A DNA stretch of 64,000 nt, from the NCBI RefSeq assembly GCF_022200785.1, contig NZ_CP087585.1, positions 3,162,001 through 3,226,000 of the forward strand. The letters run 5' to 3'. Below are positions 1 through 64,000 of the stretch, in pieces (within the stretch, counting starts at the first letter, position 1; the number at the start of each line of letters is the position of its first letter). The notes below the pieces were generated by a model. The model was given only the letters and a program-made list of their open reading frames with translations, was not told where the DNA came from and ran no database searches. The position numbers were made by a program, and so were the translations under genes. This DNA is from Pedobacter mucosus (GTDB lineage Bacteria > Bacteroidota > Bacteroidia > Sphingobacteriales > Sphingobacteriaceae).

Positions 1-3
1 ATT

Positions 4-110
4 ATAGGGCTGGTGCTCGCTTATGTTTATTTGTTGGGAACCTCATCTCCGGGTGAGGTGGCTTTGTCAGAGCCACTGGACATCTAAACTTTTCGAGTTA
101 CCGGCCCTAT
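4..110 (+). ncRNA. Possible structured RNA of unknown class
   Basis: A long closing stem can be drawn between positions 4-19 and 94-110: 7 bp of ATAGGGC/GCCCTAT, then mostly paired bases with G-U pairs and one bulge. Inside it sits a 6-bp hairpin (40-45 with 54-59) and a second, partly competing hairpin (58-63 with 71-76). I see no SRP-type GGAA loop and no tmRNA or RNase P signature, so the family is unknown. It ends 65 bases before the sigma factor start and could be a leader or a separate RNA. The strand is not decided by the sequence. Confidence 0.35.
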
Positions 111-175
111 TATATTATGGCCGCATCGTTGGTTAAGAGGGCTCATATTATTCGTTCAACGAAAAATATGACAAC

Positions 176-730
176 ATGAAAAACTATAAATCTTTTTCTG
201 ACCCAGAATTGATCACACGTATGAAAAACGGAGACCATCTTGCTTACTCCGAAGTTTACGACCGCTACTTCTATCTGTTATTTCTCTTTGCATACAAGAA
301 GCTTAGAGATGAAGACATGTCGAAGGATTTTGTACAGGATCTTTTTATGAAGGTTTGGGAAAAGAAAGCCAGTATATCTGAAAGTGGAAAACTGTCATCT
401 TTCTTATATATCAGCATCAGAAGTAAAATATTTGATCATTTCGCCCGCCATAAGGTTGAGAACAAATACCTTTCGTTTTTAAAGAACTTTGTCGCTAATA
501 GCCATGAGGGTACTGACTACCAAACTAGGACTGAACAACTTAGCATATACATCGAAAAGGAGATAGACGCCCTACCTCATAAGATGGGACTAGTTTTTAA
601 GCTTAGTAGAAAGGAATATCTTTCCAACAAGGAAATAGCACAAAAACTAGATGTTACAGAAAGTAATATTTCTTGCCATATTTCCAATGCAGTGAAGATA
701 CTTAGGATTAAACTTAGCGTTCTTAAATAA
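176..730 (+). CDS. ECF RNA polymerase sigma factor, Bacteroidota type
   Basis: A 184-residue sigma-70 family protein of the extracytoplasmic-function class. Region 2 covers about residues 10-80 (the DLFMKVWEK stretch lies in the core-binding part). Region 4 covers about 125-180, with a helix-turn-helix around NKEIAQKLDVTESNISCHI. In Bacteroidota such factors usually sit next to a FecR anti-sigma factor and a SusC transporter. Neither is present here, so this is an orphan copy and its target is unknown. The ATG at 176 gives the normal family length. The next gene is 680 bases away and unrelated. Confidence 0.85.
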   Translation: MKNYKSFSDPELITRMKNGDHLAYSEVYDRYFYLLFLFAYKKLRDEDMSKDFVQDLFMKVWEKKASISESGKLSSFLYISIRSKIFDHFARHKVENKYLSFLKNFVANSHEGTDYQTRTEQLSIYIEKEIDALPHKMGLVFKLSRKEYLSNKEIAQKLDVTESNISCHISNAVKILRIKLSVLK

Positions 731-1406
731 GTTTTTCTTGCTTAAGTTTAGCAAGATCGTAAAAAATTAACATAACTTCCTAAATTAGATCAGACAGATA
801 AGCCTTAAGCAACTTGTTTTATAATTTTAGGCAATTAGAGCTTATGCGAACAGCGCGTTGCATGAAGCTAATGATAGAAATCTCAACTTTTAACTAAGGT
901 AATTCTTGATGTTATTTTTTGGCCTAAGCATTTTCGAGTTCCGAGAAAATGCCCGACCTTAAGGGCGCAAGATTTTTTGTGTATACAAAAATACATCTTG
1001 CAAAACACCCGAGTGGTTAAAGGATTCCTGAAGTTGACTCACATTGTAGAAAATTAACCTTGTTCCGGTTTGGTATTTTGCAACCTCTGCAATTGCTTCT
1101 CGGGTAACGAAATAGAAGTAATAATTTTTCGGAGATTAGAACGGAGTTGACGGTAGTATATGGTTGATCCTGGTTTGATTTTTTTTTGAATATTCATATC
1201 GAAGGGTTTGAATACAAATTCCTATTCTAACATACAAAGTGGTGGTACTTCCGAGCGTAATACTGTATGTATTAGATACGGTGGTATTATGAGATTTTGT
1301 TTTAACTTTAAAACTGTTTAAGATTCAAAAAGAGAATCGTCTCACAAACTTGTATCATTAAACAAAATTTATTATAAGTTTTAATAAAGGTTTTATTGAT
1401 ACAATT
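731..1406. other. Intergenic region with two hairpins, no gene seen
   Basis: No convincing reading frame. The visible structure is a hairpin at 928-952 (GCATTTTC with GAAAATGC), a short GCCC/GGGC stem at 951-966, and an inverted repeat at 967-1001 (GCAAGAT with ATCTTGC, with a T-run/A-run core). These could be a remnant end of a mobile element or a terminator region. The bases around 1008-1023 resemble a tRNA D-arm, but no complete tRNA can be folded. Confidence 0.4.
928..1001. repeat. Cluster of inverted repeats
   Basis: Three adjacent inverted repeats lie within 74 bases: 928-935/945-952 (8 bp), 951-954/963-966 (4 bp) and 967-973/995-1001 (7 bp, with an inner TTTTTGT/ACAAAAA pairing). Such a cluster is unusual in otherwise featureless spacer. 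It may be an element end, a recombination site for the serine recombinase 400 bases downstream, or a structured transcript. No function is assigned. Confidence 0.4.
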
Positions 1407-2009
1407 ATGAAAATCGGATATGCCAGAGTTTCCACGAAAGAGCAGAATCTAAATTTGCAAATTGAAGCACTCGAAAAAGCAGGGTGCGAAATTATTTTTA
1501 AAGAAACGATTTCTGGAGCAACAAAGTTTCGTCCTGAACTTGATAAAATGATTGCTCAGTTCCGAAAAGGTGATGAACTAATTGTTTGGAAACTTGACCG
1601 GTTAGGAAGAAGCTTAAGACATATTATTGATTTAGTTTTGGGTTTAAGTGAAAAAGGAATACTCATAAAAGGCTTGACAGATGGAGTTGACACTTCAACG
1701 ATCAATGGCAGGCTCTTCTTAAATATAATGGCTTCATTAGCGGAGTATGAAAGAGAATTGATCAGAGAAAGAACAAATGCTGGTTTGCAATCCGCAAGAG
1801 CTAGAGGTCGTATCGGAGGTAGGCCGAAAGGCTTCGCGAAAGATACGATTGCCAAATTGTTGGTTATGCGATCTGTTTATAAGGACCTGGATAAAACTCC
1901 AGAGGAAATTTATAAAGGACTTCAATTGACAAGACCAACCTTCTATAGATATGCAAAGATTCTTGATACCCATACCAATGAAGAAATAAAAAAAATGGTG
2001 AAAAGGTAA
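1407..2009 (+). CDS. Serine recombinase (resolvase/invertase family)
   Basis: A 200-residue small serine recombinase. The N-terminal catalytic domain holds YARVSTKEQ with the nucleophile serine at residue 9 and the arginine-rich LDRLGRS stretch near residue 65. The long E-helix continues through EYERELIRERT. A C-terminal helix-turn-helix lies at about 140-190 (GGRPKG, then TRPTFYRYAKI). Full length for the resolvase/invertase group, so probably functional. The family performs strand exchange at short inverted or direct sites, either resolving transposon cointegrates or inverting segments. No transposase or clear invertible segment lies beside it. It precedes the nuclease and restriction genes in the same direction. 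Confidence 0.92.
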   Translation: MKIGYARVSTKEQNLNLQIEALEKAGCEIIFKETISGATKFRPELDKMIAQFRKGDELIVWKLDRLGRSLRHIIDLVLGLSEKGILIKGLTDGVDTSTINGRLFLNIMASLAEYERELIRERTNAGLQSARARGRIGGRPKGFAKDTIAKLLVMRSVYKDLDKTPEEIYKGLQLTRPTFYRYAKILDTHTNEEIKKMVKR

Positions 2010-2121
2010 AAACCATGATAAATGGAAATGAAACATAGCAGCATTTCGAAATTAATAATAGAGATTTTACAACATAATATCAACTTGAGTAGGTGTTGAC
2101 TAAATTTACAACTAATAAGAT

Positions 2122-3177
2122 ATGAGTATTTTGACAAGCGAATACAAAGATTGGCTGAACGAACTTAAATTAAGGATTCGATCTGCTCAAGCGAAACTAT
2201 CGATTGTAGTTAATTCAGCTTTAATTGGATTCTATTGGGAACTTGGTAAAATGATATCGGAAAAAGAATTTGTTTGGGGAAGCAAACTTATTAAGCAAAT
2301 AGAAAAAGACCTAAGAGCAGATTTTCCAGAATTAAAAGGCTTTTCTGTTTCTAACTTAAAATATTGCCGAAGATTTTACACTTTTTATAAATCATCAATT
2401 GGTCAACAGGCTGTTGACCAATTACAAGATGATAGATACTCAATTACGGCAAATCACCCGACGCTACAAATACCATGGGGCCATAACATTTTGATTTTCA
2501 GCAAGGCAGAAGATCAAAACGAGGCCTTCTTCTATATCAAGGAAACAATTGAAAATGGGTGGAGCAGAGATGTCTTGGCGCTGCAGATAAAATCCAAATT
2601 ATACAAAAGACAGGGCAAAGCGGTCACAAACTTTAAAAGTACACTACCAAATCCCTTATCGGATTTAGCACAACAAACTTTGAAAGATCCGTATGTATTT
2701 GATTTCCTCACATTTAGTAAGCCATTTCAAGAAAAAGATATAGAGAGGCAATTAATTACGCACATAACCAAATTCTTGTTGGAATTAGGTAAGGGGTTTG
2801 CATTTATTGGGCAGCAATACCATTTAGAAGTTGGTGAAACAGATTATTATTTGGATTTACTTTTCTATCACACAAAATTGAAATGTTATGTTGTAATAGA
2901 ATTAAAAAATACAAAATTCATACCCGAATATGCAGGTAAATTAAACTTCTATCTATCAGCTGTCGATACTTTAGTTAAACAAGACGATGATAAACCTACT
3001 ATTGGAATTTTGTTATGTAGGGATAAAAACAACTTTGAAACAGAGTTTGCCTTAAGGGACATTAACAAGCCAATGGGCGTGAGCGAATTTGAATTGACCG
3101 AAATATTGCCGGATAATTTAAAATCGAATCTGCCCAGTATTGAAGAAATTGAGGAAGAGCTTAAAAAATTAGAGTAA
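2122..3177 (+). CDS. YhcG/DUF1016-family PD-(D/E)XK nuclease
   Basis: A 351-residue protein of the DUF1016 (YhcG) family. The N-terminal part (about 10-160) has the family's WELGKMISE and FSVSNLKYCRRFY features. The C-terminal half (about 180-330) is a nuclease fold: a conserved aspartate in ETDYYLDLLFYH is followed by the VVIELKN strand, which gives the D...ExK arrangement. These proteins occur near restriction-modification genes and on mobile elements; their biological role is poorly known. It lies 112 bases after the recombinase and 85 bases before the DUF262 gene, so it may be co-transcribed with the restriction operon, but it is not tightly coupled to it. Confidence 0.88.
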   Translation: MSILTSEYKDWLNELKLRIRSAQAKLSIVVNSALIGFYWELGKMISEKEFVWGSKLIKQIEKDLRADFPELKGFSVSNLKYCRRFYTFYKSSIGQQAVDQLQDDRYSITANHPTLQIPWGHNILIFSKAEDQNEAFFYIKETIENGWSRDVLALQIKSKLYKRQGKAVTNFKSTLPNPLSDLAQQTLKDPYVFDFLTFSKPFQEKDIERQLITHITKFLLELGKGFAFIGQQYHLEVGETDYYLDLLFYHTKLKCYVVIELKNTKFIPEYAGKLNFYLSAVDTLVKQDDDKPTIGILLCRDKNNFETEFALRDINKPMGVSEFELTEILPDNLKSNLPSIEEIEEELKKLE

Positions 3178-3262
3178 AAGTCTCATGTAATGATCGTATG
3201 TTGCAACTATGGCGGACTTTTATGAATAATAATTCAATATATTTGGATATTAATTACTTTTA

Positions 3263-4366
3263 ATGGATACAGTAGAAGATAGAATATTGGAGCTCGATGA
3301 GGATACCGCAACAGAAGATCAAAATGATGGCGGTCTTTATCCCTATGATCCTGCATATGAGAATATCGAAATAGGAGAAGATCCTTTTTCAATATATGAA
3401 TATTTAAGACAACTGAATAAAGAAAAAATAATTATCCAACCAGATTTCCAGCGAAATCAAGTCTGGAATAATACTCAGAAAAGCAAATTTATAGAATCTA
3501 TAATATTAAATTTTCCCTTACCTCCAATATACCTCAATGAAACTAAGGAAACTAAGTATATAGTTATAGATGGACTCCAAAGGTCAACTGCTCTTAACCA
3601 ATTTTACAATGGTGTATTTCCACTGACTGGTATTGAAGCGCTACCAAAATATAATGGCAGCAAATTTAAAGACCTACCTCCCATTTTACAAACAAAATTC
3701 GAAGACAAAAAATTAACTGTTTTTGTTCTAAAACCTTCTACTCCCATGGTTGTAATCTACGACCTGTTCAATAGAATCAATACAGGGGGCACGCAACTTA
3801 ATAGGCAAGAAGTGAGAAATTGTATTTTCATAGGCCCTGCAACATTATTGCTAAAGGAGTTGTCAGAAAAAGAATATTTTAAGAGAGCGATTGATTGGGG
3901 AGTTAAGGATAGTAGAATGAAGGATCGAGAAGTTGTTCTAAGATATTTGGCATTTAGATGGTTTAATTACCAAAGAGAATACACAGGCGATATGAGTGAT
4001 TTTGTAGAAACTGCAATGAAGAAAATCAATAAGCTTGAAGAAAAACATATTCAACAAATGAGAGATGATTTTGAGTTTGTTATGGTAACAACCTTTAATA
4101 TTTGGGGTAGATCAAATTTTAGACTACCAACAGAGTTTACTCGTGGCACCATTAATACTGCCATTTTAGAATCAGTATGCAATTACATATCATCAAAGTC
4201 CATCGATTTCATTAACAAAAACCGAGCAACGATTGAAAAGAATTTCACTGTATTAATAGAAAATCCAATCTATTTTGAAGCGGTCACGAAATCGACGGGA
4301 AATAAAAGCAAAGTGTTTGACCGGTTTCGCCTCGCTAATGAAATATTAAATAGTAACACTGAATGA
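3263..4366 (+). CDS. DUF262-domain protein (ParB-like/GmrSD N-terminal type)
   Basis: A 367-residue protein whose N-terminal 200 residues form a DUF262 domain. The hallmarks PDFQRNQVW (near residue 60) and DGLQRSTAL (near 108) are both present. In DUF262 proteins such as GmrS/BrxU, this ParB-like domain binds and hydrolyses nucleotides. The DUF1524 HNH nuclease domain that completes GmrSD is absent, so this subunit alone is probably a regulator or NTPase. Its stop codon overlaps the ATG of the ATPase gene (ATGA), implying translational coupling. It appears to be the first gene of a five-gene operon ending with type III Mod and Res. Confidence 0.85.
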   Translation: MDTVEDRILELDEDTATEDQNDGGLYPYDPAYENIEIGEDPFSIYEYLRQLNKEKIIIQPDFQRNQVWNNTQKSKFIESIILNFPLPPIYLNETKETKYIVIDGLQRSTALNQFYNGVFPLTGIEALPKYNGSKFKDLPPILQTKFEDKKLTVFVLKPSTPMVVIYDLFNRINTGGTQLNRQEVRNCIFIGPATLLLKELSEKEYFKRAIDWGVKDSRMKDREVVLRYLAFRWFNYQREYTGDMSDFVETAMKKINKLEEKHIQQMRDDFEFVMVTTFNIWGRSNFRLPTEFTRGTINTAILESVCNYISSKSIDFINKNRATIEKNFTVLIENPIYFEAVTKSTGNKSKVFDRFRLANEILNSNTE

Positions 4367-5516
4367 TCAAAGAAATTACATTACAAAACTTCAAGTGTTT
4401 TCAAAGAAGATCGAAATTTGAGTTTTCTAAATTAAACCTCTAAAAGGAATAAATGGTAGAGGAAAATCTTCCTTATTACAAAGCATGCTGATTTTGTCCC
4501 AATCTGCTTGGAAAAATACAGACATGAAGACCTTGTTTATTAATGACGAATTATTAAACTTAGGAAATTTTGATGACATCAAAAATAGTGAAACACCTAG
4601 AGGTGAGGATATAAATTTTGACTTTTTATTTGAAAACCCCTTTCTTGACACGGTAAATCTTAAGTATAATGAAAATGTTGAGGATTCTCTTTTTGCTGAC
4701 TGCATCAAGATTGATTTAATTCATAAGGATGTAGTTGTATCAATTGAGCCGCAAAGGAAACAGCATGATGATCGCATAAACATTTTCGCAGAAAAGATAA
4801 AGCACATTCATTTCGTCAGTGCAGACAGAACGGGACCTGTAAAGTTCGTTGAAAAAACAAATCTGCCTCAATTTTTGCATGTTGGGCCACGAGGCGAACA
4901 CACGATTAATATCCTTGCAAATTCGAATAAGCTTGATAACGTTAGCGACATTCTATATCTTGGTAATGATGCAAAATCAGTACTACAGCAAACTATTGAA
5001 TGGTTAGGTTACATTTTAGAGGGTGCCAAAATTGATATAAAGGGCCGCGAAAAGGAGAGTAGTGTATTATACATGCTTTTGAACAATAAAAATAGCAGCA
5101 ATAATTATAAACCAATTAATGTGGGATTTGGTTACAGTTATATATTACCATTGATCGTGACAGGACTTATAGCCAAGTCTGGCGAGACAATTATCATCGA
5201 AAACCCTGAAGCCCATCTACATCCTCGGGCTCAATCAAAAATCGCAGAGTTTTTTACGAAAGTGGCCTCATGTGGAGTACAAGTTTTTATTGAATCGCAT
5301 AGCGAACATATATTAAATGGGTTTCGAGTAAATTCCTTAAATCACTCAATTGATGTTAAGCATAACGAGCTTATTATTCACTACTTTGACGAGGAATTTA
5401 GCAGTTTGAAGCTAACGATGGATGAAAAGGGAAAGATCCAAAATTGGCCATATGGATTTTTTGATCAACAAGAAAATGATTTAGCAGAAATTTTTAAGTA
5501 TAGTTTACCGCTATGA
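4363..5516 (+). pseudogene. AAA/ABC-type ATPase (DUF3696-like), frameshifted before Walker A
   Basis: The natural start is the ATG at 4363, overlapping the upstream stop. It encodes MIKEITLQNFKCFQRR, the usual opening of SMC/RecF-like defence ATPases. That frame ends at TAA 4441-4443. Homology continues in the next frame from 4440 as LKGINGRGKSSLL, which contains the Walker A motif, and runs to 5516. The pattern fits loss of one base in a CTCCTA-like stretch. Later features are intact: IIIENPEAHLHPRAQ (Walker B, near 5195) and FIESHSEHILNG (D-loop/H region). An internal ATG at 4485 would give 343 residues without Walker A and so no nucleotide binding. The gene may be truly broken, rescued by frameshifting, or affected by a sequencing error. 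Confidence 0.8.
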
Positions 5517-6418
5517 ACGCACACTTTTACTTAATGTCAGAATCTTTTGCTAACAATGATAAACTATCGCAGGATCTAATCGAAGCGAAAATCAAAGCTC
5601 TTGCCACCGATGTAAGCCTAATTCATAAACACAAAGATACAAATACTGTTTATTTGAATTTTGAGGATTTGTATCCTCAGGAGTTTTTTACAGGTTACAA
5701 TTTACAACAATTCATATGCAATCCCACCGAGCTAAAAAAAATCGGGATTGACAGGGATGTTATAAACTCAGTCAATAATATTGTTCAAAGGGCTGAGATA
5801 ACAAAAATAACTTCTAAAGAGGTTGTATCAGAATTAATCAATTGGAATGATCAGGACAATTGCCATGGTTTACTGGCATTTCATAAAGTTACAAGCTTAC
5901 CAGAAAGTCATCAGATAGTATATGGCATTCAAGGTTGGTACGAATTTAGAAGATTTTATTTAGGAGAATATCCGAAAACAGAAAATTTCTTTATTGATGA
6001 GTGTATTAAGTATTTCCCGAAGTTGTATTTTCATTTCAACAATAGAACTTCAGTTGGAACAATACTTAAAAGCGCTCCAAAAAAACTTATCCACCATTTA
6101 TCGGAATTGAATGATAAATTTGATGGTTGCAGGACGTCGCCCTACAGCAGGCGTGAAACGATTAGAAAGTTTAACTCAACCTGTCGATTTGACCAAGATG
6201 CTTCTATTGAAGGTAATCTATCTCGTAAAAATGCCCTATCTCGGGGTTTTACTAACAATGGTGGGAAGGTGGAGTCTGTGTATTGTGAAATACATCTTAA
6301 ATTATTATTAGACGATAAAGGTAAAGTATCGACCGATCGAAGAATATATTTTCATGAAGGCAAAGTTGAAATTGAAGGTGGTAAAATTTTAGTAGGTCAC
6401 ATCGGGAACCATTTATAA
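5513..6418 (+). CDS. Uncharacterised protein coupled to the DUF262/ATPase pair
   Basis: A 301-residue protein I do not recognise. It begins inside the ATPase stop (ATGA overlap), so it is coupled to that gene. There is no signal peptide or membrane segment. The middle is rich in aromatic and charged residues. The C-terminal 90 residues look like a compact conserved domain: CRFDQDASIEGNLSRKNAL is followed by a strand-rich part containing ESVYCEIHLKLL, RRIYFHEG and a terminal GKILVGHIGNHL. The position suggests the effector or target-sensing member of a three-gene module with the DUF262 protein and the ATPase. The function is not known, and no nuclease motif is obvious. Confidence 0.75.
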   Translation: MNAHFYLMSESFANNDKLSQDLIEAKIKALATDVSLIHKHKDTNTVYLNFEDLYPQEFFTGYNLQQFICNPTELKKIGIDRDVINSVNNIVQRAEITKITSKEVVSELINWNDQDNCHGLLAFHKVTSLPESHQIVYGIQGWYEFRRFYLGEYPKTENFFIDECIKYFPKLYFHFNNRTSVGTILKSAPKKLIHHLSELNDKFDGCRTSPYSRRETIRKFNSTCRFDQDASIEGNLSRKNALSRGFTNNGGKVESVYCEIHLKLLLDDKGKVSTDRRIYFHEGKVEIEGGKILVGHIGNHL

Positions 6419-6423
6419 GTAAT

Positions 6424-8067
6424 ATGCCAACACTAAATTGGATCGGAAAAGATAAAGTTGTTAATCACCATATCGAAGTTCCTTATAAGGTCCTCGAACA
6501 TTCTTATGGTTTTGATGGTCATAAATCTAAAGGTGAGATCGGTTGCGGAAATAAAATAATACACGGAGATAATCTCGAAGCGTTAAAATCACTATTACCT
6601 GAATACGAGGGAAAAATCAAGTGCATTTATATCGATCCACCTTACAACACAGGTAATGAAGGGTGGAAATATAACGATAGTGTAAATGACCCAAAAATTA
6701 AAAAGTGGTTAGGTGAAACAGTCGGAAAAGAGGGCGAGGACTTAACAAGGCATGATAAATGGCTATGCATGATGTATCCTAGGTTAAAGTTGCTACAGAA
6801 ACTATTGTCCGATGATGGCGTTATTTTCATATCAATAGACGATCATGAATACCAAAACTTGAAATTTATCTGCGACGAATTGTTCGGACGAATTAATTTT
6901 GTCACCAATTTTACTTGGAGGACTGATGGTAATTTTGATAATCAAGCTAAAATCAAAATTAACCATGAATACGTGCTCTGCTATTCAAAAAACATTGAGT
7001 TATTTGAGCATCCGAAAGTGGTTGACCCAAATGTACCCGAAGCAAGCAAGCTGTTCAGGTCAGAAATAAGGAACACGGTTGTAAAAAATGGACCTAAAAA
7101 TCCTATTAGCATCATAAACCTTCCAATTGGTTTTCCTTCAGATATTGAGAATGGTACAATCAAAGCCAGAAATTCGTCTTGGCCACATTATAAAGAAGAT
7201 GCCATTATAAAAAATGGCAAATTGAATAATAGCGTTGCCGTTTCTAGTGGTTGGAGTTCAAAAGGAATTTTAGAAAAATTTATAAAAAAAGATTTTTTAC
7301 CTGTAAAGGATAGTAAGGGTCAAGAAACAACGTTTGTAATTTCAAAAACTGGAGCGATTGAAAACATAAAATCAAGAGGAGAGGCTTCTCATGTAGTAAG
7401 TTCACTCTTCAATATGGGAAGTACCCAGAATATGAGCGCAGAACTAAAAAAGATAGGTGTAAATTTTGACTACCCCAAGTCACTTACTCTAATACAGTAT
7501 TTGATCAGCATTATTAATGGAGAAAATTTTATAGTACTAGATTCCTTCGCTGGATCCGGCACTACCGGTCATGCAGTTCTTAACTTAAACAAAGACGGTA
7601 GAAATAGAAAATTCATTTTAATAGAAATGATGGACTATGTTGAAGAGATTACATCAGTTCGTTTACAGCATGTCATAAATGGCTATTCCGATCAAAATGC
7701 TACTGGTGGTAGTTTCGATTTTTATAATCTAGGTGATTCAATATTTGATGTCGATGGACACTTAAATGAGCAAATTGATATTGAGAAAATCCGTAAATAT
7801 GTTTATTATACAGAAACAACATACTCTATTGAAAGATCTACGAATTCTGATAATAAATATTTTTTAGGCATGACAAATCTTACCGCCTATTATCTTTTCT
7901 ATGAACCAAAAGTCATTACTACATTAGATTATGGATTTTTGGCAACTGTTAAGACGGCCGCGGAACAATATATTGTCTATGCAGATAATTGCCTCTTGCC
8001 TAAAGACTTTATGATAGAAAAAAATATTGTTTTCAAAAAAATTCCTAGGGACATAACTAAATTTTAA
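6424..8067 (+). CDS. mod: Type III restriction-modification system DNA methyltransferase (Mod)
   Basis: A 547-residue beta-class N6-adenine DNA methyltransferase. The catalytic motif IV DPPYNT is at residues 71-76. The AdoMet-binding motif I, FAGSGTT, lies near 375-381, which is the order expected for Mod of type III systems. The stretch between them (about 150-340) should include the target-recognition domain. Mod sets sequence specificity and methylates one strand of an asymmetric site; with Res it forms the restriction complex. At 547 residues it is somewhat short for Mod but complete at both ends. It starts 5 bases after the unknown gene and ends 2 bases before res, so all are one transcription unit. 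Confidence 0.92.
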   Translation: MPTLNWIGKDKVVNHHIEVPYKVLEHSYGFDGHKSKGEIGCGNKIIHGDNLEALKSLLPEYEGKIKCIYIDPPYNTGNEGWKYNDSVNDPKIKKWLGETVGKEGEDLTRHDKWLCMMYPRLKLLQKLLSDDGVIFISIDDHEYQNLKFICDELFGRINFVTNFTWRTDGNFDNQAKIKINHEYVLCYSKNIELFEHPKVVDPNVPEASKLFRSEIRNTVVKNGPKNPISIINLPIGFPSDIENGTIKARNSSWPHYKEDAIIKNGKLNNSVAVSSGWSSKGILEKFIKKDFLPVKDSKGQETTFVISKTGAIENIKSRGEASHVVSSLFNMGSTQNMSAELKKIGVNFDYPKSLTLIQYLISIINGENFIVLDSFAGSGTTGHAVLNLNKDGRNRKFILIEMMDYVEEITSVRLQHVINGYSDQNATGGSFDFYNLGDSIFDVDGHLNEQIDIEKIRKYVYYTETTYSIERSTNSDNKYFLGMTNLTAYYLFYEPKVITTLDYGFLATVKTAAEQYIVYADNCLLPKDFMIEKNIVFKKIPRDITKF

Positions 8068-8069
8068 CG

Positions 8070-10706
8070 ATGGAATTAAAAGCTTATCAACAACTCGTAA
8101 TAAAAGATTTGGCTTCTTTTTTAGAGCAAGTTCAAAATACTAAAGATATCAGCAGTGCATTCTATAACTTTTGGTCTCATCATGATAGAACGCCCTTACT
8201 ACCCTATTCAGGAACAGCGATTGAGCCTTATAAAAACAATGTGCGTAGAGTTCCCCACGTATGTGTCAAAGTACCAACTTCAGGTGGCAAAACTTTTATA
8301 GCGTGTAGCGCTATAAAAACAATATTTGATGCATTCCCCACGAGCAAGATAAAGACTGTACTGTGGCTTGTTCCGTCTATAACGATTTTAGATCAGACGT
8401 TAAAAAACCTTCAAGATCCAAGACATCCTTACCGACAAAAAATTAACGCCAATTTTGGTAACCGTGTTGAAGTTTTTAATAAGGCATCATTGTTACAAGG
8501 TAACGGATTCGATGTGTCTACGGTAAGAGAACAATTAAATATTCTGGTACTCAGTTTTGATAGCCTCAAAGCTAAAAACCAAGAAGATTTGAAGATCTTC
8601 CAAGAAAATGGAAACCTACAATCATTTGAAAGCATATTAGGTAGAAATAAAGAAATTACTCTAGGGTCGATTATTCAATTCTTAAATCCTGTAGTCATTG
8701 TGGACGAAAGTCATAATGCAGAAAGCGAATTAAGCGTTGAGATGCTAAAATCTATCAATCCGTGTTTTATCTTAGATTTAACAGCAACACCAAGAAATAA
8801 TAGCAATATTTTGAGTTTTGTTGATGCACTTGAGCTTAAAAAAGAAAACATGGTGAAATTGCCAGTGATCGTTTATAATCATCAAGATAAAACCGAAGTT
8901 ATCAATTCAAGTCTCCAATTACAAAAACGTTTAGAACTACAAGCAATTGAAGAAGAAAAAGCAGGTGGTAGATATATTAGGCCCATTGTTTTGTTTCAAG
9001 TACAACCGAAAAATGGCAAAGAGTTTTTAAATGCTATTGAAGAGATCTCAAACGTTCAGAAGCTAAAGGAAAAATTAATCGATCTGCGTATACCCTCTAA
9101 TCAAATTAAGATAAAGACAGCAAATATTAATGAGATTAAGGGTATAGATTTGATGGATAGGAAATGCGAAGTTAGATTTATAATAACAATTAACGCATTA
9201 AAAGAAGGTTGGGATTGCCCCTTTGCTTACATATTGGCTTCTTTGGCTGATAAAAATTCAGCCGTAGATGTAGAGCAGATTTTGGGAAGAGTGCTAAGGC
9301 AGCCCTACGTGATGAAGCATAACTTTCCACTCCTAAATTTGTCATATGTTTTAACAGCTTCTGCAAAATTTTTAGATACATTGGACAATATCGTAAAGGG
9401 ACTTAACAAGGCTGGTTTTAGCGAGAATGACTATAAATTGGCGGACGCAAACAGTATTGAATCGAAAAAATCGACTCGACTAGATCAACTTGTTTTAATC
9501 CATCCTGAGAGTGATTCTAAGTTCATACCTAGAAAAGAAGATCAAGTTGAAGACATTACAACCGATATTGACAGTTCTAGAATTAAACTTCCAGAAAATG
9601 GAATTGACAACATGTTATTAAATGAAATTGAAAAAACGGCTTTAGAACAGAATATTGCATTTGAAAAAACAGTTGAAAAAATTGAAAATAATCCTGGGTC
9701 GATCCTTCCCTCAGAAATTACAAAACTAGTTAAAATATACTCAATTAAGTCTGTTTTTTCACAACAAGCATCGTTGATATTACTTCCCCAATTCTGTTTC
9801 AAGTTACCATCGAACGACCTTTTTGGAATTAAAGAATCAGAAATGTTATTGGATAAAGAAATCTTGCTTAGCGGTTTTGCCTTGAGCAAAGCTGATACTA
9901 ATATTTCATTCAACACAATAGGTTCAGAACTATATAAAGTTGATCTAGATGAAAGCCGTGGTGCGCATACTCCAACCTTTATTCGTTTAGACGGTGAGGT
10001 TAGGGACAGCGTAATGGCCTATATCTTAGATCCCGAAAGAAAGGAAAAAAGGATCCAAAACTTTTCAAGGCGTATCATGGAAATTATCGGAAATTTATAT
10101 CCCATACCAGATCGAGAAATCGAGAAATACATTACCAGGATACTAGCAGACTTCCAAGATGAACAATTTTCCGATTTTGCTAACAATGAATATTCTTATA
10201 CAGACAAAATTAAAGCTAAGATAAAATCTCTTTCAGAAAACTATGCCGAAAAATGTTTTAGAGATTTCTTAGATACAGACCAAGTGATTATCAAAGGAAA
10301 GTATAGATTGCCACAAACAATTTCACCAGGACTTGTTTCAAAAAATATCAGCAAATCATTGTATGAGAAAGAAGGTGGTATGAATAACTTTGAAGAGCAT
10401 GTGATAAATGAAATTAGTAATATGGATAATATTACTTTTTGGACTCGTAACTTAGAAAGAAAAGGTTTTAAGATAAATGGTTTTATTAATCACTATCCTG
10501 ATTTTATTATCCAAACTAAATCCGGTAAAACTGTAATATTAGAAACAAAAGGCGACCACCTAGACGCTGAACAAAAGATTCGATTAGGTAGCACTTGGGC
10601 AGCCAAAGCTGGTAATGAATTTAGATATTTTATGGTCTATGAAAGACGGACTGTTGATGGTGCTTACTTATTAGAAGATTTTCTGAGAATTTTGAAAAAC
10701 ATATAA
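8070..10706 (+). CDS. res: Type III restriction endonuclease subunit (Res)
   Basis: An 878-residue superfamily 2 helicase/translocase with a nuclease tail. Walker A VPTSGGKT is at about 68-75, DESHNAE (motif II) near 212, LTATPRN (motif III) near 237, and QILGRVLRQP (motif VI) near 403-412. The C-terminal PD-(D/E)XK nuclease has HYPDFII near 808 and VILETKGDH near 822. Res hydrolyses ATP to communicate between two inversely oriented Mod sites and cuts unmethylated DNA. It follows mod by 2 bases. All motifs are intact, so the enzyme pair looks active even though an upstream operon gene is frameshifted. Confidence 0.93.
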   Translation: MELKAYQQLVIKDLASFLEQVQNTKDISSAFYNFWSHHDRTPLLPYSGTAIEPYKNNVRRVPHVCVKVPTSGGKTFIACSAIKTIFDAFPTSKIKTVLWLVPSITILDQTLKNLQDPRHPYRQKINANFGNRVEVFNKASLLQGNGFDVSTVREQLNILVLSFDSLKAKNQEDLKIFQENGNLQSFESILGRNKEITLGSIIQFLNPVVIVDESHNAESELSVEMLKSINPCFILDLTATPRNNSNILSFVDALELKKENMVKLPVIVYNHQDKTEVINSSLQLQKRLELQAIEEEKAGGRYIRPIVLFQVQPKNGKEFLNAIEEISNVQKLKEKLIDLRIPSNQIKIKTANINEIKGIDLMDRKCEVRFIITINALKEGWDCPFAYILASLADKNSAVDVEQILGRVLRQPYVMKHNFPLLNLSYVLTASAKFLDTLDNIVKGLNKAGFSENDYKLADANSIESKKSTRLDQLVLIHPESDSKFIPRKEDQVEDITTDIDSSRIKLPENGIDNMLLNEIEKTALEQNIAFEKTVEKIENNPGSILPSEITKLVKIYSIKSVFSQQASLILLPQFCFKLPSNDLFGIKESEMLLDKEILLSGFALSKADTNISFNTIGSELYKVDLDESRGAHTPTFIRLDGEVRDSVMAYILDPERKEKRIQNFSRRIMEIIGNLYPIPDREIEKYITRILADFQDEQFSDFANNEYSYTDKIKAKIKSLSENYAEKCFRDFLDTDQVIIKGKYRLPQTISPGLVSKNISKSLYEKEGGMNNFEEHVINEISNMDNITFWTRNLERKGFKINGFINHYPDFIIQTKSGKTVILETKGDHLDAEQKIRLGSTWAAKAGNEFRYFMVYERRTVDGAYLLEDFLRILKNI

Positions 10707-10745
10707 ATCCAAAACCCTGTACAAAACAAGACTTGACCTAAATTG

Positions 10746-11495
10746 CTAGGGCAGTTCACGATACATCACCCCAGCTAATTCGCACCCCCCCTTTGCATGA
10801 TTTGGATGCTCTTTATTTATGGTAGGATCCTCGGGATTTATATTGAATTTTGATTTTCCCCATTGTTTAAAGAAAAATGGTATGTCTGCTGATTTACATT
10901 GTAATCTTATAGAATCGATCCAATCGAACATAATAGGTCTTGCACCATGACCAGATTCGCCGCCGACAATTACCCAGTCTATACCATCCAAAAATAAATT
11001 ATTAACTGGGCCCAACAGGGGTTCAATTGAAAGAAATTTTATCTTAGCTTTTGTTTGGTTGAGTTCAGAAATTCTCCCTGTATATTTTTCGTTTTCCACG
11101 GAAACACCCATCCAAATATTCTTTGTCCATGTTAGCTCATTTGAAATAGCCAACAATCTGTCTGATCTCTTAGTCAGTACTTGATAGGTATGTTGGGGAG
11201 TTGCATTCATTACGGCGAAAACTGCTTTGATAAAGTTATTTGAGATTTCATCGTGAAATAAATCACTCATAGAATTCACAAAAACTACCTTCGGCTTTCG
11301 CCATGTAAAAGGTATGTTTAGGGATTCGGGATGCATTTTTATGTTAAAACCATCGATATACTTTTGTACCCGCATCGCTTTGAGACGACGAGACATTACT
11401 TCCGCATAACAATGTTTGCATCCAGGACTTATTTTCTTGCACCCCGTAACTGGGTTCCATGTTAGTTCAGTCCACTCTATACTCGATTCCGCCAT
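10746..11495 (-). CDS. DUF5131 (phage Gp37/Gp68 family) three-cysteine-motif protein
   Basis: A 249-residue DUF5131-family protein, annotated in phages as Gp37/Gp68. Near the N-terminus the sequence NPVTGCKKISPGCKHCYAE has three cysteines spaced C-x6-C-x2-C, which resembles an iron-sulfur or radical-SAM-like cluster site. Later conserved blocks are FVNSMSDLFHDEI, QVLTKRSDRL, WMGVSVEN, FLSIEPLLGP and WVIVGGESG. The biochemical role is unknown; a nucleic-acid modification or repair role has been suggested for related proteins. It follows the TcmP gene by 18 bases in the same direction, the usual pairing for this family. It converges on res with a 39-base gap. Confidence 0.88.
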   Translation of the reverse strand: MAESSIEWTELTWNPVTGCKKISPGCKHCYAEVMSRRLKAMRVQKYIDGFNIKMHPESLNIPFTWRKPKVVFVNSMSDLFHDEISNNFIKAVFAVMNATPQHTYQVLTKRSDRLLAISNELTWTKNIWMGVSVENEKYTGRISELNQTKAKIKFLSIEPLLGPVNNLFLDGIDWVIVGGESGHGARPIMFDWIDSIRLQCKSADIPFFFKQWGKSKFNINPEDPTINKEHPNHAKGGCELAGVMYRELP

Positions 11496-11513
11496 TGCAA
11501 CTTTTCCTCAGTA

Positions 11514-12371
11514 TTAAAATAATGATGTTTGTTCATTTACGTAGTTTTTAGCAATAGTCCAGAATTTATTTCCCTGTTTATCCTTGGAAAAAAAAGCTAA
11601 ATGATACAATAATACAGATTTTCCTTTGAGTCTATATTTGACCGCATGAAAATCCTCAATATCATTGTAACCTAAAAGTTTAAAGTTGCTTTTCAATTTA
11701 TCACTAACGAATTGAGTAAAAGACTGATCTGCAGTATCGATTTCTCCTTTGTAGCTACTTCGCCAATTAGGATCCTCTAACAAATACTCTATAGTTCTAT
11801 TCGTCGGTTTCTTGTAGTTCATTTCATTTCGTTTAGCTGCCATTCCAGTTGCTACGAGAATTAGAAAATCCATACGCAATCTACCTAATAGTTTTAATGT
11901 CATGAAATGTATTTCCAATGCGAAAGGATCAACAAAACAAAAACTTAAAACTCGATTTGACTTGCTATATGCAGGAACGTGACTTAAAATTTCTTTTATT
12001 TTTTCGTTACAACTGCCCTTGATAAAGGTTACATCTGCGTGTGGGAAATCTCTATTAACTCTCACCTCCAATGCATTTATCAGATTAATATCTTCATCGC
12101 AGAAAATATATTTTGAGAAGGGTGTGGGCAAAGATAGAGCAATCAGAGCAGATGATTTCACAATTTTACCGGAGGTTTCAATTTTAGCATAACCACTTGA
12201 AGAAAATAAATCGATATATACTAAATTTTCCCATTTTGACCTCATTGTGGAGGTAAATAAATTGGCATATTGGCCAACGAGTCTGTACTTCTCTAAGCCC
12301 CACTCGCCAACTTCCGGTATGCTTAAACCATCATCATAGACCTCATTAATCGGAGAATATTTCGAGAGCAT
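11514..12371 (-). CDS. tcmP: Three-Cys-motif partner protein TcmP
   Basis: A 285-residue protein of the TcmP family, defined by its constant association with three-cysteine-motif proteins such as the DUF5131 gene just downstream. The first half resembles a Rossmann methyltransferase core: LVYIDLFSSSGYAKI (near 50) and SFCFVDPFALEIHF (near 145) are in the positions of a glycine-rich loop and an acidic motif. The enzyme activity has not been established for the family. The gene is 122 bases downstream of the reverse transcriptase on the same strand, so it may share a transcript with it or use its own promoter. Confidence 0.85.
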   Translation of the reverse strand: MLSKYSPINEVYDDGLSIPEVGEWGLEKYRLVGQYANLFTSTMRSKWENLVYIDLFSSSGYAKIETSGKIVKSSALIALSLPTPFSKYIFCDEDINLINALEVRVNRDFPHADVTFIKGSCNEKIKEILSHVPAYSKSNRVLSFCFVDPFALEIHFMTLKLLGRLRMDFLILVATGMAAKRNEMNYKKPTNRTIEYLLEDPNWRSSYKGEIDTADQSFTQFVSDKLKSNFKLLGYNDIEDFHAVKYRLKGKSVLLYHLAFFSKDKQGNKFWTIAKNYVNEQTSLF

Positions 12372-12493
12372 AATCTTATGTTTAAGATATCAAGATAGTT
12401 AAATAATTTGACGGAGACGGATTGCTTTTCAAAAATTTTTTATTTTAGAACTATTAAATAACAAAAATCGCATTCTTTATAATAATGGTATTA

Positions 12494-14269
12494 TTATTTT
12501 GGCCTTTTGTATTTTATGAAGTTATGATATCCAAATGCAGAGCCATAATAAATTTCTTTTAAATTATCAGGGTATTGACTGCCCTTAGATTTATTATTAA
12601 TTTTTGCAATTTCTCGTCGAACTCGCATCAATTGCATGTTTCTTCTTGTATCAAGGTATCTTAATTGTCTACTCGTAATATTATTGTTTTCTAGCATTTT
12701 GAAACCATTGGTCCAGCACAATCCTTGTTCTAAAGGGTATCGATGTGTATGTATCTTAATCCTTCCTACTGACATAGAAATTAGCTTTTGTAACAACCTA
12801 AATGTTATATGACGTTGCGGGAGTCGGGCATGTCGGCTATCAATTTTAATTGTATGGTTTAATTTCCCTAAAGCTTTCAGCACTTTCTGAGTTTCGCTAA
12901 CCTGTTTTCTAACCTCTTTTTGAATTGTTGATTTTCTTACTCTAATTCGTCCATAGAAATTAAGTTGATAGCCAACAAAGGATATCCATGGCACATTAGC
13001 GGGGTGAATATGTTTATCTCCCCAAAAAAAAGGTTTTTTAGATTTTTGCTCCCAAAAGGTTTTGCTAATTTTTTTTTCTTTATAGTTATTTACTTCTATC
13101 GGATTATGATAAAGAAGAAAACTATTCTGGACTGCTTCCATGTAGGAATTCAGACTATAAAAGCACACATCATGATCCTTATGCATTAAAATCATGTCAT
13201 CACAATATCTTATGTAGAAGGGCCTTGGATGTAATGATACCATAACATCATCGACGTCATGTAAAATAAGATTTGCAACAAAGCAGGATATAGCATTACC
13301 TTGAGGTACACCTAGTTTGAAACTTTCTATATAGGTTTCTCCAAATGCCTCTCTTAATTCATTTGCTGCCCACCCGAACTGTCCAAATGCTAAGTTGTTT
13401 GAAGAGAAATATGATGTATCACCATTTAAGGGGATTATATTTTCTTGGAAAGAAAATGATCCAAGGAAACTGTAAAAAATTTCAACTGCTTTTGGATCAA
13501 TTCTCTCTGAGTTTTTAGCCTCAATTGATAATCTTAACCGCTCAAATACAGATTTAACATGATGATGTTGAACCGTGTCAAAGAACTTTTGGATATCACA
13601 TTCCGCCACCCAAAGCTTAGGGTTTATAGTTCGATATTCCTTAATTTTGGCAATGCAGTCATGATGAGTTGGAATATGATTATTTGTGTTTTTACCTCTG
13701 AATGCAAAAGAACAGTCATGGAAAATTGGATCAAAATAGTGAGTAAAGTATTTTGCTGTTATGGAACAGATAATTTTACTTGTAATATCATATAGCGCTA
13801 TTGGCCGATAGGTAATAGTTCCATTTTTAACATCCTTTTTTATCCCTTTGATTTTAGGCCTTGAAATTATAGAATCTGAACTACCTTGATTAAATACCAA
13901 TTGTTGAATTTCACCAACAAAATTTGTTAGCTTAGAATACCAGTCTGGAATTTCAAAATCATTAACTTCTATATTAAACTTCGTTATCTTATATGTTTTG
14001 AAAAGCCTTTGTTTATTTATAGTAACAGCATCCTTGGCCAATCTTCTTTCAGACTGCTTTAATTTGAGCCAGCTTCTTCTATGTGGGAAGATGCTTTGTA
14101 AAAATTTAAATTCTAAGTGTGTATCCTTTATTTTAATCCTATTCGTATTAGAATGAAGGCTCAAATTTCTTAACATGTGGACTTCATGCCTTTTATTTGC
14201 AGCATTTGCCCTATCTTTGCAGAGAAGTTTGATAATTTTTTCGTCAGTAAAATAATTTTTTAAGATCAT
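12494..14269 (-). CDS. Reverse transcriptase, YCDD type, probable defence (DRT/Abi-like)
   Basis: An RNA-directed DNA polymerase of about 591 residues. Counting from the chosen ATG at 14269, the palm motifs are RPIALYD (about 155), ECDIQKFFD with the first catalytic aspartate (about 225), GVPQGNAIS (about 320-328) and IRYCDDMIL with the two other aspartates (about 355-360). YCDD rather than YADD is found in some unknown-group defence RTs. There is no DGR-type SQ motif, no maturase HNH domain, and no clear retron VTG motif. About 150 residues precede the fingers and about 180 follow the palm. An in-frame ATG at 14329 exists, but it lies upstream of the 14286-14295 repeat arm, so I prefer 14269. 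Confidence 0.85.
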   Translation of the reverse strand: MILKNYFTDEKIIKLLCKDRANAANKRHEVHMLRNLSLHSNTNRIKIKDTHLEFKFLQSIFPHRRSWLKLKQSERRLAKDAVTINKQRLFKTYKITKFNIEVNDFEIPDWYSKLTNFVGEIQQLVFNQGSSDSIISRPKIKGIKKDVKNGTITYRPIALYDITSKIICSITAKYFTHYFDPIFHDCSFAFRGKNTNNHIPTHHDCIAKIKEYRTINPKLWVAECDIQKFFDTVQHHHVKSVFERLRLSIEAKNSERIDPKAVEIFYSFLGSFSFQENIIPLNGDTSYFSSNNLAFGQFGWAANELREAFGETYIESFKLGVPQGNAISCFVANLILHDVDDVMVSLHPRPFYIRYCDDMILMHKDHDVCFYSLNSYMEAVQNSFLLYHNPIEVNNYKEKKISKTFWEQKSKKPFFWGDKHIHPANVPWISFVGYQLNFYGRIRVRKSTIQKEVRKQVSETQKVLKALGKLNHTIKIDSRHARLPQRHITFRLLQKLISMSVGRIKIHTHRYPLEQGLCWTNGFKMLENNNITSRQLRYLDTRRNMQLMRVRREIAKINNKSKGSQYPDNLKEIYYGSAFGYHNFIKYKRPK

Positions 14270-14285
14270 TTGAGCGTTAATAAAT

Positions 14286-14471
14286 AGAGCGTAGCCGGAA
14301 TTAATAAATAGATACAGAGATTGGTGCATGTGCTGGGCAAATACACTATGAGCCTAATAAATCAGGACCGTATAGACTTTTGGATTTTTCGGTTAAATAT
14401 TTTCCTAGACAACTAAGTGTCAACCCTGATGAATGTGATGTTTCGTTGCCTAACACCCTTAGCTACGCTCT
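14286..14471 (-). ncRNA. Candidate ncRNA upstream of the reverse transcriptase
   Basis: A perfect 10-bp inverted repeat, AGAGCGTAGC (14286-14295) with GCTACGCTCT (14462-14471), encloses 186 bases directly upstream of the RT start (17 bases from the inner ATG). This is the layout of retron a1/a2 arms or of the upstream RNA in DRT2/DRT9-type systems. Inside, ATCAGG (14361-14366) can pair with CCTGAT (14425-14430), and a GACA/TGTC hairpin (14408-14421) nests within that stem. A TATATTTG -7 box ends 3 bases before the outer arm, so transcription would begin at or very near the repeat. The RNA itself is inferred and not demonstrated. Confidence 0.5.
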
Positions 14472-14474
14472 TGA

Positions 14475-14482
14475 CAAATATA
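14475..14482 (-). promoter_or_regulatory. Bacteroidota -7 promoter box for the RT locus
   Basis: TATATTTG on the minus strand matches the Bacteroidota -7 consensus TAnnTTTG exactly. The predicted start falls at about 14471-14469, at the first bases of the inverted repeat. No TTG -33 element sits at the ideal spacing; the nearest are 11 and 23 bases upstream of the -7 box. Confidence 0.5.
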
Positions 14483-14495
14483 TTATTTTAATTCA

Positions 14496-15467
14496 ATGCC
14501 ACATCCAAAATTTATAAAGATTTCTTGGTACGACAATATGAAGTCAAAAACCTCATATACAATAGATCTTTTTGCTGAATTAAGACATATTAAACAGGGT
14601 ACTTACAAAGTCCTAATAGAAAGTTGTAGGCTTGCTTATCAGGAGGGCAATTACGGACTCTATAATGACTTGAAATCGACTTTGCCATGTGTAACCTTTT
14701 CCGGAATCTTTAACATTAATCGCAAAGCCACGGAAATTCAAACTTATAATCACATTATAGTATTTGATATTGATAAAATCCCAGATGATAGATTGCAAAA
14801 TCTTAGGAATTTACTTGAAAATGATGTTAAGATACTTGCGTTGTGGCTTTCTCCTTCTGGAGTAGGAATAAAAGGTTTGATAGCAACAGAAAATTCCTTA
14901 CCCTATCACCGTGCGACCTTCGACTCTCTGAGATTCTATCTTCTCGCTAATTATAGTATCGCTTTGGATGATAGCGGTAGTGACGTGTCAAGGCTTTGTT
15001 TTTCATCATATGATCCAGAGATATATTACAACCCAAATTGTTTGCCATATAATGATGTGCTAGTCTTGGAAGCTAATACTGAAGAAAGCGAACTATCAGA
15101 GTTTAACCCGCCCAGCTTCTTGAAAAGCGCATATCAAACTGAAGGATTAAATAAAATTCACGATCGTAGGCTTATGAAACGAATTCTGACTTACTTAGAA
15201 AAGAAATCTCTTTCTATTACTAGAACATATGATGATTGGTTGAGGGTAGCTTTATCAATATCTTATACATTTAGCTACGATGTCGGGGTAAAATACTTTA
15301 TAAAACTTTGTGAATTAGACAAGGAATTACATTCCGAGCAGAAAAGCATCAATCTTTTGAAACATTGCTACGAAATACGAGGCTCAAAAAAGGGAGTAAC
15401 AATCTCTTTCGGTACAATTCTCTTTTTTGCCATGGAAAAGGGGTTTAAGACAATCAAAAACAAATAA
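14496..15467 (+). CDS. BT4734/PriCT_2-type replication protein, helicase part missing
   Basis: A 323-residue protein. Residues about 20-190 match the BT4734-like N-terminal domain found before VirE/primase-helicase regions in Bacteroidota mobile elements (HIIVFDIDKIPDD, LWLSPSGVGIKGLI, DDSGSDVSRLCFSSYDPEIYYN). Residues about 225-300 resemble a PriCT_2 primase C-terminal domain (DDWLRVALSISYTF, HCYEIRGSKKGVTI). In most elements a DUF3987 or VirE ATPase follows; here the protein stops, so this is a short form or a split gene. It is likely a replication or mobilisation remnant of the element. It is divergent from the RT, with the candidate RNA promoter between them. Confidence 0.75.
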   Translation: MPHPKFIKISWYDNMKSKTSYTIDLFAELRHIKQGTYKVLIESCRLAYQEGNYGLYNDLKSTLPCVTFSGIFNINRKATEIQTYNHIIVFDIDKIPDDRLQNLRNLLENDVKILALWLSPSGVGIKGLIATENSLPYHRATFDSLRFYLLANYSIALDDSGSDVSRLCFSSYDPEIYYNPNCLPYNDVLVLEANTEESELSEFNPPSFLKSAYQTEGLNKIHDRRLMKRILTYLEKKSLSITRTYDDWLRVALSISYTFSYDVGVKYFIKLCELDKELHSEQKSINLLKHCYEIRGSKKGVTISFGTILFFAMEKGFKTIKNK

Positions 15468-15918
15468 TTATTTACATATCGTTATGGATTTTAATTAATT
15501 TATCTATTCCTAGGAAAAGCATAAAGAAATAATACTCCATACTACCCTCTATTAAATATATCTATAATATATCTTAAAAAAAAGGTATTAATCTGATTCA
15601 CTGAATATTTTTATGTTAGGTGTAATTCTATATACTGAAAGAATGTAAATAAAAAAAGTCTCAAAAAACGAAAGTATTCATCACCTACGCATATTTTTCT
15701 TTTAGCTGTAAGTTTAATTGCACTAATTACGGCAAAGAGAAAAATTGTCTCACAAGATAAAACATTTAATAAACACATTCTTGGGCGGTAATAATTGAAT
15801 TAAATTCTGATACTCGGGGTTTGTTCGCTCAATTGACCATCATCTCAATTTATCGGGAACGTTGATTTTTAAACTGTTAGATATTTTAACTAAATTCAAA
15901 TTATCTAAATCGTTAATC
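15468..15918. other. AT-rich spacer, no gene seen
   Basis: No supported coding sequence or RNA gene. The stretch is AT-rich with many stops in all frames. A short GTCTCAAAAAA string near 15657 recurs in other spacers of the island (near 16605 and 40350), which may mark decayed mobile DNA. Confidence 0.4.
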
Positions 15919-16392
15919 ATGAAAAAAGTAATCTTGCTAAGTTCAGTTGCCTTAGCGTGCGGAGTCTTATTCTCAAATATTTTCAACTCTCTGGTTATTG
16001 CAAATGCTACTGCAAGTGATATCCCTAATTCCGTGTTAGCAGCGAAAGTCTTTTTTAAGACTATAAATCCTGGAAATTTCTTTGGATTATTTTCTCCTGT
16101 AACCCAGGTTTTGACATTACTATCATTGATCTTATGCTGGCAAAAATCAAAATACATTAGGCTTTATCTAGGGATTGCTTTAATTTGTTATGTATTGGGA
16201 GATGTGTTTGCTTTCACATACTTTCATCCTAGGACGGACCTGATGATGTCTGAACCGACACCAGATACAGAAACCCTTAAGATATTATCCTCAGAATGGA
16301 GCAATATGAATTGGGTTAGATCATTTGTGCTTTTTATTGGTGTAATATGCTCTTTTGCAGCTGTTGATAAATTTTATTTACCCAAAGCTTAG
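15919..16392 (+). CDS. Four-helix membrane protein, DUF1772-like
   Basis: A small integral membrane protein of about 157 residues with four hydrophobic segments: near residues 5-25, 62-82, 87-110 and 132-152. The NPGNFFGLFSPVTQVLTL stretch and a late WSNMNWVRSFV motif (W-x-x-x-N-W-x-R) resemble the DUF1772/anthrone-oxygenase-like family, whose bacterial members have no established function. The frame is open from 15862, but the ATG at 15919 begins directly with a membrane segment (MKKVILLSSVALACG) and is the better start. It stands alone between two long non-coding spacers. Confidence 0.65.
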   Translation: MKKVILLSSVALACGVLFSNIFNSLVIANATASDIPNSVLAAKVFFKTINPGNFFGLFSPVTQVLTLLSLILCWQKSKYIRLYLGIALICYVLGDVFAFTYFHPRTDLMMSEPTPDTETLKILSSEWSNMNWVRSFVLFIGVICSFAAVDKFYLPKA

Positions 16393-17041
16393 GTTAAATA
16401 ATTAGAACGATAAAAGAGGTGGATGAGTCAAAAATCGATGAGAATATCCAATAAAACTCTATAAGTTATAACTTTTCGAATTTATTCCTAGATGGATGAA
16501 AGTAATTATACTGTGACTCAAATACAATCAATACATACTAAAGAGAGTTTTTAGAAAGCAGTTTGGTCGGTGATGTAAATTAGAGCAATACTTAAGGATT
16601 TTCCGTCTCAAAAAAAGAACTTTTAATTTGCCATTATATTTTATCATTTACTCATTATCAAAAACTAATAATTGAGTTTGATTAATGAAATGAGTTTATG
16701 ATAATATAGGAAAAAAGCGGAGTACAGCAGGATAATCGTAGGCAACTCTGCTAACTATAATATTCTTAAGTCCTACCTCCTGAAACTTATTAAATAATCA
16801 GGGAATAATGATAATCTGTGAACTTTAATAATAAATTGCAGTAATTCTTCAACGGTATATTGCCGTATACCATTTTATTCTCGAAAAACCACCGGTTTTA
16901 ATAATGATTGAAACTATATTTAAAATGACGTAATTAGTTCTTGAGTTTCAATAACTACAACTTCCCAAAAAGTTTAATTCTATAATCAATTATTATACGA
17001 TAGATGCAAGGGATGAAAAGATCATCCACATGCATTATAAT
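16393..17041. other. Long spacer between convergent genes
   Basis: No credible gene. The only strong structure is the imperfect palindrome at 16641-16704. The GTCTCAAAAAA string occurs near 16605. The spacer separates the defence/replication block from the metal-resistance block and may hold a junction between formerly separate insertions. Confidence 0.4.
16641..16704. repeat. Long imperfect palindrome
   Basis: The arm starting TTATCATTTACTCATT at 16641 pairs with AATGAGTTTATGATAA ending at 16704, with two mismatches in 16. The pairing continues inward through ATCAAA/TTTGAT after a small bulge. It could be a recombination or transfer site, or a transcription barrier between convergent genes. 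There is no T-run typical of an intrinsic terminator. Confidence 0.5.
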
Positions 17042-17671
17042 TTACATAATTTCGTATTGCCCCTTTAATCTTAAGGTAACTACTACATCTTTATTTCCAT
17101 CATTTCTAAAATACCAACCATGCCTTCCTTCAAATGGAGAGAGGAATGTTCCCACCATATTATTTGAGTAAGCAATAGTATAGCTATCAAAATATGTATT
17201 CTTACTGGGTTTAAGTTCTTTCGGTTCTCCGTGAAAATCAAAATACAAATCTCCTTTGCTGGTTAGCCACTCGTATTTCATTTGCCCGTGTTTTAACATG
17301 TATATCTTATATTCGATACCCTTTCCTGCAGGTATTGTTATTTGCAGGCTATCTTCCCTGTGGTCATACTGACTGGCTGGTGCAGGTAAATCTGCTTCTA
17401 CCGGTTTTTTAACATCAGGGCCAGAGCCTGCTTTTTCCAGTTTAATGATCGGATTCTTCTTTTGTACGATCATAGCTGACTCTTCAGCATCTGAACTTTC
17501 TGGTATGTAAAGTTTGCCAAATCCAAACGCTTTACCAGTTCCAATTGGATCAATGCCGTACTCAGCAGGCAATACTGCTGTAACGAATAGTACTGCAGCA
17601 ACTGCTACTGCTATCAATACCGCCTTAATAATTTTATTTTTTTCTACGATTTGATGATTCATTTCTGCCAT
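17042..17671 (-). CDS. Single-pass transmembrane anchor protein beside HupE
   Basis: A 209-residue protein with one N-terminal membrane helix (about 14-34, KAVLIAVAVAAVLFVTAVLP), a proline- and charge-rich linker, and a beta-rich extracytoplasmic domain (about 100-209). Proteins of this type, often called transmembrane anchor protein, accompany HupE/UreJ genes in metal-handling clusters. Their function is not known. The gene starts 13 bases after hupE ends, so the two form one unit. An alternative start three codons downstream is possible. Confidence 0.75.
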   Translation of the reverse strand: MAEMNHQIVEKNKIIKAVLIAVAVAAVLFVTAVLPAEYGIDPIGTGKAFGFGKLYIPESSDAEESAMIVQKKNPIIKLEKAGSGPDVKKPVEADLPAPASQYDHREDSLQITIPAGKGIEYKIYMLKHGQMKYEWLTSKGDLYFDFHGEPKELKPSKNTYFDSYTIAYSNNMVGTFLSPFEGRHGWYFRNDGNKDVVVTLRLKGQYEIM

Positions 17672-17684
17672 TGTATGTTATTAT

Positions 17685-18383
17685 TTAAGATGTAAAATAA
17701 CCTGTTAACTGAAAACCTAATAATAGGAAACCTGCTGCTATGAGCATGGTATTTGTAAAAGTGGAAAACTTCAGAAAGCTTGGGTATTTACGCCACAGTG
17801 TAATCAACGTAAGAACAAGGGCAAGGGCAATAAACTGGCCTATTTCTACACCAATATTAAAACCTAATAAATTGGTAAATAAACCTTGCTTACCGAAATT
17901 GAAGTCCTGCAATTTACTCGCTAGACCAAAACCGTGAAAGAAACCAAAGATCAGCACTGCTGCTTTCGTATTTGGCTGTTTACCGAAGAACCGTTGAAAA
18001 CCTCCAAGATTGTCAAATCCCTTGTAAACAATAGAAAGTGCGATAATTGCATCAATGAGATAAGCATTAATAGAAATATTATACATCACTCCAAGTAACA
18101 AAGTAATACTATGACCTATGGTAAAGAAGCTTACGTAAAGCAGAACCTCCTTTGGTTTGTATAGAAAGAAAATAACCCCAACAAGGAAAAGCAGGTGATC
18201 ATATCCAGTAAGCATGTGTTTGGCTCCGATATAAAGAAAGGGGCCAAAGGCTACACCATTGTTACCTTTTAAAAAGGTTTGTGTGTCACCATCTACACCA
18301 TGTGCAAAGAGCTGGTTGCTGACACCACATAAAATGAATAGTGCAGCAAGCGTAAATATTTTTCTAAAGTCCATATTTCCCAT
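17685..18383 (-). CDS. HupE/UreJ-family metal transporter-like membrane protein
   Basis: A 232-residue polytopic membrane protein of the HupE/UreJ family. The hallmarks are GAKHMLTGYDHLLFLVGVIFF near residue 53, FTIGHSITLL near 107, and FFHGFGLASKL near 148, where histidines and aspartate could coordinate a metal. An N-terminal signal-like segment (LAALFILCGVSNQLFAHG) precedes the core. HupE-type proteins are linked to nickel or other divalent metals. The copper/cobalt-zinc-cadmium efflux genes beside it suggest a role in metal homeostasis. It is the second gene of a pair with the anchor protein. Confidence 0.85.
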   Translation of the reverse strand: MGNMDFRKIFTLAALFILCGVSNQLFAHGVDGDTQTFLKGNNGVAFGPFLYIGAKHMLTGYDHLLFLVGVIFFLYKPKEVLLYVSFFTIGHSITLLLGVMYNISINAYLIDAIIALSIVYKGFDNLGGFQRFFGKQPNTKAAVLIFGFFHGFGLASKLQDFNFGKQGLFTNLLGFNIGVEIGQFIALALVLTLITLWRKYPSFLKFSTFTNTMLIAAGFLLLGFQLTGYFTS

Positions 18384-18436
18384 TAAGAAATGGCCTACCC
18401 TAAATTAAAAGCAGGGAAGACCAATTTTGTGATTAA

Positions 18437-18622
18437 TTAGTGTTTGTGACCATGTGCAGCCTGTGCGCTATCCATTGCTACCGTGTCATTGGCTACAGTT
18501 GTACTATCAGTGTTAATTGTTTCTGTAGCTGAAGAATCTGTAGTTGCTTCTGTTTTTGTTTCACTTGAACAAGCCGCGAATAACATAGAAGACATGGCTG
18601 CAATAATGAGTGTTTTTTTCAT
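18437..18622 (-). CDS. Small lipoprotein with histidine-rich end
   Basis: A 61-residue predicted lipoprotein. The signal sequence MKKTLIIAAMSSMLFAAC ends in a lipobox cysteine near residue 18. The remainder is a Ser/Thr/Ala/Asp-rich, low-complexity tail ending HGHKH, which could bind metal. Small proteins of this kind are common next to metal efflux genes in Bacteroidota. It lies between the MFS and HupE genes on the same strand. Confidence 0.65.
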   Translation of the reverse strand: MKKTLIIAAMSSMLFAACSSETKTEATTDSSATETINTDSTTVANDTVAMDSAQAAHGHKH

Positions 18623-18656
18623 GTTGATTTTTTTAATGATTAGTGGATTATAGAAT

Positions 18657-19889
18657 TTATTTTTTGTTGTTTTTTAAGCTAAAAAGAAGGGCGATAACTA
18701 GTATACTCAATGAAATGAAACCTCCATATAAGAAGTCATTTCCTGGAAAACGGCTTCCGGTGAAACCGGCTATTGGATAAGCAATTGCCCACCATAAATG
18801 AGAAAATGCGAAGTGTGAACCAAATACTTTCCCTTGTTCATCTGAAGGTATATTTTCTCCTATCAGCGTTTCAGAAGGCATCTCTGCTAAACTTTGACCT
18901 AATCCGGCAATTAACCAAAGCACTAAAAAAACGGTATAACTAACGTAGTTTGCTCCAGCGATAGAAAGTCCAAGCAATAAGACGCCAACGATTAACGACA
19001 CACGTCTGCTTTTTGACTTATCCAAATTACCAGCAACAAAAGCTGCTATCGCCGCACCGATACCAAAGGCAGCCATTACCCAGCCATATTGTGTATCACC
19101 AAGCAGAAGCCCGCTTTTAATATGACCAACTGTATTGACCAAAATTTGTGCCCCTGCAATTGCAGAAATAAACTCAATCGCGAGGGAAAATCTGATCAAT
19201 CTATTTCCAAAGAGTAATTTTGCTCCTTTTACCACATCAGCCCAAGCAGATAAAGTTTTTTGAGAAGATAATGCTGTTGGTTTATTGATCAGCTTTGCCG
19301 GAAGCATAAGAATAAGAATACCCGCCAGAATAAATGACACTGCATCGATAAAAAAGATGTCTCTAGGTCCAAACCATACCGCTATAATCCCGGCCAATCC
19401 GGGTCCAAGTACCCCAAGCAATTGAAAAGTGGCTGTAGATAACCCAATAGCCTGTCTGTAATTCTTCTTAACAACTACTTGTGGAATAATGGATTTATAA
19501 GTCGGCGTAAAAAAAGCATTAAAAACGTTTAAAAGGAAAACCAATACATATATATGCCATTCTGCATTTACAAAAGGTAAACAACAAATAATTCCCATTC
19601 GGATAAAATGGGTAATGTACAAGATCTTCTTGCGGTCAACTCGATCGGCCAATACCCCTGCAAAAGGAGAAAAAATGATAAAGGCAATTACTCTCAGCGT
19701 TAAAGCAGAGGCTAAAATTACCGCCGAGTTTTCCCTGCCAAATTGATAGGATAACAGTGCAAGCCCCACCCAGGTAAACGCATCACCCAACAAACTGATG
19801 GTCTGTGCGAAGTACAAGGTGGCGAATGCTTTTTGCCTTAGAGACTGAAAAGGCTCCCATATCGCCCTGATAAATATTGCCTGCTTCAC
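18657..19889 (-). CDS. MFS transporter
   Basis: A 410-residue major facilitator superfamily permease with about 12 membrane segments. The MFS signature loop between helices 2 and 3 is visible as GVLADRVDRKKILYITH (near 80), and a matching motif GNLDKSKSRRVSL follows the mid-point (near 285). It resembles the enterobactin-exporter/drug-efflux-like MFS clade that travels with metal-efflux operons. The substrate is not determinable. It starts 2 bases after the adaptor gene ends and so belongs to the RND operon. A decayed fragment of a close relative is found at 31891-32016. Confidence 0.88.
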   Translation of the reverse strand: MKQAIFIRAIWEPFQSLRQKAFATLYFAQTISLLGDAFTWVGLALLSYQFGRENSAVILASALTLRVIAFIIFSPFAGVLADRVDRKKILYITHFIRMGIICCLPFVNAEWHIYVLVFLLNVFNAFFTPTYKSIIPQVVVKKNYRQAIGLSTATFQLLGVLGPGLAGIIAVWFGPRDIFFIDAVSFILAGILILMLPAKLINKPTALSSQKTLSAWADVVKGAKLLFGNRLIRFSLAIEFISAIAGAQILVNTVGHIKSGLLLGDTQYGWVMAAFGIGAAIAAFVAGNLDKSKSRRVSLIVGVLLLGLSIAGANYVSYTVFLVLWLIAGLGQSLAEMPSETLIGENIPSDEQGKVFGSHFAFSHLWWAIAYPIAGFTGSRFPGNDFLYGGFISLSILVIALLFSLKNNKK

Positions 19890-19891
19890 GG

Positions 19892-21049
19892 TTATTCCTC
19901 TACATTTTTAATTGTTGATAGTAGAGCATAGGCACCCTTTATTACTATATTACTATTTTTATCAAATTGAACCGGAAGTTCTATCGCTGTATAGCCACCC
20001 TGATCTATTTCTTTTTTTACCACAATCATTTTAAAAGAAAATCCCTTGCCGTCTGCTCCGGTCTGAATAAAAATATAATCCTGTCCATCTGACTGTACCA
20101 CGGCTTCTGAGGGAACAGCTGTAACAGATTCATCAGTCGTTTCAATTAACGCTTTGGCGTACATTCCGGGAAATAGTGAGGGGTCGTTGGACTTTTCCAT
20201 ATGGCAATGCACTGGGATCGTGCCATCACTTCCTTTTTCTTTCCCAATCAGGAAAACTTTTGCAATACGGTTGTATTCAGTTTCACTGGCTAAGGCAAAC
20301 TGAATGGATTGTCCAATTTTAATATTCGCTGCATCACGTTCGTAAATATTTAAAGCCAGATGCATCTCACTCTTGTTGGCTAATTCAAAAATCACATCCG
20401 TAGGGTTTACATACTTGCCTTTAACAGCATTACTAATTGTCACGTAGCCATTGATAGGGGCATAAAGATTACTGGTTTTAGAGATGTTTCCCACCTTTAA
20501 ACTTGATGCATTGATGCCGATCATGGATAACTTTTGCTCCAATCCGCCCATTCTTGCCTGCATGATTTTATATTCTGACGCAACCTGCTGGTAAGTCTTC
20601 GCAGAATTTACATCTTCCTTTCGCAGTTCATCTTGTCTTTTATATTCTAGGGAAAGATATTCAAGCCGACTTCTGCTTTCCAGGTATTCCTGCTGAATAT
20701 CTATAAATTCAGCATTTTCAATCACTGCGATAACCTGACCTTTTTTTATCAATTGACCGGGAAGTAATCCTGAACTCTTGATATATCCCCCAAGCGGGGC
20801 AGAAACAGTAACCATGCTCTCCGGTGGAACATCTATCGTTCCGTTTGCCTTGAGAACATTGCTCATGTTGCGCATTTCCATTTTGCCAATCCCAATATCA
20901 GCTACTCTATATTGATCTTTTGACAGGGAAACAATATTGCTTGACACTGTCTTTGGCTCGTCCTGAACCTCTTCTTTTGGATCCTGGTTACAGGCTAAAA
21001 CAGTAAATAGCAATACGGCAAAAACCATTATGTATTTTATATTTTTCAT
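19892..21049 (-). CDS. RND efflux periplasmic adaptor (CusB/CzcB type)
   Basis: A 385-residue membrane-fusion protein. It is a lipoprotein: the signal MKNIKYIMVFAVLLFTVLAC ends in a lipobox cysteine at about 20. A barrel-sandwich half-motif is at about 75-110 (APLGGYIKSSGLLPGQLIKKGQ), then a helical hairpin (115-175), the second lipoyl half (195-230, LYAPINGYVTISNAVKGKYV) and beta-barrel and membrane-proximal domains. It links the inner-membrane RND pump to the outer-membrane channel in heavy-metal efflux. It lies 18 bases downstream of the CusA-TolC gene. Confidence 0.9.
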   Translation of the reverse strand: MKNIKYIMVFAVLLFTVLACNQDPKEEVQDEPKTVSSNIVSLSKDQYRVADIGIGKMEMRNMSNVLKANGTIDVPPESMVTVSAPLGGYIKSSGLLPGQLIKKGQVIAVIENAEFIDIQQEYLESRSRLEYLSLEYKRQDELRKEDVNSAKTYQQVASEYKIMQARMGGLEQKLSMIGINASSLKVGNISKTSNLYAPINGYVTISNAVKGKYVNPTDVIFELANKSEMHLALNIYERDAANIKIGQSIQFALASETEYNRIAKVFLIGKEKGSDGTIPVHCHMEKSNDPSLFPGMYAKALIETTDESVTAVPSEAVVQSDGQDYIFIQTGADGKGFSFKMIVVKKEIDQGGYTAIELPVQFDKNSNIVIKGAYALLSTIKNVEE

Positions 21050-21067
21050 TTTATCTTAATTTCTTAT

Positions 21068-24000
21068 TTATTTCTGACCTGTTACCTTCTCAATTTCAAG
21101 CCTGTTTTGATTATAGGCATAAAGCGCATCCAGATAATCGTATTTGATTTTTAATGCAAGGGACAAGCTTTGCAAATATTGCAGGTAGGCAATCTCTCCA
21201 CCTTTAAAGCCAGCATTGGCGTTTTTAACAATAAGCTCAGCTTGTTTCAAAGCACCGTTCTCATAGTATTTCAGGATATTTAAGTGTTTTGTGTTTTGTT
21301 GCAAAAGCTGGGTCAATGCTCCCTGATAAATACTTTTCTGATATTGCAAGTTGGTGGAAGCAATTTGCTCGCCTACTTTTGCCGCCTTTATCTTTGCCTT
21401 ATAACCACCTGGTAAAATCGGAATGCCAACACCAACCTGAAACCCACCAAAGCGGTCTGACCCACGGAAATTCTGTTGTATGCCGTCAAAAATCTGCACA
21501 CCATTGAATGATTGATTAAAATAGCCAACAGATAAATCAGGTAATAATTTAGCTTTTTGCACCGCTGTTTCCCTTGATCTTACCTTCATCTGCTGCAGTA
21601 AATAATTCAAATATGGGTTAGAGGCAACAGAATTAGTGTCTGTTGTTGATACTGTCGGTTCTCTAGGCAGTTTGTCTTCATTCACAACTATATTTTCTGT
21701 TATACCCAAGAGCGTCTGTAACTGGCTTGCCGCTATCGCTCTTTCAGCGTCGTTTTGCATCAGGGAGTTTTTCAGTTCCATCAACTGGGTCTCTGAGGTT
21801 ACCTTTTCCAATCTGTTACTTTCCCCTGTGCGGTAACGCAGATCACTTGCTTTTAAAAGGTTGGTATACAAACTATCCTGGTAGTATAAGAGTTGTCTTT
21901 TTTCCTGTAGGTAGACCACTTTGTAAAAGCTGGATTTCACCTCACTAATCAGGTTGCTTGATTTTAACTTAAGCTCCGCACTGGCACTTTTTACATTTTC
22001 GGTAGCTAGCTTTGACTGATTAGTATATACAGAAGGGAATTCAAACCTTTGGTTGACGCTAAAGTGGTTGTCCCTGTTGTTGCTATTAATTTGCCCTTGC
22101 TGGTAAGTAAAGCTAGTGCGATCAAGGTTGACTGAACCTTGCTTTAAAGCACTTTGAAGGTCTACTTCATAATTTGCAGCCTTAAGGGATAAGTTGTTCT
22201 TCACGGCCAGATCAATAGCCTGGTCTAAACTTAAGTGTATCGGTGTACCATTTTGAGCAAATGATCTGGAAGGAAATAATAACCCTGCCAATAGCAGTGT
22301 AATGATTAGGGCTGATGCAGGTTTAATCTTCCCAAACTTTTTCTCGAAAACGATATATAAAACCGGTAAAACAATTAACGTCAACAGCGTTGCCGTAAGC
22401 AATCCTCCAATCACGACAGTAGCTAAGGGACGCTGGATTTCTGCACCTGATGTATTGGATATAGCCATTGGCAAGAAACCTAGGGAAGCAACGGCAGCGG
22501 TCATGAGTACCGGGCGAAGCCTGATTTTTGTACCCGTAAGCACTCTTTGATAGATGTCATCCATACCTTCTTCCTTTAGCCTGTTGAACTCGGAAATCAG
22601 TACAATGCCATTTAAAACGGCAACACCAAAAAGCGCAATAAATCCAACCCCTGCAGAAATGCTGAAAGGCATACCACGTATAAGCAGTGCAAAGACACCG
22701 CCAATTGCCGATAAGGGTATGGCAGTAAAAATAAGAAGTGATTGTTTCATCGAATTAAAAGTGAAATAGAGTAAGGATAGAATAAGCAGCAATGCTATGG
22801 GCAATGCTACAGAAAGTCTTCTATTTGCTGCCTGTAAATTCTCAAACTGCCCTCCATAGGTCACATAATAACCTGCTGGTAATTTCAATTTACGATCCAG
22901 TTTTAGCTTTATTTCTGCTACAATACTGGCTACGTCCCGGTCACGCACATTAAATCCTATAGTGATCCTGCGTTTTGTATCATCCCGCTGAATTTGATTG
23001 GGGCCGTTTTTAAACGCCACCGTGGCAACTTCCTGCAACGGTATTTGTTTGCCATCGGGAGTGCTGATGTATAAGGAACGTACATCCTTTATATCCTGAC
23101 GGTCTTGCTGATCCAACCGCACCACCATTTCAAACCGTTTTTCTCCTTCATAAACAAATCCGGCAGCTTCTCCGGCAAATGCAGTTTTTATCGTTTGGTT
23201 TACCTCTTCAATGTTTACTCCGTATTGTGCAATCTTGTCGCGGTTATATTTAATCTGTATCTGGGGCAAACCTGTAACTTCTTCTACGTAAGTGTCATAT
23301 ACTCCGGGAATTGGCCTGATCAGCTTACCGATCTTTGCAGCCTCATCAGAAAGTATGTCCAGATCTTCCCCATATATTTTAAGCACAACGTCCTGCTTGG
23401 CACCTGTAATCAATTCATTAAATCGCATTTGAATCGGTTGCTGGAAACCAAATGTCGCGCCTGGAATGACTGCCAACGCTTTCTGCATGGTATCTGCGAG
23501 GTCTTCTCTGGTTGCAGCAGTTTTCCATTCGCTTTTGTCTTTTAAGATCACCATCATATCCCCGGCCTCAATAGGCATTGGATCGGTGGGGATTTCTCCG
23601 GAGCCAATCTTATTAACCACCTGTGTGACTTCGGGAAATTTAAGGATGATATCCTGTGCCTTTTTAGAAACATCAATCATCTGGTCGATTGAACTACCTG
23701 TCAAAACCCTGGTTTCTACCGCAAAATCTCCTTCGTCAAGTTGTGGTATAAATTCTCCGCCCAGTGTGCTAAAGGTGAAAATGGTGATTACCAGTAATAC
23801 TCCTGTAACCACAAGGACAACCGTTTTGTGATGAATGACTTTTTCAATTACCGGGCTATATCTCCTTTGAAACCAGTCCATCATTTTATCAGAGAAATTT
23901 CTCTTATGGACGGTGTTCTTACTTAAACCCAGAGCAGCCATCATTGGCACATAGGTTAAGGAAAGGATAAAGGCACCCATAATCGCAAACATTACGGTTT

Positions 24001-25444
24001 GTGCCATTGGCTTAAACATCTTGCCTTCAATGCCTACCAGCACCAGCAGAGGCAAATAGACAATTAAAATGATGATTTCGCCAAAGGCGGCACTGTTCCT
24101 GATTTTTGAAGAAGCCTCATAGACTTCTTCATCCATTTGATCAGCAGACAGCCTGGTAATATTCCTTTGAATGAAGTCTCCAATTGCTATCCTATGGATA
24201 ATACTTTCAACGATAATTACTGCGCCATCTACAATGAGTCCAAAGTCGATAGCACCCAAACTCATCAAGTTCCCCGAAACACCAAACAGATTCATCATAC
24301 ACACCGCAAAAAGCATGGCTAGCGGTATAACGGATGCGACGATCAATCCTGCGCGCAGATTCCCTAAAAACAAAATAAGCACAAAAATAACTATCAGCGC
24401 CCCCTCAATAAGGTTTTTGGAGACCGTACCAATGGCACTGTCTACCAGTTTTTTTCGATCAAGGAATGGCTCAATCGTTACCCCTTCAGGTAACGTTTTT
24501 TTGATCTGCTCAATCTTTTCCTTTACATCTTTGATGACAGCTGAAGAGTTGGCACCTTTGAGCATCATCACAATACCAGTAACGGTTTCACCCTGACCAT
24601 TTCTTGTTGCAGCACCATAGCGAACGTTATTGCCGAATTGTACAGTGGCGACGTCCCTAATCAGGATTGGTGAAGTTCCATTGCTTCTGATCACTATTTT
24701 CCCAATATCATCCAAGTTCTCTACCAGCCCCTCACTTCTGATAAAGTAAGCATTGGGCGATTTATTGATATAAGCACCACCTGTATTTTGGTTATTGGTT
24801 TGCAATGCTTTAAAAATATCAGATATGCTGATTTTTAAACTGCTTAGGCGATCAGGGTTAACAGCAATCTCGTATTGCTTAACGAATCCGCCAAAACCAC
24901 TCACTTCTGCTACGCCGGGAGTGCCCAGTAATTGTCTCTTTACGATCCAATCCTGAATTGAACGCAGCTCCATCGCATTATACTTTTTTTCAAATCCCTT
25001 CTTAGGATGAATCACGTACTGGTAGATTTCTCCAAGCCCTGTGGTAACAGGTGCCATTTCAGGGGTTCCAATACCTTCCGGGATTAATTTTGCTGCATCA
25101 ACAAGCCGTTCATTGATCTGCTGTCTTGCCCAATAAATATCCACATCTTCATTGAATACCACTGTGACCAGTGATAGACCGAAGCGGGAAAATGATCGGA
25201 TTTGTTTGATGCCGGGGATGCTGGCCATCGTTTGCTCGACAGGAAAGGTGATTAGCCTTTCCGCTTCCTGGGCTGCAAGTGAGGGGGTAGTGGTGATGAT
25301 CATAACCTGATTATCTGTTATATCAGGTACGGCATCAATAGGTAAACGGGTGATGGAATATCCTCCCCATGCGATAAGCGCAAGGGTCAATAAACCAATA
25401 AGGAGTTTATTCTTAATAGAAAACTCTATGATTTTATTTAGCAT
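21068..25444 (-). CDS. CusA/CzcA heavy-metal RND pump fused to a TolC-type outer-membrane protein
   Basis: A 1458-residue protein. Residues 1 to about 1040 are a complete HME-family RND transporter: N-terminal helix, two large periplasmic loops, 12 membrane segments, and the proton-relay DFGLIVDGAVIIVES near 405. After a linker that looks like a signal peptide (near 1050-1070, ending SRSFAQNG), the last 390 residues are a TolC-like protein with the LSLDQAIDLAVKNN start and repeated coiled-coil segments. Fusions of this length are known in Bacteroidota. The pump would export a monovalent or divalent metal (Cu, Ag, Co, Zn or Cd). It is the first gene of the adaptor-MFS operon. Confidence 0.92.
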   Translation of the reverse strand: MLNKIIEFSIKNKLLIGLLTLALIAWGGYSITRLPIDAVPDITDNQVMIITTTPSLAAQEAERLITFPVEQTMASIPGIKQIRSFSRFGLSLVTVVFNEDVDIYWARQQINERLVDAAKLIPEGIGTPEMAPVTTGLGEIYQYVIHPKKGFEKKYNAMELRSIQDWIVKRQLLGTPGVAEVSGFGGFVKQYEIAVNPDRLSSLKISISDIFKALQTNNQNTGGAYINKSPNAYFIRSEGLVENLDDIGKIVIRSNGTSPILIRDVATVQFGNNVRYGAATRNGQGETVTGIVMMLKGANSSAVIKDVKEKIEQIKKTLPEGVTIEPFLDRKKLVDSAIGTVSKNLIEGALIVIFVLILFLGNLRAGLIVASVIPLAMLFAVCMMNLFGVSGNLMSLGAIDFGLIVDGAVIIVESIIHRIAIGDFIQRNITRLSADQMDEEVYEASSKIRNSAAFGEIIILIVYLPLLVLVGIEGKMFKPMAQTVMFAIMGAFILSLTYVPMMAALGLSKNTVHKRNFSDKMMDWFQRRYSPVIEKVIHHKTVVLVVTGVLLVITIFTFSTLGGEFIPQLDEGDFAVETRVLTGSSIDQMIDVSKKAQDIILKFPEVTQVVNKIGSGEIPTDPMPIEAGDMMVILKDKSEWKTAATREDLADTMQKALAVIPGATFGFQQPIQMRFNELITGAKQDVVLKIYGEDLDILSDEAAKIGKLIRPIPGVYDTYVEEVTGLPQIQIKYNRDKIAQYGVNIEEVNQTIKTAFAGEAAGFVYEGEKRFEMVVRLDQQDRQDIKDVRSLYISTPDGKQIPLQEVATVAFKNGPNQIQRDDTKRRITIGFNVRDRDVASIVAEIKLKLDRKLKLPAGYYVTYGGQFENLQAANRRLSVALPIALLLILSLLYFTFNSMKQSLLIFTAIPLSAIGGVFALLIRGMPFSISAGVGFIALFGVAVLNGIVLISEFNRLKEEGMDDIYQRVLTGTKIRLRPVLMTAAVASLGFLPMAISNTSGAEIQRPLATVVIGGLLTATLLTLIVLPVLYIVFEKKFGKIKPASALIITLLLAGLLFPSRSFAQNGTPIHLSLDQAIDLAVKNNLSLKAANYEVDLQSALKQGSVNLDRTSFTYQQGQINSNNRDNHFSVNQRFEFPSVYTNQSKLATENVKSASAELKLKSSNLISEVKSSFYKVVYLQEKRQLLYYQDSLYTNLLKASDLRYRTGESNRLEKVTSETQLMELKNSLMQNDAERAIAASQLQTLLGITENIVVNEDKLPREPTVSTTDTNSVASNPYLNYLLQQMKVRSRETAVQKAKLLPDLSVGYFNQSFNGVQIFDGIQQNFRGSDRFGGFQVGVGIPILPGGYKAKIKAAKVGEQIASTNLQYQKSIYQGALTQLLQQNTKHLNILKYYENGALKQAELIVKNANAGFKGGEIAYLQYLQSLSLALKIKYDYLDALYAYNQNRLEIEKVTGQK

Positions 25445-25497
25445 TGGAAATTATTATTAATATCAGAAAAAAGAATACGCATAAACGTTCTTCTTCA

Positions 25498-25513
25498 TTT
25501 GCCTTATGGCAAA
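25498..25513. promoter_or_regulatory. Perfect palindrome upstream of the RND operon
   Basis: TTTGCC and GGCAAA flank a four-base loop (TTAT). The site is 54 bases upstream of the RND pump ATG and 14 bases past the end of the upstream gene. It could be an operator for a metal regulator or an attenuating hairpin. No T-run follows on either strand. Confidence 0.35.
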
Positions 25514-25526
25514 CAAATCCCGGTAA

Positions 25527-25895
25527 TTAACAATAAGTTGGGGGGCCGCGCAGTGCGGAAGTTTCAAGCTCGACCCAGCTTGGGGGATGTTTTCTTGGAA
25601 TAATAAACCTTTGAGGTTTTATCTCAATTGGAAGTATCTCAAAATTGTATACCTGAACAGGTAATGTTACTGGAATATATATTACGTGATGCTGAAAGTT
25701 TAATTTCTGCGCAAGCGAGCCGTCAATACTAATATGGTCAAAAACGGTGGGCCCTTCATTATCATGATCTTCATCGTGGTGATGGTGTAGAGCAATTTCA
25801 GAAATATCTTCATCATGGTGATGTGAAATGAGGTTATGAGCCAGAAGTAGGCAGAAAGAAAGTCCAATAAAAATACGGGCTAACCATAATCTCAT
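25527..25895 (-). CDS. Small His-rich secreted/membrane protein of the metal cluster
   Basis: A 122-residue protein with an N-terminal hydrophobic segment (about 3-22) followed by two histidine/aspartate clusters (HHHDED near 25-30 and HHHHDEDHD near 37-45), likely metal-binding. The C-terminus ends in ALRGPPTYC, similar in kind to the CRPP-containing end of the protein at 39637-40110. Proteins like this commonly lead CusA operons in Bacteroidota. A TATATTTG box at 25900-25907 on the minus strand lies only 4 bases before the ATG, which would imply a leaderless or near-leaderless transcript. Function unknown; probably periplasmic metal buffering or sensing. Confidence 0.7.
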   Translation of the reverse strand: MRLWLARIFIGLSFCLLLAHNLISHHHDEDISEIALHHHHDEDHDNEGPTVFDHISIDGSLAQKLNFQHHVIYIPVTLPVQVYNFEILPIEIKPQRFIIPRKHPPSWVELETSALRGPPTYC

Positions 25896-26214
25896 AAGGC
25901 AAATATAGACATATGAAATATAAGTTGTGCTAGTGAATTACCAATGAGTTTAAAATCTAATGAAACAGTATAATACATCTAGCTGCATTAAATTTCTCAT
26001 TATTGATTAGATCCTGACCATTAGGTTAATAAAAGGCAGTCAATACACTCTATCAAAAAACGGTGAAATAATAATAAACCCACTATCAAAGGTATAAGTC
26101 TGGTACAGACATGGAAGCAGCTAACGAATTGAAAGCAAGTAAATTCGAGCGTTAATAACAAGTTTGCATTTTATCACTAAATTTATATAAGTTTTTACTC
26201 TTAAAGATAGTTGC
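25896..26214. other. Divergent intergenic region
   Basis: No gene. It holds the possible minus-strand -7 box at 25900-25907 and one copy of the TATCAAAAAAnGGTG motif at 26051-26070. The spacing suits promoters for both divergent neighbours, but no full -33/-7 pair is convincing. Confidence 0.4.
26051..26070 (+). repeat. Dispersed TATCAAAAAAnGGTGnAATA motif, copy 1
   Basis: One of four short similar strings in island spacers (others at 26869-26888, 31259-31278 and 40301-40320). They share TATCAAAAAA or ATCAAAAAA, one variable base, then GGTG and A/T-rich bases. The origin is unknown. Confidence 0.35.
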
Positions 26215-26826
26215 ATGAGAAGATTTTTATTTTGGATATTGGTATGTTTAATTGCCTTTACAGCTTGTAAGAAAGATAATCACACGAATATCATTGAACC
26301 TCAATCCCCCACTTTTTCTATTAAGGAAATTGCTTATTCCCTTGAAGATATAGATTCGCTTACTATTATCACTCATGAAGTTAAGCCCCAAACGTTTGAC
26401 AACTATGGTCAAACTATTTTGGAGGTGAAATACGAAGAAAAATACGATGGATTTTTGATGTCTTCAGAATTTGAGTTCAGTGGGTCTCTTCCACCAAACA
26501 TGGATTTAAGCAATTTGGAAGTGCTTGCACCGAGCACTGTAGTTGCAAATAAGGTTTATTTGGGTGGTTACAAATGGCCTTTTTCTGAAGAAAAGAATCA
26601 GAAGCCTTATGTAGCTAATACTGCACACTTAACAACTATAAAGATACCCTCAAAGTCTAAAATAGCGATTTATCGTTCATTAGATGAGAAGTTATTACTA
26701 GCTTCATTTACGATGACAATCGTAAATGACATTACTGGTGAGTCAACCGTAGTTAAAGGCAAATGGAGGGGAACCTTAGAATTTAATAATGAAAAGGTAG
26801 TGTTGAAGCAGGACAAGCTTGATTAA
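26215..26826 (+). CDS. Putative lipoprotein, unknown function
   Basis: A 203-residue protein with a lipoprotein signal: MRRFLFWILVCLIAFTACKK, lipobox cysteine at about 18. The rest is predicted beta-rich, with no recognised catalytic motif. It may be an outer-membrane-anchored or periplasmic accessory protein. It stands alone between two spacers that both carry the dispersed TCAAAAAA motif. I do not recognise the family. Confidence 0.6.
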   Translation: MRRFLFWILVCLIAFTACKKDNHTNIIEPQSPTFSIKEIAYSLEDIDSLTIITHEVKPQTFDNYGQTILEVKYEEKYDGFLMSSEFEFSGSLPPNMDLSNLEVLAPSTVVANKVYLGGYKWPFSEEKNQKPYVANTAHLTTIKIPSKSKIAIYRSLDEKLLLASFTMTIVNDITGESTVVKGKWRGTLEFNNEKVVLKQDKLD

Positions 26827-26868
26827 ACTTGGCGGAGAAAATGGTCAATTACAGGTGCTTTGAATTAG

Positions 26869-26888
26869 ATCAAAAAACGGTGGAATAG
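26869..26888 (+). repeat. Dispersed TATCAAAAAAnGGTGnAATA motif, copy 2
   Basis: Second copy, reading ATCAAAAAACGGTGGAATAG. It lies 43 bases after the stop of the lipoprotein gene, so two copies bracket that gene in the same orientation. Confidence 0.35.
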
Positions 26889-27092
26889 TGAGTCACCGCA
26901 TTACAATAAAGATAGGAAAAGTTCATCATTGAGAGCTCAGATGTAGTTAGAAGGGTGAACTTGGGCTTCATTGCTTCTTATTTAAGAATGACACCGCAAC
27001 ATCTAAGCAGCTTGCGAGTTCAGGTGCGATTTTAAGATGAATGAAAATTAATTAGCGCCGGTTTTGTTATTTTTGTCTTTTATCAATTGTTT

Positions 27093-27692
27093 ATGAAGAC
27101 TGAAATTCAGAAGTGTCTCGACGGTGAAATTTTCGATACCTCGGATCCCGAGATACAAGGCATGATTAAACGGGCCCGCGACATAACTAAAGAATATAAT
27201 TATCTGCCGAGTACTGATACCATAAGAAAGGAAGCTTTTTTAACAGAACTATTTGGAAGTATAGGCAAGAACGTTTCAATCGACACCCCATTTTACTGTG
27301 ATTATGGAAGACACATATCGATTGGCGAAAACGTGATCATAAATATCAACTGCACCTTCGTTGACTGTAATAAAATAGATATTGGAAACAATGTATTGAT
27401 CGCCTCAAATGTCCAGATCTATACCGCTACGCATCCCCTGGGAACTGATGAACGGCTTATCGATAACTGGACGGAATCAGATAGCGGTCCGTTTTTCCGA
27501 ACTTATGCACTTCCCGTTAAAATTGAGGATAACGTTTGGATCGGAGGAGGAGTGATCATTTTACCTGGAGTAATTATTGGAAAGAACTCTGTTATAGGTG
27601 CCGGAAGCGTTGTAACCCGTTCGATCCCGGAAAACTCTGTGGCTTTTGGCAATCCATGTAAAGTTATTAGAGAGAATAAACCAACCGTTTAG
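27093..27692 (+). CDS. Maltose/galactoside O-acetyltransferase family enzyme
   Basis: A 199-residue left-handed beta-helix acetyltransferase of the Maa/NodL/LacA group. The N-terminal maltose-acetyltransferase domain (about 5-60) is followed by hexapeptide repeats: ISIGENVIININCTF, IDIGNNVLIASNVQI, then VWIGGGVIILPGVIIGKNSVIGAGSVV. The catalytic histidine is in YTATHPLG near 114. It transfers acetyl from acetyl-CoA to a sugar hydroxyl. The frame stays open upstream to a TTG at 27087, but the ATG at 27093 is preferred. It is 18 bases before the HAD gene and likely co-transcribed. Confidence 0.9.
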   Translation: MKTEIQKCLDGEIFDTSDPEIQGMIKRARDITKEYNYLPSTDTIRKEAFLTELFGSIGKNVSIDTPFYCDYGRHISIGENVIININCTFVDCNKIDIGNNVLIASNVQIYTATHPLGTDERLIDNWTESDSGPFFRTYALPVKIEDNVWIGGGVIILPGVIIGKNSVIGAGSVVTRSIPENSVAFGNPCKVIRENKPTV

Positions 27693-27710
27693 CTATACAT
27701 CTATATTCAC

Positions 27711-28358
27711 ATGACTAAAATTAAAGCAGTAATATTTGACCTTGATGGCACATTAGCCAATACATTACCATTATGCATCACTGCATTCAGAAGATCTATC
27801 GAACCACTTATAGATCGTTCCTTATCAGATGAAGAGATCATTACGACGTTTGGCCCATCGGAAGAAGGAACTATTATGGCATTGGCACCAGAACACTACG
27901 AAAAAGGCGTTTCCAGTTATTTAAAGTTTTACAAACAGCTTCATGCAATGTGTCCCACACCCTTTGAGGGCATTGAAGATCTATTAATTAATTTAAAAGA
28001 TAAATCAGTAAAGATTGCCATGGTAACTGGTAAAGGAAGGCACAGTACCGATATATCTTTAGAACAATTTGGCATTGGTAAATATTTCGAAGCCATTGAA
28101 ACCGGTATATCGGCAGGGCCACGAAAAGCAGAGGGCATACAAAACATCTTAGACCTTTTTGAAGATATACGCAAGGAAGAAATCATATACGTTGGTGACG
28201 CTCCAAGTGACATCATAGCAAGCAGGAAAGTCGGTATCCCGGTAGTGGCAGCAGCCTGGGCAGAAACAGCAGAGCCTGAAAAGTTAAAAGAATTATATCC
28301 CGATATGTTGTTTGATAATATCAGCGATTTTAGTCATTGGGTAACATTAAGTATATGA
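27711..28358 (+). CDS. HAD-family hydrolase (phosphoglycolate phosphatase-like)
   Basis: A 215-residue haloacid dehalogenase-type phosphatase. Motif I is DLDGTLANT with nucleophile aspartate at residue 10. Motif II is the VTGKGRH threonine near 106. The motif III lysine lies around 140, and motif IV is YVGDAPSDI near 162. A helical cap (about 20-85) places it in subclass IA, with phosphoglycolate and pyrophosphate phosphatases. The exact substrate cannot be told. It follows the acetyltransferase closely on the same strand. Confidence 0.88.
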   Translation: MTKIKAVIFDLDGTLANTLPLCITAFRRSIEPLIDRSLSDEEIITTFGPSEEGTIMALAPEHYEKGVSSYLKFYKQLHAMCPTPFEGIEDLLINLKDKSVKIAMVTGKGRHSTDISLEQFGIGKYFEAIETGISAGPRKAEGIQNILDLFEDIRKEEIIYVGDAPSDIIASRKVGIPVVAAAWAETAEPEKLKELYPDMLFDNISDFSHWVTLSI

Positions 28359-28401
28359 ACGGCTGATTTGAAGCTCATTGTACTTCCTTTTAAACTATTC
28401 T

Positions 28402-28764
28402 CTATACACGTTTAGATAAGGTAGAGGCAACCACCTCACATAAATAGCCTATATCAAACGGCTTTTCTATGTAATTATCTGCCCCACAATAAATGGCAAT
28501 TTGTTTTAGACCATTTGCAGCTGATATCATGACTACGGGTATGTTACTAGTAAGTTGTTCCGATTTTAATGTTTTACATAGATCATGGCCATTTGTGCCA
28601 GCCAAGCGATTGTCTAGTAAAATTAGGTCGGGTTGGATTATTAAAACCTCATTTATAACGTTTCCAAACCTTGAAATAATCACCTGATAGCCTTCATCTT
28701 TAAGTACTATTTCAATAATATCAAGAATATCTTCGTCATCATCAATCACTAGGATTTTTTTAGA
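28402..28764 (-). CDS. Single-domain response regulator
   Basis: A receiver-only protein of about 120 residues, counting from MSKKILVIDDDED at 28764. The acidic pocket is DDDED (9-13), the phospho-acceptor is D52 in LILLDNRLAG, and the switch lysine is in YIEKPFD near 102. No output domain is present, so it passes signals by protein contact, as CheY-like or Spo0F-like proteins do. The upstream in-frame ATG at 28815 would add 17 residues that do not match the family. It is divergent from the PAS histidine kinase, its likely partner. Confidence 0.85.
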   Translation of the reverse strand, partial: SKKILVIDDDEDILDIIEIVLKDEGYQVIISRFGNVINEVLIIQPDLILLDNRLAGTNGHDLCKTLKSEQLTSNIPVVMISAANGLKQIAIYCGADNYIEKPFDIGYLCEVVASTLSKRV

Positions 28765-28919
28765 CATTTTGCAAGGTAGCGAAAGTTTGGCTATTGTGCT
28801 TTGATCAACATTCATTGTGCTCTAAGCTTATTCAAACTATTTAAATGAAAATTGGTTATTTAAATGAATACTAATAGCATACGAAGTATTAAAATTCTTA
28901 CTCCTCATCACACAAACAC

Positions 28920-30101
28920 ATGGATATTGACGCTAACTCTGATGAGAAAAATATAATTAATGAACTGAAAAGTGAAAATGATCTTTTAAAAAAAGAAATA
29001 CAACTATTAAAATCGGATAAAAATTCAGTGCGTGTTTCCCATCAGGAACAAGCTGATTATAAAGAAAGTCAGGTCCGTTTTCGTACAATATTTGAAACTT
29101 CCAGGCTTGGCAATAAAATTATTGCTCCTGATTTAAAAATACTGCAGGTTAATCCAGCGATGGTAGCTCTTTTAGGATATGACCGTAAGGATGAAATTAT
29201 AGGAACCCGTATTCTGGACTACGCCCCCCTAGAATGTCATAAGGATTGGGAAATACTCCAAGATAAATTATGGTCAAAGCGTATTCCCTCTTTTAGTCTG
29301 GAAACTTGTTTAAGAAAGAAGGATGGTTCTATATTCTGGTGCCAGATAACTACCATTTTATTTAATGATCAGGGGGAAACGTTAGGATACACTATTATAG
29401 AGGATGTTTCCAAACAGCATGAGGTAAAGCAACAGAAGGAAAATTTTATCAGCATAGCGAGCCATGAACTTAAAACGCCTTTAACAAGTCTCCAAGCTTC
29501 TTTACAGCTCATAAACCGGGTGATAAAAAAGGATACCGTCATAACAGACAGGTTGGTTAAATTATCTGAAAACTCGATTCAATATATTTCAAAACTAAGC
29601 GCACTGGTCGATGATCTCTTAAATTCAACAAAGATCGGAAAAGGTCAGTTAGATTTGAATATATCCAGTTTTACTATTTCAGAATTGGTAGAAAAATGTT
29701 GCAGCCATATCAGATTAAAGGGGAATTATCATATAACCTATAAGGGTGATCTTACCTTGAAAGTAAGTGCTGATGAATATAAAATAGACCAGGTACTGGT
29801 AAACCTGGTTAATAATGCGGTTAAATATGCACCGGAATCCAAAGAAATACTTATTCAGACAGAGGAAATAGATGATAAGGTTAAAATATTAATAACAGAC
29901 CAGGGGAATGGCATCCCAAAAGAAAAAATACCTTTTCTTTTCGATTCATATTATCAGGTAAAAGATGTTGGAAATCATATTCAGGGCTTAGGGCTTGGAC
30001 TATATATTTCTGCGGAAATCATTAAAAAACACCAGGGAGAAATTGGTGTAATCAGTGAAGTAGGGAAAGGTTCCACCTTTTGGTTTACCCTGCCGCTTTA
30101 A
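28920..30101 (+). CDS. PAS-domain sensor histidine kinase
   Basis: A 393-residue soluble kinase. Residues 10-45 form a coiled coil, about 55-165 a PAS domain (ETSRLGNKIIAPDLKILQVN onward), and 172-240 the HisKA dimerisation domain with SHELKTPLT (histidine at about 182). The HATPase domain has the N-box NLVNNAVKYAP (near 297), G1 DQGNGIP and G2 GLGLGLYI. No membrane segments are seen, so it senses a cytoplasmic signal. It probably phosphorylates the divergent receiver protein and perhaps others. Confidence 0.9.
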   Translation: MDIDANSDEKNIINELKSENDLLKKEIQLLKSDKNSVRVSHQEQADYKESQVRFRTIFETSRLGNKIIAPDLKILQVNPAMVALLGYDRKDEIIGTRILDYAPLECHKDWEILQDKLWSKRIPSFSLETCLRKKDGSIFWCQITTILFNDQGETLGYTIIEDVSKQHEVKQQKENFISIASHELKTPLTSLQASLQLINRVIKKDTVITDRLVKLSENSIQYISKLSALVDDLLNSTKIGKGQLDLNISSFTISELVEKCCSHIRLKGNYHITYKGDLTLKVSADEYKIDQVLVNLVNNAVKYAPESKEILIQTEEIDDKVKILITDQGNGIPKEKIPFLFDSYYQVKDVGNHIQGLGLGLYISAEIIKKHQGEIGVISEVGKGSTFWFTLPL

Positions 30102-30198
30102 ATCCTTAACAGGAAATCTAAACTGACTGGAACCAGGTAAAATCCATATCTATAGTTGTATAAAAATGATATTTAAGGTCTGAAAGCAAATATTTCGT

Positions 30199-30429
30199 CT
30201 ATGTTTTCAGTTTTAAAACCTTTGGAGAAATTTCATATTTAGAGATATATTCTAATCCACTTTCAGTAAGAGTAGCCAGGTTACTATTGATTTCTCTTAT
30301 AATTTTTATGTACCCCAAATTTTCAATCCTGGTAAACCCACTTCCCTCACGGACTACAATATCAGGCAGATCAAGAACTTTACGATCCTGTATTAACTTC
30401 AGGGCATTGTATGTCGAAATCTTTTTCAT
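30199..30429 (-). CDS. Small protein, possible winged helix
   Basis: A protein of about 76 residues from MKKISTYNALKLIQ at 30429. The LTESGLEYISKY end resembles the recognition-helix and wing boundary of small winged-helix proteins, so it may bind DNA; this is a weak inference. The frame is open to 30507, but the added N-terminus does not look like natural protein. It lies between the kinase and a divergently placed ECF sigma factor on the same strand. Confidence 0.5.
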   Translation of the reverse strand: MKKISTYNALKLIQDRKVLDLPDIVVREGSGFTRIENLGYIKIIREINSNLATLTESGLEYISKYEISPKVLKLKT

Positions 30430-30559
30430 AAATAAATAATTAATTATGAGAGACTTACGCTTATTTGTAAGGTACATAAAGTATTGGTTCAAAGCAATAA
30501 ACCCCATTTTTACCTTCTTTAAAGGTTTTTTTCATAAATCGACTGTTATCTAATTGGAG

Positions 30560-31075
30560 CTACTTTGTAGATGTTTTCAACCTTCTAATTGCCTGTATTA
30601 TTATTCGTTTTAATTCATCCAAAGACATTCCCAATTTTTCTGACGTTATCACAAAACCTTGTGATTTAAAATAAATCAGGTTTATCGCTTGCATCATTGT
30701 TGAGTCGAGGCAGTATCCAAAGTTGCCCCCCTCTGTCTGGTATTTCAGCTCCAGATACGTTTTAATATTAGTTCCAAGTATAAGATCAATTGCCTCCCGT
30801 AGATTATTGTCCGACTGATTTTTCTGGGCGAAGGGTTCGCTATTTGTACAACTCATTGCGATTTTTACCATCCATGTAAACAAACGTTCTTTTCCAGGAT
30901 CATAGTTTAGTCGGCCTGACCAGATCTTGTAAAATGAACGGTTTAAACACTCTATTGCCAGCTCCCTATCTACTATAGTTCTGGTCAGTATGCCCAAAAT
31001 GGCTGGAGCATACTTATGATACAGCTTTAAAAAAGCCTCCCTATCATCATTTTGAATTGACATAAATCTCATCAT
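30560..31075 (-). CDS. ECF-type RNA polymerase sigma factor
   Basis: A 171-residue sigma-70 family protein. Region 2 is at about 10-75 (FLKLYHKYAPAILGILTRTI, then LNRSFYKIWSGRLNYDP and LFTWMVKIA). Region 4 is degenerate but present at about 120-170, with QAINLIYFKSQGF, EKLGMSLDELKRII and a terminal RRLKTS. There is no anti-sigma factor next to it. With a response regulator and kinase on one side and another receiver on the other, it may belong to a stress or envelope response. An ATG at 31063 (MSIQNDDREAF) is an alternative start. Confidence 0.8.
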   Translation of the reverse strand: MMRFMSIQNDDREAFLKLYHKYAPAILGILTRTIVDRELAIECLNRSFYKIWSGRLNYDPGKERLFTWMVKIAMSCTNSEPFAQKNQSDNNLREAIDLILGTNIKTYLELKYQTEGGNFGYCLDSTMMQAINLIYFKSQGFVITSEKLGMSLDELKRIIIQAIRRLKTSTK

Positions 31076-31258
31076 AAGAAGTGATTAGGTTAATAATAAA
31101 AGAACGGATTTTAGTAAACTAATCTTTTAAACAGGGATAACCTAATAGTTTTGACTTTGTACAACTCTTATGGACCTAAAGGGGGAAACTAAATTAATAT
31201 TGAGAGTATCAAAGCAACATGCTCAGAATAACGAATTACAGAATCGACAGTTCGCAAT

Positions 31259-31278
31259 TATCAAAAAATGGTGGAATA
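31259..31278 (+). repeat. Dispersed TATCAAAAAAnGGTGnAATA motif, copy 3
   Basis: Third copy, reading TATCAAAAAATGGTGGAATA. It falls inside a 65-codon open frame (31170-31367) that I do not accept as a gene. Confidence 0.35.
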
Positions 31279-31472
31279 ATGGAGTGTATAAGTTTCCTCA
31301 AGCCAGATTCGTCGCGCACACTAAATTTCTCTTTTTGCCGTCAAGCTTTTATTTAGGTAGATCGTAAGAACCTTTTTTTAAAAGAGGAAATAATGATAAT
31401 CTAGTAACATAAATATTATGCTCTATTTATCGATTTATAGTCGCTTTTTGTTTTATTTGTTCTCAAATCAAT

Positions 31473-31829
31473 ATGTTTCAAAATATACTGTTAATCGATA
31501 AAGATCCGGCGATTATTGATGTGATCTCAATAATGCTAAAAGAAGAAGGCTATAATGTTTTGATATCTCAAAAACCATTTAGACTTGAGGAGGTAAAGGA
31601 ACATACGCCAGCGCTTATTTTATTACATCATGGATTAAGTAATGATGGATCAATTATCTGCCAGTCAATAAAAAATTGTTCTGAAACAAAGGGCATTCCA
31701 ATTATTATGAGTTCCACTCGTCCAGACCTACCAATTTTAGCTGAAATAAATTTTGCTAATGCATATATTCAAAAACCATTTAACATAGATGAATTTTTGG
31801 ATTTAATCAAACTATCACTAAACTCCTAA
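31473..31829 (+). CDS. Pseudo-receiver protein lacking the phospho-acceptor aspartate
   Basis: A 118-residue receiver-fold protein. It aligns without gaps over the first 60 residues with the receiver at 28402-28764: LLIDKDPAIID matches the acidic pocket, and the switch lysine is kept in YIQKPFN. The phospho-acceptor is missing: where the other protein has D52 (LILLDNRL), this one has H52 (LILLHHGL). It is therefore unlikely to be controlled by Asp phosphorylation and may act as a decoy, a partner or a constitutive signal. It stands alone between spacers. Confidence 0.75.
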   Translation: MFQNILLIDKDPAIIDVISIMLKEEGYNVLISQKPFRLEEVKEHTPALILLHHGLSNDGSIICQSIKNCSETKGIPIIMSSTRPDLPILAEINFANAYIQKPFNIDEFLDLIKLSLNS

Positions 31830-31890
31830 ACATATATACATCCCTTAACCTTAGGGAAATAGGTTGTTTGGCAATAATCTTGTCTAAAAA

Positions 31891-32016
31891 GCCAGCTCAA
31901 TAAAATGACTCCCTGTATATCTGGTAACCGGCAAGTAACTGTCCACCACAAATGAGAAAGGCAAAGTTCTTACCCTAAACTTTTCCCTGCTCACTGTCTG
32001 CAATGTTTTCCCCAAT
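31891..32016 (-). pseudogene. Decayed fragment of an MFS transporter
   Basis: The minus strand reads IGENIADSEQGKV, a stop, then GKNFAF, and after a frame change LPVTRYTGSHF. This matches the MFS permease at 18657-19889 (IGENIPSDEQGKVFGSHFAF and PIAGFTGSRF). Stops and a frameshift are present, and only about 40 codons remain. It is a relic of a second MFS gene that once lay beside the DUF305 gene, evidence for duplication and loss within the metal cluster. Confidence 0.75.
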
Positions 32017-32034
32017 TGAACTCTACAGGGTAAC

Positions 32035-32529
32035 TTATTTTTCTAACTCTTTTAATTTGGCTTTCATTTGTGCAATTTCCTCCTCCTGTGATTTAATAAT
32101 CTGCTCCGATAGTTTCTTTAGTTCGGGGTCTTTGATATTAGCGTGCTTGCTGGTCATAATTGCAGAAGAGTGATGGGGTATCATTCCCTTCATATATTGA
32201 ATATCGCCTACAAATGTTTGTTGTCTTAAAAAGGTCAGGGCAGTAATAAATACAATAATGGCCGATGCTAAAATAGCCTTGTTTAATCTTTTATTTGGGT
32301 ACATCTTACCCATCATAGGCAACATCACCAAAGCCATGGACGATATCATGAGAATAGACATATAAGTCCTTGTAACACTTAAATAAATATGGTTTGCCTG
32401 GTCAACATTTAAGAACATTATGCCATACATCAGGATAAAAGAAATGCAAAGCATCAGAAGAAATTTCTTATATGGATTATCACCATGGTTCATTTTTTCA
32501 TGTTCATTGTTTTGATTTTCGTTTTTCAT
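32035..32529 (-). CDS. DUF305-domain membrane protein
   Basis: A 164-residue protein. A His/Asn/Met-rich N-terminus (1-18) precedes three hydrophobic segments (about 23-43, 53-73 and 85-103). The C-terminal DUF305 motif holds QYMKGMIPHHSSAIMTSKHA near 110-130, followed by a charged coiled-coil tail (QEEEIAQMKAKLKELE). DUF305 proteins are ferritin-like, His/Met-rich proteins found near copper resistance genes. The neighbouring P-type ATPase supports a role in copper handling, perhaps periplasmic binding. Confidence 0.88.
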   Translation of the reverse strand: MKNENQNNEHEKMNHGDNPYKKFLLMLCISFILMYGIMFLNVDQANHIYLSVTRTYMSILMISSMALVMLPMMGKMYPNKRLNKAILASAIIVFITALTFLRQQTFVGDIQYMKGMIPHHSSAIMTSKHANIKDPELKKLSEQIIKSQEEEIAQMKAKLKELEK

Positions 32530-32662
32530 GATTTTTATTTTATAGTATTGAATCTGTTAATTACTTGGTATAGATTAATTTCTTCTATAAGTCCGTCTCT
32601 TGATCGGCATCTTTGAATATGACCGTGATTATAAAATTGCTGTCTTTTCAATATTTCTTAAG

Positions 32663-35206
32663 TTAATCCAGTTTTACGGCTCGCAACCTTAATGAGTTTA
32701 GGATAACGGATACTGAACTAAAACTCATAGCCAGTGCCGCAATCATAGGAGATAGCAAGATTCCAAAAAATGGATACAAAACACCTGCTGCAATGGGGAT
32801 TCCCAGCGCATTATAGCCCAAGGCAAAAAATAGGTTTCCCCTAATGTTTGCCATTACCTTATGGCTCAATAGTCTTGCTTTAGCAATCCCGTTAAGGTCG
32901 CCTTTTACCAGAGTTATGTCAGCGCTTTCAATGGCTACGTCCGTCCCTGTACCCATCGCTATTCCTATATCTGCCTGCGACAATGCAGGGGCATCATTTA
33001 TACCATCGCCAGCCATAGCTACTTTTTTCCCTTCTTGCTGTAAACGTTTAATTTCGTTCAATTTATCTTCCGGCAACATCTGGGCTTTATATCCATCTAG
33101 GCTTAAGGTCGCACTTACTGCCTTTGCAGTATCTTCATTGTCTCCTGTAAACATGAATACCTGTAAGCCTTCCTTTTGTAATTTCATAATGGCTTCTTTA
33201 CTCGATTCCTTGATTTTATCAGAAATGACCACAAACCCAATAGCATGCTCACCTAAGGCTAAATAAGAAACCGTTTTACCTTGTTTCTGCTCTGCCTTAA
33301 CTTGTTCCATTAGTCCGGGTGCAATTGCTGCATGAACCTGTTCCATTAATTTCTCATTGCCCAGAGCCAGGTTTTCGTTTTCAAAAATTCCAACAACCCC
33401 TTTCCCGGTAACAGCTTCAAAATGTTCAATAGGTAATCGATTTATGTTCTTTTCTTCTCCATAGCGTAAGGTAGCCTGAGCAAGCGGATGTTCGCTACTG
33501 CTGTTTAAGGAAATAATCTTTTGGAGAATATCTGTTTCAGTAAACTTAGGATCTGCACTGACCACCTTTTCAACTGAAGGCTTACCTTCGGTAACGGTAC
33601 CAGTCTTATCGATCACTACAATATCAATAGCATTCAATTTTTCCAAGGACTCAGCATTTTTAATCAATACGCCTGACTTTGCACCTTTTCCGACGCCCAC
33701 CATTACCGACATTGGCGTAGCAAGGCCTAGTGCACACGGACAGGCAATGATGAGCACCGCTATTGCATTTACAAATGCATAAACGTAAGAAGGCTCCGGA
33801 CCATATATTGCCCAAACGATAAAAGTCGCCACTGCAATAAATACAACAACAGGGACAAAGTATCCAGATATCTTATCGGCCAGCTTTTGAATGGGCGCTT
33901 TCGAACGGCTAGCCGAATTTACCATATCAATGATCTGGGAAAGCAAGGTTTCTGATCCCACTTTTTCAGCGACCATTGTAAACGTTTTATTTCCATTAAT
34001 CGTTCCGGAACTTACCTGATCACCTGGCTTTTTATCTACAGGAATAGGTTCTCCGGAAATCATGGATTCATCAATATTGACTTCTCCCATCTTGATGCTT
34101 CCGTCAACAGGCACTTTTTCGCCTGGCTTTACCCGAAGCAAATCTCCTTTTTGAATGTCATCAATGGCCACTGTTTCTTCCTTTTCACCTACGATCCTGG
34201 TCGCCTGGTTCGGTGCGAGTCTCAAAAGTTCCCGGATGGCACTGTTTGTCTTGCCATGTGCACGGGCCTCTAAAAGCTGTCCCAGCAGTACCAGCGTTAA
34301 AATGACCGCTGCTGCTTCAAAATACACATACACGGTGCCTGAATGGGTCTTAAACTGATCTGGAAAAATGCCTGGGGATAATAAGGCTAGTAAACTAAAA
34401 AGCCAGGCTACCCCCGCCCCGATTCCTATTAAGGTAAACATATTCAGGTTCCAGGTTACCACTGACCGCCATGCCCTTTCAAAAAACATCCAGGTTGCGT
34501 AAAATACGACCGGGATTGATAAAGCAAATTGCACCCAGTTCCAGTACTTAAGTTCCATTAATCTAAACAAGGGATTACCCGGGATCATCTCTGACATCGA
34601 AATTAAAAAGATGGGAACGGTAAAAATGGCTGCTATCTTAAATTTCCGCAGTAACCGGTCATAAGTTTTGTCATCTTCCTCATTAGAGTCATTACCTGCA
34701 ATTTGCACAAGATCCATTCCGCAGATCGGACAAGCGCCAGGCTGGTCACGAATGATCTCCGGGTGCATAGGACATGAATATTGCGTAGTTTGTTTTAAGA
34801 CAGGCTGCCTCACCAAATCCATTCCGCAGACGGGGCAATCACCAGGTTTATCATAAGTTTTCTCTCCCTGACAATGCATCGGGCAGTAATACTTTCCTGA
34901 CCCTGGTTTTGCTGTTTTCCCCATTTGATCAGCTGCTGCAAGATCGACTTTTATAGAAGAGGCTGCGCTGTGATCATGCGCCTTCGCTACCTGATGATCC
35001 CCTGGCAGTAAGATTTTATAATCTCCGGCATTAGATAAGGCTTGCTGCAAGATTTCTACAGGCACATGCTTTTCCATGGTCACGGTTGCCTCAGGCGGCA
35101 TCAAGGTAACTACTGCAGAAACACCTTCGATTCCATTTAGCGCTTGTGCTACTTTTTTGCTGCAGCCCTGGCAGCTCATTCCACTTATTTGATAGGTATG
35201 CTTCAT
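32663..35206 (-). CDS. copA: Copper-translocating P1B-type ATPase
   Basis: An 847-residue heavy-metal P-type ATPase. The N-terminal HMA domain carries GMSCQGC (9-15). Two heavy-metal-binding modules follow (about 105-131 and 142-168), each with a CPMH...CPxCGMDL pattern. Eight membrane segments surround the CPC motif in ACPCALGLATP near 490. The phosphorylation site DKTGT is near 531, with FTGDN and GDGINDAPAL further on. CPC together with MH/CGM modules points to Cu(I) or Ag(I) export. It starts 11 bases after the multicopper oxidase ends, forming one operon. Confidence 0.94.
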   Translation of the reverse strand: MKHTYQISGMSCQGCSKKVAQALNGIEGVSAVVTLMPPEATVTMEKHVPVEILQQALSNAGDYKILLPGDHQVAKAHDHSAASSIKVDLAAADQMGKTAKPGSGKYYCPMHCQGEKTYDKPGDCPVCGMDLVRQPVLKQTTQYSCPMHPEIIRDQPGACPICGMDLVQIAGNDSNEEDDKTYDRLLRKFKIAAIFTVPIFLISMSEMIPGNPLFRLMELKYWNWVQFALSIPVVFYATWMFFERAWRSVVTWNLNMFTLIGIGAGVAWLFSLLALLSPGIFPDQFKTHSGTVYVYFEAAAVILTLVLLGQLLEARAHGKTNSAIRELLRLAPNQATRIVGEKEETVAIDDIQKGDLLRVKPGEKVPVDGSIKMGEVNIDESMISGEPIPVDKKPGDQVSSGTINGNKTFTMVAEKVGSETLLSQIIDMVNSASRSKAPIQKLADKISGYFVPVVVFIAVATFIVWAIYGPEPSYVYAFVNAIAVLIIACPCALGLATPMSVMVGVGKGAKSGVLIKNAESLEKLNAIDIVVIDKTGTVTEGKPSVEKVVSADPKFTETDILQKIISLNSSSEHPLAQATLRYGEEKNINRLPIEHFEAVTGKGVVGIFENENLALGNEKLMEQVHAAIAPGLMEQVKAEQKQGKTVSYLALGEHAIGFVVISDKIKESSKEAIMKLQKEGLQVFMFTGDNEDTAKAVSATLSLDGYKAQMLPEDKLNEIKRLQQEGKKVAMAGDGINDAPALSQADIGIAMGTGTDVAIESADITLVKGDLNGIAKARLLSHKVMANIRGNLFFALGYNALGIPIAAGVLYPFFGILLSPMIAALAMSFSSVSVILNSLRLRAVKLD

Positions 35207-35217
35207 AATGCTTATGA

Positions 35218-37974
35218 TTAATAAGTGATGGTAAGTCCAGCTCCATAACCCATATCGCTGTCATAGTGGGTGGAGAAGGAGAAATATTTAGTAACAATGT
35301 ATCTAAAACCAGCCATATATTCTTTATCGGTATTGGCCATAAAGTTGAAGCGTAACCTACTGGTTAAGGGAACATCTTCACGCATCAGCTGGAAACGTAA
35401 TTTTCCCTTACTGTCTAATCTTGCCTCAGCAGTGACTAACATCGGAAGAATGTACTGCGCACCGATCACAGCTGCCTTTCTGTTCTTTTGATTGCTGAGT
35501 TGTCCAAATAGATTGTTTTCCCTTTCATTGTTCATGCGGTTATAATGATAGTCAAAACCAACAAAAGGCATCAGCCATTGCATCTTGCCAATATAGCGCC
35601 CAAAGTAAGTTTCGCTTTCAATCCCATGTTCTGATTTAAGTCCAACTCTCCATTCTGTAGATAAGCGGTAACGGGTATTGGAAAACATCAGCTCTCCGTC
35701 ACTACCATTGCTTTCCAGCCCAATACTAGCCATTGGGTGATATTTCCTGTCATCAGCAGATAGCTTTTTCCAGGCAAGCTTAGTATCAGGCAATTCAGGA
35801 TTAGGCGGTGAATTTTCATAACTAAAGACCCTTCCCATACCACTCATCATATGATAAAGGATATGACAGTGGAAAAACCAGTCGCCTCCATTTTCACTGG
35901 CCGCAAACTCTATCGTATCTCTTTCCATTGGCATAATGTCAAGAACATTTTTCATGGGCGCATTTTCGCCCTGTCCGTTAACTACCCTGAAATCGTGGCC
36001 GTGCAGGTGCATAGGGTGACGCATCATGCTGTTGTTGAACATAATGATGCGCACATTTTCGCCTTTTTTGATCAGGATTTTATCACTTTCTGAAACGGTT
36101 TTATTATCTAAAGTCCACACATAGCGGTTCATGTTTCCGGTCAAATCAAATTTCAATTCTTTCCATGGCCCTTTGGGTAACGTCGTTTTCTTCGGATCAC
36201 GAAGCATATTGTAATTCAGGGTTACCATATCGGGATTGCCATCAGCCATATTCATGCCCGCCATACTTTTATCATTCGGCATCTGCATGCCGGGGGCATC
36301 TGTCTTTTTATTCTTTGCCTTTGGATTTTCCCTGCCGGTTATTTCAGGATACATGACTGTATTCATGTCCATGACCTGGTTCTGCATTTTCATGCCTTCC
36401 ATTTCAATCATATTGCCCTGCATGTCCATCATGTCATTCATCATTTTCATGCCGGCAAAATATTTTGGTCTATCAAGTTTATTTGCAGAGACCTTTTCCC
36501 CACTTCCAAGCCACAGGGATGCTGATTTGGTACGATCTTCCGGAGTGACTAAAAACTCGTATTTCTTGTTTTCTGGGATGGTTACCACAACATCGTAAGT
36601 TTCAGAAGTGGCAATGATTAACCTGTCTACTTCGACTGGCTCCACATCATTTCCGTCAGTAGCCACGACAGTAATCTTTCCTCCGGAATAGTTTAGCCAG
36701 AAGTAATCAGAAGCTCCACCATTTGCAATGCGAAGCCTGACCTTATCCCCGGCCTTGAATTGCGGCTGTTCATTTTGGTTTTTGCCATTGATTAAAAATG
36801 CATCATAGTATACGTCACTTACATCCATGGCCGTCATTCGCTTCCATTCATTGTTTACCTTGGTCTTGAAATGTCCGGTTTTTATTGCCTCACCATAACT
36901 TTGTGTTGTCCCTTTTTGGATGGCAAACCAGTCAGTAGCATTCTTAAGGCTGCGATGTACCTCTTCTGGTTTCATATCTGTCCACTCACTTAATACTAGC
37001 GGGATGGTAGGAATGTCCCATTCCTTTCTTTTATTCATAATGAAAGCTCCGTACATTCCTATTTGTTCCTGAAGCATACTATGGCTATGGTACCAGTGGG
37101 TACCATGCTGAACGATCGGAAATTTATAGATATAGGTGGTATGTGGCATAATTGGCATTTGGGTCAGAAATGGTACGCCATCCATTTTATTAGGCAGAAA
37201 AAGTCCATGCCAGTGAAGAGAGGTTTCTTCATCCAGGTTATTGTGAACATAGATAAGGGCGGTATCTCCTTCGGTAAAAGTTAGTGTCGGCATAGGGATT
37301 TGCCCGTTCACTGCAATTGCCCTCTTAGATTTCTTTCCATAAGTTACCGTCGTATCGGCAATGTACAGATCATAGCGAACAGTGCGGGGTGGCGTTTTAC
37401 TTGTAATGGTTTTTATAGGCCCTAATTGCGCTTTTGCCTTTTTGATATTCTCCATTGTGGCATTGTCATCTCCCATTTGCATTCCTTTCATACCCTCCAT
37501 ACTATCCGACTTTTTAGCATCTTCTTTCATGGGCATATCCATTCCCTCATGCTTAGTGGGAGCTGTCTTTTGGGTTTCCTTTACCAGTTTCATTCCGCAT
37601 TTAGGGCAATTACCAGGTTTAGAAGCATGGATCTCAGGATGCATGGGACAAGTATAGGTTTCACCTGAAGAAGGTGCTTCGACAGCCGGCTTTTGCGGCG
37701 ACATTTTCATACCACCCATACCTTCTTTTTTTGCAGGCTGAGTTTTTCTACCTGGCACGGCCTTTTTGGCCGTAACGCTTTTTTTCTTCTGAATAACCAG
37801 CTTCATGCCGCACTTTGAGCAATTGCCTGGCGTCTTGCTCTGGATTTCAGGGTGCATAGGGCAGGTATAGACTACCGGCTGTTGCTTCTGCTGCAATGAT
37901 ATGGCGTGTCCATCGTGCGCAGATGCGAACCCGTACAAGCCCATCAGTAAAATATATACTATCAATTTTTTCAT
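35218..37974 (-). CDS. Multicopper oxidase (CopA type) with metal-binding modules and a CopB-like tail
   Basis: A 918-residue secreted protein with signal peptide MKKLIVYILLMGLYGFASA. Two heavy-metal-binding modules (about 34-60 and 109-136, CPMHPEI...CGMKLV) precede the cupredoxin domains (about 195-730). Copper ligands are visible in LHWHGLF, THWYHSHSM, RHPMHLHGHDF and WFFHCHILYHMMSGM. A Met-rich stretch (about 495-590) resembles CopA/CueO copper-binding loops. The last 180 residues (YRLSTEWRVGLKSEHGIESE to GAGLTITY) look like the CopB outer-membrane protein, so CopA and CopB appear fused. It oxidises Cu(I) in the periplasm. First of a copper operon with the P-type ATPase. Confidence 0.9.
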   Translation of the reverse strand: MKKLIVYILLMGLYGFASAHDGHAISLQQKQQPVVYTCPMHPEIQSKTPGNCSKCGMKLVIQKKKSVTAKKAVPGRKTQPAKKEGMGGMKMSPQKPAVEAPSSGETYTCPMHPEIHASKPGNCPKCGMKLVKETQKTAPTKHEGMDMPMKEDAKKSDSMEGMKGMQMGDDNATMENIKKAKAQLGPIKTITSKTPPRTVRYDLYIADTTVTYGKKSKRAIAVNGQIPMPTLTFTEGDTALIYVHNNLDEETSLHWHGLFLPNKMDGVPFLTQMPIMPHTTYIYKFPIVQHGTHWYHSHSMLQEQIGMYGAFIMNKRKEWDIPTIPLVLSEWTDMKPEEVHRSLKNATDWFAIQKGTTQSYGEAIKTGHFKTKVNNEWKRMTAMDVSDVYYDAFLINGKNQNEQPQFKAGDKVRLRIANGGASDYFWLNYSGGKITVVATDGNDVEPVEVDRLIIATSETYDVVVTIPENKKYEFLVTPEDRTKSASLWLGSGEKVSANKLDRPKYFAGMKMMNDMMDMQGNMIEMEGMKMQNQVMDMNTVMYPEITGRENPKAKNKKTDAPGMQMPNDKSMAGMNMADGNPDMVTLNYNMLRDPKKTTLPKGPWKELKFDLTGNMNRYVWTLDNKTVSESDKILIKKGENVRIIMFNNSMMRHPMHLHGHDFRVVNGQGENAPMKNVLDIMPMERDTIEFAASENGGDWFFHCHILYHMMSGMGRVFSYENSPPNPELPDTKLAWKKLSADDRKYHPMASIGLESNGSDGELMFSNTRYRLSTEWRVGLKSEHGIESETYFGRYIGKMQWLMPFVGFDYHYNRMNNERENNLFGQLSNQKNRKAAVIGAQYILPMLVTAEARLDSKGKLRFQLMREDVPLTSRLRFNFMANTDKEYMAGFRYIVTKYFSFSTHYDSDMGYGAGLTITY

Positions 37975-37979
37975 CTCTA

Positions 37980-38441
37980 TTAATTTTTTAAAAGATTGTC
38001 TTTCGTTTCTTCTATCCAGTTCAGGATTAAGTCTTGCTCAGCTTTGGAAAGTCTGGCATTTTTGTGGATCAGTGTATAGGAGCTTATGGGCATTGTTCCG
38101 TCTTTAATGGTATTAGATATTGCTTTTAGCTTACTTTGCTGCCTGCGAAAGGAGTAACTGCCAAACTCATTGAAATTAAGTTCCTCTTTCCCCTTCTTGA
38201 TATGCGAGGCAAGCCACCAACCACTGGGCTGTATCTGAGCATACCAGGGATAATTGGTGTTGTTGCTATGGCAGTCGTAACAGGAGGTTCTTAATATCCC
38301 TTGTACTTTTCTTTCCATTGGGTATAGCCGGCTGATATCGGCAGGGTAATCCTTCATGCTGATATTACGAGCAGGGCGAATGAACTGAATAAAAACCAGT
38401 ACCCCTGCTAATACCAAAAGACCATGTCGCACCCGTACCAT
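37980..38441 (-). CDS. Haem-binding domain protein
   Basis: A 153-residue protein with one N-terminal membrane/signal segment (about 7-23) and a haem-binding domain (family Haem_bd). The CxxCH site is SCYDCHSNNTNYPWYAQIQP near 54-72, and the conserved WWLASHIKKGKEELNF and MPISSYTLIHKNARLS blocks follow. Such small cytochrome-like proteins sit beside DUF3347 and multicopper oxidase genes in Bacteroidota copper clusters. It ends 6 bases before the oxidase gene and begins 3 bases after the DUF3347 lipoprotein gene. Confidence 0.88.
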   Translation of the reverse strand: MVRVRHGLLVLAGVLVFIQFIRPARNISMKDYPADISRLYPMERKVQGILRTSCYDCHSNNTNYPWYAQIQPSGWWLASHIKKGKEELNFNEFGSYSFRRQQSKLKAISNTIKDGTMPISSYTLIHKNARLSKAEQDLILNWIEETKDNLLKN

Positions 38442-38443
38442 AA

Positions 38444-39019
38444 TTAGTTTAGTTCTTCCTTAATGCTGCCACAGGTTGGCATTCCGATGCCCAGGTATGG
38501 GTTTTGTATCTCTTTGGTCTCGCTAAGCCAGTTACCGCCCTTTCCATTATTGTACATCGGACAATTATCATAATAAAGCTTCTGACTCGGGCTGCCACCC
38601 GCCTTAACCAGGTCGTAAATTTCCTGGCTTAAGGCTTCAAAGTGTTCCCGCTGATGTTTGATGTTCCCTGCATTGGCTCCGATATGTTCAGCATGTTCTT
38701 TTGCATCATCAGCGATATCCGTAAAGACTTTAGATTGTTTTGTACTTAGCGACGCTTTGTTTACTACTGATATGGCCTCAACAAGGCTTTTTCCAGTCTG
38801 CGCAGCAGTCTTATCGTCGTCTTTGGTTAATGCATTTTTCAAGCTTAGATATTCTGTTACAATTCTTTTTGTAGGGCTGAGTGCTTCGACTGTTTTTGTG
38901 GTAGATCGTGTTTGTCCTGTATCAATTGCTTTACCGGTATCGCCAGTATCTTTAATCCCACTATTACAAGCAGAGAATGATAGCATGGCCAGTGCCATAC
39001 CTAATATTGCTGTTTTCAT
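38444..39019 (-). CDS. DUF3347-domain lipoprotein
   Basis: A 191-residue lipoprotein with signal MKTAILGMALAMLSFSAC and a lipobox cysteine at about 18. The DUF3347 domain (about 45-185) contains helical bundle features: EYLSLKNALTKDD, the HAEHIGANAGNIKHQREHFEAL histidine-rich helix, and the end DNCPMYNNGKGGNWLSE with GMPTCGSI. The NCPM and TCG elements and histidines could bind copper. It is followed closely by the haem-binding gene and preceded by a second, shorter DUF3347 gene. Confidence 0.88.
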   Translation of the reverse strand: MKTAILGMALAMLSFSACNSGIKDTGDTGKAIDTGQTRSTTKTVEALSPTKRIVTEYLSLKNALTKDDDKTAAQTGKSLVEAISVVNKASLSTKQSKVFTDIADDAKEHAEHIGANAGNIKHQREHFEALSQEIYDLVKAGGSPSQKLYYDNCPMYNNGKGGNWLSETKEIQNPYLGIGMPTCGSIKEELN

Positions 39020-39077
39020 ATTTTTTTGAATAGTAAGAAAGCCCCAAGCGAATAGCTTAGGGCAACTTAGACAATAA

Positions 39078-39563
39078 TTATTTTATAGTTTCAACCACAT
39101 TTCCACAAGTCAGCATGGCGCTGCCGTAATATGGATTCTTGACTGCTTTTTCGCTGCTTAGCCAATTACTTTTTTTCATTGGGCAATACATTTGGTAAAC
39201 AGGTTCAGCCGATAATTTTGATGCTTTGGCCAGGGCGATCATGCCGGTTGAAAGACCTGCAAAATGCTCACGCTCACTTTTAAGATCTTTGCTTTTAGCA
39301 AGTTTACCAGCATGTTCCAATAAGGCTTTCTTATTAGTTTCACCAATTACTTTCGCATCAGTACTGTTTACCGCATTAACGAATTCCTGGGATTTTGAAG
39401 CTGCAAGTTTTGCATCACCACTTACTAAGGCATCTTTAATATTGTAATATAAAGGAAGGAGCGCAACAGCTTGCGTTTGATGACCAACATGGTCAGTTTG
39501 TGCAAATCCATATTGCACAAAGGAAGTTGCAATAATAGCAACCATTAGAAATATCTTTTTCAT
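39078..39563 (-). CDS. DUF3347-domain secreted protein
   Basis: A 161-residue paralogue of the neighbouring lipoprotein, here with an ordinary signal peptide (MKKIFLMVAIIATSFVQYGFA). Shared elements are YYNIKDALVSGD, the LKSEREHFAGLS helix, QMYCPMKKSNWLSSEKAV and the AMLTCGNVV end. It lacks the Ser/Thr linker of the lipoprotein form. It is probably a periplasmic metal-binding protein, made together with the copper oxidase, ATPase and haem-binding protein. Confidence 0.87.
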   Translation of the reverse strand: MKKIFLMVAIIATSFVQYGFAQTDHVGHQTQAVALLPLYYNIKDALVSGDAKLAASKSQEFVNAVNSTDAKVIGETNKKALLEHAGKLAKSKDLKSEREHFAGLSTGMIALAKASKLSAEPVYQMYCPMKKSNWLSSEKAVKNPYYGSAMLTCGNVVETIK

Positions 39564-39636
39564 TTTGTTGATCTTAATAGAATAATTACTTAGCTGGAAT
39601 GGTTAATACCATTCAGAAAATGATTAAACTTTAAAA

Positions 39637-40110
39637 TCAAATTTGGAAACTTTGTATGGCAATACGTACGTCGGGAATTGGCGGACGACAATGCCGGACA
39701 AAATAGGTATTAGGAACGTTTACTGGAAAAGTAGCCGCATCGCCAATTCGATAAACTGTCGAAGGCAAAAGAAAAAATGAAGAGGATAACAGACTATAAT
39801 TAAACCCAGGCTGTGTCAGCTTATCGGCTTTTGTTATTTTGTCTACTTGTTCTTTGCAGCAGTTATCTTTTTGACTTTTTGAGCCATGATGATCACCAGT
39901 GCTTTGATCATGGCTATGTTTTGCATGATCATGATGTTTGCCGTTCTTGTGAGTATGCTTGCCGGAACTAACAACTTTTTGGTCTTCGTGGTGCTTTGTA
40001 TTAAAGCCCATATCCATCCCAACCGCACAGGCAAAGCCAACTAAGGTATTCAACAGGAATACAAAAGTTAAAAAGGCTGCTTTAAGCTGTATGGATAAAC
40101 TAATTTTCAT
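39637..40110 (-). CDS. His-rich HYC_CC_PP-like small protein
   Basis: A 157-residue protein with an N-terminal hydrophobic segment (about 9-28), a histidine-rich region (about 40-80, with many HxH and HH pairs), a CC pair in DNCCKEQ, and the C-terminal FVRHCRPPIPD motif. This matches the layout of the HYC_CC_PP family found at the head of Bacteroidota metal-resistance operons. It is likely a periplasmic metal-binding or sensing protein. It is the first gene of the copper block on this strand, with a candidate -7 box 42 bases upstream. Confidence 0.75.
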   Translation of the reverse strand: MKISLSIQLKAAFLTFVFLLNTLVGFACAVGMDMGFNTKHHEDQKVVSSGKHTHKNGKHHDHAKHSHDQSTGDHHGSKSQKDNCCKEQVDKITKADKLTQPGFNYSLLSSSFFLLPSTVYRIGDAATFPVNVPNTYFVRHCRPPIPDVRIAIQSFQI

Positions 40111-40151
40111 TTATATGAAAGTAGGATTATTTATTAATACCGTAGTAACTA

Positions 40152-40159
40152 CAAAGATA
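40152..40159 (-). promoter_or_regulatory. Candidate -7 box for the copper operon
   Basis: TATCTTTG on the minus strand fits TAnnTTTG and lies 42 bases upstream of the His-rich protein start. A TTG -33 element is not evident at the expected distance, so a regulator may be needed. Confidence 0.4.
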
Positions 40160-40300
40160 GCTATCCTTATGTTTCATAACTTACATAATCTCCATATAAT
40201 TTTATATAATTTTCAACTGCTAAAAAAATAGCTCGAAGCGACAAGAGAGTATTTTATAATATATCTAACTATTTGCAAGCAATTTAACTTTTTCGGAGTT

Positions 40301-40320
40301 TATCAAAAAAGGGTGAATTT
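40301..40320 (+). repeat. Dispersed TATCAAAAAAnGGTGnAATA motif, copy 4
   Basis: Fourth copy, reading TATCAAAAAAGGGTGAATTT, followed by TTGATA so that it forms a small inverted repeat. Confidence 0.35.
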
Positions 40321-40777
40321 TTGATAGGTGTTCAGATCCGCTTTTAAATTTGTCTCAAAAAAGGAAGGTATGTTGACCACTACTTTATTTTTCTTACCTC
40401 CATATAAACTGCTATTATGCTTATTAATATCATTGTGAAATTTACACTAAAATAGAAACTTGGCATTTCTTAAGCCAATTTATAACTAAAGTATCACACC
40501 ATACATCCTCTCTTAAATAAGATGATTTAGTTCGACAATTGACCAGTAACCCACCTCTACATTTTAAAATGGTTAGCAACTTTCGCTAATTCCTGCAAAT
40601 CAGACAAGAAAAAATTCGAAATTTGTCCAGTAAGGGCTAATGATTTTGGTTTTTAGATCTAACGATCAATAAATGTAGAATTGAAAATCCCATAACGATC
40701 TAGAGTGAGCAAAAAGTTTAGGTGTCCGGAAGGTAAGGGCTAAAAACTTTCTCAATAGTTAACTAAATTTAATTTAA

Positions 40778-40981
40778 ATGAAAGAAATGAGATTAAAAGG
40801 CGAAATGCCAGAAAAAAGTAATGAAGAACTATTTGAAATAATTTTAGATCTATCTAGAAAAATCAATGACATCCATCGTTTACATTTTTCTGGGCAACAT
40901 CTGCCAAAGCGCAAAAATCAGAAGCAAAAGTTTCTCGCAGAGATCCTAACAAGCCCGGCAAGAAACCGTAAAAATTCTTAG
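40778..40981 (+). CDS. Small hypothetical protein next to the integrase
   Basis: A 67-residue basic protein (MKEMRLKGEMPEKSNEEL...) with a predicted amphipathic helix (ELFEIILDLSRKINDIHRL) and a lysine/arginine-rich end. It converges on the integrase, and the two stop codons overlap by 4 bases. I do not recognise it. Its position beside the integrase would suit a small accessory protein, but that is only a guess. Confidence 0.45.
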   Translation: MKEMRLKGEMPEKSNEELFEIILDLSRKINDIHRLHFSGQHLPKRKNQKQKFLAEILTSPARNRKNS

Positions 40982-42174
40982 ATAGCCGGAATGGCTTTAT
41001 CAGATATTACAAATTTTAACAATTCCTTTAAATAGGTCTCGGTCTCTGAAAGGCTACCATGCCTGTTCGCCGAACAAATTTCGGCGAGTGTCCATCCAGC
41101 CCTGAACTTGCGAACATTGGAAAGATGTTTAAAAGAATAGAGCGTATAATTCTTATCCAACATGCCAGTGGCCTCAAGGCATTTCTTAAATCTGTTATAA
41201 GCGTAATTTTCTGAGCTCATGCTTGGCGAGATAAAAGTCGCTGCAGAGCCTAGCAAAAAATATTCTTTATCAAATTTTTCTATTTTCAATTTTTTAAGTT
41301 CAGTTCGAAGGCTAATGTCAATATTAACAGGAATTGATTTTTTGTTCTTTGAGACGGCACCAGGGATCGTGATCGTATTCTCTTCCAGATCGATATACTT
41401 TAATTGCAAAAACCTAAGCTCCTTTGGACGGATACAGGTGTAATATATCATCCGTACAAAAAGCTGGCAATATTTATCATTCTGATCGAGCCAGTCCATG
41501 ATGATTTTAAAGTCCCTTTCAGTAAAAACCTGATGGGATTGCGTTGGCATTTTTTTTCGCGTTTCGCAGTCCGTAACCGGATTTTCAGAAATATACTTAT
41601 TAACCTTTAAATACTTGAATAGGTTATTTAGCCCGATTCTGCAATTGTTATAGGTCACCCCTGCCCATTTCTCCTCTCTCTCCTTAAAATTAAGGAAATC
41701 GGTAATCTCAAAATCACTGATGGTGTTTACCTTTTTGTTTCCGCCGTGATATTTGACAAATGAATTCAGTGTTGATTTGTAGGTACTAATCGATTTTGGT
41801 CTAGTGCCTTTTGCTTTATGGTAAGACTCAAACAGAACCAATGCCTCATTCAGGTCAATGCCGATGAGTTCCTTCTTCAACCTGGCATTGGCGTGATCAT
41901 CCAACGGGCTCCAACCACCTTCAAGGGCAATTCGGTATGCTTCGCACAGGTTATTAAAGTTTCGAAGCTTTTGCCTTGGATCTTTTATCCTGTTGAGTTT
42001 TCTGGTTACCCTGATCCGCTCCATTCGCTCTTCGGCTGCATTATGAAAGAAGAACTCGACGTACCAACTCTGTTTTGCAACTTCTTTTTCCATAGTGCTC
42101 CCTATAGGAACCTTATATACAGCACTTCCTTTCACAACACGGGGAACGGTATATGGCAATTCGGGAATTTCCAT
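40978..42174 (-). CDS. Tyrosine-type site-specific integrase
   Basis: A tyrosine recombinase of about 398 residues, counting from MEIPELPYTVPR at 42174. An arm-type/core-binding SAM-like domain lies at about 105-200. In the catalytic domain the first arginine is in YTCIRPKEL (near 265), the YSFKHLSN box carries lysine where many integrases have arginine, the second histidine is in NRHGSLSETE and the nucleophile tyrosine in TETYLKEL near 388. Bacteroidota integrases often show this YSFKH form. The frame stays open into the tRNA gene (to 42417), but the added residues are low-complexity and overlap the tRNA. Its position against tRNA-Ala marks it as the integrase of the island. Confidence 0.88.
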   Translation of the reverse strand: MEIPELPYTVPRVVKGSAVYKVPIGSTMEKEVAKQSWYVEFFFHNAAEERMERIRVTRKLNRIKDPRQKLRNFNNLCEAYRIALEGGWSPLDDHANARLKKELIGIDLNEALVLFESYHKAKGTRPKSISTYKSTLNSFVKYHGGNKKVNTISDFEITDFLNFKEREEKWAGVTYNNCRIGLNNLFKYLKVNKYISENPVTDCETRKKMPTQSHQVFTERDFKIIMDWLDQNDKYCQLFVRMIYYTCIRPKELRFLQLKYIDLEENTITIPGAVSKNKKSIPVNIDISLRTELKKLKIEKFDKEYFLLGSAATFISPSMSSENYAYNRFKKCLEATGMLDKNYTLYSFKHLSNVRKFRAGWTLAEICSANRHGSLSETETYLKELLKFVISDKAIPAI

Positions 42175-42389
42175 GAAGCCAAAACTAGCCTCACGGGGAA
42201 ATTTTTCGTGTGACTGACGTTCGGTATACCCACCGATTTCCGTATTTTCTTTGGAAGAATTTTGATTTTTTCGCCGTGCCTGACGGGGTAAATTTTTGGT
42301 TCCCGGGATGTTTAATGGCAGACTTGTGTCAGAGTTATCAAACTGAAAAGCAGTTAAGTTACTGCTTTTCAGTGCGTTAGGTTTACCTG

Positions 42390-42463
42390 TGGAGAATATC
42401 GGATTCGAACCGATCACCTCTTCACTGCCAGCGAAGCGCTCTAGCCAAATGAGCTAATCCCCC
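42390..42463 (-). tRNA. tRNA-Ala (GGC)
   Basis: Read on the minus strand, the 7-bp acceptor stem is GGGGGAT with ATTCTCC, the D-arm is GCTC...GAGC, the anticodon stem CTTCG/TGAAG encloses the loop CTGGCAG with anticodon GGC, and the T-arm is ATCGG-TTCGAAT-CCGAT with discriminator A. No CCA is encoded. Its 3' end faces the integrase, so it is the likely attachment gene of the island. Confidence 0.95.
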
Positions 42464-42478
42464 TATTATTACTATTCA

Positions 42479-42600
42479 AAACAATCATCCCTTTCAAGCC
42501 GAACAAAACGCTCTAGCCAAATGAGCTAATCCCCCTTTTTAACATTCGAAACAATCATCCCTTTCAAGCCGAACAAAACGCTCTAGCCAAATGAGCTAAT
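42479..42600 (-). repeat. Tandem truncated tRNA-Ala 5' halves
   Basis: A 52-base string is repeated exactly at 42479-42530 and 42549-42600. Each ends with the first 22-27 bases of tRNA-Ala (acceptor 5' strand plus D-arm), at 42509-42535 and 42579-42600, spaced at 70-72 bases from each other and from the intact gene. The 3' halves are replaced by an unrelated shared sequence. The outer copy has a mutated acceptor strand. They lie just upstream of the intact tRNA. Confidence 0.85.
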
Positions 42601-42779
42601 CTCTCTTTAAAAACAATCACCTCACCAATCACCCTTCTTCATGCAAAAATAACAAATACTTTCCCGAAAGCAAATGATAATTAATCTTTAATCATAAAGC
42701 TATATGATGGAAAATTGTATAAACTTTTTACTTTTCTGAACTTTAAGCGGGCTTATACGTTTATAAAAAAACAAATACA

Positions 42780-43286
42780 ATGGCTGATATCTTAATAATT
42801 AATGGAAGTGCTCGTTTCAACGGCGATACACAAAAGTTTATTAGCAGGTTAACTGAGGGAATTAATTTCGATCAACTTGATTTGCTAGCGCACTATTTTC
42901 TTCCTTATAATTATGACAATCAATATCCTTCGGAAGATCAGTTTGAAGTTTTTGCAAAGGAAATTGTTTACCACAAGCATATCGTCTTTGCAACGCCAGT
43001 CTATTGGTTTGCTATGAGTGGACGAATGAAAAATCTATTTGATAGACTTACCGGCTGGGTTACCACAAATAAAGAAGTTGGTAGAAATTTAAAAGGAAAA
43101 ACGATGAGTTTAATCGCTGTCGGTACTGATGGTGATCTTCCAGATGGTTTCATTAATCCATTTTTTATGACCGCTAATTATATGGAAATGATTTTTAAAG
43201 GACATGTATATTTCAATTCAAATACTGCATACAATGACGAAGAACTTGCAGAAATTAAGAAATCTTTTTTTAGTTTTATGCTTTAA
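42780..43286 (+). CDS. NAD(P)H-dependent FMN reductase/flavodoxin-like oxidoreductase
   Basis: A 168-residue flavodoxin-fold protein. The FMN phosphate loop is near the N-terminus (IINGSARFNGDTQKF). The FATPVYWFAMSGRMKNLFDRL segment (near 64-85) is typical of NAD(P)H:quinone or FMN reductases of the NADPH-dependent oxidoreductase family. It probably reduces quinones, flavins or azo compounds in the cytoplasm. It is the first chromosomal-type gene to the right of the tRNA and lies 49 bases before the carbonic anhydrase gene. Confidence 0.85.
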   Translation: MADILIINGSARFNGDTQKFISRLTEGINFDQLDLLAHYFLPYNYDNQYPSEDQFEVFAKEIVYHKHIVFATPVYWFAMSGRMKNLFDRLTGWVTTNKEVGRNLKGKTMSLIAVGTDGDLPDGFINPFFMTANYMEMIFKGHVYFNSNTAYNDEELAEIKKSFFSFML

Positions 43287-43335
43287 TTAGCTCAATAACG
43301 TTTAATAAAAAATAACATTATATAATTTTAACAGT

Positions 43336-43962
43336 ATGAATTTAGAAGAAGTATTTAAAAATAATGAAGAATGGATTGGCAGAAAACTAGCTAATAATCC
43401 TGATTATTTTACAGAACTGGCTAAAGGTCAAACACCCGAATTTTTATATATTGGCTGCTCTGACAGTCGCGTTACTGCAGAAGATTTAATGGGTATTATG
43501 CCAGGACAAGCATTTATTCATCGCAATATTGCTAATCTTGTTAATAATGTAGACTTAAGCGTAATGACGGTTTTAAACTATGCCGTTCGCCATTTGAAAG
43601 TTAAACACGTTATTGTTTGTGGCCACTATAACTGTGGAGGTGTTAAAGCAGCGATGCAACCTGCCGATATGGGTATCTTAAACCCTTGGTTAAGAAATAT
43701 TCGTGATGTTTATCGCACACACAAAGATGAGTTAAACGCCATTGAAGATGAAGGCATTCGCTACAATAGATTAGTGGAGTTGAATGTGCAAGAGCAATGT
43801 GTTAATTTACTTAAAACTGCAGCCATACAAGAAGCAATAACTTTGCGGGGTTTAACCGTGCAAGGTTGGGTTTTTGATATTCACACTGGTCGCTTAATTG
43901 ATTTAAAAATAGACTTTGAAGATATTTTAAAAGATATTAAAGAGATATACAATCTTTATTAA
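43336..43962 (+). CDS. Beta-class carbonic anhydrase
   Basis: A 208-residue beta-carbonic anhydrase. Zinc ligands are C41 in YIGCSDSRV (with the D43/R45 dyad) and H97/C100 in IVCGHYNCGGV. The family converts CO2 to bicarbonate in the cytoplasm. Length and all motifs are complete. The gene ends 10 bases before a strong bidirectional hairpin that separates it from kduD. Confidence 0.94.
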   Translation: MNLEEVFKNNEEWIGRKLANNPDYFTELAKGQTPEFLYIGCSDSRVTAEDLMGIMPGQAFIHRNIANLVNNVDLSVMTVLNYAVRHLKVKHVIVCGHYNCGGVKAAMQPADMGILNPWLRNIRDVYRTHKDELNAIEDEGIRYNRLVELNVQEQCVNLLKTAAIQEAITLRGLTVQGWVFDIHTGRLIDLKIDFEDILKDIKEIYNLY

Positions 43963-43971
43963 CTATTAAGC

Positions 43972-44010
43972 CTGGAGTCGGTAATTTTAAGTTTTAACTA
44001 ACGACTCCAG
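43972..44010. terminator. Bidirectional hairpin between convergent genes
   Basis: CTGGAGTCG (43972-43980) pairs perfectly with CGACTCCAG (44002-44010). It lies between the stops of carbonic anhydrase and kduD. The T-run is poor, so it may work as a structural stop for both. Confidence 0.6.
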
Positions 44011-44020
44011 ACTAATTACT

Positions 44021-44788
44021 TTAACGTCCCATCCACCCGCCATCTACGGTAAGCACCGTTCCATGCACGTAATCGCTTGCTGATGATGCAAGAAAAAGTG
44101 TTGGACCTTTAAAATCTTCTGGTGTTCCCCACCTTCCAGCAGGAATACGAGATAGAATTGATGTACTTCTTTCCTGATCTTCTCGCAAAGCTGAAGTATT
44201 ATCTGTAGCAATATATCCTGGCGCAATGGCATTTACATTTACACCTTTTGATGCCCATTCATTGGCAAACGCCTTTGTTAAAGATGCAATTGCACCTTTA
44301 CTTGCTGCATAACCCGGAACCGTAATTCCGCCTTGAAAGGATAATAATGATGCTGTAAAAATTACTTTACCACTCCCTCTGGCAATCATATCTCTACCAA
44401 TTTCTCGAGTTAAAATAAATGGTGCCGTTTGGTTTACTGCAATAACTTCATCCCAAAATTCATCAGGATGCTCTGCAATAGGTTTACGTAAAATAGTGCC
44501 CGCATTATTTACCAAAATATCAATTACTGGATGATCTACCTTTACCTGAGCAGCAAAGGCGATAACTGTTTCACGATTGCTAAAATCGCACTGATAAGCA
44601 TAAAACTTTTTACCTAAGGCAGTTACCTCCTTTTCTACCGAACTATTTTCTAATTCTAAACTTGCAGAAACTCCAATCACATCAGCGCCAGCCTCAGCCA
44701 AAGCTAAAGCCATCGCTTTTCCAATTCCTCTTTTACAACCGGTAACCAATGCAGTTTTACCTGCTAAATCGAATATGTTTGATGACAT
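44021..44788 (-). CDS. kduD: 2-deoxy-D-gluconate 3-dehydrogenase KduD
   Basis: A 255-residue short-chain dehydrogenase. The NAD(P)-binding motif is TGCKRGIGKAMA (about 16-27), followed by the NNAGTILRKP signature near 92. The catalytic triad has YAASKGA near 158-164, and the C-terminus ends VDGGWMGR as in KduD. It reduces or oxidises keto-deoxy sugars in uronate (pectin) breakdown, after the KduI isomerase. It starts 18 bases after kduI, so they form an operon. Confidence 0.92.
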   Translation of the reverse strand: MSSNIFDLAGKTALVTGCKRGIGKAMALALAEAGADVIGVSASLELENSSVEKEVTALGKKFYAYQCDFSNRETVIAFAAQVKVDHPVIDILVNNAGTILRKPIAEHPDEFWDEVIAVNQTAPFILTREIGRDMIARGSGKVIFTASLLSFQGGITVPGYAASKGAIASLTKAFANEWASKGVNVNAIAPGYIATDNTSALREDQERSTSILSRIPAGRWGTPEDFKGPTLFLASSASDYVHGTVLTVDGGWMGR

Positions 44789-44806
44789 TATTTTTTATTA
44801 ATAAAA

Positions 44807-45646
44807 CTATTTTAATTCATTAATTGCACAGTGATCCATATCGCCGTAATCTAAATTCTCCCCAGCCATACCCCAAATAAAAGTATAATTACTGGTTCCA
44901 GCTCCTGAGTGAATAGACCAATTTGGTGAAATAACCGCTTCATCATTTTGCATCCAAATATGACGGGTTTCTTGTGGTTGACCCATAAAATGGCAAACAC
45001 TTTGTTTTTCTGGAACTTCAAAATAAAAATAAGCTTCCATCCTTCTATCATGTGTATGTGCTGGCATGGTGTTCCAAACACTACCAGACTTTAATTCTGT
45101 CATGCCCATCTGCAATTGGCAAGTTGGCAAAACGCTATTCACTAAAAGTTTATTAATCACCCTATGATTAGCAGTTTCTGGCGTACCTAGAACAACAATT
45201 TCCGCATCGGCTTTGCTTACCTTTTTTGTTGGATAAGTTTGATGTGCAGGAGCAGAATTGATGTATAATTTAGCAGGCTGAGCTTTGTCTATAGATTCGA
45301 AAGTAACCTCTTTAGTTCCTTTTCCAATGTATAATGCCTCCTTATAATCCAACTCGTAGGTATCACCATCGGCGGTTACGATTGCTTTGCCACCAACGTT
45401 TATAATGCCTAATTCTCTACGTTCAAGAAAATATTCCGCCTTTAAATCATCAGGATTAGGAAGTGCTAATTTTTGTTCAATCGGCATTGCGCCACCAACA
45501 ATATACCTATCAAAATATGATAATGTAAGGTTCACCTGGTTGGCCTCAAAAACATTTTCGATTAAAAAATTTTCTCGCAAAGTTGCGGTATCCATTTGTT
45601 TAACTTCCTTCGGACTTTGTGCGTAACGACTTTCGAATTTACTCAT
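44807..45646 (-). CDS. kduI: 5-dehydro-4-deoxy-D-glucuronate isomerase KduI
   Basis: A 279-residue cupin isomerase. It has the family's N-terminal LIENVFEANQVNLTLSYFDRYIVGGAMP and the metal site AHTHDRRMEAYFYF near 196-209 (His-x-His and Glu). It converts 5-keto-4-deoxyuronate from pectin or other polyuronates to 3-deoxy-D-glycero-2,5-hexodiulosonate, the KduD substrate. Length is normal for KduI. It leads the kduI-kduD operon; a TATATTTG box lies about 50 bases upstream. Confidence 0.94.
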   Translation of the reverse strand: MSKFESRYAQSPKEVKQMDTATLRENFLIENVFEANQVNLTLSYFDRYIVGGAMPIEQKLALPNPDDLKAEYFLERRELGIINVGGKAIVTADGDTYELDYKEALYIGKGTKEVTFESIDKAQPAKLYINSAPAHQTYPTKKVSKADAEIVVLGTPETANHRVINKLLVNSVLPTCQLQMGMTELKSGSVWNTMPAHTHDRRMEAYFYFEVPEKQSVCHFMGQPQETRHIWMQNDEAVISPNWSIHSGAGTSNYTFIWGMAGENLDYGDMDHCAINELK

Positions 45647-45697
45647 TGATTAAATTTTTAGATTTACATGCGATTTGAAAATATCAAATCATGATCG

Positions 45698-45705
45698 CAA
45701 ATATA
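45698..45705 (-). promoter_or_regulatory. -7 box for kduI-kduD
   Basis: TATATTTG on the minus strand fits the Bacteroidota -7 consensus, giving a leader of about 45 bases before kduI. A TTG -33 box is not clearly present at 19-20 bases upstream. Confidence 0.5.
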
Positions 45706-45887
45706 TTTATCCTAAGCTTATAATTGGATTGATTTATAATTAAATATTAAAAAATAAATGTTACAATTAAAATTTCTTCATCACTATGTTATTGTAGAAC
45801 AGCGAAGATTAATGGCAGCAATGACTCACTATTAATTTATATCTTTATGGATAAATCCAAATTATCAACCTGAATTTTAAACTTATT

Positions 45888-46418
45888 ATGCTGATGATGA
45901 AATTCAAATTGATAAGTTTAATAATCATGATCATCAGTATTTCAGCATGCAGCCACCGGACAGAATTTGGCAGCAAACGCCTTTTAAAAATAAGCAAACA
46001 TAATAATCCAATTAGCAATGAGGTGTTCAAAATTATAGATACGGCTGTTCTGTATGAATACATCAACCATTTTTCTGCACATAATCCAGAACCTACATAC
46101 AAATATTTAAAAAATTACCTTAAATTTTATGCAGCCGGAAGAGTTGGAGAATTCCATATTTACAAAATAAGCGAAATCTTTAACGACCCAACTTTACTTA
46201 ATCCAAAAAGAGCAGACCTTGGCTACTATAAATACGACGAAAGAGGATTGATTTTTAAAACACTTTTTGAGCATGTACAAGGTGGCGGCTTTATAAAACA
46301 TAGAGTGATAAAGGTAACTAATGATACCCTCACCGCCATATATGATGAGAGAGATACTTCGTTTTACAAAAAAGTAGCCATCCCAAAAAAGGCTCTTGTT
46401 TACACGCCTGATTGGTAA
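45888..46418 (+). CDS. Hypothetical lipoprotein
   Basis: A 176-residue protein with a lipoprotein signal (MLMMKFKLISLIIMIISISAC, lipobox cysteine near 21). The mature part alternates short beta and aromatic segments (YEYINHFSAHNPEPTYKYL, YKYDERGLIFKTLFEHVQGG). No family is recognised. It is likely anchored in a membrane leaflet facing the periplasm. The start could be one of the two following methionines. Confidence 0.55.
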   Translation: MLMMKFKLISLIIMIISISACSHRTEFGSKRLLKISKHNNPISNEVFKIIDTAVLYEYINHFSAHNPEPTYKYLKNYLKFYAAGRVGEFHIYKISEIFNDPTLLNPKRADLGYYKYDERGLIFKTLFEHVQGGGFIKHRVIKVTNDTLTAIYDERDTSFYKKVAIPKKALVYTPDW

Positions 46419-46511
46419 AGATTCTAAAATTTTATAATTTCTTTTGGGGTGATAACAATCTATAACCAGCATCAAAAATTAATAACTACCTTATCTAATA
46501 ACATATTATTA

Positions 46512-46844
46512 ATGGATATAAAAACTTTTATAACAAATTGGATTGAAGTTGGCAACAGCTATAACACTGAAAAGTATTTAGATTTTTTTCTTGATGATGC
46601 CGTTTTGGACGATCCTTCAGTCGGCAGAATTTTTGTTGGTTATGATGGAATTAGCGAATACTATACAAGCTATTTTATTGGTTATGAGACACAAACAGAA
46701 TTAATGAAAATAGATATTAAAGAAAATTCAACCTATGTTGAAGTTGAGTTTACAGGCAAATTTCCCGAAGGAAAGATTGGTGGTTCATTCGAACTCAATT
46801 TCTCTAATGAAAAAATAGCATCAATAAAAGCAGATTTAATTTAA
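46512..46844 (+). CDS. NTF2-like/SnoaL-type small protein
   Basis: A protein of about 110 residues from MDIKTFITNWIEVGNSYNTEKY at 46512. The helical start, followed by FLDDAVLDDPSVG and a curved beta-sheet pattern, fits the SnoaL/NTF2-like fold often annotated as nuclear transport factor 2 family. Members are enzymes or ligand-binding proteins; no catalytic pair can be assigned here. The ORF opens at 46449, but the extra 21 residues do not fit. It ends 4 bases before the next gene. Confidence 0.7.
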   Translation: MDIKTFITNWIEVGNSYNTEKYLDFFLDDAVLDDPSVGRIFVGYDGISEYYTSYFIGYETQTELMKIDIKENSTYVEVEFTGKFPEGKIGGSFELNFSNEKIASIKADLI

Positions 46845-46848
46845 AAAT

Positions 46849-47172
46849 ATGAGCAAAAATAACTTTGATGAAATTATCAATCGTTCATTAGCACTTAGGA
46901 AAAAATACCATGAAATGGAATCCATTCATCACGGTAGCGAATGGACGGTAGAAGAAGATGCACTCGCATTTTTAAGTGACGCTGGCTTGGTGGGCAGGAA
47001 TATTATGTCGCAACAAAAGCGGTGGCCTAAAGCCAATAGTGAAGCAGAATTAGCGCATAAGTTAGGCGAAAGCATTTGGTGGCTAATTGTTTTGGCAAAT
47101 AGAACAGACATAAACATTGCGGAAGCAGTAGATAATTTCTTATCAAAAACTGAAAAACTTTTTGCAAAATAG
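46849..47172 (+). CDS. MazG-like small protein
   Basis: A 107-residue, mostly helical protein. The SEAELAHKLGESIWWLIVLANRTDINIAEAV stretch resembles the E-x-x-D-type helices of MazG/dUTPase-like nucleotide pyrophosphatases (MazG-like family), with the acidic residues partly kept. Its substrate is not known; family members clean up non-standard nucleotides. It is tightly coupled to the upstream SnoaL-like gene. Confidence 0.6.
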   Translation: MSKNNFDEIINRSLALRKKYHEMESIHHGSEWTVEEDALAFLSDAGLVGRNIMSQQKRWPKANSEAELAHKLGESIWWLIVLANRTDINIAEAVDNFLSKTEKLFAK

Positions 47173-47295
47173 TTGGCTTTCTATTATCAACAAACTTGAT
47201 TTAATTGGCATAAATAATTTACCATAGAAGGTTGATAAATTATTGATTTTTAATAAACTATAAAACAATTTAATCGTTACATCGCTTTTATAAAA

Positions 47296-47736
47296 ATGAA
47301 AGTAATAAAAGCAATATTGGCAGGTTTTGCTGGCGCCGCCGCGTTAAATATATTACACGAAACGGTTCGCCAGTTTGATAAAAATGCACCACGCATTGAT
47401 TTAGTAGGCGAAGAAGCATTATCTCGCTCCTTAAATAGTTTAGATGTAGACACACCAAAAGGCGATAGTTTATACCTTGCAACTTTGGCAGGCGATATAA
47501 TAAGCAATGGGATCTATTACAGCGCCATCGGTTTTTCAGGTGATAAAAACTTATATCTAAAAGGTGCAATTGCTGGAATAACAGCTGGCTTCGGAGCAGT
47601 AGAATTGACTGGTAAATTGGGTTTAAATGATCGACCTGTAACCAAAACAGATAAAACCAAAGTGTTAACTGTTGCTTGGTATTTAATTGGGGGCTTAGTT
47701 ACAGCGGCAGTTTTAGATCGTTTTAAAAAGGCTTAA
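47296..47736 (+). CDS. Hypothetical membrane protein
   Basis: A 146-residue protein with an N-terminal hydrophobic stretch (KAILAGFAGAAALNIL), a mid segment (about 60-110: ATLAGDIISNGIYYSAIGF and AIAGITAGFGAVEL) and a final one (LTVAWYLIGGLVTAAVL). It is small and alanine/glycine-rich, and no family is recognised. It lies 8 bases before the peptidase gene and may be co-expressed. Confidence 0.6.
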   Translation: MKVIKAILAGFAGAAALNILHETVRQFDKNAPRIDLVGEEALSRSLNSLDVDTPKGDSLYLATLAGDIISNGIYYSAIGFSGDKNLYLKGAIAGITAGFGAVELTGKLGLNDRPVTKTDKTKVLTVAWYLIGGLVTAAVLDRFKKA

Positions 47737-47744
47737 GTAAGCGT

Positions 47745-49067
47745 ATGAAAATTAATACTTTATTTTTAATATCTATGGCATTGCTTATTTGCGGTCTATC
47801 ATCTTGCAAAACAAGTTCCGTAAATTTATTTAAAGCCGCATCTCCACATGAACAATATCAGAGAAAACTTGTAAGCGCTGGATTGGATAAAACTGCATTA
47901 GGTGTATCATGGATAAATTCTGCTGACATAAACTTACAAAAGGCCTTAACCATTACTATTCCTTATAAAGAAAGCGGCTATTTTGCTGCAGATAAAACGC
48001 CTGTTGCAACATATCAATTTTCTGCAACTAAAGGTCAAAAGTTAACCATTAATTTAACCAAGAAACCATTAAATAGTGCGATGGTTTATTTAGATGTTTA
48101 TCACTTACCTACCGGAAATAATGCAAAGTTATTGGCTTCCGCAGATACCTTAAATAATCCAATTTTATTAGATATTGAAGACACTGGAAACTATTTAATT
48201 CGTTTGCAACCAGAACTTCTACAAAGCTTAAGTTATACTTTGGAAATCACTTCTGGACCATCGTTAGCCTTTCCAACTAGGTCGAAAAGCAGTAAAAGCA
48301 TTGGTAGTTATTGGGGCGATGGCAGAGATCAAAATGCTAGAAAACATGAAGGTGTTGATATTTTTGGGCCGTTTAGAAGTCCGGTGTTAGCTATTGCTGA
48401 TGGAACGATAACCCGTGTAAACGAAAATAATTTAGGTGGAAAAGTAGTTTGGCTTCGTCCGAAAGGAAAAAATTATACGTTGTATTATGCACACCTCGAT
48501 GAGCAAATCGCTACCGAAGGTGAAGAAGTAAAACTTGGCGATACCTTGGGTTTAATGGGCAATACTGGGAACGCAAAAAACACCCCTACTCATTTACACT
48601 TTGGCATTTATGAATATAATGGAGCAACTAATCCTTTGCCATTTATTGATCCTATTACTAAAACACCGCAAAATGTTATTGCTCCAGTAGCGAATCTAAA
48701 TAAAACCTTAAGAACTTCATCAACCGTAAAATTAGCTCAATCTCCAGAAAAAAAATCTACCATATTGCGTTCTTTAAACGCTGGAACTGTTGTACAAATT
48801 ACCGCTGCAACAGGTAACTATTATAAAGCAGAGTTGCCAGATGGAAGTATAGGTTATATCCCAAGTGGTGAATTAGTGGAAACTAATAAACCAATCCGTA
48901 AGTTTAAAATTAGTTTATCTCAGGAGAAAGCATTTGACAAACCAGATAGTTTAGCAGCCATAAAATTAAATCTAAAAGTTGGCCAAACCGTAAACCAATT
49001 GGGTAGCTTTGGCAATTTCCAACTCATTAGCGATGAGAATATGCGGATTGGTTGGGTTGTAAAATAG
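47745..49067 (+). CDS. M23-family peptidoglycan peptidase, lipoprotein, with SH3-like domain
   Basis: A 440-residue protein with lipoprotein signal MKINTLFLISMALLICGLSSC. The LytM/M23 domain (about 190-310) holds RKHEGVDIFGPFRSPV, with the zinc-binding His and Asp, and THLHFGIY. A bacterial SH3-like domain follows (about 315-385, TVKLAQSPEKKSTILRSL...). M23 enzymes cut peptide cross-bridges in the cell wall. Here the outer-membrane-anchored enzyme could act on the sacculus in growth or on other cells. It lies 4 bases before yjbQ. Confidence 0.9.
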   Translation: MKINTLFLISMALLICGLSSCKTSSVNLFKAASPHEQYQRKLVSAGLDKTALGVSWINSADINLQKALTITIPYKESGYFAADKTPVATYQFSATKGQKLTINLTKKPLNSAMVYLDVYHLPTGNNAKLLASADTLNNPILLDIEDTGNYLIRLQPELLQSLSYTLEITSGPSLAFPTRSKSSKSIGSYWGDGRDQNARKHEGVDIFGPFRSPVLAIADGTITRVNENNLGGKVVWLRPKGKNYTLYYAHLDEQIATEGEEVKLGDTLGLMGNTGNAKNTPTHLHFGIYEYNGATNPLPFIDPITKTPQNVIAPVANLNKTLRTSSTVKLAQSPEKKSTILRSLNAGTVVQITAATGNYYKAELPDGSIGYIPSGELVETNKPIRKFKISLSQEKAFDKPDSLAAIKLNLKVGQTVNQLGSFGNFQLISDENMRIGWVVK

Positions 49068-49071
49068 CAAT

Positions 49072-49494
49072 ATGAAAATTTATCAACAGACATTAACGCT
49101 TAACCAGAGAAGACGAGGTTTCCATATTATAACGGATGAAATTGAACAGTCGCTGCCTCAAATTAGTCAGATTGAAATTGGCATTTGCCAGGTTTTCATT
49201 CAGCATACTTCAGCATCACTAACTATAAACGAAAACGCTGATCCAACGGTTCGCATGGATTTTGAAATGTTTTTTAACAAAACCGTTCGTGAAAATGATC
49301 CAGATTATGAGCATGATTATGAAGGTTCTGACGATATGCCGGCACATCTAAAATCTGCGTTATTGGGTAACTCAGTCACCATCCCAATTAAAAATGGAAG
49401 ATTAGCTTTAGGTATTTGGCAGGGAATTTATTTATGCGAACACCGAAATCAAGGCGGACAAAGAAAATTAATTATAACCGCCTGGGGAAGTTAA
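49072..49494 (+). CDS. YjbQ-family secondary thiamine-phosphate synthase (UPF0047)
   Basis: A 140-residue protein of the YjbQ/UPF0047 family. The conserved QVFIQHTSASLTINENADPTV (near 41-61) and ending WQGIYLCEHRNQGGQRKLII are all present. Some members can replace the thiamine phosphate synthase reaction weakly; the main role is not settled. It follows the peptidase gene by 4 bases and is followed by a strong hairpin. Confidence 0.93.
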   Translation: MKIYQQTLTLNQRRRGFHIITDEIEQSLPQISQIEIGICQVFIQHTSASLTINENADPTVRMDFEMFFNKTVRENDPDYEHDYEGSDDMPAHLKSALLGNSVTIPIKNGRLALGIWQGIYLCEHRNQGGQRKLIITAWGS

Positions 49495-49560
49495 TCTACC
49501 AACTTGGATATAAGAATTCTAAAAATCTAGAACAAATTGAAAAGACAATTCATGAGTAAA

Positions 49561-49599
49561 CCGTTAAGAAATTATGAATCATCTAAAATTTCTTAACGG
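49561..49599. terminator. Bidirectional hairpin terminator
   Basis: A perfect 13-bp inverted repeat, CCGTTAAGAAATT (49561-49573) with AATTTCTTAACGG (49587-49599), between convergent genes yjbQ and the hydrolase. It is likely to stop transcripts from both sides. Confidence 0.75.
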
Positions 49600-49615
49600 C
49601 TTACCTTGCAAAATT

Positions 49616-50932
49616 TTACTTGGCTTTTATCCAAGTTGCCACATCATTAACTAGTGTTTCAGAAACACTAACTGGAATTTGATATTGTGCTGTGGTTCCT
49701 TTTTCGGTCTGAATACTTAAAAGATGATTCAGCTCTGGATAATATTTTACAGTAACATTTTTCTTTTTACCAATGGCAGTATTCCACAAATCGAAATCGC
49801 TTTTACTTACCTGAAAATCATTCCCTCCTTGTAAAACATAGATTCTTTGCTTAAGTGTTTTTGCAACAGCAACCTGATTATAATTATTAATATCTACCCA
49901 ATATTTTGCAGGTAAACCTAAAATTATCGAATCTGGTTTTACGGTGGTTCCAAGTTGAGAAATTTTACTTTTATTTATTTCTAAAATAGCATCTGCAAGC
50001 TGCTTTTTGTTAGCTGCGGTAGTATCTTTTGATAAGTTAAACATGTAATTATTCTGTTCGATAATTAAATCAGTAAATCTTCTGGCCGGTGCCGCAGCTA
50101 AAACTACGCCTGCAATCTCTGCTGAAGTTGTTGCAATTTTCGGCGCTAACATCCCGCCCAAACTATGTCCAAATACATAAATAGCTTTAGGATTTGCACC
50201 TTCAACAGTTTTCGCCAGTGCTATTGCAGCAGTTGCATCATCTAAAACTTCCTCTTTTACAGTGAAGGGTTTATTAAATTCGTTGGCATAAATTAAAGTC
50301 CGTTTTACATAACGAATCGAAGCGATACCTTTTGATGCGAAACCTGCGGCTAAATCTTTAAAAGGTTTATTTGAGCCAACGGTTTCATCCATATCACTCG
50401 GACCCGAACCATGTACAAAAACAACTACCGGAAAATTTTTAATATTTTTAGGTGTAGTTATAATTGCTGCTAATTGGTGCCCTGGCGTAGTTAAATAAAC
50501 TGATTTTTCTTTATACAAGTTTGTATCAGCATATATTGGTTTTACATATGCTGCTGCGCTTTTTGCAGGAGCAAGAAAAAGACCAACAATTTTCTGTTCT
50601 TTATTAAAACCTAAAAGGAAATTTTGATCGCCATTGGCAAATTTTCCTTCTACGGTTACTGCAAAAAATTCTCCCTGCGCCTTACTTTGAATGGCATCAA
50701 ATGATTCTGCTTTCCCTAATTTCGTTCCTATATCAGTCCACAATTTCTTCAGGCTTTCTTCCGTAAGCTTCGTTTTTAGGTTAGCATCGAAATAAACGTG
50801 TGCTTCAGTAAACTTTTCTTCTTGTAATAATTTGAAGAAATCGTTTGCGCTATTAAATAATTGTATAACATTTTGAGAAAATGCAGTAGTTGTAAAAAAT
50901 AAAGCAACTAAAAATAAAATACTTTTTTTCAT
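49616..50932 (-). CDS. Alpha/beta-hydrolase with DUF3887-like N-terminal domain
   Basis: A secreted protein of about 438 residues from MKKSILFLVALFFTTTAFSQ at 50932. An N-terminal DUF3887-type domain (about 20-115) precedes an alpha/beta-hydrolase domain: oxyanion loop VVFVHGSGPSDMDE, nucleophile elbow GHSLGG (near 253) and the late GGNDFQV and LNHLLS residues that would provide the acid and histidine. It resembles bacterial dienelactone or acyl-amino-acid esterases; the substrate is unknown. The upstream in-frame 25 codons are not signal-like and are left out. Confidence 0.85.
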   Translation of the reverse strand: MKKSILFLVALFFTTTAFSQNVIQLFNSANDFFKLLQEEKFTEAHVYFDANLKTKLTEESLKKLWTDIGTKLGKAESFDAIQSKAQGEFFAVTVEGKFANGDQNFLLGFNKEQKIVGLFLAPAKSAAAYVKPIYADTNLYKEKSVYLTTPGHQLAAIITTPKNIKNFPVVVFVHGSGPSDMDETVGSNKPFKDLAAGFASKGIASIRYVKRTLIYANEFNKPFTVKEEVLDDATAAIALAKTVEGANPKAIYVFGHSLGGMLAPKIATTSAEIAGVVLAAAPARRFTDLIIEQNNYMFNLSKDTTAANKKQLADAILEINKSKISQLGTTVKPDSIILGLPAKYWVDINNYNQVAVAKTLKQRIYVLQGGNDFQVSKSDFDLWNTAIGKKKNVTVKYYPELNHLLSIQTEKGTTAQYQIPVSVSETLVNDVATWIKAK

Positions 50933-51300
50933 TATATGATTTGTGGTTGTTAAGATAACCAAAGTTAATAATATTCGGCACTCTGAAATTACTTTAACAA
51001 CTATCAACTTAGTTTTAACATTTATTTAACATTTTAATATGAAATTTAAAATTGATTTGTTAGTTTAGATTTATCAAATTTTTTAACCAAGTAAAAACTG
51101 TAAAATAATGAGGTACTAATACCTCATAGTGCACATTACCTACTATTTCTAGCCGAAACTTTTTTTCTATTACAAGAGACTTTTTCTTATTCTGCCGTAC
51201 TCCAATTTTCCAAGCGACCATTGTTTTTGAAGTATTCCGTTGATTGTTATCCTTAATTTTATGTAACCAAATAATCCCTTATCTAACCAAATTTAATCTT
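50933..51300. other. Intergenic region upstream of susC
   Basis: Contains the 7-bp palindrome at 51108-51127. AT-rich elsewhere. No gene is seen, and no full TTG/TAnnTTTG promoter pair is evident. Confidence 0.4.
51108..51127. promoter_or_regulatory. Palindrome upstream of susC
   Basis: ATGAGGT (51108-51114) and ACCTCAT (51121-51127) are a perfect 7-bp inverted repeat with a six-base gap, 174 bases before the susC start. It could be a regulator site or a leader hairpin. Confidence 0.35.
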
Positions 51301-54300
51301 ATGCAACAAAATCTACTACGTCTCAAAAGGATAGGAATTCTTTTGCTCATGAGTATGTGTATTGCTATTAAAGTAAATGCGCAGACTAAAATTACCGGAA
51401 AAGTTATAGCCGGTGATGACAATTCGCCCATTATTGGAGCCTCCGTTAAAATCAAAAATGCACCAGGAGGCACTTCTACCGATAATAATGGCCAATTTTC
51501 CCTTACTGTAAGTCCAAATGCAGTACTTGTAGTTTCTTTTATCGGTTTTACTAATAAAGAGGTAGCCGTTGGAAATCAAACAAATATTAATGTAACGCTT
51601 GCCCCACTAAAAAATGACTTGAGTGAGGTTGTAGTTACCGGCTATACGAGCCAACGTAAAAAAGATTTAACAGGTGCAGTTTCAGTTGTTAATATCGGTC
51701 AATTAAAATCTCAACCTGCAGCAAGTGCCATTGAATCACTTCAAGGTAAAGCTGCCGGTGTGGCAATTGTAACCGATGGTGCACCAGGTTCTACCCCTCA
51801 AATTAGGGTTCGTGGTACAACTACTATTAATAATAATGATCCATTGTATGTAATCGATGGTGTTCCTTATGAAGGGAAATTATCGTGGTTAAGCCAAAAT
51901 GATATAGAAAGCATGCAGGTGCTAAAAGATGCCTCATCTTCTTCTATATATGGTGCGAGAGCAAACAACGGTGTAATTATTATTACAACCAGAAAAGGTT
52001 CAATTGGTGCTCCAAAAATTACGGTCGACAGTTATTATGGCATCCAAACACCAAGGAAAAATACTTTTCCTAAAATGATGTCGCCTCAAGAATATGCTAA
52101 TTATTTGTATACAGGCTATCGTAATGCAGGTTTAACACCATCTACAGGAACAAATTATGGTACTGGCACAACTCCAACTTTACCTACTTACTTGGTAGCA
52201 GGTTCTGCCACTGGCCAAAACGTAACCGCAGCAGATGCTGATCCATCTAAATATCTTTATTCTAGAGATCCTAATACCTTTTATCAAATTACAAGGGCAA
52301 ACCAACAAGGTACCAACTGGTTTGATGAAATTACTGAAAGTGCGCCAACACAAAGCTATCAGTTAAGCGCTTCTGGTGGTGGTGAAAATGCTACATATTC
52401 ATTTTCTGGAGGCTATTTAGATCAACAGGGAACAATCAAAAATACAGGTTTTACAAGGTATAATTTTAGATCAAATACGCAGATTACAGCCTTAAATAAA
52501 AAACTTCGTTTCGGAGGAAATGCACAATACAGTTATTCTGAAGGATTCGGATTTGGTGTAAATCCAAATGTTTCTGGAGAATATCAGGATGAAGGTAGTC
52601 CTATAAGTTGGGCCTATCGTATTCCAACGATTATTCCGGTATATGACATCAATGGAAATTTTGCAGGTAGCCGGGGAAGTGGATTGGGAAATGCAGAAAA
52701 CCCTGTAGCCGTGTTATTTCGTGCTAAAGACAACCTAAACAAAAGTAATTTCTTCTTTGGAAATACTTTTGGAGAATATGATATTATTCCAGGATTAACT
52801 GCAAGAACAAGTTTTGGTTTACGTTATGAAAACTACAATGGCTTATCACTGCGTTATCCAAATCTTGAATTCTTAGAAGGAAATAATTCAAATAACCTTA
52901 ATGAATATCAAGGCTATACAACAGAATGGACTTGGACCAATACCTTAAACTATAAAAAGATAATTGATAAGCATAGTATTGGAATATTAGTTGGTACTGA
53001 GGCTATTCGTTCTAGAAACAGACAACTAAATGCTGGTAGAAATGATTTCTTTCAATTAGGAAATCTAGATTATTATTATTTAAGTGCTGGGGCATCAAAC
53101 ATCAGTAATACAAGTACTGGTTCAATCGGTTCTTTATACTCATTATTTGCTAAAGTAGATTATTCATTCAACGATCGTTATTTAGCAAGTTTTACTATTC
53201 GTCGAGATGGTTCATCAAACTTCGGACCTGAAAATAAATATGGTTATTTCCCAGCGGTTAGTGGTGCTTGGAGAATTTCTGAAGAAGATTTTATGAAAGA
53301 CAATAAAATCTTTAGTGATTTAAAATTCCGTATTGGTTATGGTGAAACTGGTAATCAAAGAATACCAAATTTCCAATATTTAGACCGATATCAAAGTGCG
53401 CTTAATCTAGGAGGATATCCATTAGGTGGTGGTAATGGCGTAATTTCTGGTGTATTTCAAAATGCATATGCCAATCCTGGAATTAAATGGGAAAATTTAA
53501 GCTCATTAAATATTGGTTTGGATTTTACTATAAAAAATGGTGTTTTTGATGGATCGATAGATTGGTATAACAAAAAAACATCTGATATGCTTTATCCAGT
53601 ACCTCTTCCATCTACAGCAGTTGGGTTAAACTCTTCTCCATTTGTAAATGCAGGTGATATGAGCAATAAAGGGATTGAGGTAAATTTAGGATACCACATG
53701 AACCGCAATAATGACAACCCATTTAAGTTTGATGCTGGCGTTAATTTTTCAAGAAACGTTAACAAAGTGATTAAGCTTGCTGATGGAATTTCTCAACAGC
53801 CATACGGTAATTTTAGAAGTTTAACGACATCAATTTTAAGAGCTGGTGATCCTTTCGGTTCATTCTTCGGATATAAAGTTGCCGGAATTTATCAAAATAC
53901 AGGTGAATTAACTAGTAATCCTGGATATACAGGTGCAAGAGTTGGTGGTTTCAAATACACTGATGTTAATGGTGATGGCGCAATCACACCTGCAGATAGA
54001 ACAATTATTGGTGATCCAAATCCAGACTTCTTATATTCATTAAGCTTAAATGCCTCATATAAAAACTGGGATGTTGCTATGTTTTTTAACGGTGTACAGG
54101 GAAATGATTTATATGATGCAACCCGGTATTTTACAGACTTCCCAACATTTGATGGTGCTAGAAGCACAAGGTTACTAGATGCATGGAGTCCTACTAATAC
54201 AGGAAGCATGATTCCTTCTCCTTATGTAGGTGTTTCTGATCTAGAATATGCATCATCAAGCTATTATGTTCAAGATGGTAGTTTTTTCAGGATGAAAAAT

Positions 54301-54522
54301 ATACAAGTTGGTTATTCATTTAAACTAAAACAAGATTCAAAATTAGGTTTCAGTAAAATAAGAGTTTATGCGAGTGCAACCAACTTATTTACAATCACAA
54401 ACTATACAGGTCTAGATCCAGAGGTAAGTCAGGAATCTGATACATTCTCCGTTCCTGGGCTTGATAGAGGTATATATCCTTCCCCTCGTCAATACCTTTT
54501 AGGTTTAAGTGTTGGTTTTTAA
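51301..54522 (+). CDS. susC: SusC/RagA-family TonB-dependent outer-membrane receptor
   Basis: A 1073-residue TonB-dependent transporter. From MQQNLLRLKR it has a signal peptide, a carboxypeptidase-D-like beta domain (about 30-115, KITGKVIAGDDNSPIIGASV), and a plug (about 120-225, VVVTGYTSQRKKDLTGAVS, GKAAGVAIVTDGAPGS, LYVIDGVPY). A 22-strand barrel follows, ending YLLGLSVGF. There is no STN signalling domain, so it does not use the FecIR-type cascade. With the SusD partner it imports a glycan or other large substrate through the outer membrane. The SusD gene follows after 17 bases. Confidence 0.95.
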   Translation: MQQNLLRLKRIGILLLMSMCIAIKVNAQTKITGKVIAGDDNSPIIGASVKIKNAPGGTSTDNNGQFSLTVSPNAVLVVSFIGFTNKEVAVGNQTNINVTLAPLKNDLSEVVVTGYTSQRKKDLTGAVSVVNIGQLKSQPAASAIESLQGKAAGVAIVTDGAPGSTPQIRVRGTTTINNNDPLYVIDGVPYEGKLSWLSQNDIESMQVLKDASSSSIYGARANNGVIIITTRKGSIGAPKITVDSYYGIQTPRKNTFPKMMSPQEYANYLYTGYRNAGLTPSTGTNYGTGTTPTLPTYLVAGSATGQNVTAADADPSKYLYSRDPNTFYQITRANQQGTNWFDEITESAPTQSYQLSASGGGENATYSFSGGYLDQQGTIKNTGFTRYNFRSNTQITALNKKLRFGGNAQYSYSEGFGFGVNPNVSGEYQDEGSPISWAYRIPTIIPVYDINGNFAGSRGSGLGNAENPVAVLFRAKDNLNKSNFFFGNTFGEYDIIPGLTARTSFGLRYENYNGLSLRYPNLEFLEGNNSNNLNEYQGYTTEWTWTNTLNYKKIIDKHSIGILVGTEAIRSRNRQLNAGRNDFFQLGNLDYYYLSAGASNISNTSTGSIGSLYSLFAKVDYSFNDRYLASFTIRRDGSSNFGPENKYGYFPAVSGAWRISEEDFMKDNKIFSDLKFRIGYGETGNQRIPNFQYLDRYQSALNLGGYPLGGGNGVISGVFQNAYANPGIKWENLSSLNIGLDFTIKNGVFDGSIDWYNKKTSDMLYPVPLPSTAVGLNSSPFVNAGDMSNKGIEVNLGYHMNRNNDNPFKFDAGVNFSRNVNKVIKLADGISQQPYGNFRSLTTSILRAGDPFGSFFGYKVAGIYQNTGELTSNPGYTGARVGGFKYTDVNGDGAITPADRTIIGDPNPDFLYSLSLNASYKNWDVAMFFNGVQGNDLYDATRYFTDFPTFDGARSTRLLDAWSPTNTGSMIPSPYVGVSDLEYASSSYYVQDGSFFRMKNIQVGYSFKLKQDSKLGFSKIRVYASATNLFTITNYTGLDPEVSQESDTFSVPGLDRGIYPSPRQYLLGLSVGF

Positions 54523-54539
54523 TTAAAAAAAGATAGAAG

Positions 54540-56246
54540 ATGAAAAATTTAAAATGTATAGTACTCGCTGCTTTGTTTTGCACCGTATTATCGTGTAAAA
54601 AAGGTTTTATTGAAGGAAGCCCTCAAGGGCAATTAATCGCCGATAATTTGGCGACGCAGGATGGTGTTGAAGCATTACTTACAGGGGCTTATGGCTTACT
54701 TAATGGCAATCAAACCGGAACATGGGGTAACTATGGGGCAGCTCCTAGTCAGTGGTTATTTGGAGAAGTTGCTTCAGATAATGCACACAAAGGTAGTAGC
54801 AACGGAGATCAGCCAAATATGAATTTAATTGAGCAGCATTCGCCAACTAGCACGAATGACAATTTAGCTAATATTTGGGATAGATGTTTTGAAGGAATCC
54901 TTCGTTGCAATAACACAATTAAAATACTTACAGCTTTACAAGCAAGTGGCGCAGGAAAATTTAGCGATTCAAGAGCTGCAGAAATTCAAGGCGAAGCTAG
55001 ATTATTGCGTGCTCACTATTACTTCTTTTTAGTTAGGGTTTTTAAAAGTGTACCAATGATTACAGAGGCAACGACCACCGCTGCAGTTGATAACACCAAA
55101 GATATTTATCCTGATATAGTAACAGACCTTACTTATTCGGTGGCTAATTTGCCAACCACTAAGCCAAAAGGGCAAGTTGGTCGTGTAGATAAATATATTG
55201 CACAGGCATATTTAGGCAAGGTTTTATTATATCAAAAAAAATATACTGAAGCTTACACTCAATTAAATGCAGTAATTGCAGCTAAGCCAGATTTGGTAAC
55301 CTTACCATACACAGATAATTTTGATATTGATAAAGAGAATGGTCCTGAGTCAGTATTTGCTGTTCAAAATGCTGTTGGTACCGACGGTACTGGCGGAGAT
55401 AACGGGAACGTTGGCGATATGTTAAACTTTCCTTACGCAGTTGCATGCTGCGGATTTTTCCAACCAACTATTGATTTGGCCAATTCGTTCAAAGTAAGCG
55501 CCGCTGGTCTTCCACTTTTAGATGGAAGTTATCGTACTAATCCATACGTATCGGATATGGGTTTATCAGCTGCTGCAAAAGCTGCTTATCAGGTTAATAC
55601 TAGCTTAAATTTCGATCCACGTATTGATTATACTTTAGGCAGACGAGGTGTAGATTACCGCAAAGGTTATGGCCCAATGCCTGGAGATTCATGGATTCGT
55701 GACGTAGGTAACGCAGGCCCATTTGTTGTTGTAAAAAATGTATTAGATCAAGCTCAAATTGCTGCAGGAACTGCTCCAGGAAGCACTAACGTAACAGGAC
55801 TGAACGTAAATATTATTCGTTTAGCTGATATTTACTTGATGGCTGCAGAATGTGCAGTTGAGAATGGTGATTTACCAAGAGCATTATTTTTAGTGAATAA
55901 AGTAAGGGCTCGTGCTGCATTACTTCCACCAAAAACGGTAGTGGGTGGTGCCCCGGCAGCAGTTTATAGAGTTAGTCCATATCCTTCTTTCCCAACGGCT
56001 GATTACGCAAGAACAGCAGTAAGAATGGAACGTAGATTGGAATTAGCCATGGAAGGCCATCGTTTCTTCGATTTAGTGCGTTGGGGTATAGTTAAACAAA
56101 CACTTGAAAGCTATTTTGGCTTTGAAGGAGGATATTTTAATTATCTTAAAGGCATTAACATTGAGGCTAGGGATGATTATTTTCCATTGCCACAAGATCA
56201 GATTGATAGAAGCCAAGGCGTACTTAAACAAAGTACAGGTTACTAA
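54540..56246 (+). CDS. susD: SusD/RagB-family nutrient-binding outer-membrane lipoprotein
   Basis: A 568-residue lipoprotein; MKNLKCIVLAALFCTVLSC gives a lipobox cysteine at about 19. TPR-like helices lie at about 90-240, with family signatures NIWDRCFEGILRCNNTI, EIQGEARLLRAHYYFFLVRVFKSVPMI, and ADIYLMAAECAVENGDLPRALFLVNKVRARA, then RRLELAMEGHRFFDLVRWG. It caps the SusC barrel and binds the incoming ligand. Its specificity cannot be deduced. It is followed by a strong terminator, so the pair is one operon. Confidence 0.95.
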   Translation: MKNLKCIVLAALFCTVLSCKKGFIEGSPQGQLIADNLATQDGVEALLTGAYGLLNGNQTGTWGNYGAAPSQWLFGEVASDNAHKGSSNGDQPNMNLIEQHSPTSTNDNLANIWDRCFEGILRCNNTIKILTALQASGAGKFSDSRAAEIQGEARLLRAHYYFFLVRVFKSVPMITEATTTAAVDNTKDIYPDIVTDLTYSVANLPTTKPKGQVGRVDKYIAQAYLGKVLLYQKKYTEAYTQLNAVIAAKPDLVTLPYTDNFDIDKENGPESVFAVQNAVGTDGTGGDNGNVGDMLNFPYAVACCGFFQPTIDLANSFKVSAAGLPLLDGSYRTNPYVSDMGLSAAAKAAYQVNTSLNFDPRIDYTLGRRGVDYRKGYGPMPGDSWIRDVGNAGPFVVVKNVLDQAQIAAGTAPGSTNVTGLNVNIIRLADIYLMAAECAVENGDLPRALFLVNKVRARAALLPPKTVVGGAPAAVYRVSPYPSFPTADYARTAVRMERRLELAMEGHRFFDLVRWGIVKQTLESYFGFEGGYFNYLKGINIEARDDYFPLPQDQIDRSQGVLKQSTGY

Positions 56247-56273
56247 AATATTTTTTTAATATTCTCAATTATG

Positions 56274-56303
56274 AACCCGCTTATTATTAAGCGGGTTTTT
56301 TTT
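56274..56303 (+). terminator. Rho-independent terminator after susD
   Basis: AACCCGCTT (56274-56282) pairs with AAGCGGGTT (56289-56297), with a six-base loop, and a run of T follows. This is a textbook intrinsic terminator 28 bases after the susD stop. Confidence 0.9.
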
Positions 56304-56429
56304 ATTTAGCGTTATTTTTTAAACTTAAATATTACAACAATAGATGCTAAAACCCTTTAGATAAGTGACTAAAAATTGAATAAGTATTACGACATAGTTT
56401 ATGATACGCATGTAAAATAATTTATTTTT

Positions 56430-56540
56430 GAAAAAAAATCATACTGCCCACAATATTTTTAAATCTTAGCGTTTATGTATGTGAGAGCGTTAATTTAGAT
56501 GACGGGGATATTGCCTTAGGGTGAAATCCCCGTTTCTTAT
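56430..56540 (+). ncRNA. Repeated element with hairpin, copy 1 (possible small RNA)
   Basis: Homologous over about 110 bases to 58095-58207, including an identical block GAGAGCGTTAATTTAGATGA. It ends in the hairpin CGGGGAT (56503-56509)/ATCCCCG (56526-56532) followed by TTTCTT. Copy 2 has T-A where this has C-G at the stem base, a compensatory change. The plus-strand T-rich tail suggests a short RNA ending in an intrinsic terminator. Confidence 0.5.
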
Positions 56541-56556
56541 TTAAGCGTTTTTTGCC

Positions 56557-56590
56557 ATAAAAAAAGGGACAATTTTAAATCGTCCCTTTA
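56557..56590 (-). terminator. Intrinsic terminator for the LiaF-like gene
   Basis: AAAGGGAC (56563-56570) pairs with GTCCCTTT (56582-56589). On the minus strand the hairpin is followed by a T-run. It lies 25 bases past the stop of the LiaF-like gene. Confidence 0.85.
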
Positions 56591-56614
56591 TGATATATGA
56601 TGGAGTTAAGAATT

Positions 56615-56998
56615 TTAGCTTTTGATTTCTGTAGCATCTGCTGATGAACCTGGAAAATTGTAATCGAATTTTCTTTTAGGTTTCAAAATAATATACAAGC
56701 CCAAACCGATTAAAAAGATTGCTGTTGTGATTTTTGATAATTCAAAATCGAAAATAGTGATGTCTTTCAGGGTGAAGATTGCACCAATAACAGTTAACGC
56801 CAACCAGCTAGATCCTTGAAAGTTTTTGCGATAACCCATCCACAAACCAACACCTAACATTACAGTGTGCCAGCTTAATATCCAATGAGGAATATCGATA
56901 CCTGAGTTTCTTAACAAGAAAACGGTTCCGATTACAATGACTAAAAGACCTAATCCTAATTGTTTTTCTTCGTGATTTTTTTTGATGAAAGTTTCCAT
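56615..56998 (-). CDS. LiaF/DUF5668-like membrane protein
   Basis: A protein of about 127 residues from METFIKKNHEEKQLGLGLL at 56998. Four hydrophobic segments (about 15-33, 38-54, 65-80 and 90-110) match the LiaF transmembrane domain (DUF5668), with the usual RNSGIDIP and LGLYIILKPKRK boundaries. The cell-surface DUF2154 part of LiaF is absent, so it is a short form. LiaF-like proteins often sense envelope stress. It ends with its own terminator. Confidence 0.78.
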   Translation of the reverse strand: METFIKKNHEEKQLGLGLLVIVIGTVFLLRNSGIDIPHWILSWHTVMLGVGLWMGYRKNFQGSSWLALTVIGAIFTLKDITIFDFELSKITTAIFLIGLGLYIILKPKRKFDYNFPGSSADATEIKS

Positions 56999-57320
56999 GA
57001 CCTTTGTTTTTATATTCAAATGTATCACGAAAAGGAACGCAAGAGAATGGCTAATCTCCGAACTTATTTATTTTATCGGTAAATGAAATAAAATCATCGG
57101 TAAAAATAATTAGGGAAGTTGGAAAGACTAAATGATCGGTGAAAAAGGTCTTAGCAAGCTGTTTATTTTAAACCCGTTATTAGTGAATAATCCTTTTTAG
57201 TACTGAGCGCATCGAATTAAACTAAAATTGCTACAATCGGCTAGACTAACGAAGCCAAAAGCCAATACTTTCATTTTCAAAATATAAAGCAAATCAAATC
57301 ATGATGAAAGCTAATACCCC
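56999..57320. other. Spacer between the LiaF-like gene and rpiA
   Basis: No gene and no strong structure seen; it must contain the promoter of the LiaF-like gene. AT-rich throughout. Confidence 0.35.
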
Positions 57321-58010
57321 TTACTCAAAAACGATAATATCGTTTCCAGTACTCATAATAATTTTCGAAGTTAAACCAATAAATAACCCATGCGCTAAAA
57401 CACCATTAATTTGGTTTAAGGCAATTGCCAGTTCTTCTGGTTTTTCGAGTAAGCCAAAATCCGCGTCAATAATATAGTTTCCATTATCGGTAATAAAATT
57501 TTTATTCCCTTTTTTACGTTTAGTTGCTTTTCCGCTAAGCTTTAAAATTTGATCAAATACATATTGAAAGGCTAAAGGAATAACTTCTATAGGAATTGTA
57601 AAAGCGCCTAACTTTTTAACTTTCTTCGATCTATCAACCACAATGATGCTGTTTTTACTAAGCGTAGCAATAATTTTTTCTCTAAACAACGCTCCTCCTC
57701 CACCTTTAATCAAGTTTAACGACTCAGTAAATTCATCAGCACCATCTATACTGATATCTATTGTGCTTAAATTTTCGAGTGAAACTATTTCGATTCCTAA
57801 AGATTTTGCTAATTCCTCTGTACGAATGGAACTTGCTGCAGCCTTTATTTTTAAGCCTTCAGCAACCTTTTTACCTAGTGCATTTATGGCATAAGTAGCG
57901 GTAGAACCTGTTCCTAAACCCACTACATCACCATTTTTAACAAAAGCAATTGCTGCAATGGCTGCGGCTTGTTTTTCCTTATTTTGCTGAGTCTCATCAT
58001 TCATTCCCAT
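57321..58010 (-). CDS. rpiA: Ribose-5-phosphate isomerase A
   Basis: A protein of about 229 residues from MGMNDETQQNKEKQ at 58010. RpiA motifs are all visible: GLGTGSTATYAI (phosphate loop), DGADEFTESLNLIKGGGGALFREKI (catalytic Asp and Lys) and the late NYIIDADFG and VLAHGLFI. It interconverts ribose-5-phosphate and ribulose-5-phosphate in the pentose phosphate pathway. The upstream 13 residues of the open frame (to 58049) are hydrophobic and unlikely. It is a single-gene unit. Confidence 0.94.
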   Translation of the reverse strand: MGMNDETQQNKEKQAAAIAAIAFVKNGDVVGLGTGSTATYAINALGKKVAEGLKIKAAASSIRTEELAKSLGIEIVSLENLSTIDISIDGADEFTESLNLIKGGGGALFREKIIATLSKNSIIVVDRSKKVKKLGAFTIPIEVIPLAFQYVFDQILKLSGKATKRKKGNKNFITDNGNYIIDADFGLLEKPEELAIALNQINGVLAHGLFIGLTSKIIMSTGNDIIVFE

Positions 58011-58094
58011 AAAGTAAAAATAAGAAAAGAATAGCAAAGCCTTTTCCAATACCGCAAATTAGCTAATGGTAAAAAAAATTAAATAGCATTAAAC

Positions 58095-58207
58095 GAAAAA
58101 AAAATTATTGCTTACACAATAATTTCCTTTTATAACGTTTATATAACTGAGAGCGTTAATTTAGATGATGGGGATTCTGCATAAGTGGAATCCCCATTTC
58201 TTTTTTT
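58095..58207 (+). ncRNA. Repeated element with hairpin, copy 2 (possible small RNA)
   Basis: Second copy of the 56430-56540 element, with the same GAGAGCGTTAATTTAGATGA block. The hairpin TGGGGATTC (58169-58177)/GAATCCCCA (58188-58196) is longer here (9 bp) and has T-A at its base instead of C-G. It is followed by TTTCTTTTTTT, a good plus-strand terminator tail. It lies between the rpiA start and the GH92 end. Confidence 0.5.
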
Positions 58208-58223
58208 GATCTCTTTTGGGGTT

Positions 58224-58262
58224 AATTGGCTTAGTGTTTTACGCTAAGCCAATTTTTTTATT
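58224..58262 (+). terminator. Strong hairpin near the GH92 3' end
   Basis: AATTGGCTTAG (58224-58234) and CTAAGCCAATT (58244-58254) form a perfect 11-bp stem, followed by a T-run on the plus strand. It may end plus-strand transcription coming from copy 2 of the repeated element and may also structure the 3' end of the GH92 mRNA. Confidence 0.7.
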
Positions 58263-60546
58263 TTTCAGTTGATAATGAATAAGGAAAATCAACTGGATTA
58301 GATCCTCTTGTTTTATTCGGCGTTGCTGTCATGTTAAAATTCAAAACTGCTCCATTTTGCAAGCCGCTATGACTGATCCAATTTTTACTATAGGGCTTGC
58401 CATTTAGTTGAAACGATTGTACATAACGATTGCTATCGCTGTTTGCTGCTGCATTAATAACCACCTTCTTGCCGTTCTCTAACGTTACGGTAACTTTTTT
58501 AAACAGTGGCGCACCTAAAACATACTGATCTACAGCTGGTGTAACCGGATAAAAACCCATTGCCGAGAAAACATACCAGGCCGATGTTTGCCCGTTATCT
58601 TCATCACCACAATACCCATCTGGTGTGGCTTTGTACATTCTATTCATGGTTTCGCGAACCCAATATTGAGTTTTATAAGGCGCACCTCCGTAATTGTACA
58701 AGTAAATCATATGTTGAATAGGTTGGTTTCCATGGGCGTACTGACCCATATTTGCAATTTGCATTTCACGAATCTCGTGAATAACGCCACCATAAGCACT
58801 CTCATCAAATACGGGAGGCATAGAAAAAACGGAATCCAATTTAGTAACGAATTTATTATGACCACCCATTAATTTAGCCAAGCCATCAACATCTTGAAAA
58901 ACCGACCATGTATAGTGCCAGCTGTTACCTTCGGTAAACGCTCCACCCCATTTAAACGGACTAAATGGTGTTTGGAAAGTGCCATCCTGATTTTTACCAC
59001 GCATTAAACCTGATGAAGGATCGAAAAGATTTTTATAATTCATGGCTCTTTTCTTATAAATATCAATTTCAGACGCAGGCTTATTCAATGCTCTTCCCAA
59101 CTGATAAATTGTAAAATCATCATAAGAATATTCTAAAGTTTTAGCCGCATTTTCGTTCTTTTTTACGTCAAACGGAACATAACCTAACTCGTTGTAATAT
59201 TTAACACCGTCACGACCAACGGCTTGCATCGGTCCTTCATTATTAGCGCCATGTTTTAAAGCCTCCCACAAAGTTTGTATATCGTAACCACGCATTCCTT
59301 TTATATAGGCATCAGAAACTACAGAAGCTGAATTGTTTCCAACCATAATATTTGCATAACCCGGACTACTCCACTCTGGCAACCAGCCTCCTTCTTTATA
59401 ATCGTTTATTAATCCTTGTTGCATTTCTTTATTTATTGAGGGATAAACAAAGTTGAGAAAAGGATAAAGTGCTCTAAAAGTATCCCAGAAACCAGTTCCT
59501 GCAAACATGTAACCTGGCAATACCTTGCCATTATAAGGGCTCCAGTGTACTATTTGATTATTAGCATCCAATTCATATAACTTATTTGGAAAAAATAATG
59601 TACGGTATAAGGAAGAATAAAAAGTTCGAGTTTGATCAATCGTCCCACCTTCAACTGCTATTTTGCTTAACGTTTTATTCCAAGTTGCACGTGCTTTAGC
59701 TTTGGTAGCATCAAAACCATCATTTGCTAACTCTCTTTTTAAATTGATATCAGCTTGTTCAAAACTAATAAATGACGAAGCGACTTTAGCTGTAACTTGC
59801 TCGCCTTTTTTGGTTTGGAAACCGATTATAGCACCGCTATGATCAGCAGTTAATTCTAAATCCTGATCGTTTATTTTTTTATCGCTCCAAGTTTTAGCTA
59901 ATTTGAAATCTTTATTAAAATAAATTACAAAGTAATTTTTAAAGTTTTTCGGCAATGGGCCACGGGCATACTTTGATGTGTAACCAATAATTTTTCGCTC
60001 TGCAGGAATAATTTTAATGTACGAACCTTTGTTCTGCGCATCAATCACAACATAAGAACTGTCTGTTTTTGGGAAAGTAAATCTGAATTGAGCGGCCCTT
60101 TCTGTAGGCGTAATTTCGGTAGTAACATCAGCATCAGCCAGATAAACACTGTAATAATATGGCTTAGAAACTTCAGCTTTATGACTGAACCAACTTGCTC
60201 GTTCATCATCAGTAAACTTCATTTTACCGGTAACGGGCATGATTGAAAATGCGCCGTAATCATTCATCCAGGGAGAAGGCTGATGTGTTTGTTTGAAACC
60301 ACGGATTTTATCAGCATTGTAAACATATGCCCATCCATCACCATTTTTACCGGTTTGGGGTGTCCACATGTTCATTCCCCAAGGTAAACCAATTGCTGGA
60401 TAGGTATTTCCGTTAGATAAATCTGGCTTAGATGCTGTTCCCATTAATGGGTTAATCCAATCTACAGGATCGGTAATTTTGCCTATTGTTTGTGCGAAAC
60501 TGGTTATAGACGCACAACTTAACAAGGCGATAAATAATTTTCTCAT
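58258..60546 (-). CDS. GH92 alpha-mannosidase
   Basis: A 762-residue secreted glycoside hydrolase of family 92, with signal peptide MRKLFIALLSCASITSFAQ. Family landmarks are DWINPLMGTASKP (near 27), GFKQTHQPSPWMNDYGAF, GTGFWDTFRALYPF (near 345), GNQPIQHMIYLYNYGGAPYKTQ (near 640) and GYCGDEDNGQTSAWYVFSAMGFYPV (near 670), where catalytic acidic residues and the calcium site lie. GH92 enzymes are Ca-dependent exo-acting inverting alpha-mannosidases acting on mannans and N-glycans. Two peptidases and a sugar kinase follow upstream on the same strand, which suggests glycoprotein use. Confidence 0.95.
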   Translation of the reverse strand: MRKLFIALLSCASITSFAQTIGKITDPVDWINPLMGTASKPDLSNGNTYPAIGLPWGMNMWTPQTGKNGDGWAYVYNADKIRGFKQTHQPSPWMNDYGAFSIMPVTGKMKFTDDERASWFSHKAEVSKPYYYSVYLADADVTTEITPTERAAQFRFTFPKTDSSYVVIDAQNKGSYIKIIPAERKIIGYTSKYARGPLPKNFKNYFVIYFNKDFKLAKTWSDKKINDQDLELTADHSGAIIGFQTKKGEQVTAKVASSFISFEQADINLKRELANDGFDATKAKARATWNKTLSKIAVEGGTIDQTRTFYSSLYRTLFFPNKLYELDANNQIVHWSPYNGKVLPGYMFAGTGFWDTFRALYPFLNFVYPSINKEMQQGLINDYKEGGWLPEWSSPGYANIMVGNNSASVVSDAYIKGMRGYDIQTLWEALKHGANNEGPMQAVGRDGVKYYNELGYVPFDVKKNENAAKTLEYSYDDFTIYQLGRALNKPASEIDIYKKRAMNYKNLFDPSSGLMRGKNQDGTFQTPFSPFKWGGAFTEGNSWHYTWSVFQDVDGLAKLMGGHNKFVTKLDSVFSMPPVFDESAYGGVIHEIREMQIANMGQYAHGNQPIQHMIYLYNYGGAPYKTQYWVRETMNRMYKATPDGYCGDEDNGQTSAWYVFSAMGFYPVTPAVDQYVLGAPLFKKVTVTLENGKKVVINAAANSDSNRYVQSFQLNGKPYSKNWISHSGLQNGAVLNFNMTATPNKTRGSNPVDFPYSLSTEK

Positions 60547-60584
60547 TGGTTTATATTTGTATTTGTGTAATAAAATTACCGCTA

Positions 60585-61256
60585 CTAAAGTTCAGGATTT
60601 TTTATGTAATCAGCCCATAGCGCATCCAAGTTTTTATCCGTTAAAGTTGTCCAGATAGCCGCAGTATAAGTATGATCTCTTAAAGAAGTATCGACGGCTT
60701 TTATTGTTCCCGCTTTAACATTCTTTTCTATCCAGGCAAAAAACCTTGCCGTAATTCGATAACTATTTTTGTAACTATGTTCTGGTTTCAGTGCAGGCAA
60801 AGTCCATTTAGCGCCAGCATTATCAACGCCAAATTTATAACGGGCATAATCTGCAACACCTTCTGTTAACCAGCCAGGACCAACGCTATTGCCATAATCC
60901 TGAACAATATGCATTACTTCATGTGTAACTACGTCAATATCTTCCGGGTGTTTAATCATCCAGATTGAGCTAAAAGTGACTTTACCATTTGAAGTTGCCG
61001 CAACTCCTTTGTAAGCGGTATCTATAAAAAACTTTACGTCTTTTAAAGTCTTCGGATTATATTCTCTAGCCAGTTTTGGATAAACAACGAAGAAAGTTTC
61101 AATTAAACGTTTTTTTAATTGAGGATCTAAAGCCGAGAAGTTACTTTCAAAAGATAACGTATAGCCGTTCTTTTTTATAATTTCTTGCGCATTTATTTTG
61201 GTGAATGGAGCTAAACTTAAGCAAGCCAAAAGGCTTAATAAAAGAACTTTTTTCAT
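60585..61256 (-). CDS. Basic secretory protein (BSP)-family peptidase
   Basis: A 223-residue secreted protein with a signal peptide (MKKVLLLSLLACLSLAPFTKINA) and a BSP/peptidase MA-clan domain. The zinc motif HEVMHIVQDYG is near 142, followed by WLTEGVADYARYKFG, with the glutamate that would complete the zinc site. It resembles the second half of the 62427-63404 protein and is probably a paralogue. It lies 39 bases from the GH92 start on the same strand and may help degrade glycoprotein substrates. Confidence 0.88.
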   Translation of the reverse strand: MKKVLLLSLLACLSLAPFTKINAQEIIKKNGYTLSFESNFSALDPQLKKRLIETFFVVYPKLAREYNPKTLKDVKFFIDTAYKGVAATSNGKVTFSSIWMIKHPEDIDVVTHEVMHIVQDYGNSVGPGWLTEGVADYARYKFGVDNAGAKWTLPALKPEHSYKNSYRITARFFAWIEKNVKAGTIKAVDTSLRDHTYTAAIWTTLTDKNLDALWADYIKNPEL

Positions 61257-61365
61257 TATTAATTGGGTTTTGTATTTTGGTTAGCTTTAATGCTTTGCAA
61301 AATAATTATAATATGTAAAACGATTTAGTAAATGATCAAATATATTTTATAACATTTTTGTGCCA

Positions 61366-62277
61366 TTAACAAGTAGAATGCTGATAAGCTAAATCCCAAC
61401 AGCTTGCGGCACCAATTAATGCAGCATTTTCTTTCAGCTCAGAAATTTTTATTGTGATGTTTAATTTATTTCCTTTTAGCATTGCCGTTAATTCTGGTGA
61501 AAATTCTGCAAATGCCTGAGCAATATTTCCGCCAATAATTACGGTTTCAATTTTATGCTTAATAATGATTGGTATTAAAAACTTAGCCAAATTATTGCCA
61601 AACTCCATAAAAACTTTTGTGGCATTTGGATCTGTTGAAACAAGGGAAACAAGTTCCTTAACCCCTTTTATCGCAATACCAGAAAGTTGCTGATATCGTT
61701 TAATAAACCACTGGGTAGATAAATATTCTTCAGCAATGCCATCAAGAAAACTGGAGTTCCAAAGCGCTCCATCTATCGCTTTTCCATCTGTGCAGAAAGC
61801 TGAACCTAATCCGGTGCCTAATGTTAAGCCCATTACATTTGCATTTCCCTTAGCAGCTCCCGTAAAAACCTCTCCCTGTAAAAATCCTGCTGCATCATTT
61901 ATAAAACGCAAATTATCTTGTGGAATTTTTAGTCGCTTGGCAAGCTCTTCTTTAAGGTTTAACTTAAAAAGTAACTTAAATTTATCCTGATCTTGTATTA
62001 AAGAAATTCCATGTTTATAATCGAACGGACCTGGAATGGCAATACCAATAATTTTTTCTTCAATATTATAACCTTCAAAAGATTCGTTTATAACATTGCA
62101 CCAACCATTTAAAATACTTTCAGCAGAACTATTAGAATCTATAAATTCTCTTCTAACTGATTTTTGAATTAAACGTTTCTGTTCAATATCTACTATTCCT
62201 GTGGTGATATGAGAACCACCAATATCAATACCCAATGCAATGGGACTTGATTTCACTATTAAATTACCTTCTTTCAT
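61366..62277 (-). CDS. ROK-family sugar kinase
   Basis: A 303-residue kinase of the ROK/hexokinase fold. The ATP site is GIDIGGSHITTGIVD (about 17-31), the sugar-binding part FINDAAGFLQGEVFTG is near 125, and the second phosphate loop is LGTGLGSAFCTDG near 152. The classical CxCGxxGC zinc motif of many ROK proteins is not seen. The FINDAA change from NDANA is typical of this group. It probably phosphorylates glucose or mannose freed by the GH92 enzyme; the exact sugar is not certain. Confidence 0.85.
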   Translation of the reverse strand: MKEGNLIVKSSPIALGIDIGGSHITTGIVDIEQKRLIQKSVRREFIDSNSSAESILNGWCNVINESFEGYNIEEKIIGIAIPGPFDYKHGISLIQDQDKFKLLFKLNLKEELAKRLKIPQDNLRFINDAAGFLQGEVFTGAAKGNANVMGLTLGTGLGSAFCTDGKAIDGALWNSSFLDGIAEEYLSTQWFIKRYQQLSGIAIKGVKELVSLVSTDPNATKVFMEFGNNLAKFLIPIIIKHKIETVIIGGNIAQAFAEFSPELTAMLKGNKLNITIKISELKENAALIGAASCWDLAYQHSTC

Positions 62278-62426
62278 TAAAAATTCCGAGCTCCGCTATT
62301 TCAACCTGTTTATCAAATTTATCTTTTTTAAAAGTTTTCGGCGCATAATTATCAATTATACCAATATGATTACTGTAATATTCAAAATTACAACTGCTTA
62401 CTAACACTTCAAACGTGAAATAAAAA

Positions 62427-63404
62427 TTATGATTTTTTATCACTGTATTTCAATTTAACCTCTGGCTTTTTGCCGTAATCAGCCCAAAGTTCATCAATGC
62501 TTTTTCCTGTTAAAGTAACCCAGGATTGTGCAGTATATTGATGCGCCCTCAACTGCAAATCCAAAGTTGGTATTAGCCCTGGCTTTACATTTTGTTCCAA
62601 CCATTCGAAAAAACGAGCAGTAATCCGATAACTGTTGGTGTAACTTTGCTTTTCATTATAAGCTGGCAAACTCCATTTTGATCCCACATTATCTACGCCA
62701 TATTTGTAGCGAACATAATCTGCAATACCTTCTGTTAACCATACCGGACCAGCAGAATAACCATATCCTTGAACAATGTGCATGGTTTCGTGGGTAACCA
62801 CATCTATATCTGTTGGGTGCGCTTTCATATAACCAGCGCTAAACAAAATGCGATTTCCACTTGCTTCTGCAACGGCTTTATACGCGGTATCCACTACAAA
62901 AAGAACATCATGTGTTGATTTATCATTGAAAGTTTTTACCAGCGTTGGATAAATCTCGAAATAGGTAGCGATTAAATTTTTCCGCACCGCGGGATCAAGA
63001 TTTGGATCTTTACTTATGAAAGTTAACGTGTAACCTTTTTTCTTATCAACACTATAAGAAACCCAATTTTTAGCCAATGCAGTTTTAAGTTCTTTCTCAA
63101 TTTTTTGTTGAGATTTATTTTTAACCCATTCACTATTCACCTTTATTTCTCCAGCTTTGGCGATAATTTTAGGCGTTTGATCCATTACTAAATCCAACAT
63201 TACTTTTCTTTTAGTTCTATAACCATCAGCTTGTGCAAAATCTGGGTAGACTTTAAAAAACGCTGCTTTTAGTTTCGCATCAACAATGGCATTGGTTGCA
63301 CTGTCTTTATCGTTTATGGTAATTTGATAGCCTTTTTTATCTTGAGCAAAAACACTTGCAGCTACTAAGGAAATCATGGTGATGGTGAAAATTCTTCTAA
63401 TCAT
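62427..63404 (-). CDS. BSP-family peptidase with duplicated N-terminal half
   Basis: A 325-residue secreted protein with signal peptide MIRRIFTITMISLVAASVFA. The C-terminal 200 residues are a complete BSP peptidase with HETMHIVQGYG (near 202) and WLTEGIADYVRYKYG. Residues 22-125 repeat the first half of that domain in degenerate form (KKGYQITINDKDS against KKGYTLTFISKDP; KAAFFKVYPDFAQA against IATYFEIYPTLVKT) but lack the zinc motif. The N-terminal copy may act as a pro-domain or binding module. Its C-terminal domain is closely related to the 60585-61256 protein. Confidence 0.88.
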   Translation of the reverse strand: MIRRIFTITMISLVAASVFAQDKKGYQITINDKDSATNAIVDAKLKAAFFKVYPDFAQADGYRTKRKVMLDLVMDQTPKIIAKAGEIKVNSEWVKNKSQQKIEKELKTALAKNWVSYSVDKKKGYTLTFISKDPNLDPAVRKNLIATYFEIYPTLVKTFNDKSTHDVLFVVDTAYKAVAEASGNRILFSAGYMKAHPTDIDVVTHETMHIVQGYGYSAGPVWLTEGIADYVRYKYGVDNVGSKWSLPAYNEKQSYTNSYRITARFFEWLEQNVKPGLIPTLDLQLRAHQYTAQSWVTLTGKSIDELWADYGKKPEVKLKYSDKKS

Positions 63405-63452
63405 TATTTTATATTTAGGTAATCAAATCGAGCTTAAACCCGTTACTTTGAT

Positions 63453-64000
63453 TTAATAGGTAACATTTGGAAAATCTTTTTTTGCTTGAATAAGTTGTGC
63501 AGCCCAAGCGTTTCCTTGCTCATCTTTTGGTCCGAAAGCAGTAACTGCAAGCGTTTCTAAATTAGTTCCGGCGGCGCCGCTCCAGAAGTGAATAAATTCT
63601 CCCATATTCATTCCTCTGCTATATTCCGGATAGGTGGTTACTCCGTTATTATAGGTTCTTTGCGGGAAATTTTTTGATAACAAGGTAAAAAAATTATTGA
63701 GTGCCTTTGTTTTTCCATAGCCATTATAAATTGGATAAAACCAATTTTTAAACCATTGGGTATTCGCTTTCGGAAAATTATCCGTAGTTGCCATCATCTT
63801 ATCATACCAACGCAATGCATCATCATTTCGACCAAGCCCAAGATAAACATCATACTGATAAATCTCCATCCATTTGCTATCATGCCAAATGCCAAAAGCA
63901 GGCGAACTGTGAATGCCTTTAGCAGCACCTTCTACAATATGCCCAATTTCGTGTGTAGATAAATCGATATCATTCCCGGTGCCAGTTATCCATGCATTTG
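63453..64000 (-). CDS. Zinc metallopeptidase-like secreted protein, C-terminal part (cut by window edge)
   Basis: The frame stays open to the end of the window, so only the last 182 residues are seen. They include LSTHEIGHIVEGAAKGIHSSPAF, with an HExxH zinc motif close to the window end, then FGIWHDSKWMEIYQYDVYLGLG, GYGKTKALNNFFTLLSKNFP and FIHFWSGAAGTNLETLAVTAFG. The ATG at 63869 is internal. The family is not certain; the layout resembles secreted metallopeptidases next to BSP proteins. It lies on the same strand as the BSP peptidases and GH92. Confidence 0.75.
   Translation of the reverse strand, partial: NAWITGTGNDIDLSTHEIGHIVEGAAKGIHSSPAFGIWHDSKWMEIYQYDVYLGLGRNDDALRWYDKMMATTDNFPKANTQWFKNWFYPIYNGYGKTKALNNFFTLLSKNFPQRTYNNGVTTYPEYSRGMNMGEFIHFWSGAAGTNLETLAVTAFGPKDEQGNAWAAQLIQAKKDFPNVTY

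Follow-up and report, generated by a model that had tools for sequence, protein, structure and literature searches.

A UG39 reverse transcriptase with a predicted upstream structured RNA and a PrimPol-like neighbour in a Pedobacter mucosus defence island

The locus and its reverse transcriptase

The window, as the whole 64,000-nucleotide stretch of Pedobacter mucosus DNA analysed here is called, contains three adjacent features. The gene for a reverse transcriptase (RT) occupies positions 12494..14269 of the minus strand, a predicted structured non-coding RNA (ncRNA; 14286..14471, minus strand) lies directly upstream of it, and the gene for a PrimPol-like protein (14496..15467, plus strand) runs divergently from the RT on the other side of the RNA. 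The genes near the RT encode TcmP, DUF5131, type III restriction-modification, AAA_15/DUF3696, GmrSD_N and YhcG proteins and a resolvase (1407-2009), and the neighbourhood is a defence island. Judging from these neighbours, the system would act in phage defence. The DUF5131 and TcmP genes form a pair beside the RT (10746-12371, minus strand), and both are among the PADLOC candidate defence models (PDC-M41A/B). A 301-residue ORF (5513-6418, plus strand), located in the island directly before the type III methylase, has no Pfam match at E 0.001; it could be a defence gene not recognised so far, forming a pair with the AAA_15/DUF3696 gene that precedes it. Further along, a 1458-residue ORF (21068-25444, minus strand) looks, from its translation, like a fusion of a CusA/CzcA-type RND pump with a TolC-like outer-membrane part.

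The RT has 591 residues and a YCDD motif, in agreement with the first-pass annotation, which had given about 591 residues. Its start codon is the ATG at 14269, which is M21 of the ORF 12494-14329 and agrees with the starts of its homologues. By profile the protein belongs to UG39: the PADLOC model RT_UG39 matches it with E 4.1e-165 and 548.8 bits, covering profile positions 2-538 of 541. The next PADLOC profiles, all far weaker, are Drt9, a general RT, Drt2, CRISPR RT-Cas1, RT_UG17 (the DRT10 group) and Drt3a. The Drt9 profile gives 85.8 bits against 548.8 for RT_UG39, so by best profile the protein is not a DRT9 member, and the NCBIfam Drt2 model, at 58.1 bits, is below its cut-off of 390. 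The NCBIfam retron models fall far below theirs (St85, 37.3 bits with a cut-off of 235; TIR retron, 24.2 with a cut-off of 600).

The AlphaFold2 model of the RT has a pLDDT of 91.3. When this predicted fold is searched with Foldseek, ranks 1-6 are all DRT9 structures, and the first retron structure appears at rank 28. Profile and fold ranks together point to a place among the class 2 UG/DRT enzymes. Since the RT profiles and the fold rank both disagree with it, the retron reading of the locus, which the first-pass annotation had called retron-like, is rejected. Near the C-terminus, Tyr581 is kept in 56 of 57 aligned RTs and is predicted to be the priming residue.

The upstream RNA

A perfect 10-bp inverted repeat, formed by AGAGCGTAGC (14286-14295) and GCTACGCTCT (14462-14471), lies just upstream of the RT, as had been claimed. 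The 186 bases that it was said to enclose are the span with the arms included; the gap is 166 nt, and the distance between the inner arm and the RT start at 14269 is 16 nt instead of 17. Two inner stems described earlier, ATCAGG/CCTGAT (14425-14430 with 14361-14366) and GACA..TGTC (14408-14421), were found in place, and the TAnnTTTG -7-like box is present as TATATTTG at 14475..14482 on the minus strand, the Bacteroidetes-type consensus being taken as the first-pass annotation gave it. The inverted repeat and the box are each not significant alone, because perfect 10-bp inverted repeats whose arms are 40-240 nt apart number 29 in the 64-kb window, and TAnnTTTG occurs there 84 times versus 94 expected by chance. 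Twelve of the 15 aligned loci from the window's branch carry an exact TAnnTTTG directly upstream of the RNA. The window RNA gives a better fold than shuffled sequences do (z -2.28; 3 of 200 shuffles as good).

Comparison of homologues carries the case for the RNA. Alignment A1 holds fifteen loci from the window's branch and was made without use of structure; on it RNAalifold finds P1 and P3, with at least one sequence changed on both sides in 11 of 19 pairs. When P1, P2, P3 and P5 are counted (P2 and the last two were placed by eye on A1), 92.2% of the cells in this plain MAFFT alignment are paired, compared to 75.6% after shuffling, and both-side changes occur in 18 of 26 pairs. The covariation score is 0.463, compared to 0.184 for shuffled alignments, with 0 of 500 shuffles as good and slid structures at 0.158 or less. 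In a set of 16 loci aligned by the model, which favours the structure by design, 94.0% of the cells are paired versus 73.5% shuffled, 20 of 26 pairs change on both sides, and the score is 0.544 versus 0.181, again with 0 of 500 shuffles as good and slid structures at 0.170 or less. P1, P2, P3 and P5 covary in these 16 loci, which is the outcome that the earlier proposal of a covariance analysis in homologues had looked for.

The covariance model R1, built from A1 and run over 37 sources, recovered all 15 of its own sequences and also L026, which was not used in building it (E 1.5e-5). L012 and L013, placed near branch A, were unmatched by R1 among these sources, and two other matches at chance level (E 0.33 and 0.34) were dropped before pairs were counted. 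The window's genome holds one clear copy of the RNA by model search, the sole other match having E 7.2. Because of the covariation in homologues and the recovery of L026, a structured RNA is placed at ~14286-14471 on the minus strand; judged by sequence comparison, its structure is under selection and it stays joined to the RT start. The core of the original idea, a conserved structured RNA in the position known from DRT2 and DRT9, is thereby borne out, and the feature used to recognise class 2 UG/DRT systems, a conserved structured RNA encoded beside the RT, is found here by R1 and by covariation.

R1 matches the window, itself one of the model's 15 sources, at 14277-14474. In the predicted structure, the 5' arm of P1, AGAGCGTAGCT (14461..14471), pairs with its 3' arm, GGCTACGCTCT (14286..14296), and 9 of these 11 pairs change on both sides. 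The P2 hairpin (14438..14456) joins GTGTT (14452-14456) to AACAT (14438-14442), with both-side changes in three of six pairs and three invariant pairs. P3 (14408..14421, GACA..TGTC) changes on both sides in 4/4 pairs, and P5 (14324..14346), in which GTGTAT (14341-14346) faces ATGCAC (14324-14329), in 4/5. ATCAGG (14425..14430) may form a long-range stem with CCTGAT (14361..14366), which in the RNAalifold drawing pairs with TAGG (14404-14407) instead. Because the CAGG/CCTG core of the long-range stem is invariant in 15 of 15 loci, covariation speaks neither for nor against it. The loop 5' of the P1 3' arm (14297..14323) is, by analogy with DRT10, the expected place of a template. All of these elements lie on the minus strand.

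At the Rfam gathering score, nothing was matched in the RNA region, the window's sole match being a tRNA elsewhere; a match to MIR530 in the region, on the plus strand, is at chance level (E 4.3) and was discarded. No terminator-like site was found. The suggestion that the locus may be a new RT-ncRNA subtype thus divides: the RT group is already in PADLOC, while the RNA has no Rfam family and no description that was found. In PADLOC, both the UG39 RT and its VirE-PriCT2 neighbour are named as models (RT_UG39 with RTasVirE-PriCT2). A 2021 paper split 'UG28b' from UG28, with VirE_N genes beside 45-46% (PMC8934634, available text), and this 'UG28b' of myRT is probably UG39. The PADLOC entry, and 'UG28b' if it is the same group, share with the window system the RT group by profile and the neighbour gene; they differ in that no RNA partner or mechanism is described in the accessible parts of those sources. 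No published RNA partner of UG39 was found in the literature searched, part of it available as excerpts; NAR gkac467 lies outside that literature and may mention one.

Distribution and the PrimPol-like neighbour

Genome contigs yielded 18 loci in one scan, and metagenomes 609 homologues of the RT at E<=1e-30, as sequences without their DNA context. Whole genomes were searched with the UG39 profile (E<=1e-50) at several ranks of the window's own lineage: 15 of 399 genomes have a match at family rank, 10 of 145 at genus rank, 5 of 395 at phylum rank and 3 of 295 at class rank. For genome G547 the numbers are 2 of 397 in its family and 6 of 299 in its genus; these genome sets overlap, and the window's own genome is counted in the family, genus, phylum and class sets. 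One further UG39 locus lies on a Thiospirochaeta plasmid; at the plasmid locus L047, the RT is annotated as two CDS. Viral contigs gave no match with the window RT and 64 loci of distant RTs with the profile, and phage records searched with two queries at E 1e-20 gave no match. L017 and L018, which have distant RTs and upstream regions outside the comparison, were left out, as were L019 and L036 (copies of the window and L002) and L041, L044 and L045 (copies of L001, L003 and L013). The near-copies L022, L028, L031 and L040 were excluded from the P1 test and from the tree, which was also made without L012, L033 and L047, whose RTs are short or broken. The reading frame of the RT stops early in L012, L033 and L037.

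The RT tree, with 34 rows, has four groups, each forming one side of a branch, and L016 alone on a long branch. Branch A (17 rows, including the window) and branch C (3 rows) have a divergent PrimPol gene, branch B (10 rows) has it upstream on the same strand as the RT, and branch D (3 rows) has none nearby. The test for a P1-like stem that closes just before the RT start gives p<=0.05 for 28 of 37 loci, whose sequences differ widely; p exceeds 0.05 in the other nine (L003, L011, L012, L013, L027, L038, L039, L046 and L047). Among the loci listed, P1 ends at a distance of 1-30 nt from the RT start. In branch B, support for P1 is modest: covariation is matched by 1 of 500 shuffles, but pair types by 465 of 500, and a slide of +1 is nearly as good. 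The branch A model misses the RNAs of branches B, C and D, which therefore differ in sequence while keeping their place.

The PrimPol-like protein has 323 residues and the domains BT4734-like_N and VirE-PriCT2 by PADLOC and Pfam; the first-pass annotation had missed this adjacent gene. It matches PADLOC PDLC03818 (RTasVirE-PriCT2) with E 1.2e-94 and Pfam BT4734-like_N with 81 bits, above the gathering score of 22.4, while NCBIfam PrimPol_Db gives 60 bits, below the cut-off of 200. Across 36 aligned homologues, the residues of its DxD, SPSxxGxK and DxxR motifs are each conserved in 35 or in all 36. The motifs of the AEP superfamily are hhhDhD/E, sxH and hD/E, as set out in the available portion of PMC5862659. 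Each D of the motif I DxD is present in 35 of 36 homologues and the D of DxxR (the motif III Asp) in 36 of 36, but motif II differs, with Lys at the presumed His position in 35 of 36. No solved structure matches the protein by sequence, and its AlphaFold2 model has a pLDDT of 87.9 and a pTM of 0.62.

Of 41 loci, 36 have the PrimPol gene beside the RNA, in 22 cases divergent and in 14 on the same strand, and it was not found in L016, L033, L037, L038 and L039; since the whole-genome loci were taken with 1.5-kb flanks, absence holds within that distance. Its orientation tracks the RT tree, and from gene order it is concluded that the PrimPol gene remains beside the RNA while switching strand between branches. 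At L023 the gene is broken into two ORFs.

The neighbours in branch D, which also point to phage defence, include OLD-like ATPases (context loci L114 and L115) and BREX BrxL (L113). A Pfam scan of ten neighbour proteins of four branch D loci found none that is BT4734-like. In L038 and L039 (contexts L114 and L115), where PrimPol is absent nearby, ATTCGATTCGA is common to both RNA loops and an AAA_15/OLD-like gene is located directly upstream. Directly after the RT lie a 343-residue ORF in L114 (6639-7670, minus strand), with a PDDEXK match below cut-off, and a 363-residue ORF in L115 (4486-5577, plus strand), with no Pfam match; both are possible effectors.

Relatives of the PrimPol-like protein are known from CRISPR loci. 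According to the available text of PMC8211822, CRISPR-associated primase-polymerases, including DbCAPP (with a D86/D88 mutant as control), are DNA-dependent DNA polymerases, and the CAPP_B class carries VirE N-terminal domains; DbCAPP is taken, from the model's name, to belong to the type B model PrimPol_Db. The window protein shares with this class the VirE_N (BT4734-like) catalytic domain and the DxD motif. It differs in being below the NCBIfam cut-off and in standing beside an RT and an RNA rather than cas genes.

Template, mechanism and alternatives

The DRT10 template loop carries an A-B-A' direct repeat. In the window loop, ATCTCTGTATCT at 14310-14321 has this form and is attractive by eye, but it was rejected as a template since it is not above chance (p 0.83 alone, 0.54 over ten branch A loci). 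A DRT9-like poly-U template was also set aside: U-runs after TCCTG occur in some loci only, as read from the 15 sequences of A1. Over 25 loci, the 45 nt that lead up to the P1 3' arm hold more direct repeats than shuffles do (p 0.002), with no excess in two control windows further upstream; this pooled test was made after the repeats had been noticed, with P1 arms partly placed by eye and branch D loci related to each other. By branch, p is 0.54 in A, 0.022 in B, 0.015 in C and 0.002 in D, and the pooled value is driven by branch D and L042 (p 0.15 without them). Branch D loops contain ATTCG units, L042 has almost three copies of a 6-nt unit and L029 has a 4-nt unit.

Each of the known relatives shares some parts of this arrangement. 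DRT9 (UG28) has its RNA directly upstream of the RT (PMC12483538, in the part available), the closest Foldseek fold and a conserved Tyr near the C-terminus; the window RT is far better matched as UG39, and the window system lacks a conserved poly-U and has a PrimPol neighbour. DRT10 (UG17 with SLATT and an ncRNA) also has three parts and a template loop towards the RNA 3' end, and repeats occur in that loop in some UG39 branches. The partner here is PrimPol, not SLATT, and A-B-A' is not significant in the window's branch; no SLATT partner was found at the window locus, where the neighbours are PrimPol and TcmP. DRT7 (UG10) likewise pairs an RT with a primase-polymerase, but as one fused protein of another RT group with no ncRNA named in the available part of the review PMC13213688, which cites preprint evidence for protein-templated synthesis. 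In DRT3 (Drt3a, Drt3b and an ncRNA), two enzymes make double-stranded repeat DNA (PMC13174585, available text), an RNA-templated polymerase acting with a second polymerase as is supposed for UG39; the second polymerase of DRT3 is, however, an RT and not a PrimPol. As far as the same text describes them, class 2 UG systems examined to date make repeat cDNA from templates provided by ncRNAs in cis, and class 2 UG enzymes have been proposed as telomerase kin (PMC12632851).

Since UG39 has the layout of class 2 UG systems and its nearest fold lies there, its most plausible activity is RNA-templated, protein-primed repeat synthesis, and a separate PrimPol beside an RNA-linked RT, compared with DRT3 and DRT7, suggests second-strand synthesis. 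The reading that we favour, and hold to be reasonably probable, is a three-part defence-associated RT system composed of the UG39 RT, the upstream structured ncRNA and PrimPol, with RNA-templated, protein-primed repeat synthesis. The RT would bind the RNA, in which P1 would close a multi-stem scaffold. A short stretch of the loop before the P1 3' arm would be copied repeatedly into repetitive cDNA. As in DRT9 and DRT10, the region around Tyr581 at the C-terminus would prime this synthesis, and PrimPol would copy the cDNA into a second strand. Phage infection would let the DNA accumulate, and phage growth would be blocked.

The most serious rival, which we nevertheless think unlikely, is that the RNA is an essential scaffold or activator of the RT and not its template, with DNA synthesis untemplated or protein-templated and PrimPol supplying primers. 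The window's branch lacks a template-like repeat, as this would predict, and DRT7 joins an RT and a PrimPol in protein-templated synthesis (preprint evidence via the accessible part of PMC13213688); branches B, C and D, however, show an excess of tandem repeats in the 3' loop, and the class 2 systems studied so far use RNA as template (PMC13174585, in part). Less likely again, the structure would be a leader that acts in cis on how the RT, or PrimPol, is translated or transcribed, and would play no part in the enzyme. Bacteria often have structured leaders, and closure of P1 at 1-30 nt before the RT start among the loci listed would suit one, but four covarying helices over ~185 nt are present, no terminator-like site was found, and a functional RNA occupies this position in the closest relatives by fold, as far as the accessible sources describe them.

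The remaining two alternatives are very improbable. In a retron, msr/msd RNA with a1/a2 arms would give branched RNA-linked DNA, and such a system would have what is seen here, an RNA that lies directly upstream of the RT and is bounded by a terminal inverted repeat; against this, the RT is UG39 by profile, far below cut-off for the retron models, and the first retron structure ranks well behind DRT9. It is just as hard to believe that the RNA and PrimPol are replication parts of a mobile element, with the RT along for the ride. The BT4734/VirE primases belong to a superfamily that is frequent on mobile elements (PMC5862659, available text) and the resolvase gene is in the window, but the RNA keeps to the RT start where PrimPol switches strand or is missing.

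The three-part system can be extended to a more specific, and doubtful, picture in which UG39 is a telomerase-like RNP with its own second-strand enzyme. A Tyr-primed RT would copy the ncRNA loop into tandem repeats and PrimPol would make them double-stranded; the unit would vary by branch (ATTCG in D), and branch D, without PrimPol, would use the single strand. If the three-part system is true, an RNA partner would be added to an RT group for which nothing beyond the name of a profile and a neighbour gene has been found so far. It would also join two designs known apart, the RNA-templated DRTs (DRT2, 9, 10 and 3a) and the RT plus PrimPol of DRT7. The coordinates and the covariance model are provided for experiment, and the system would allow a test of whether the class 2 UG enzymes share RNA-templated repeat synthesis.
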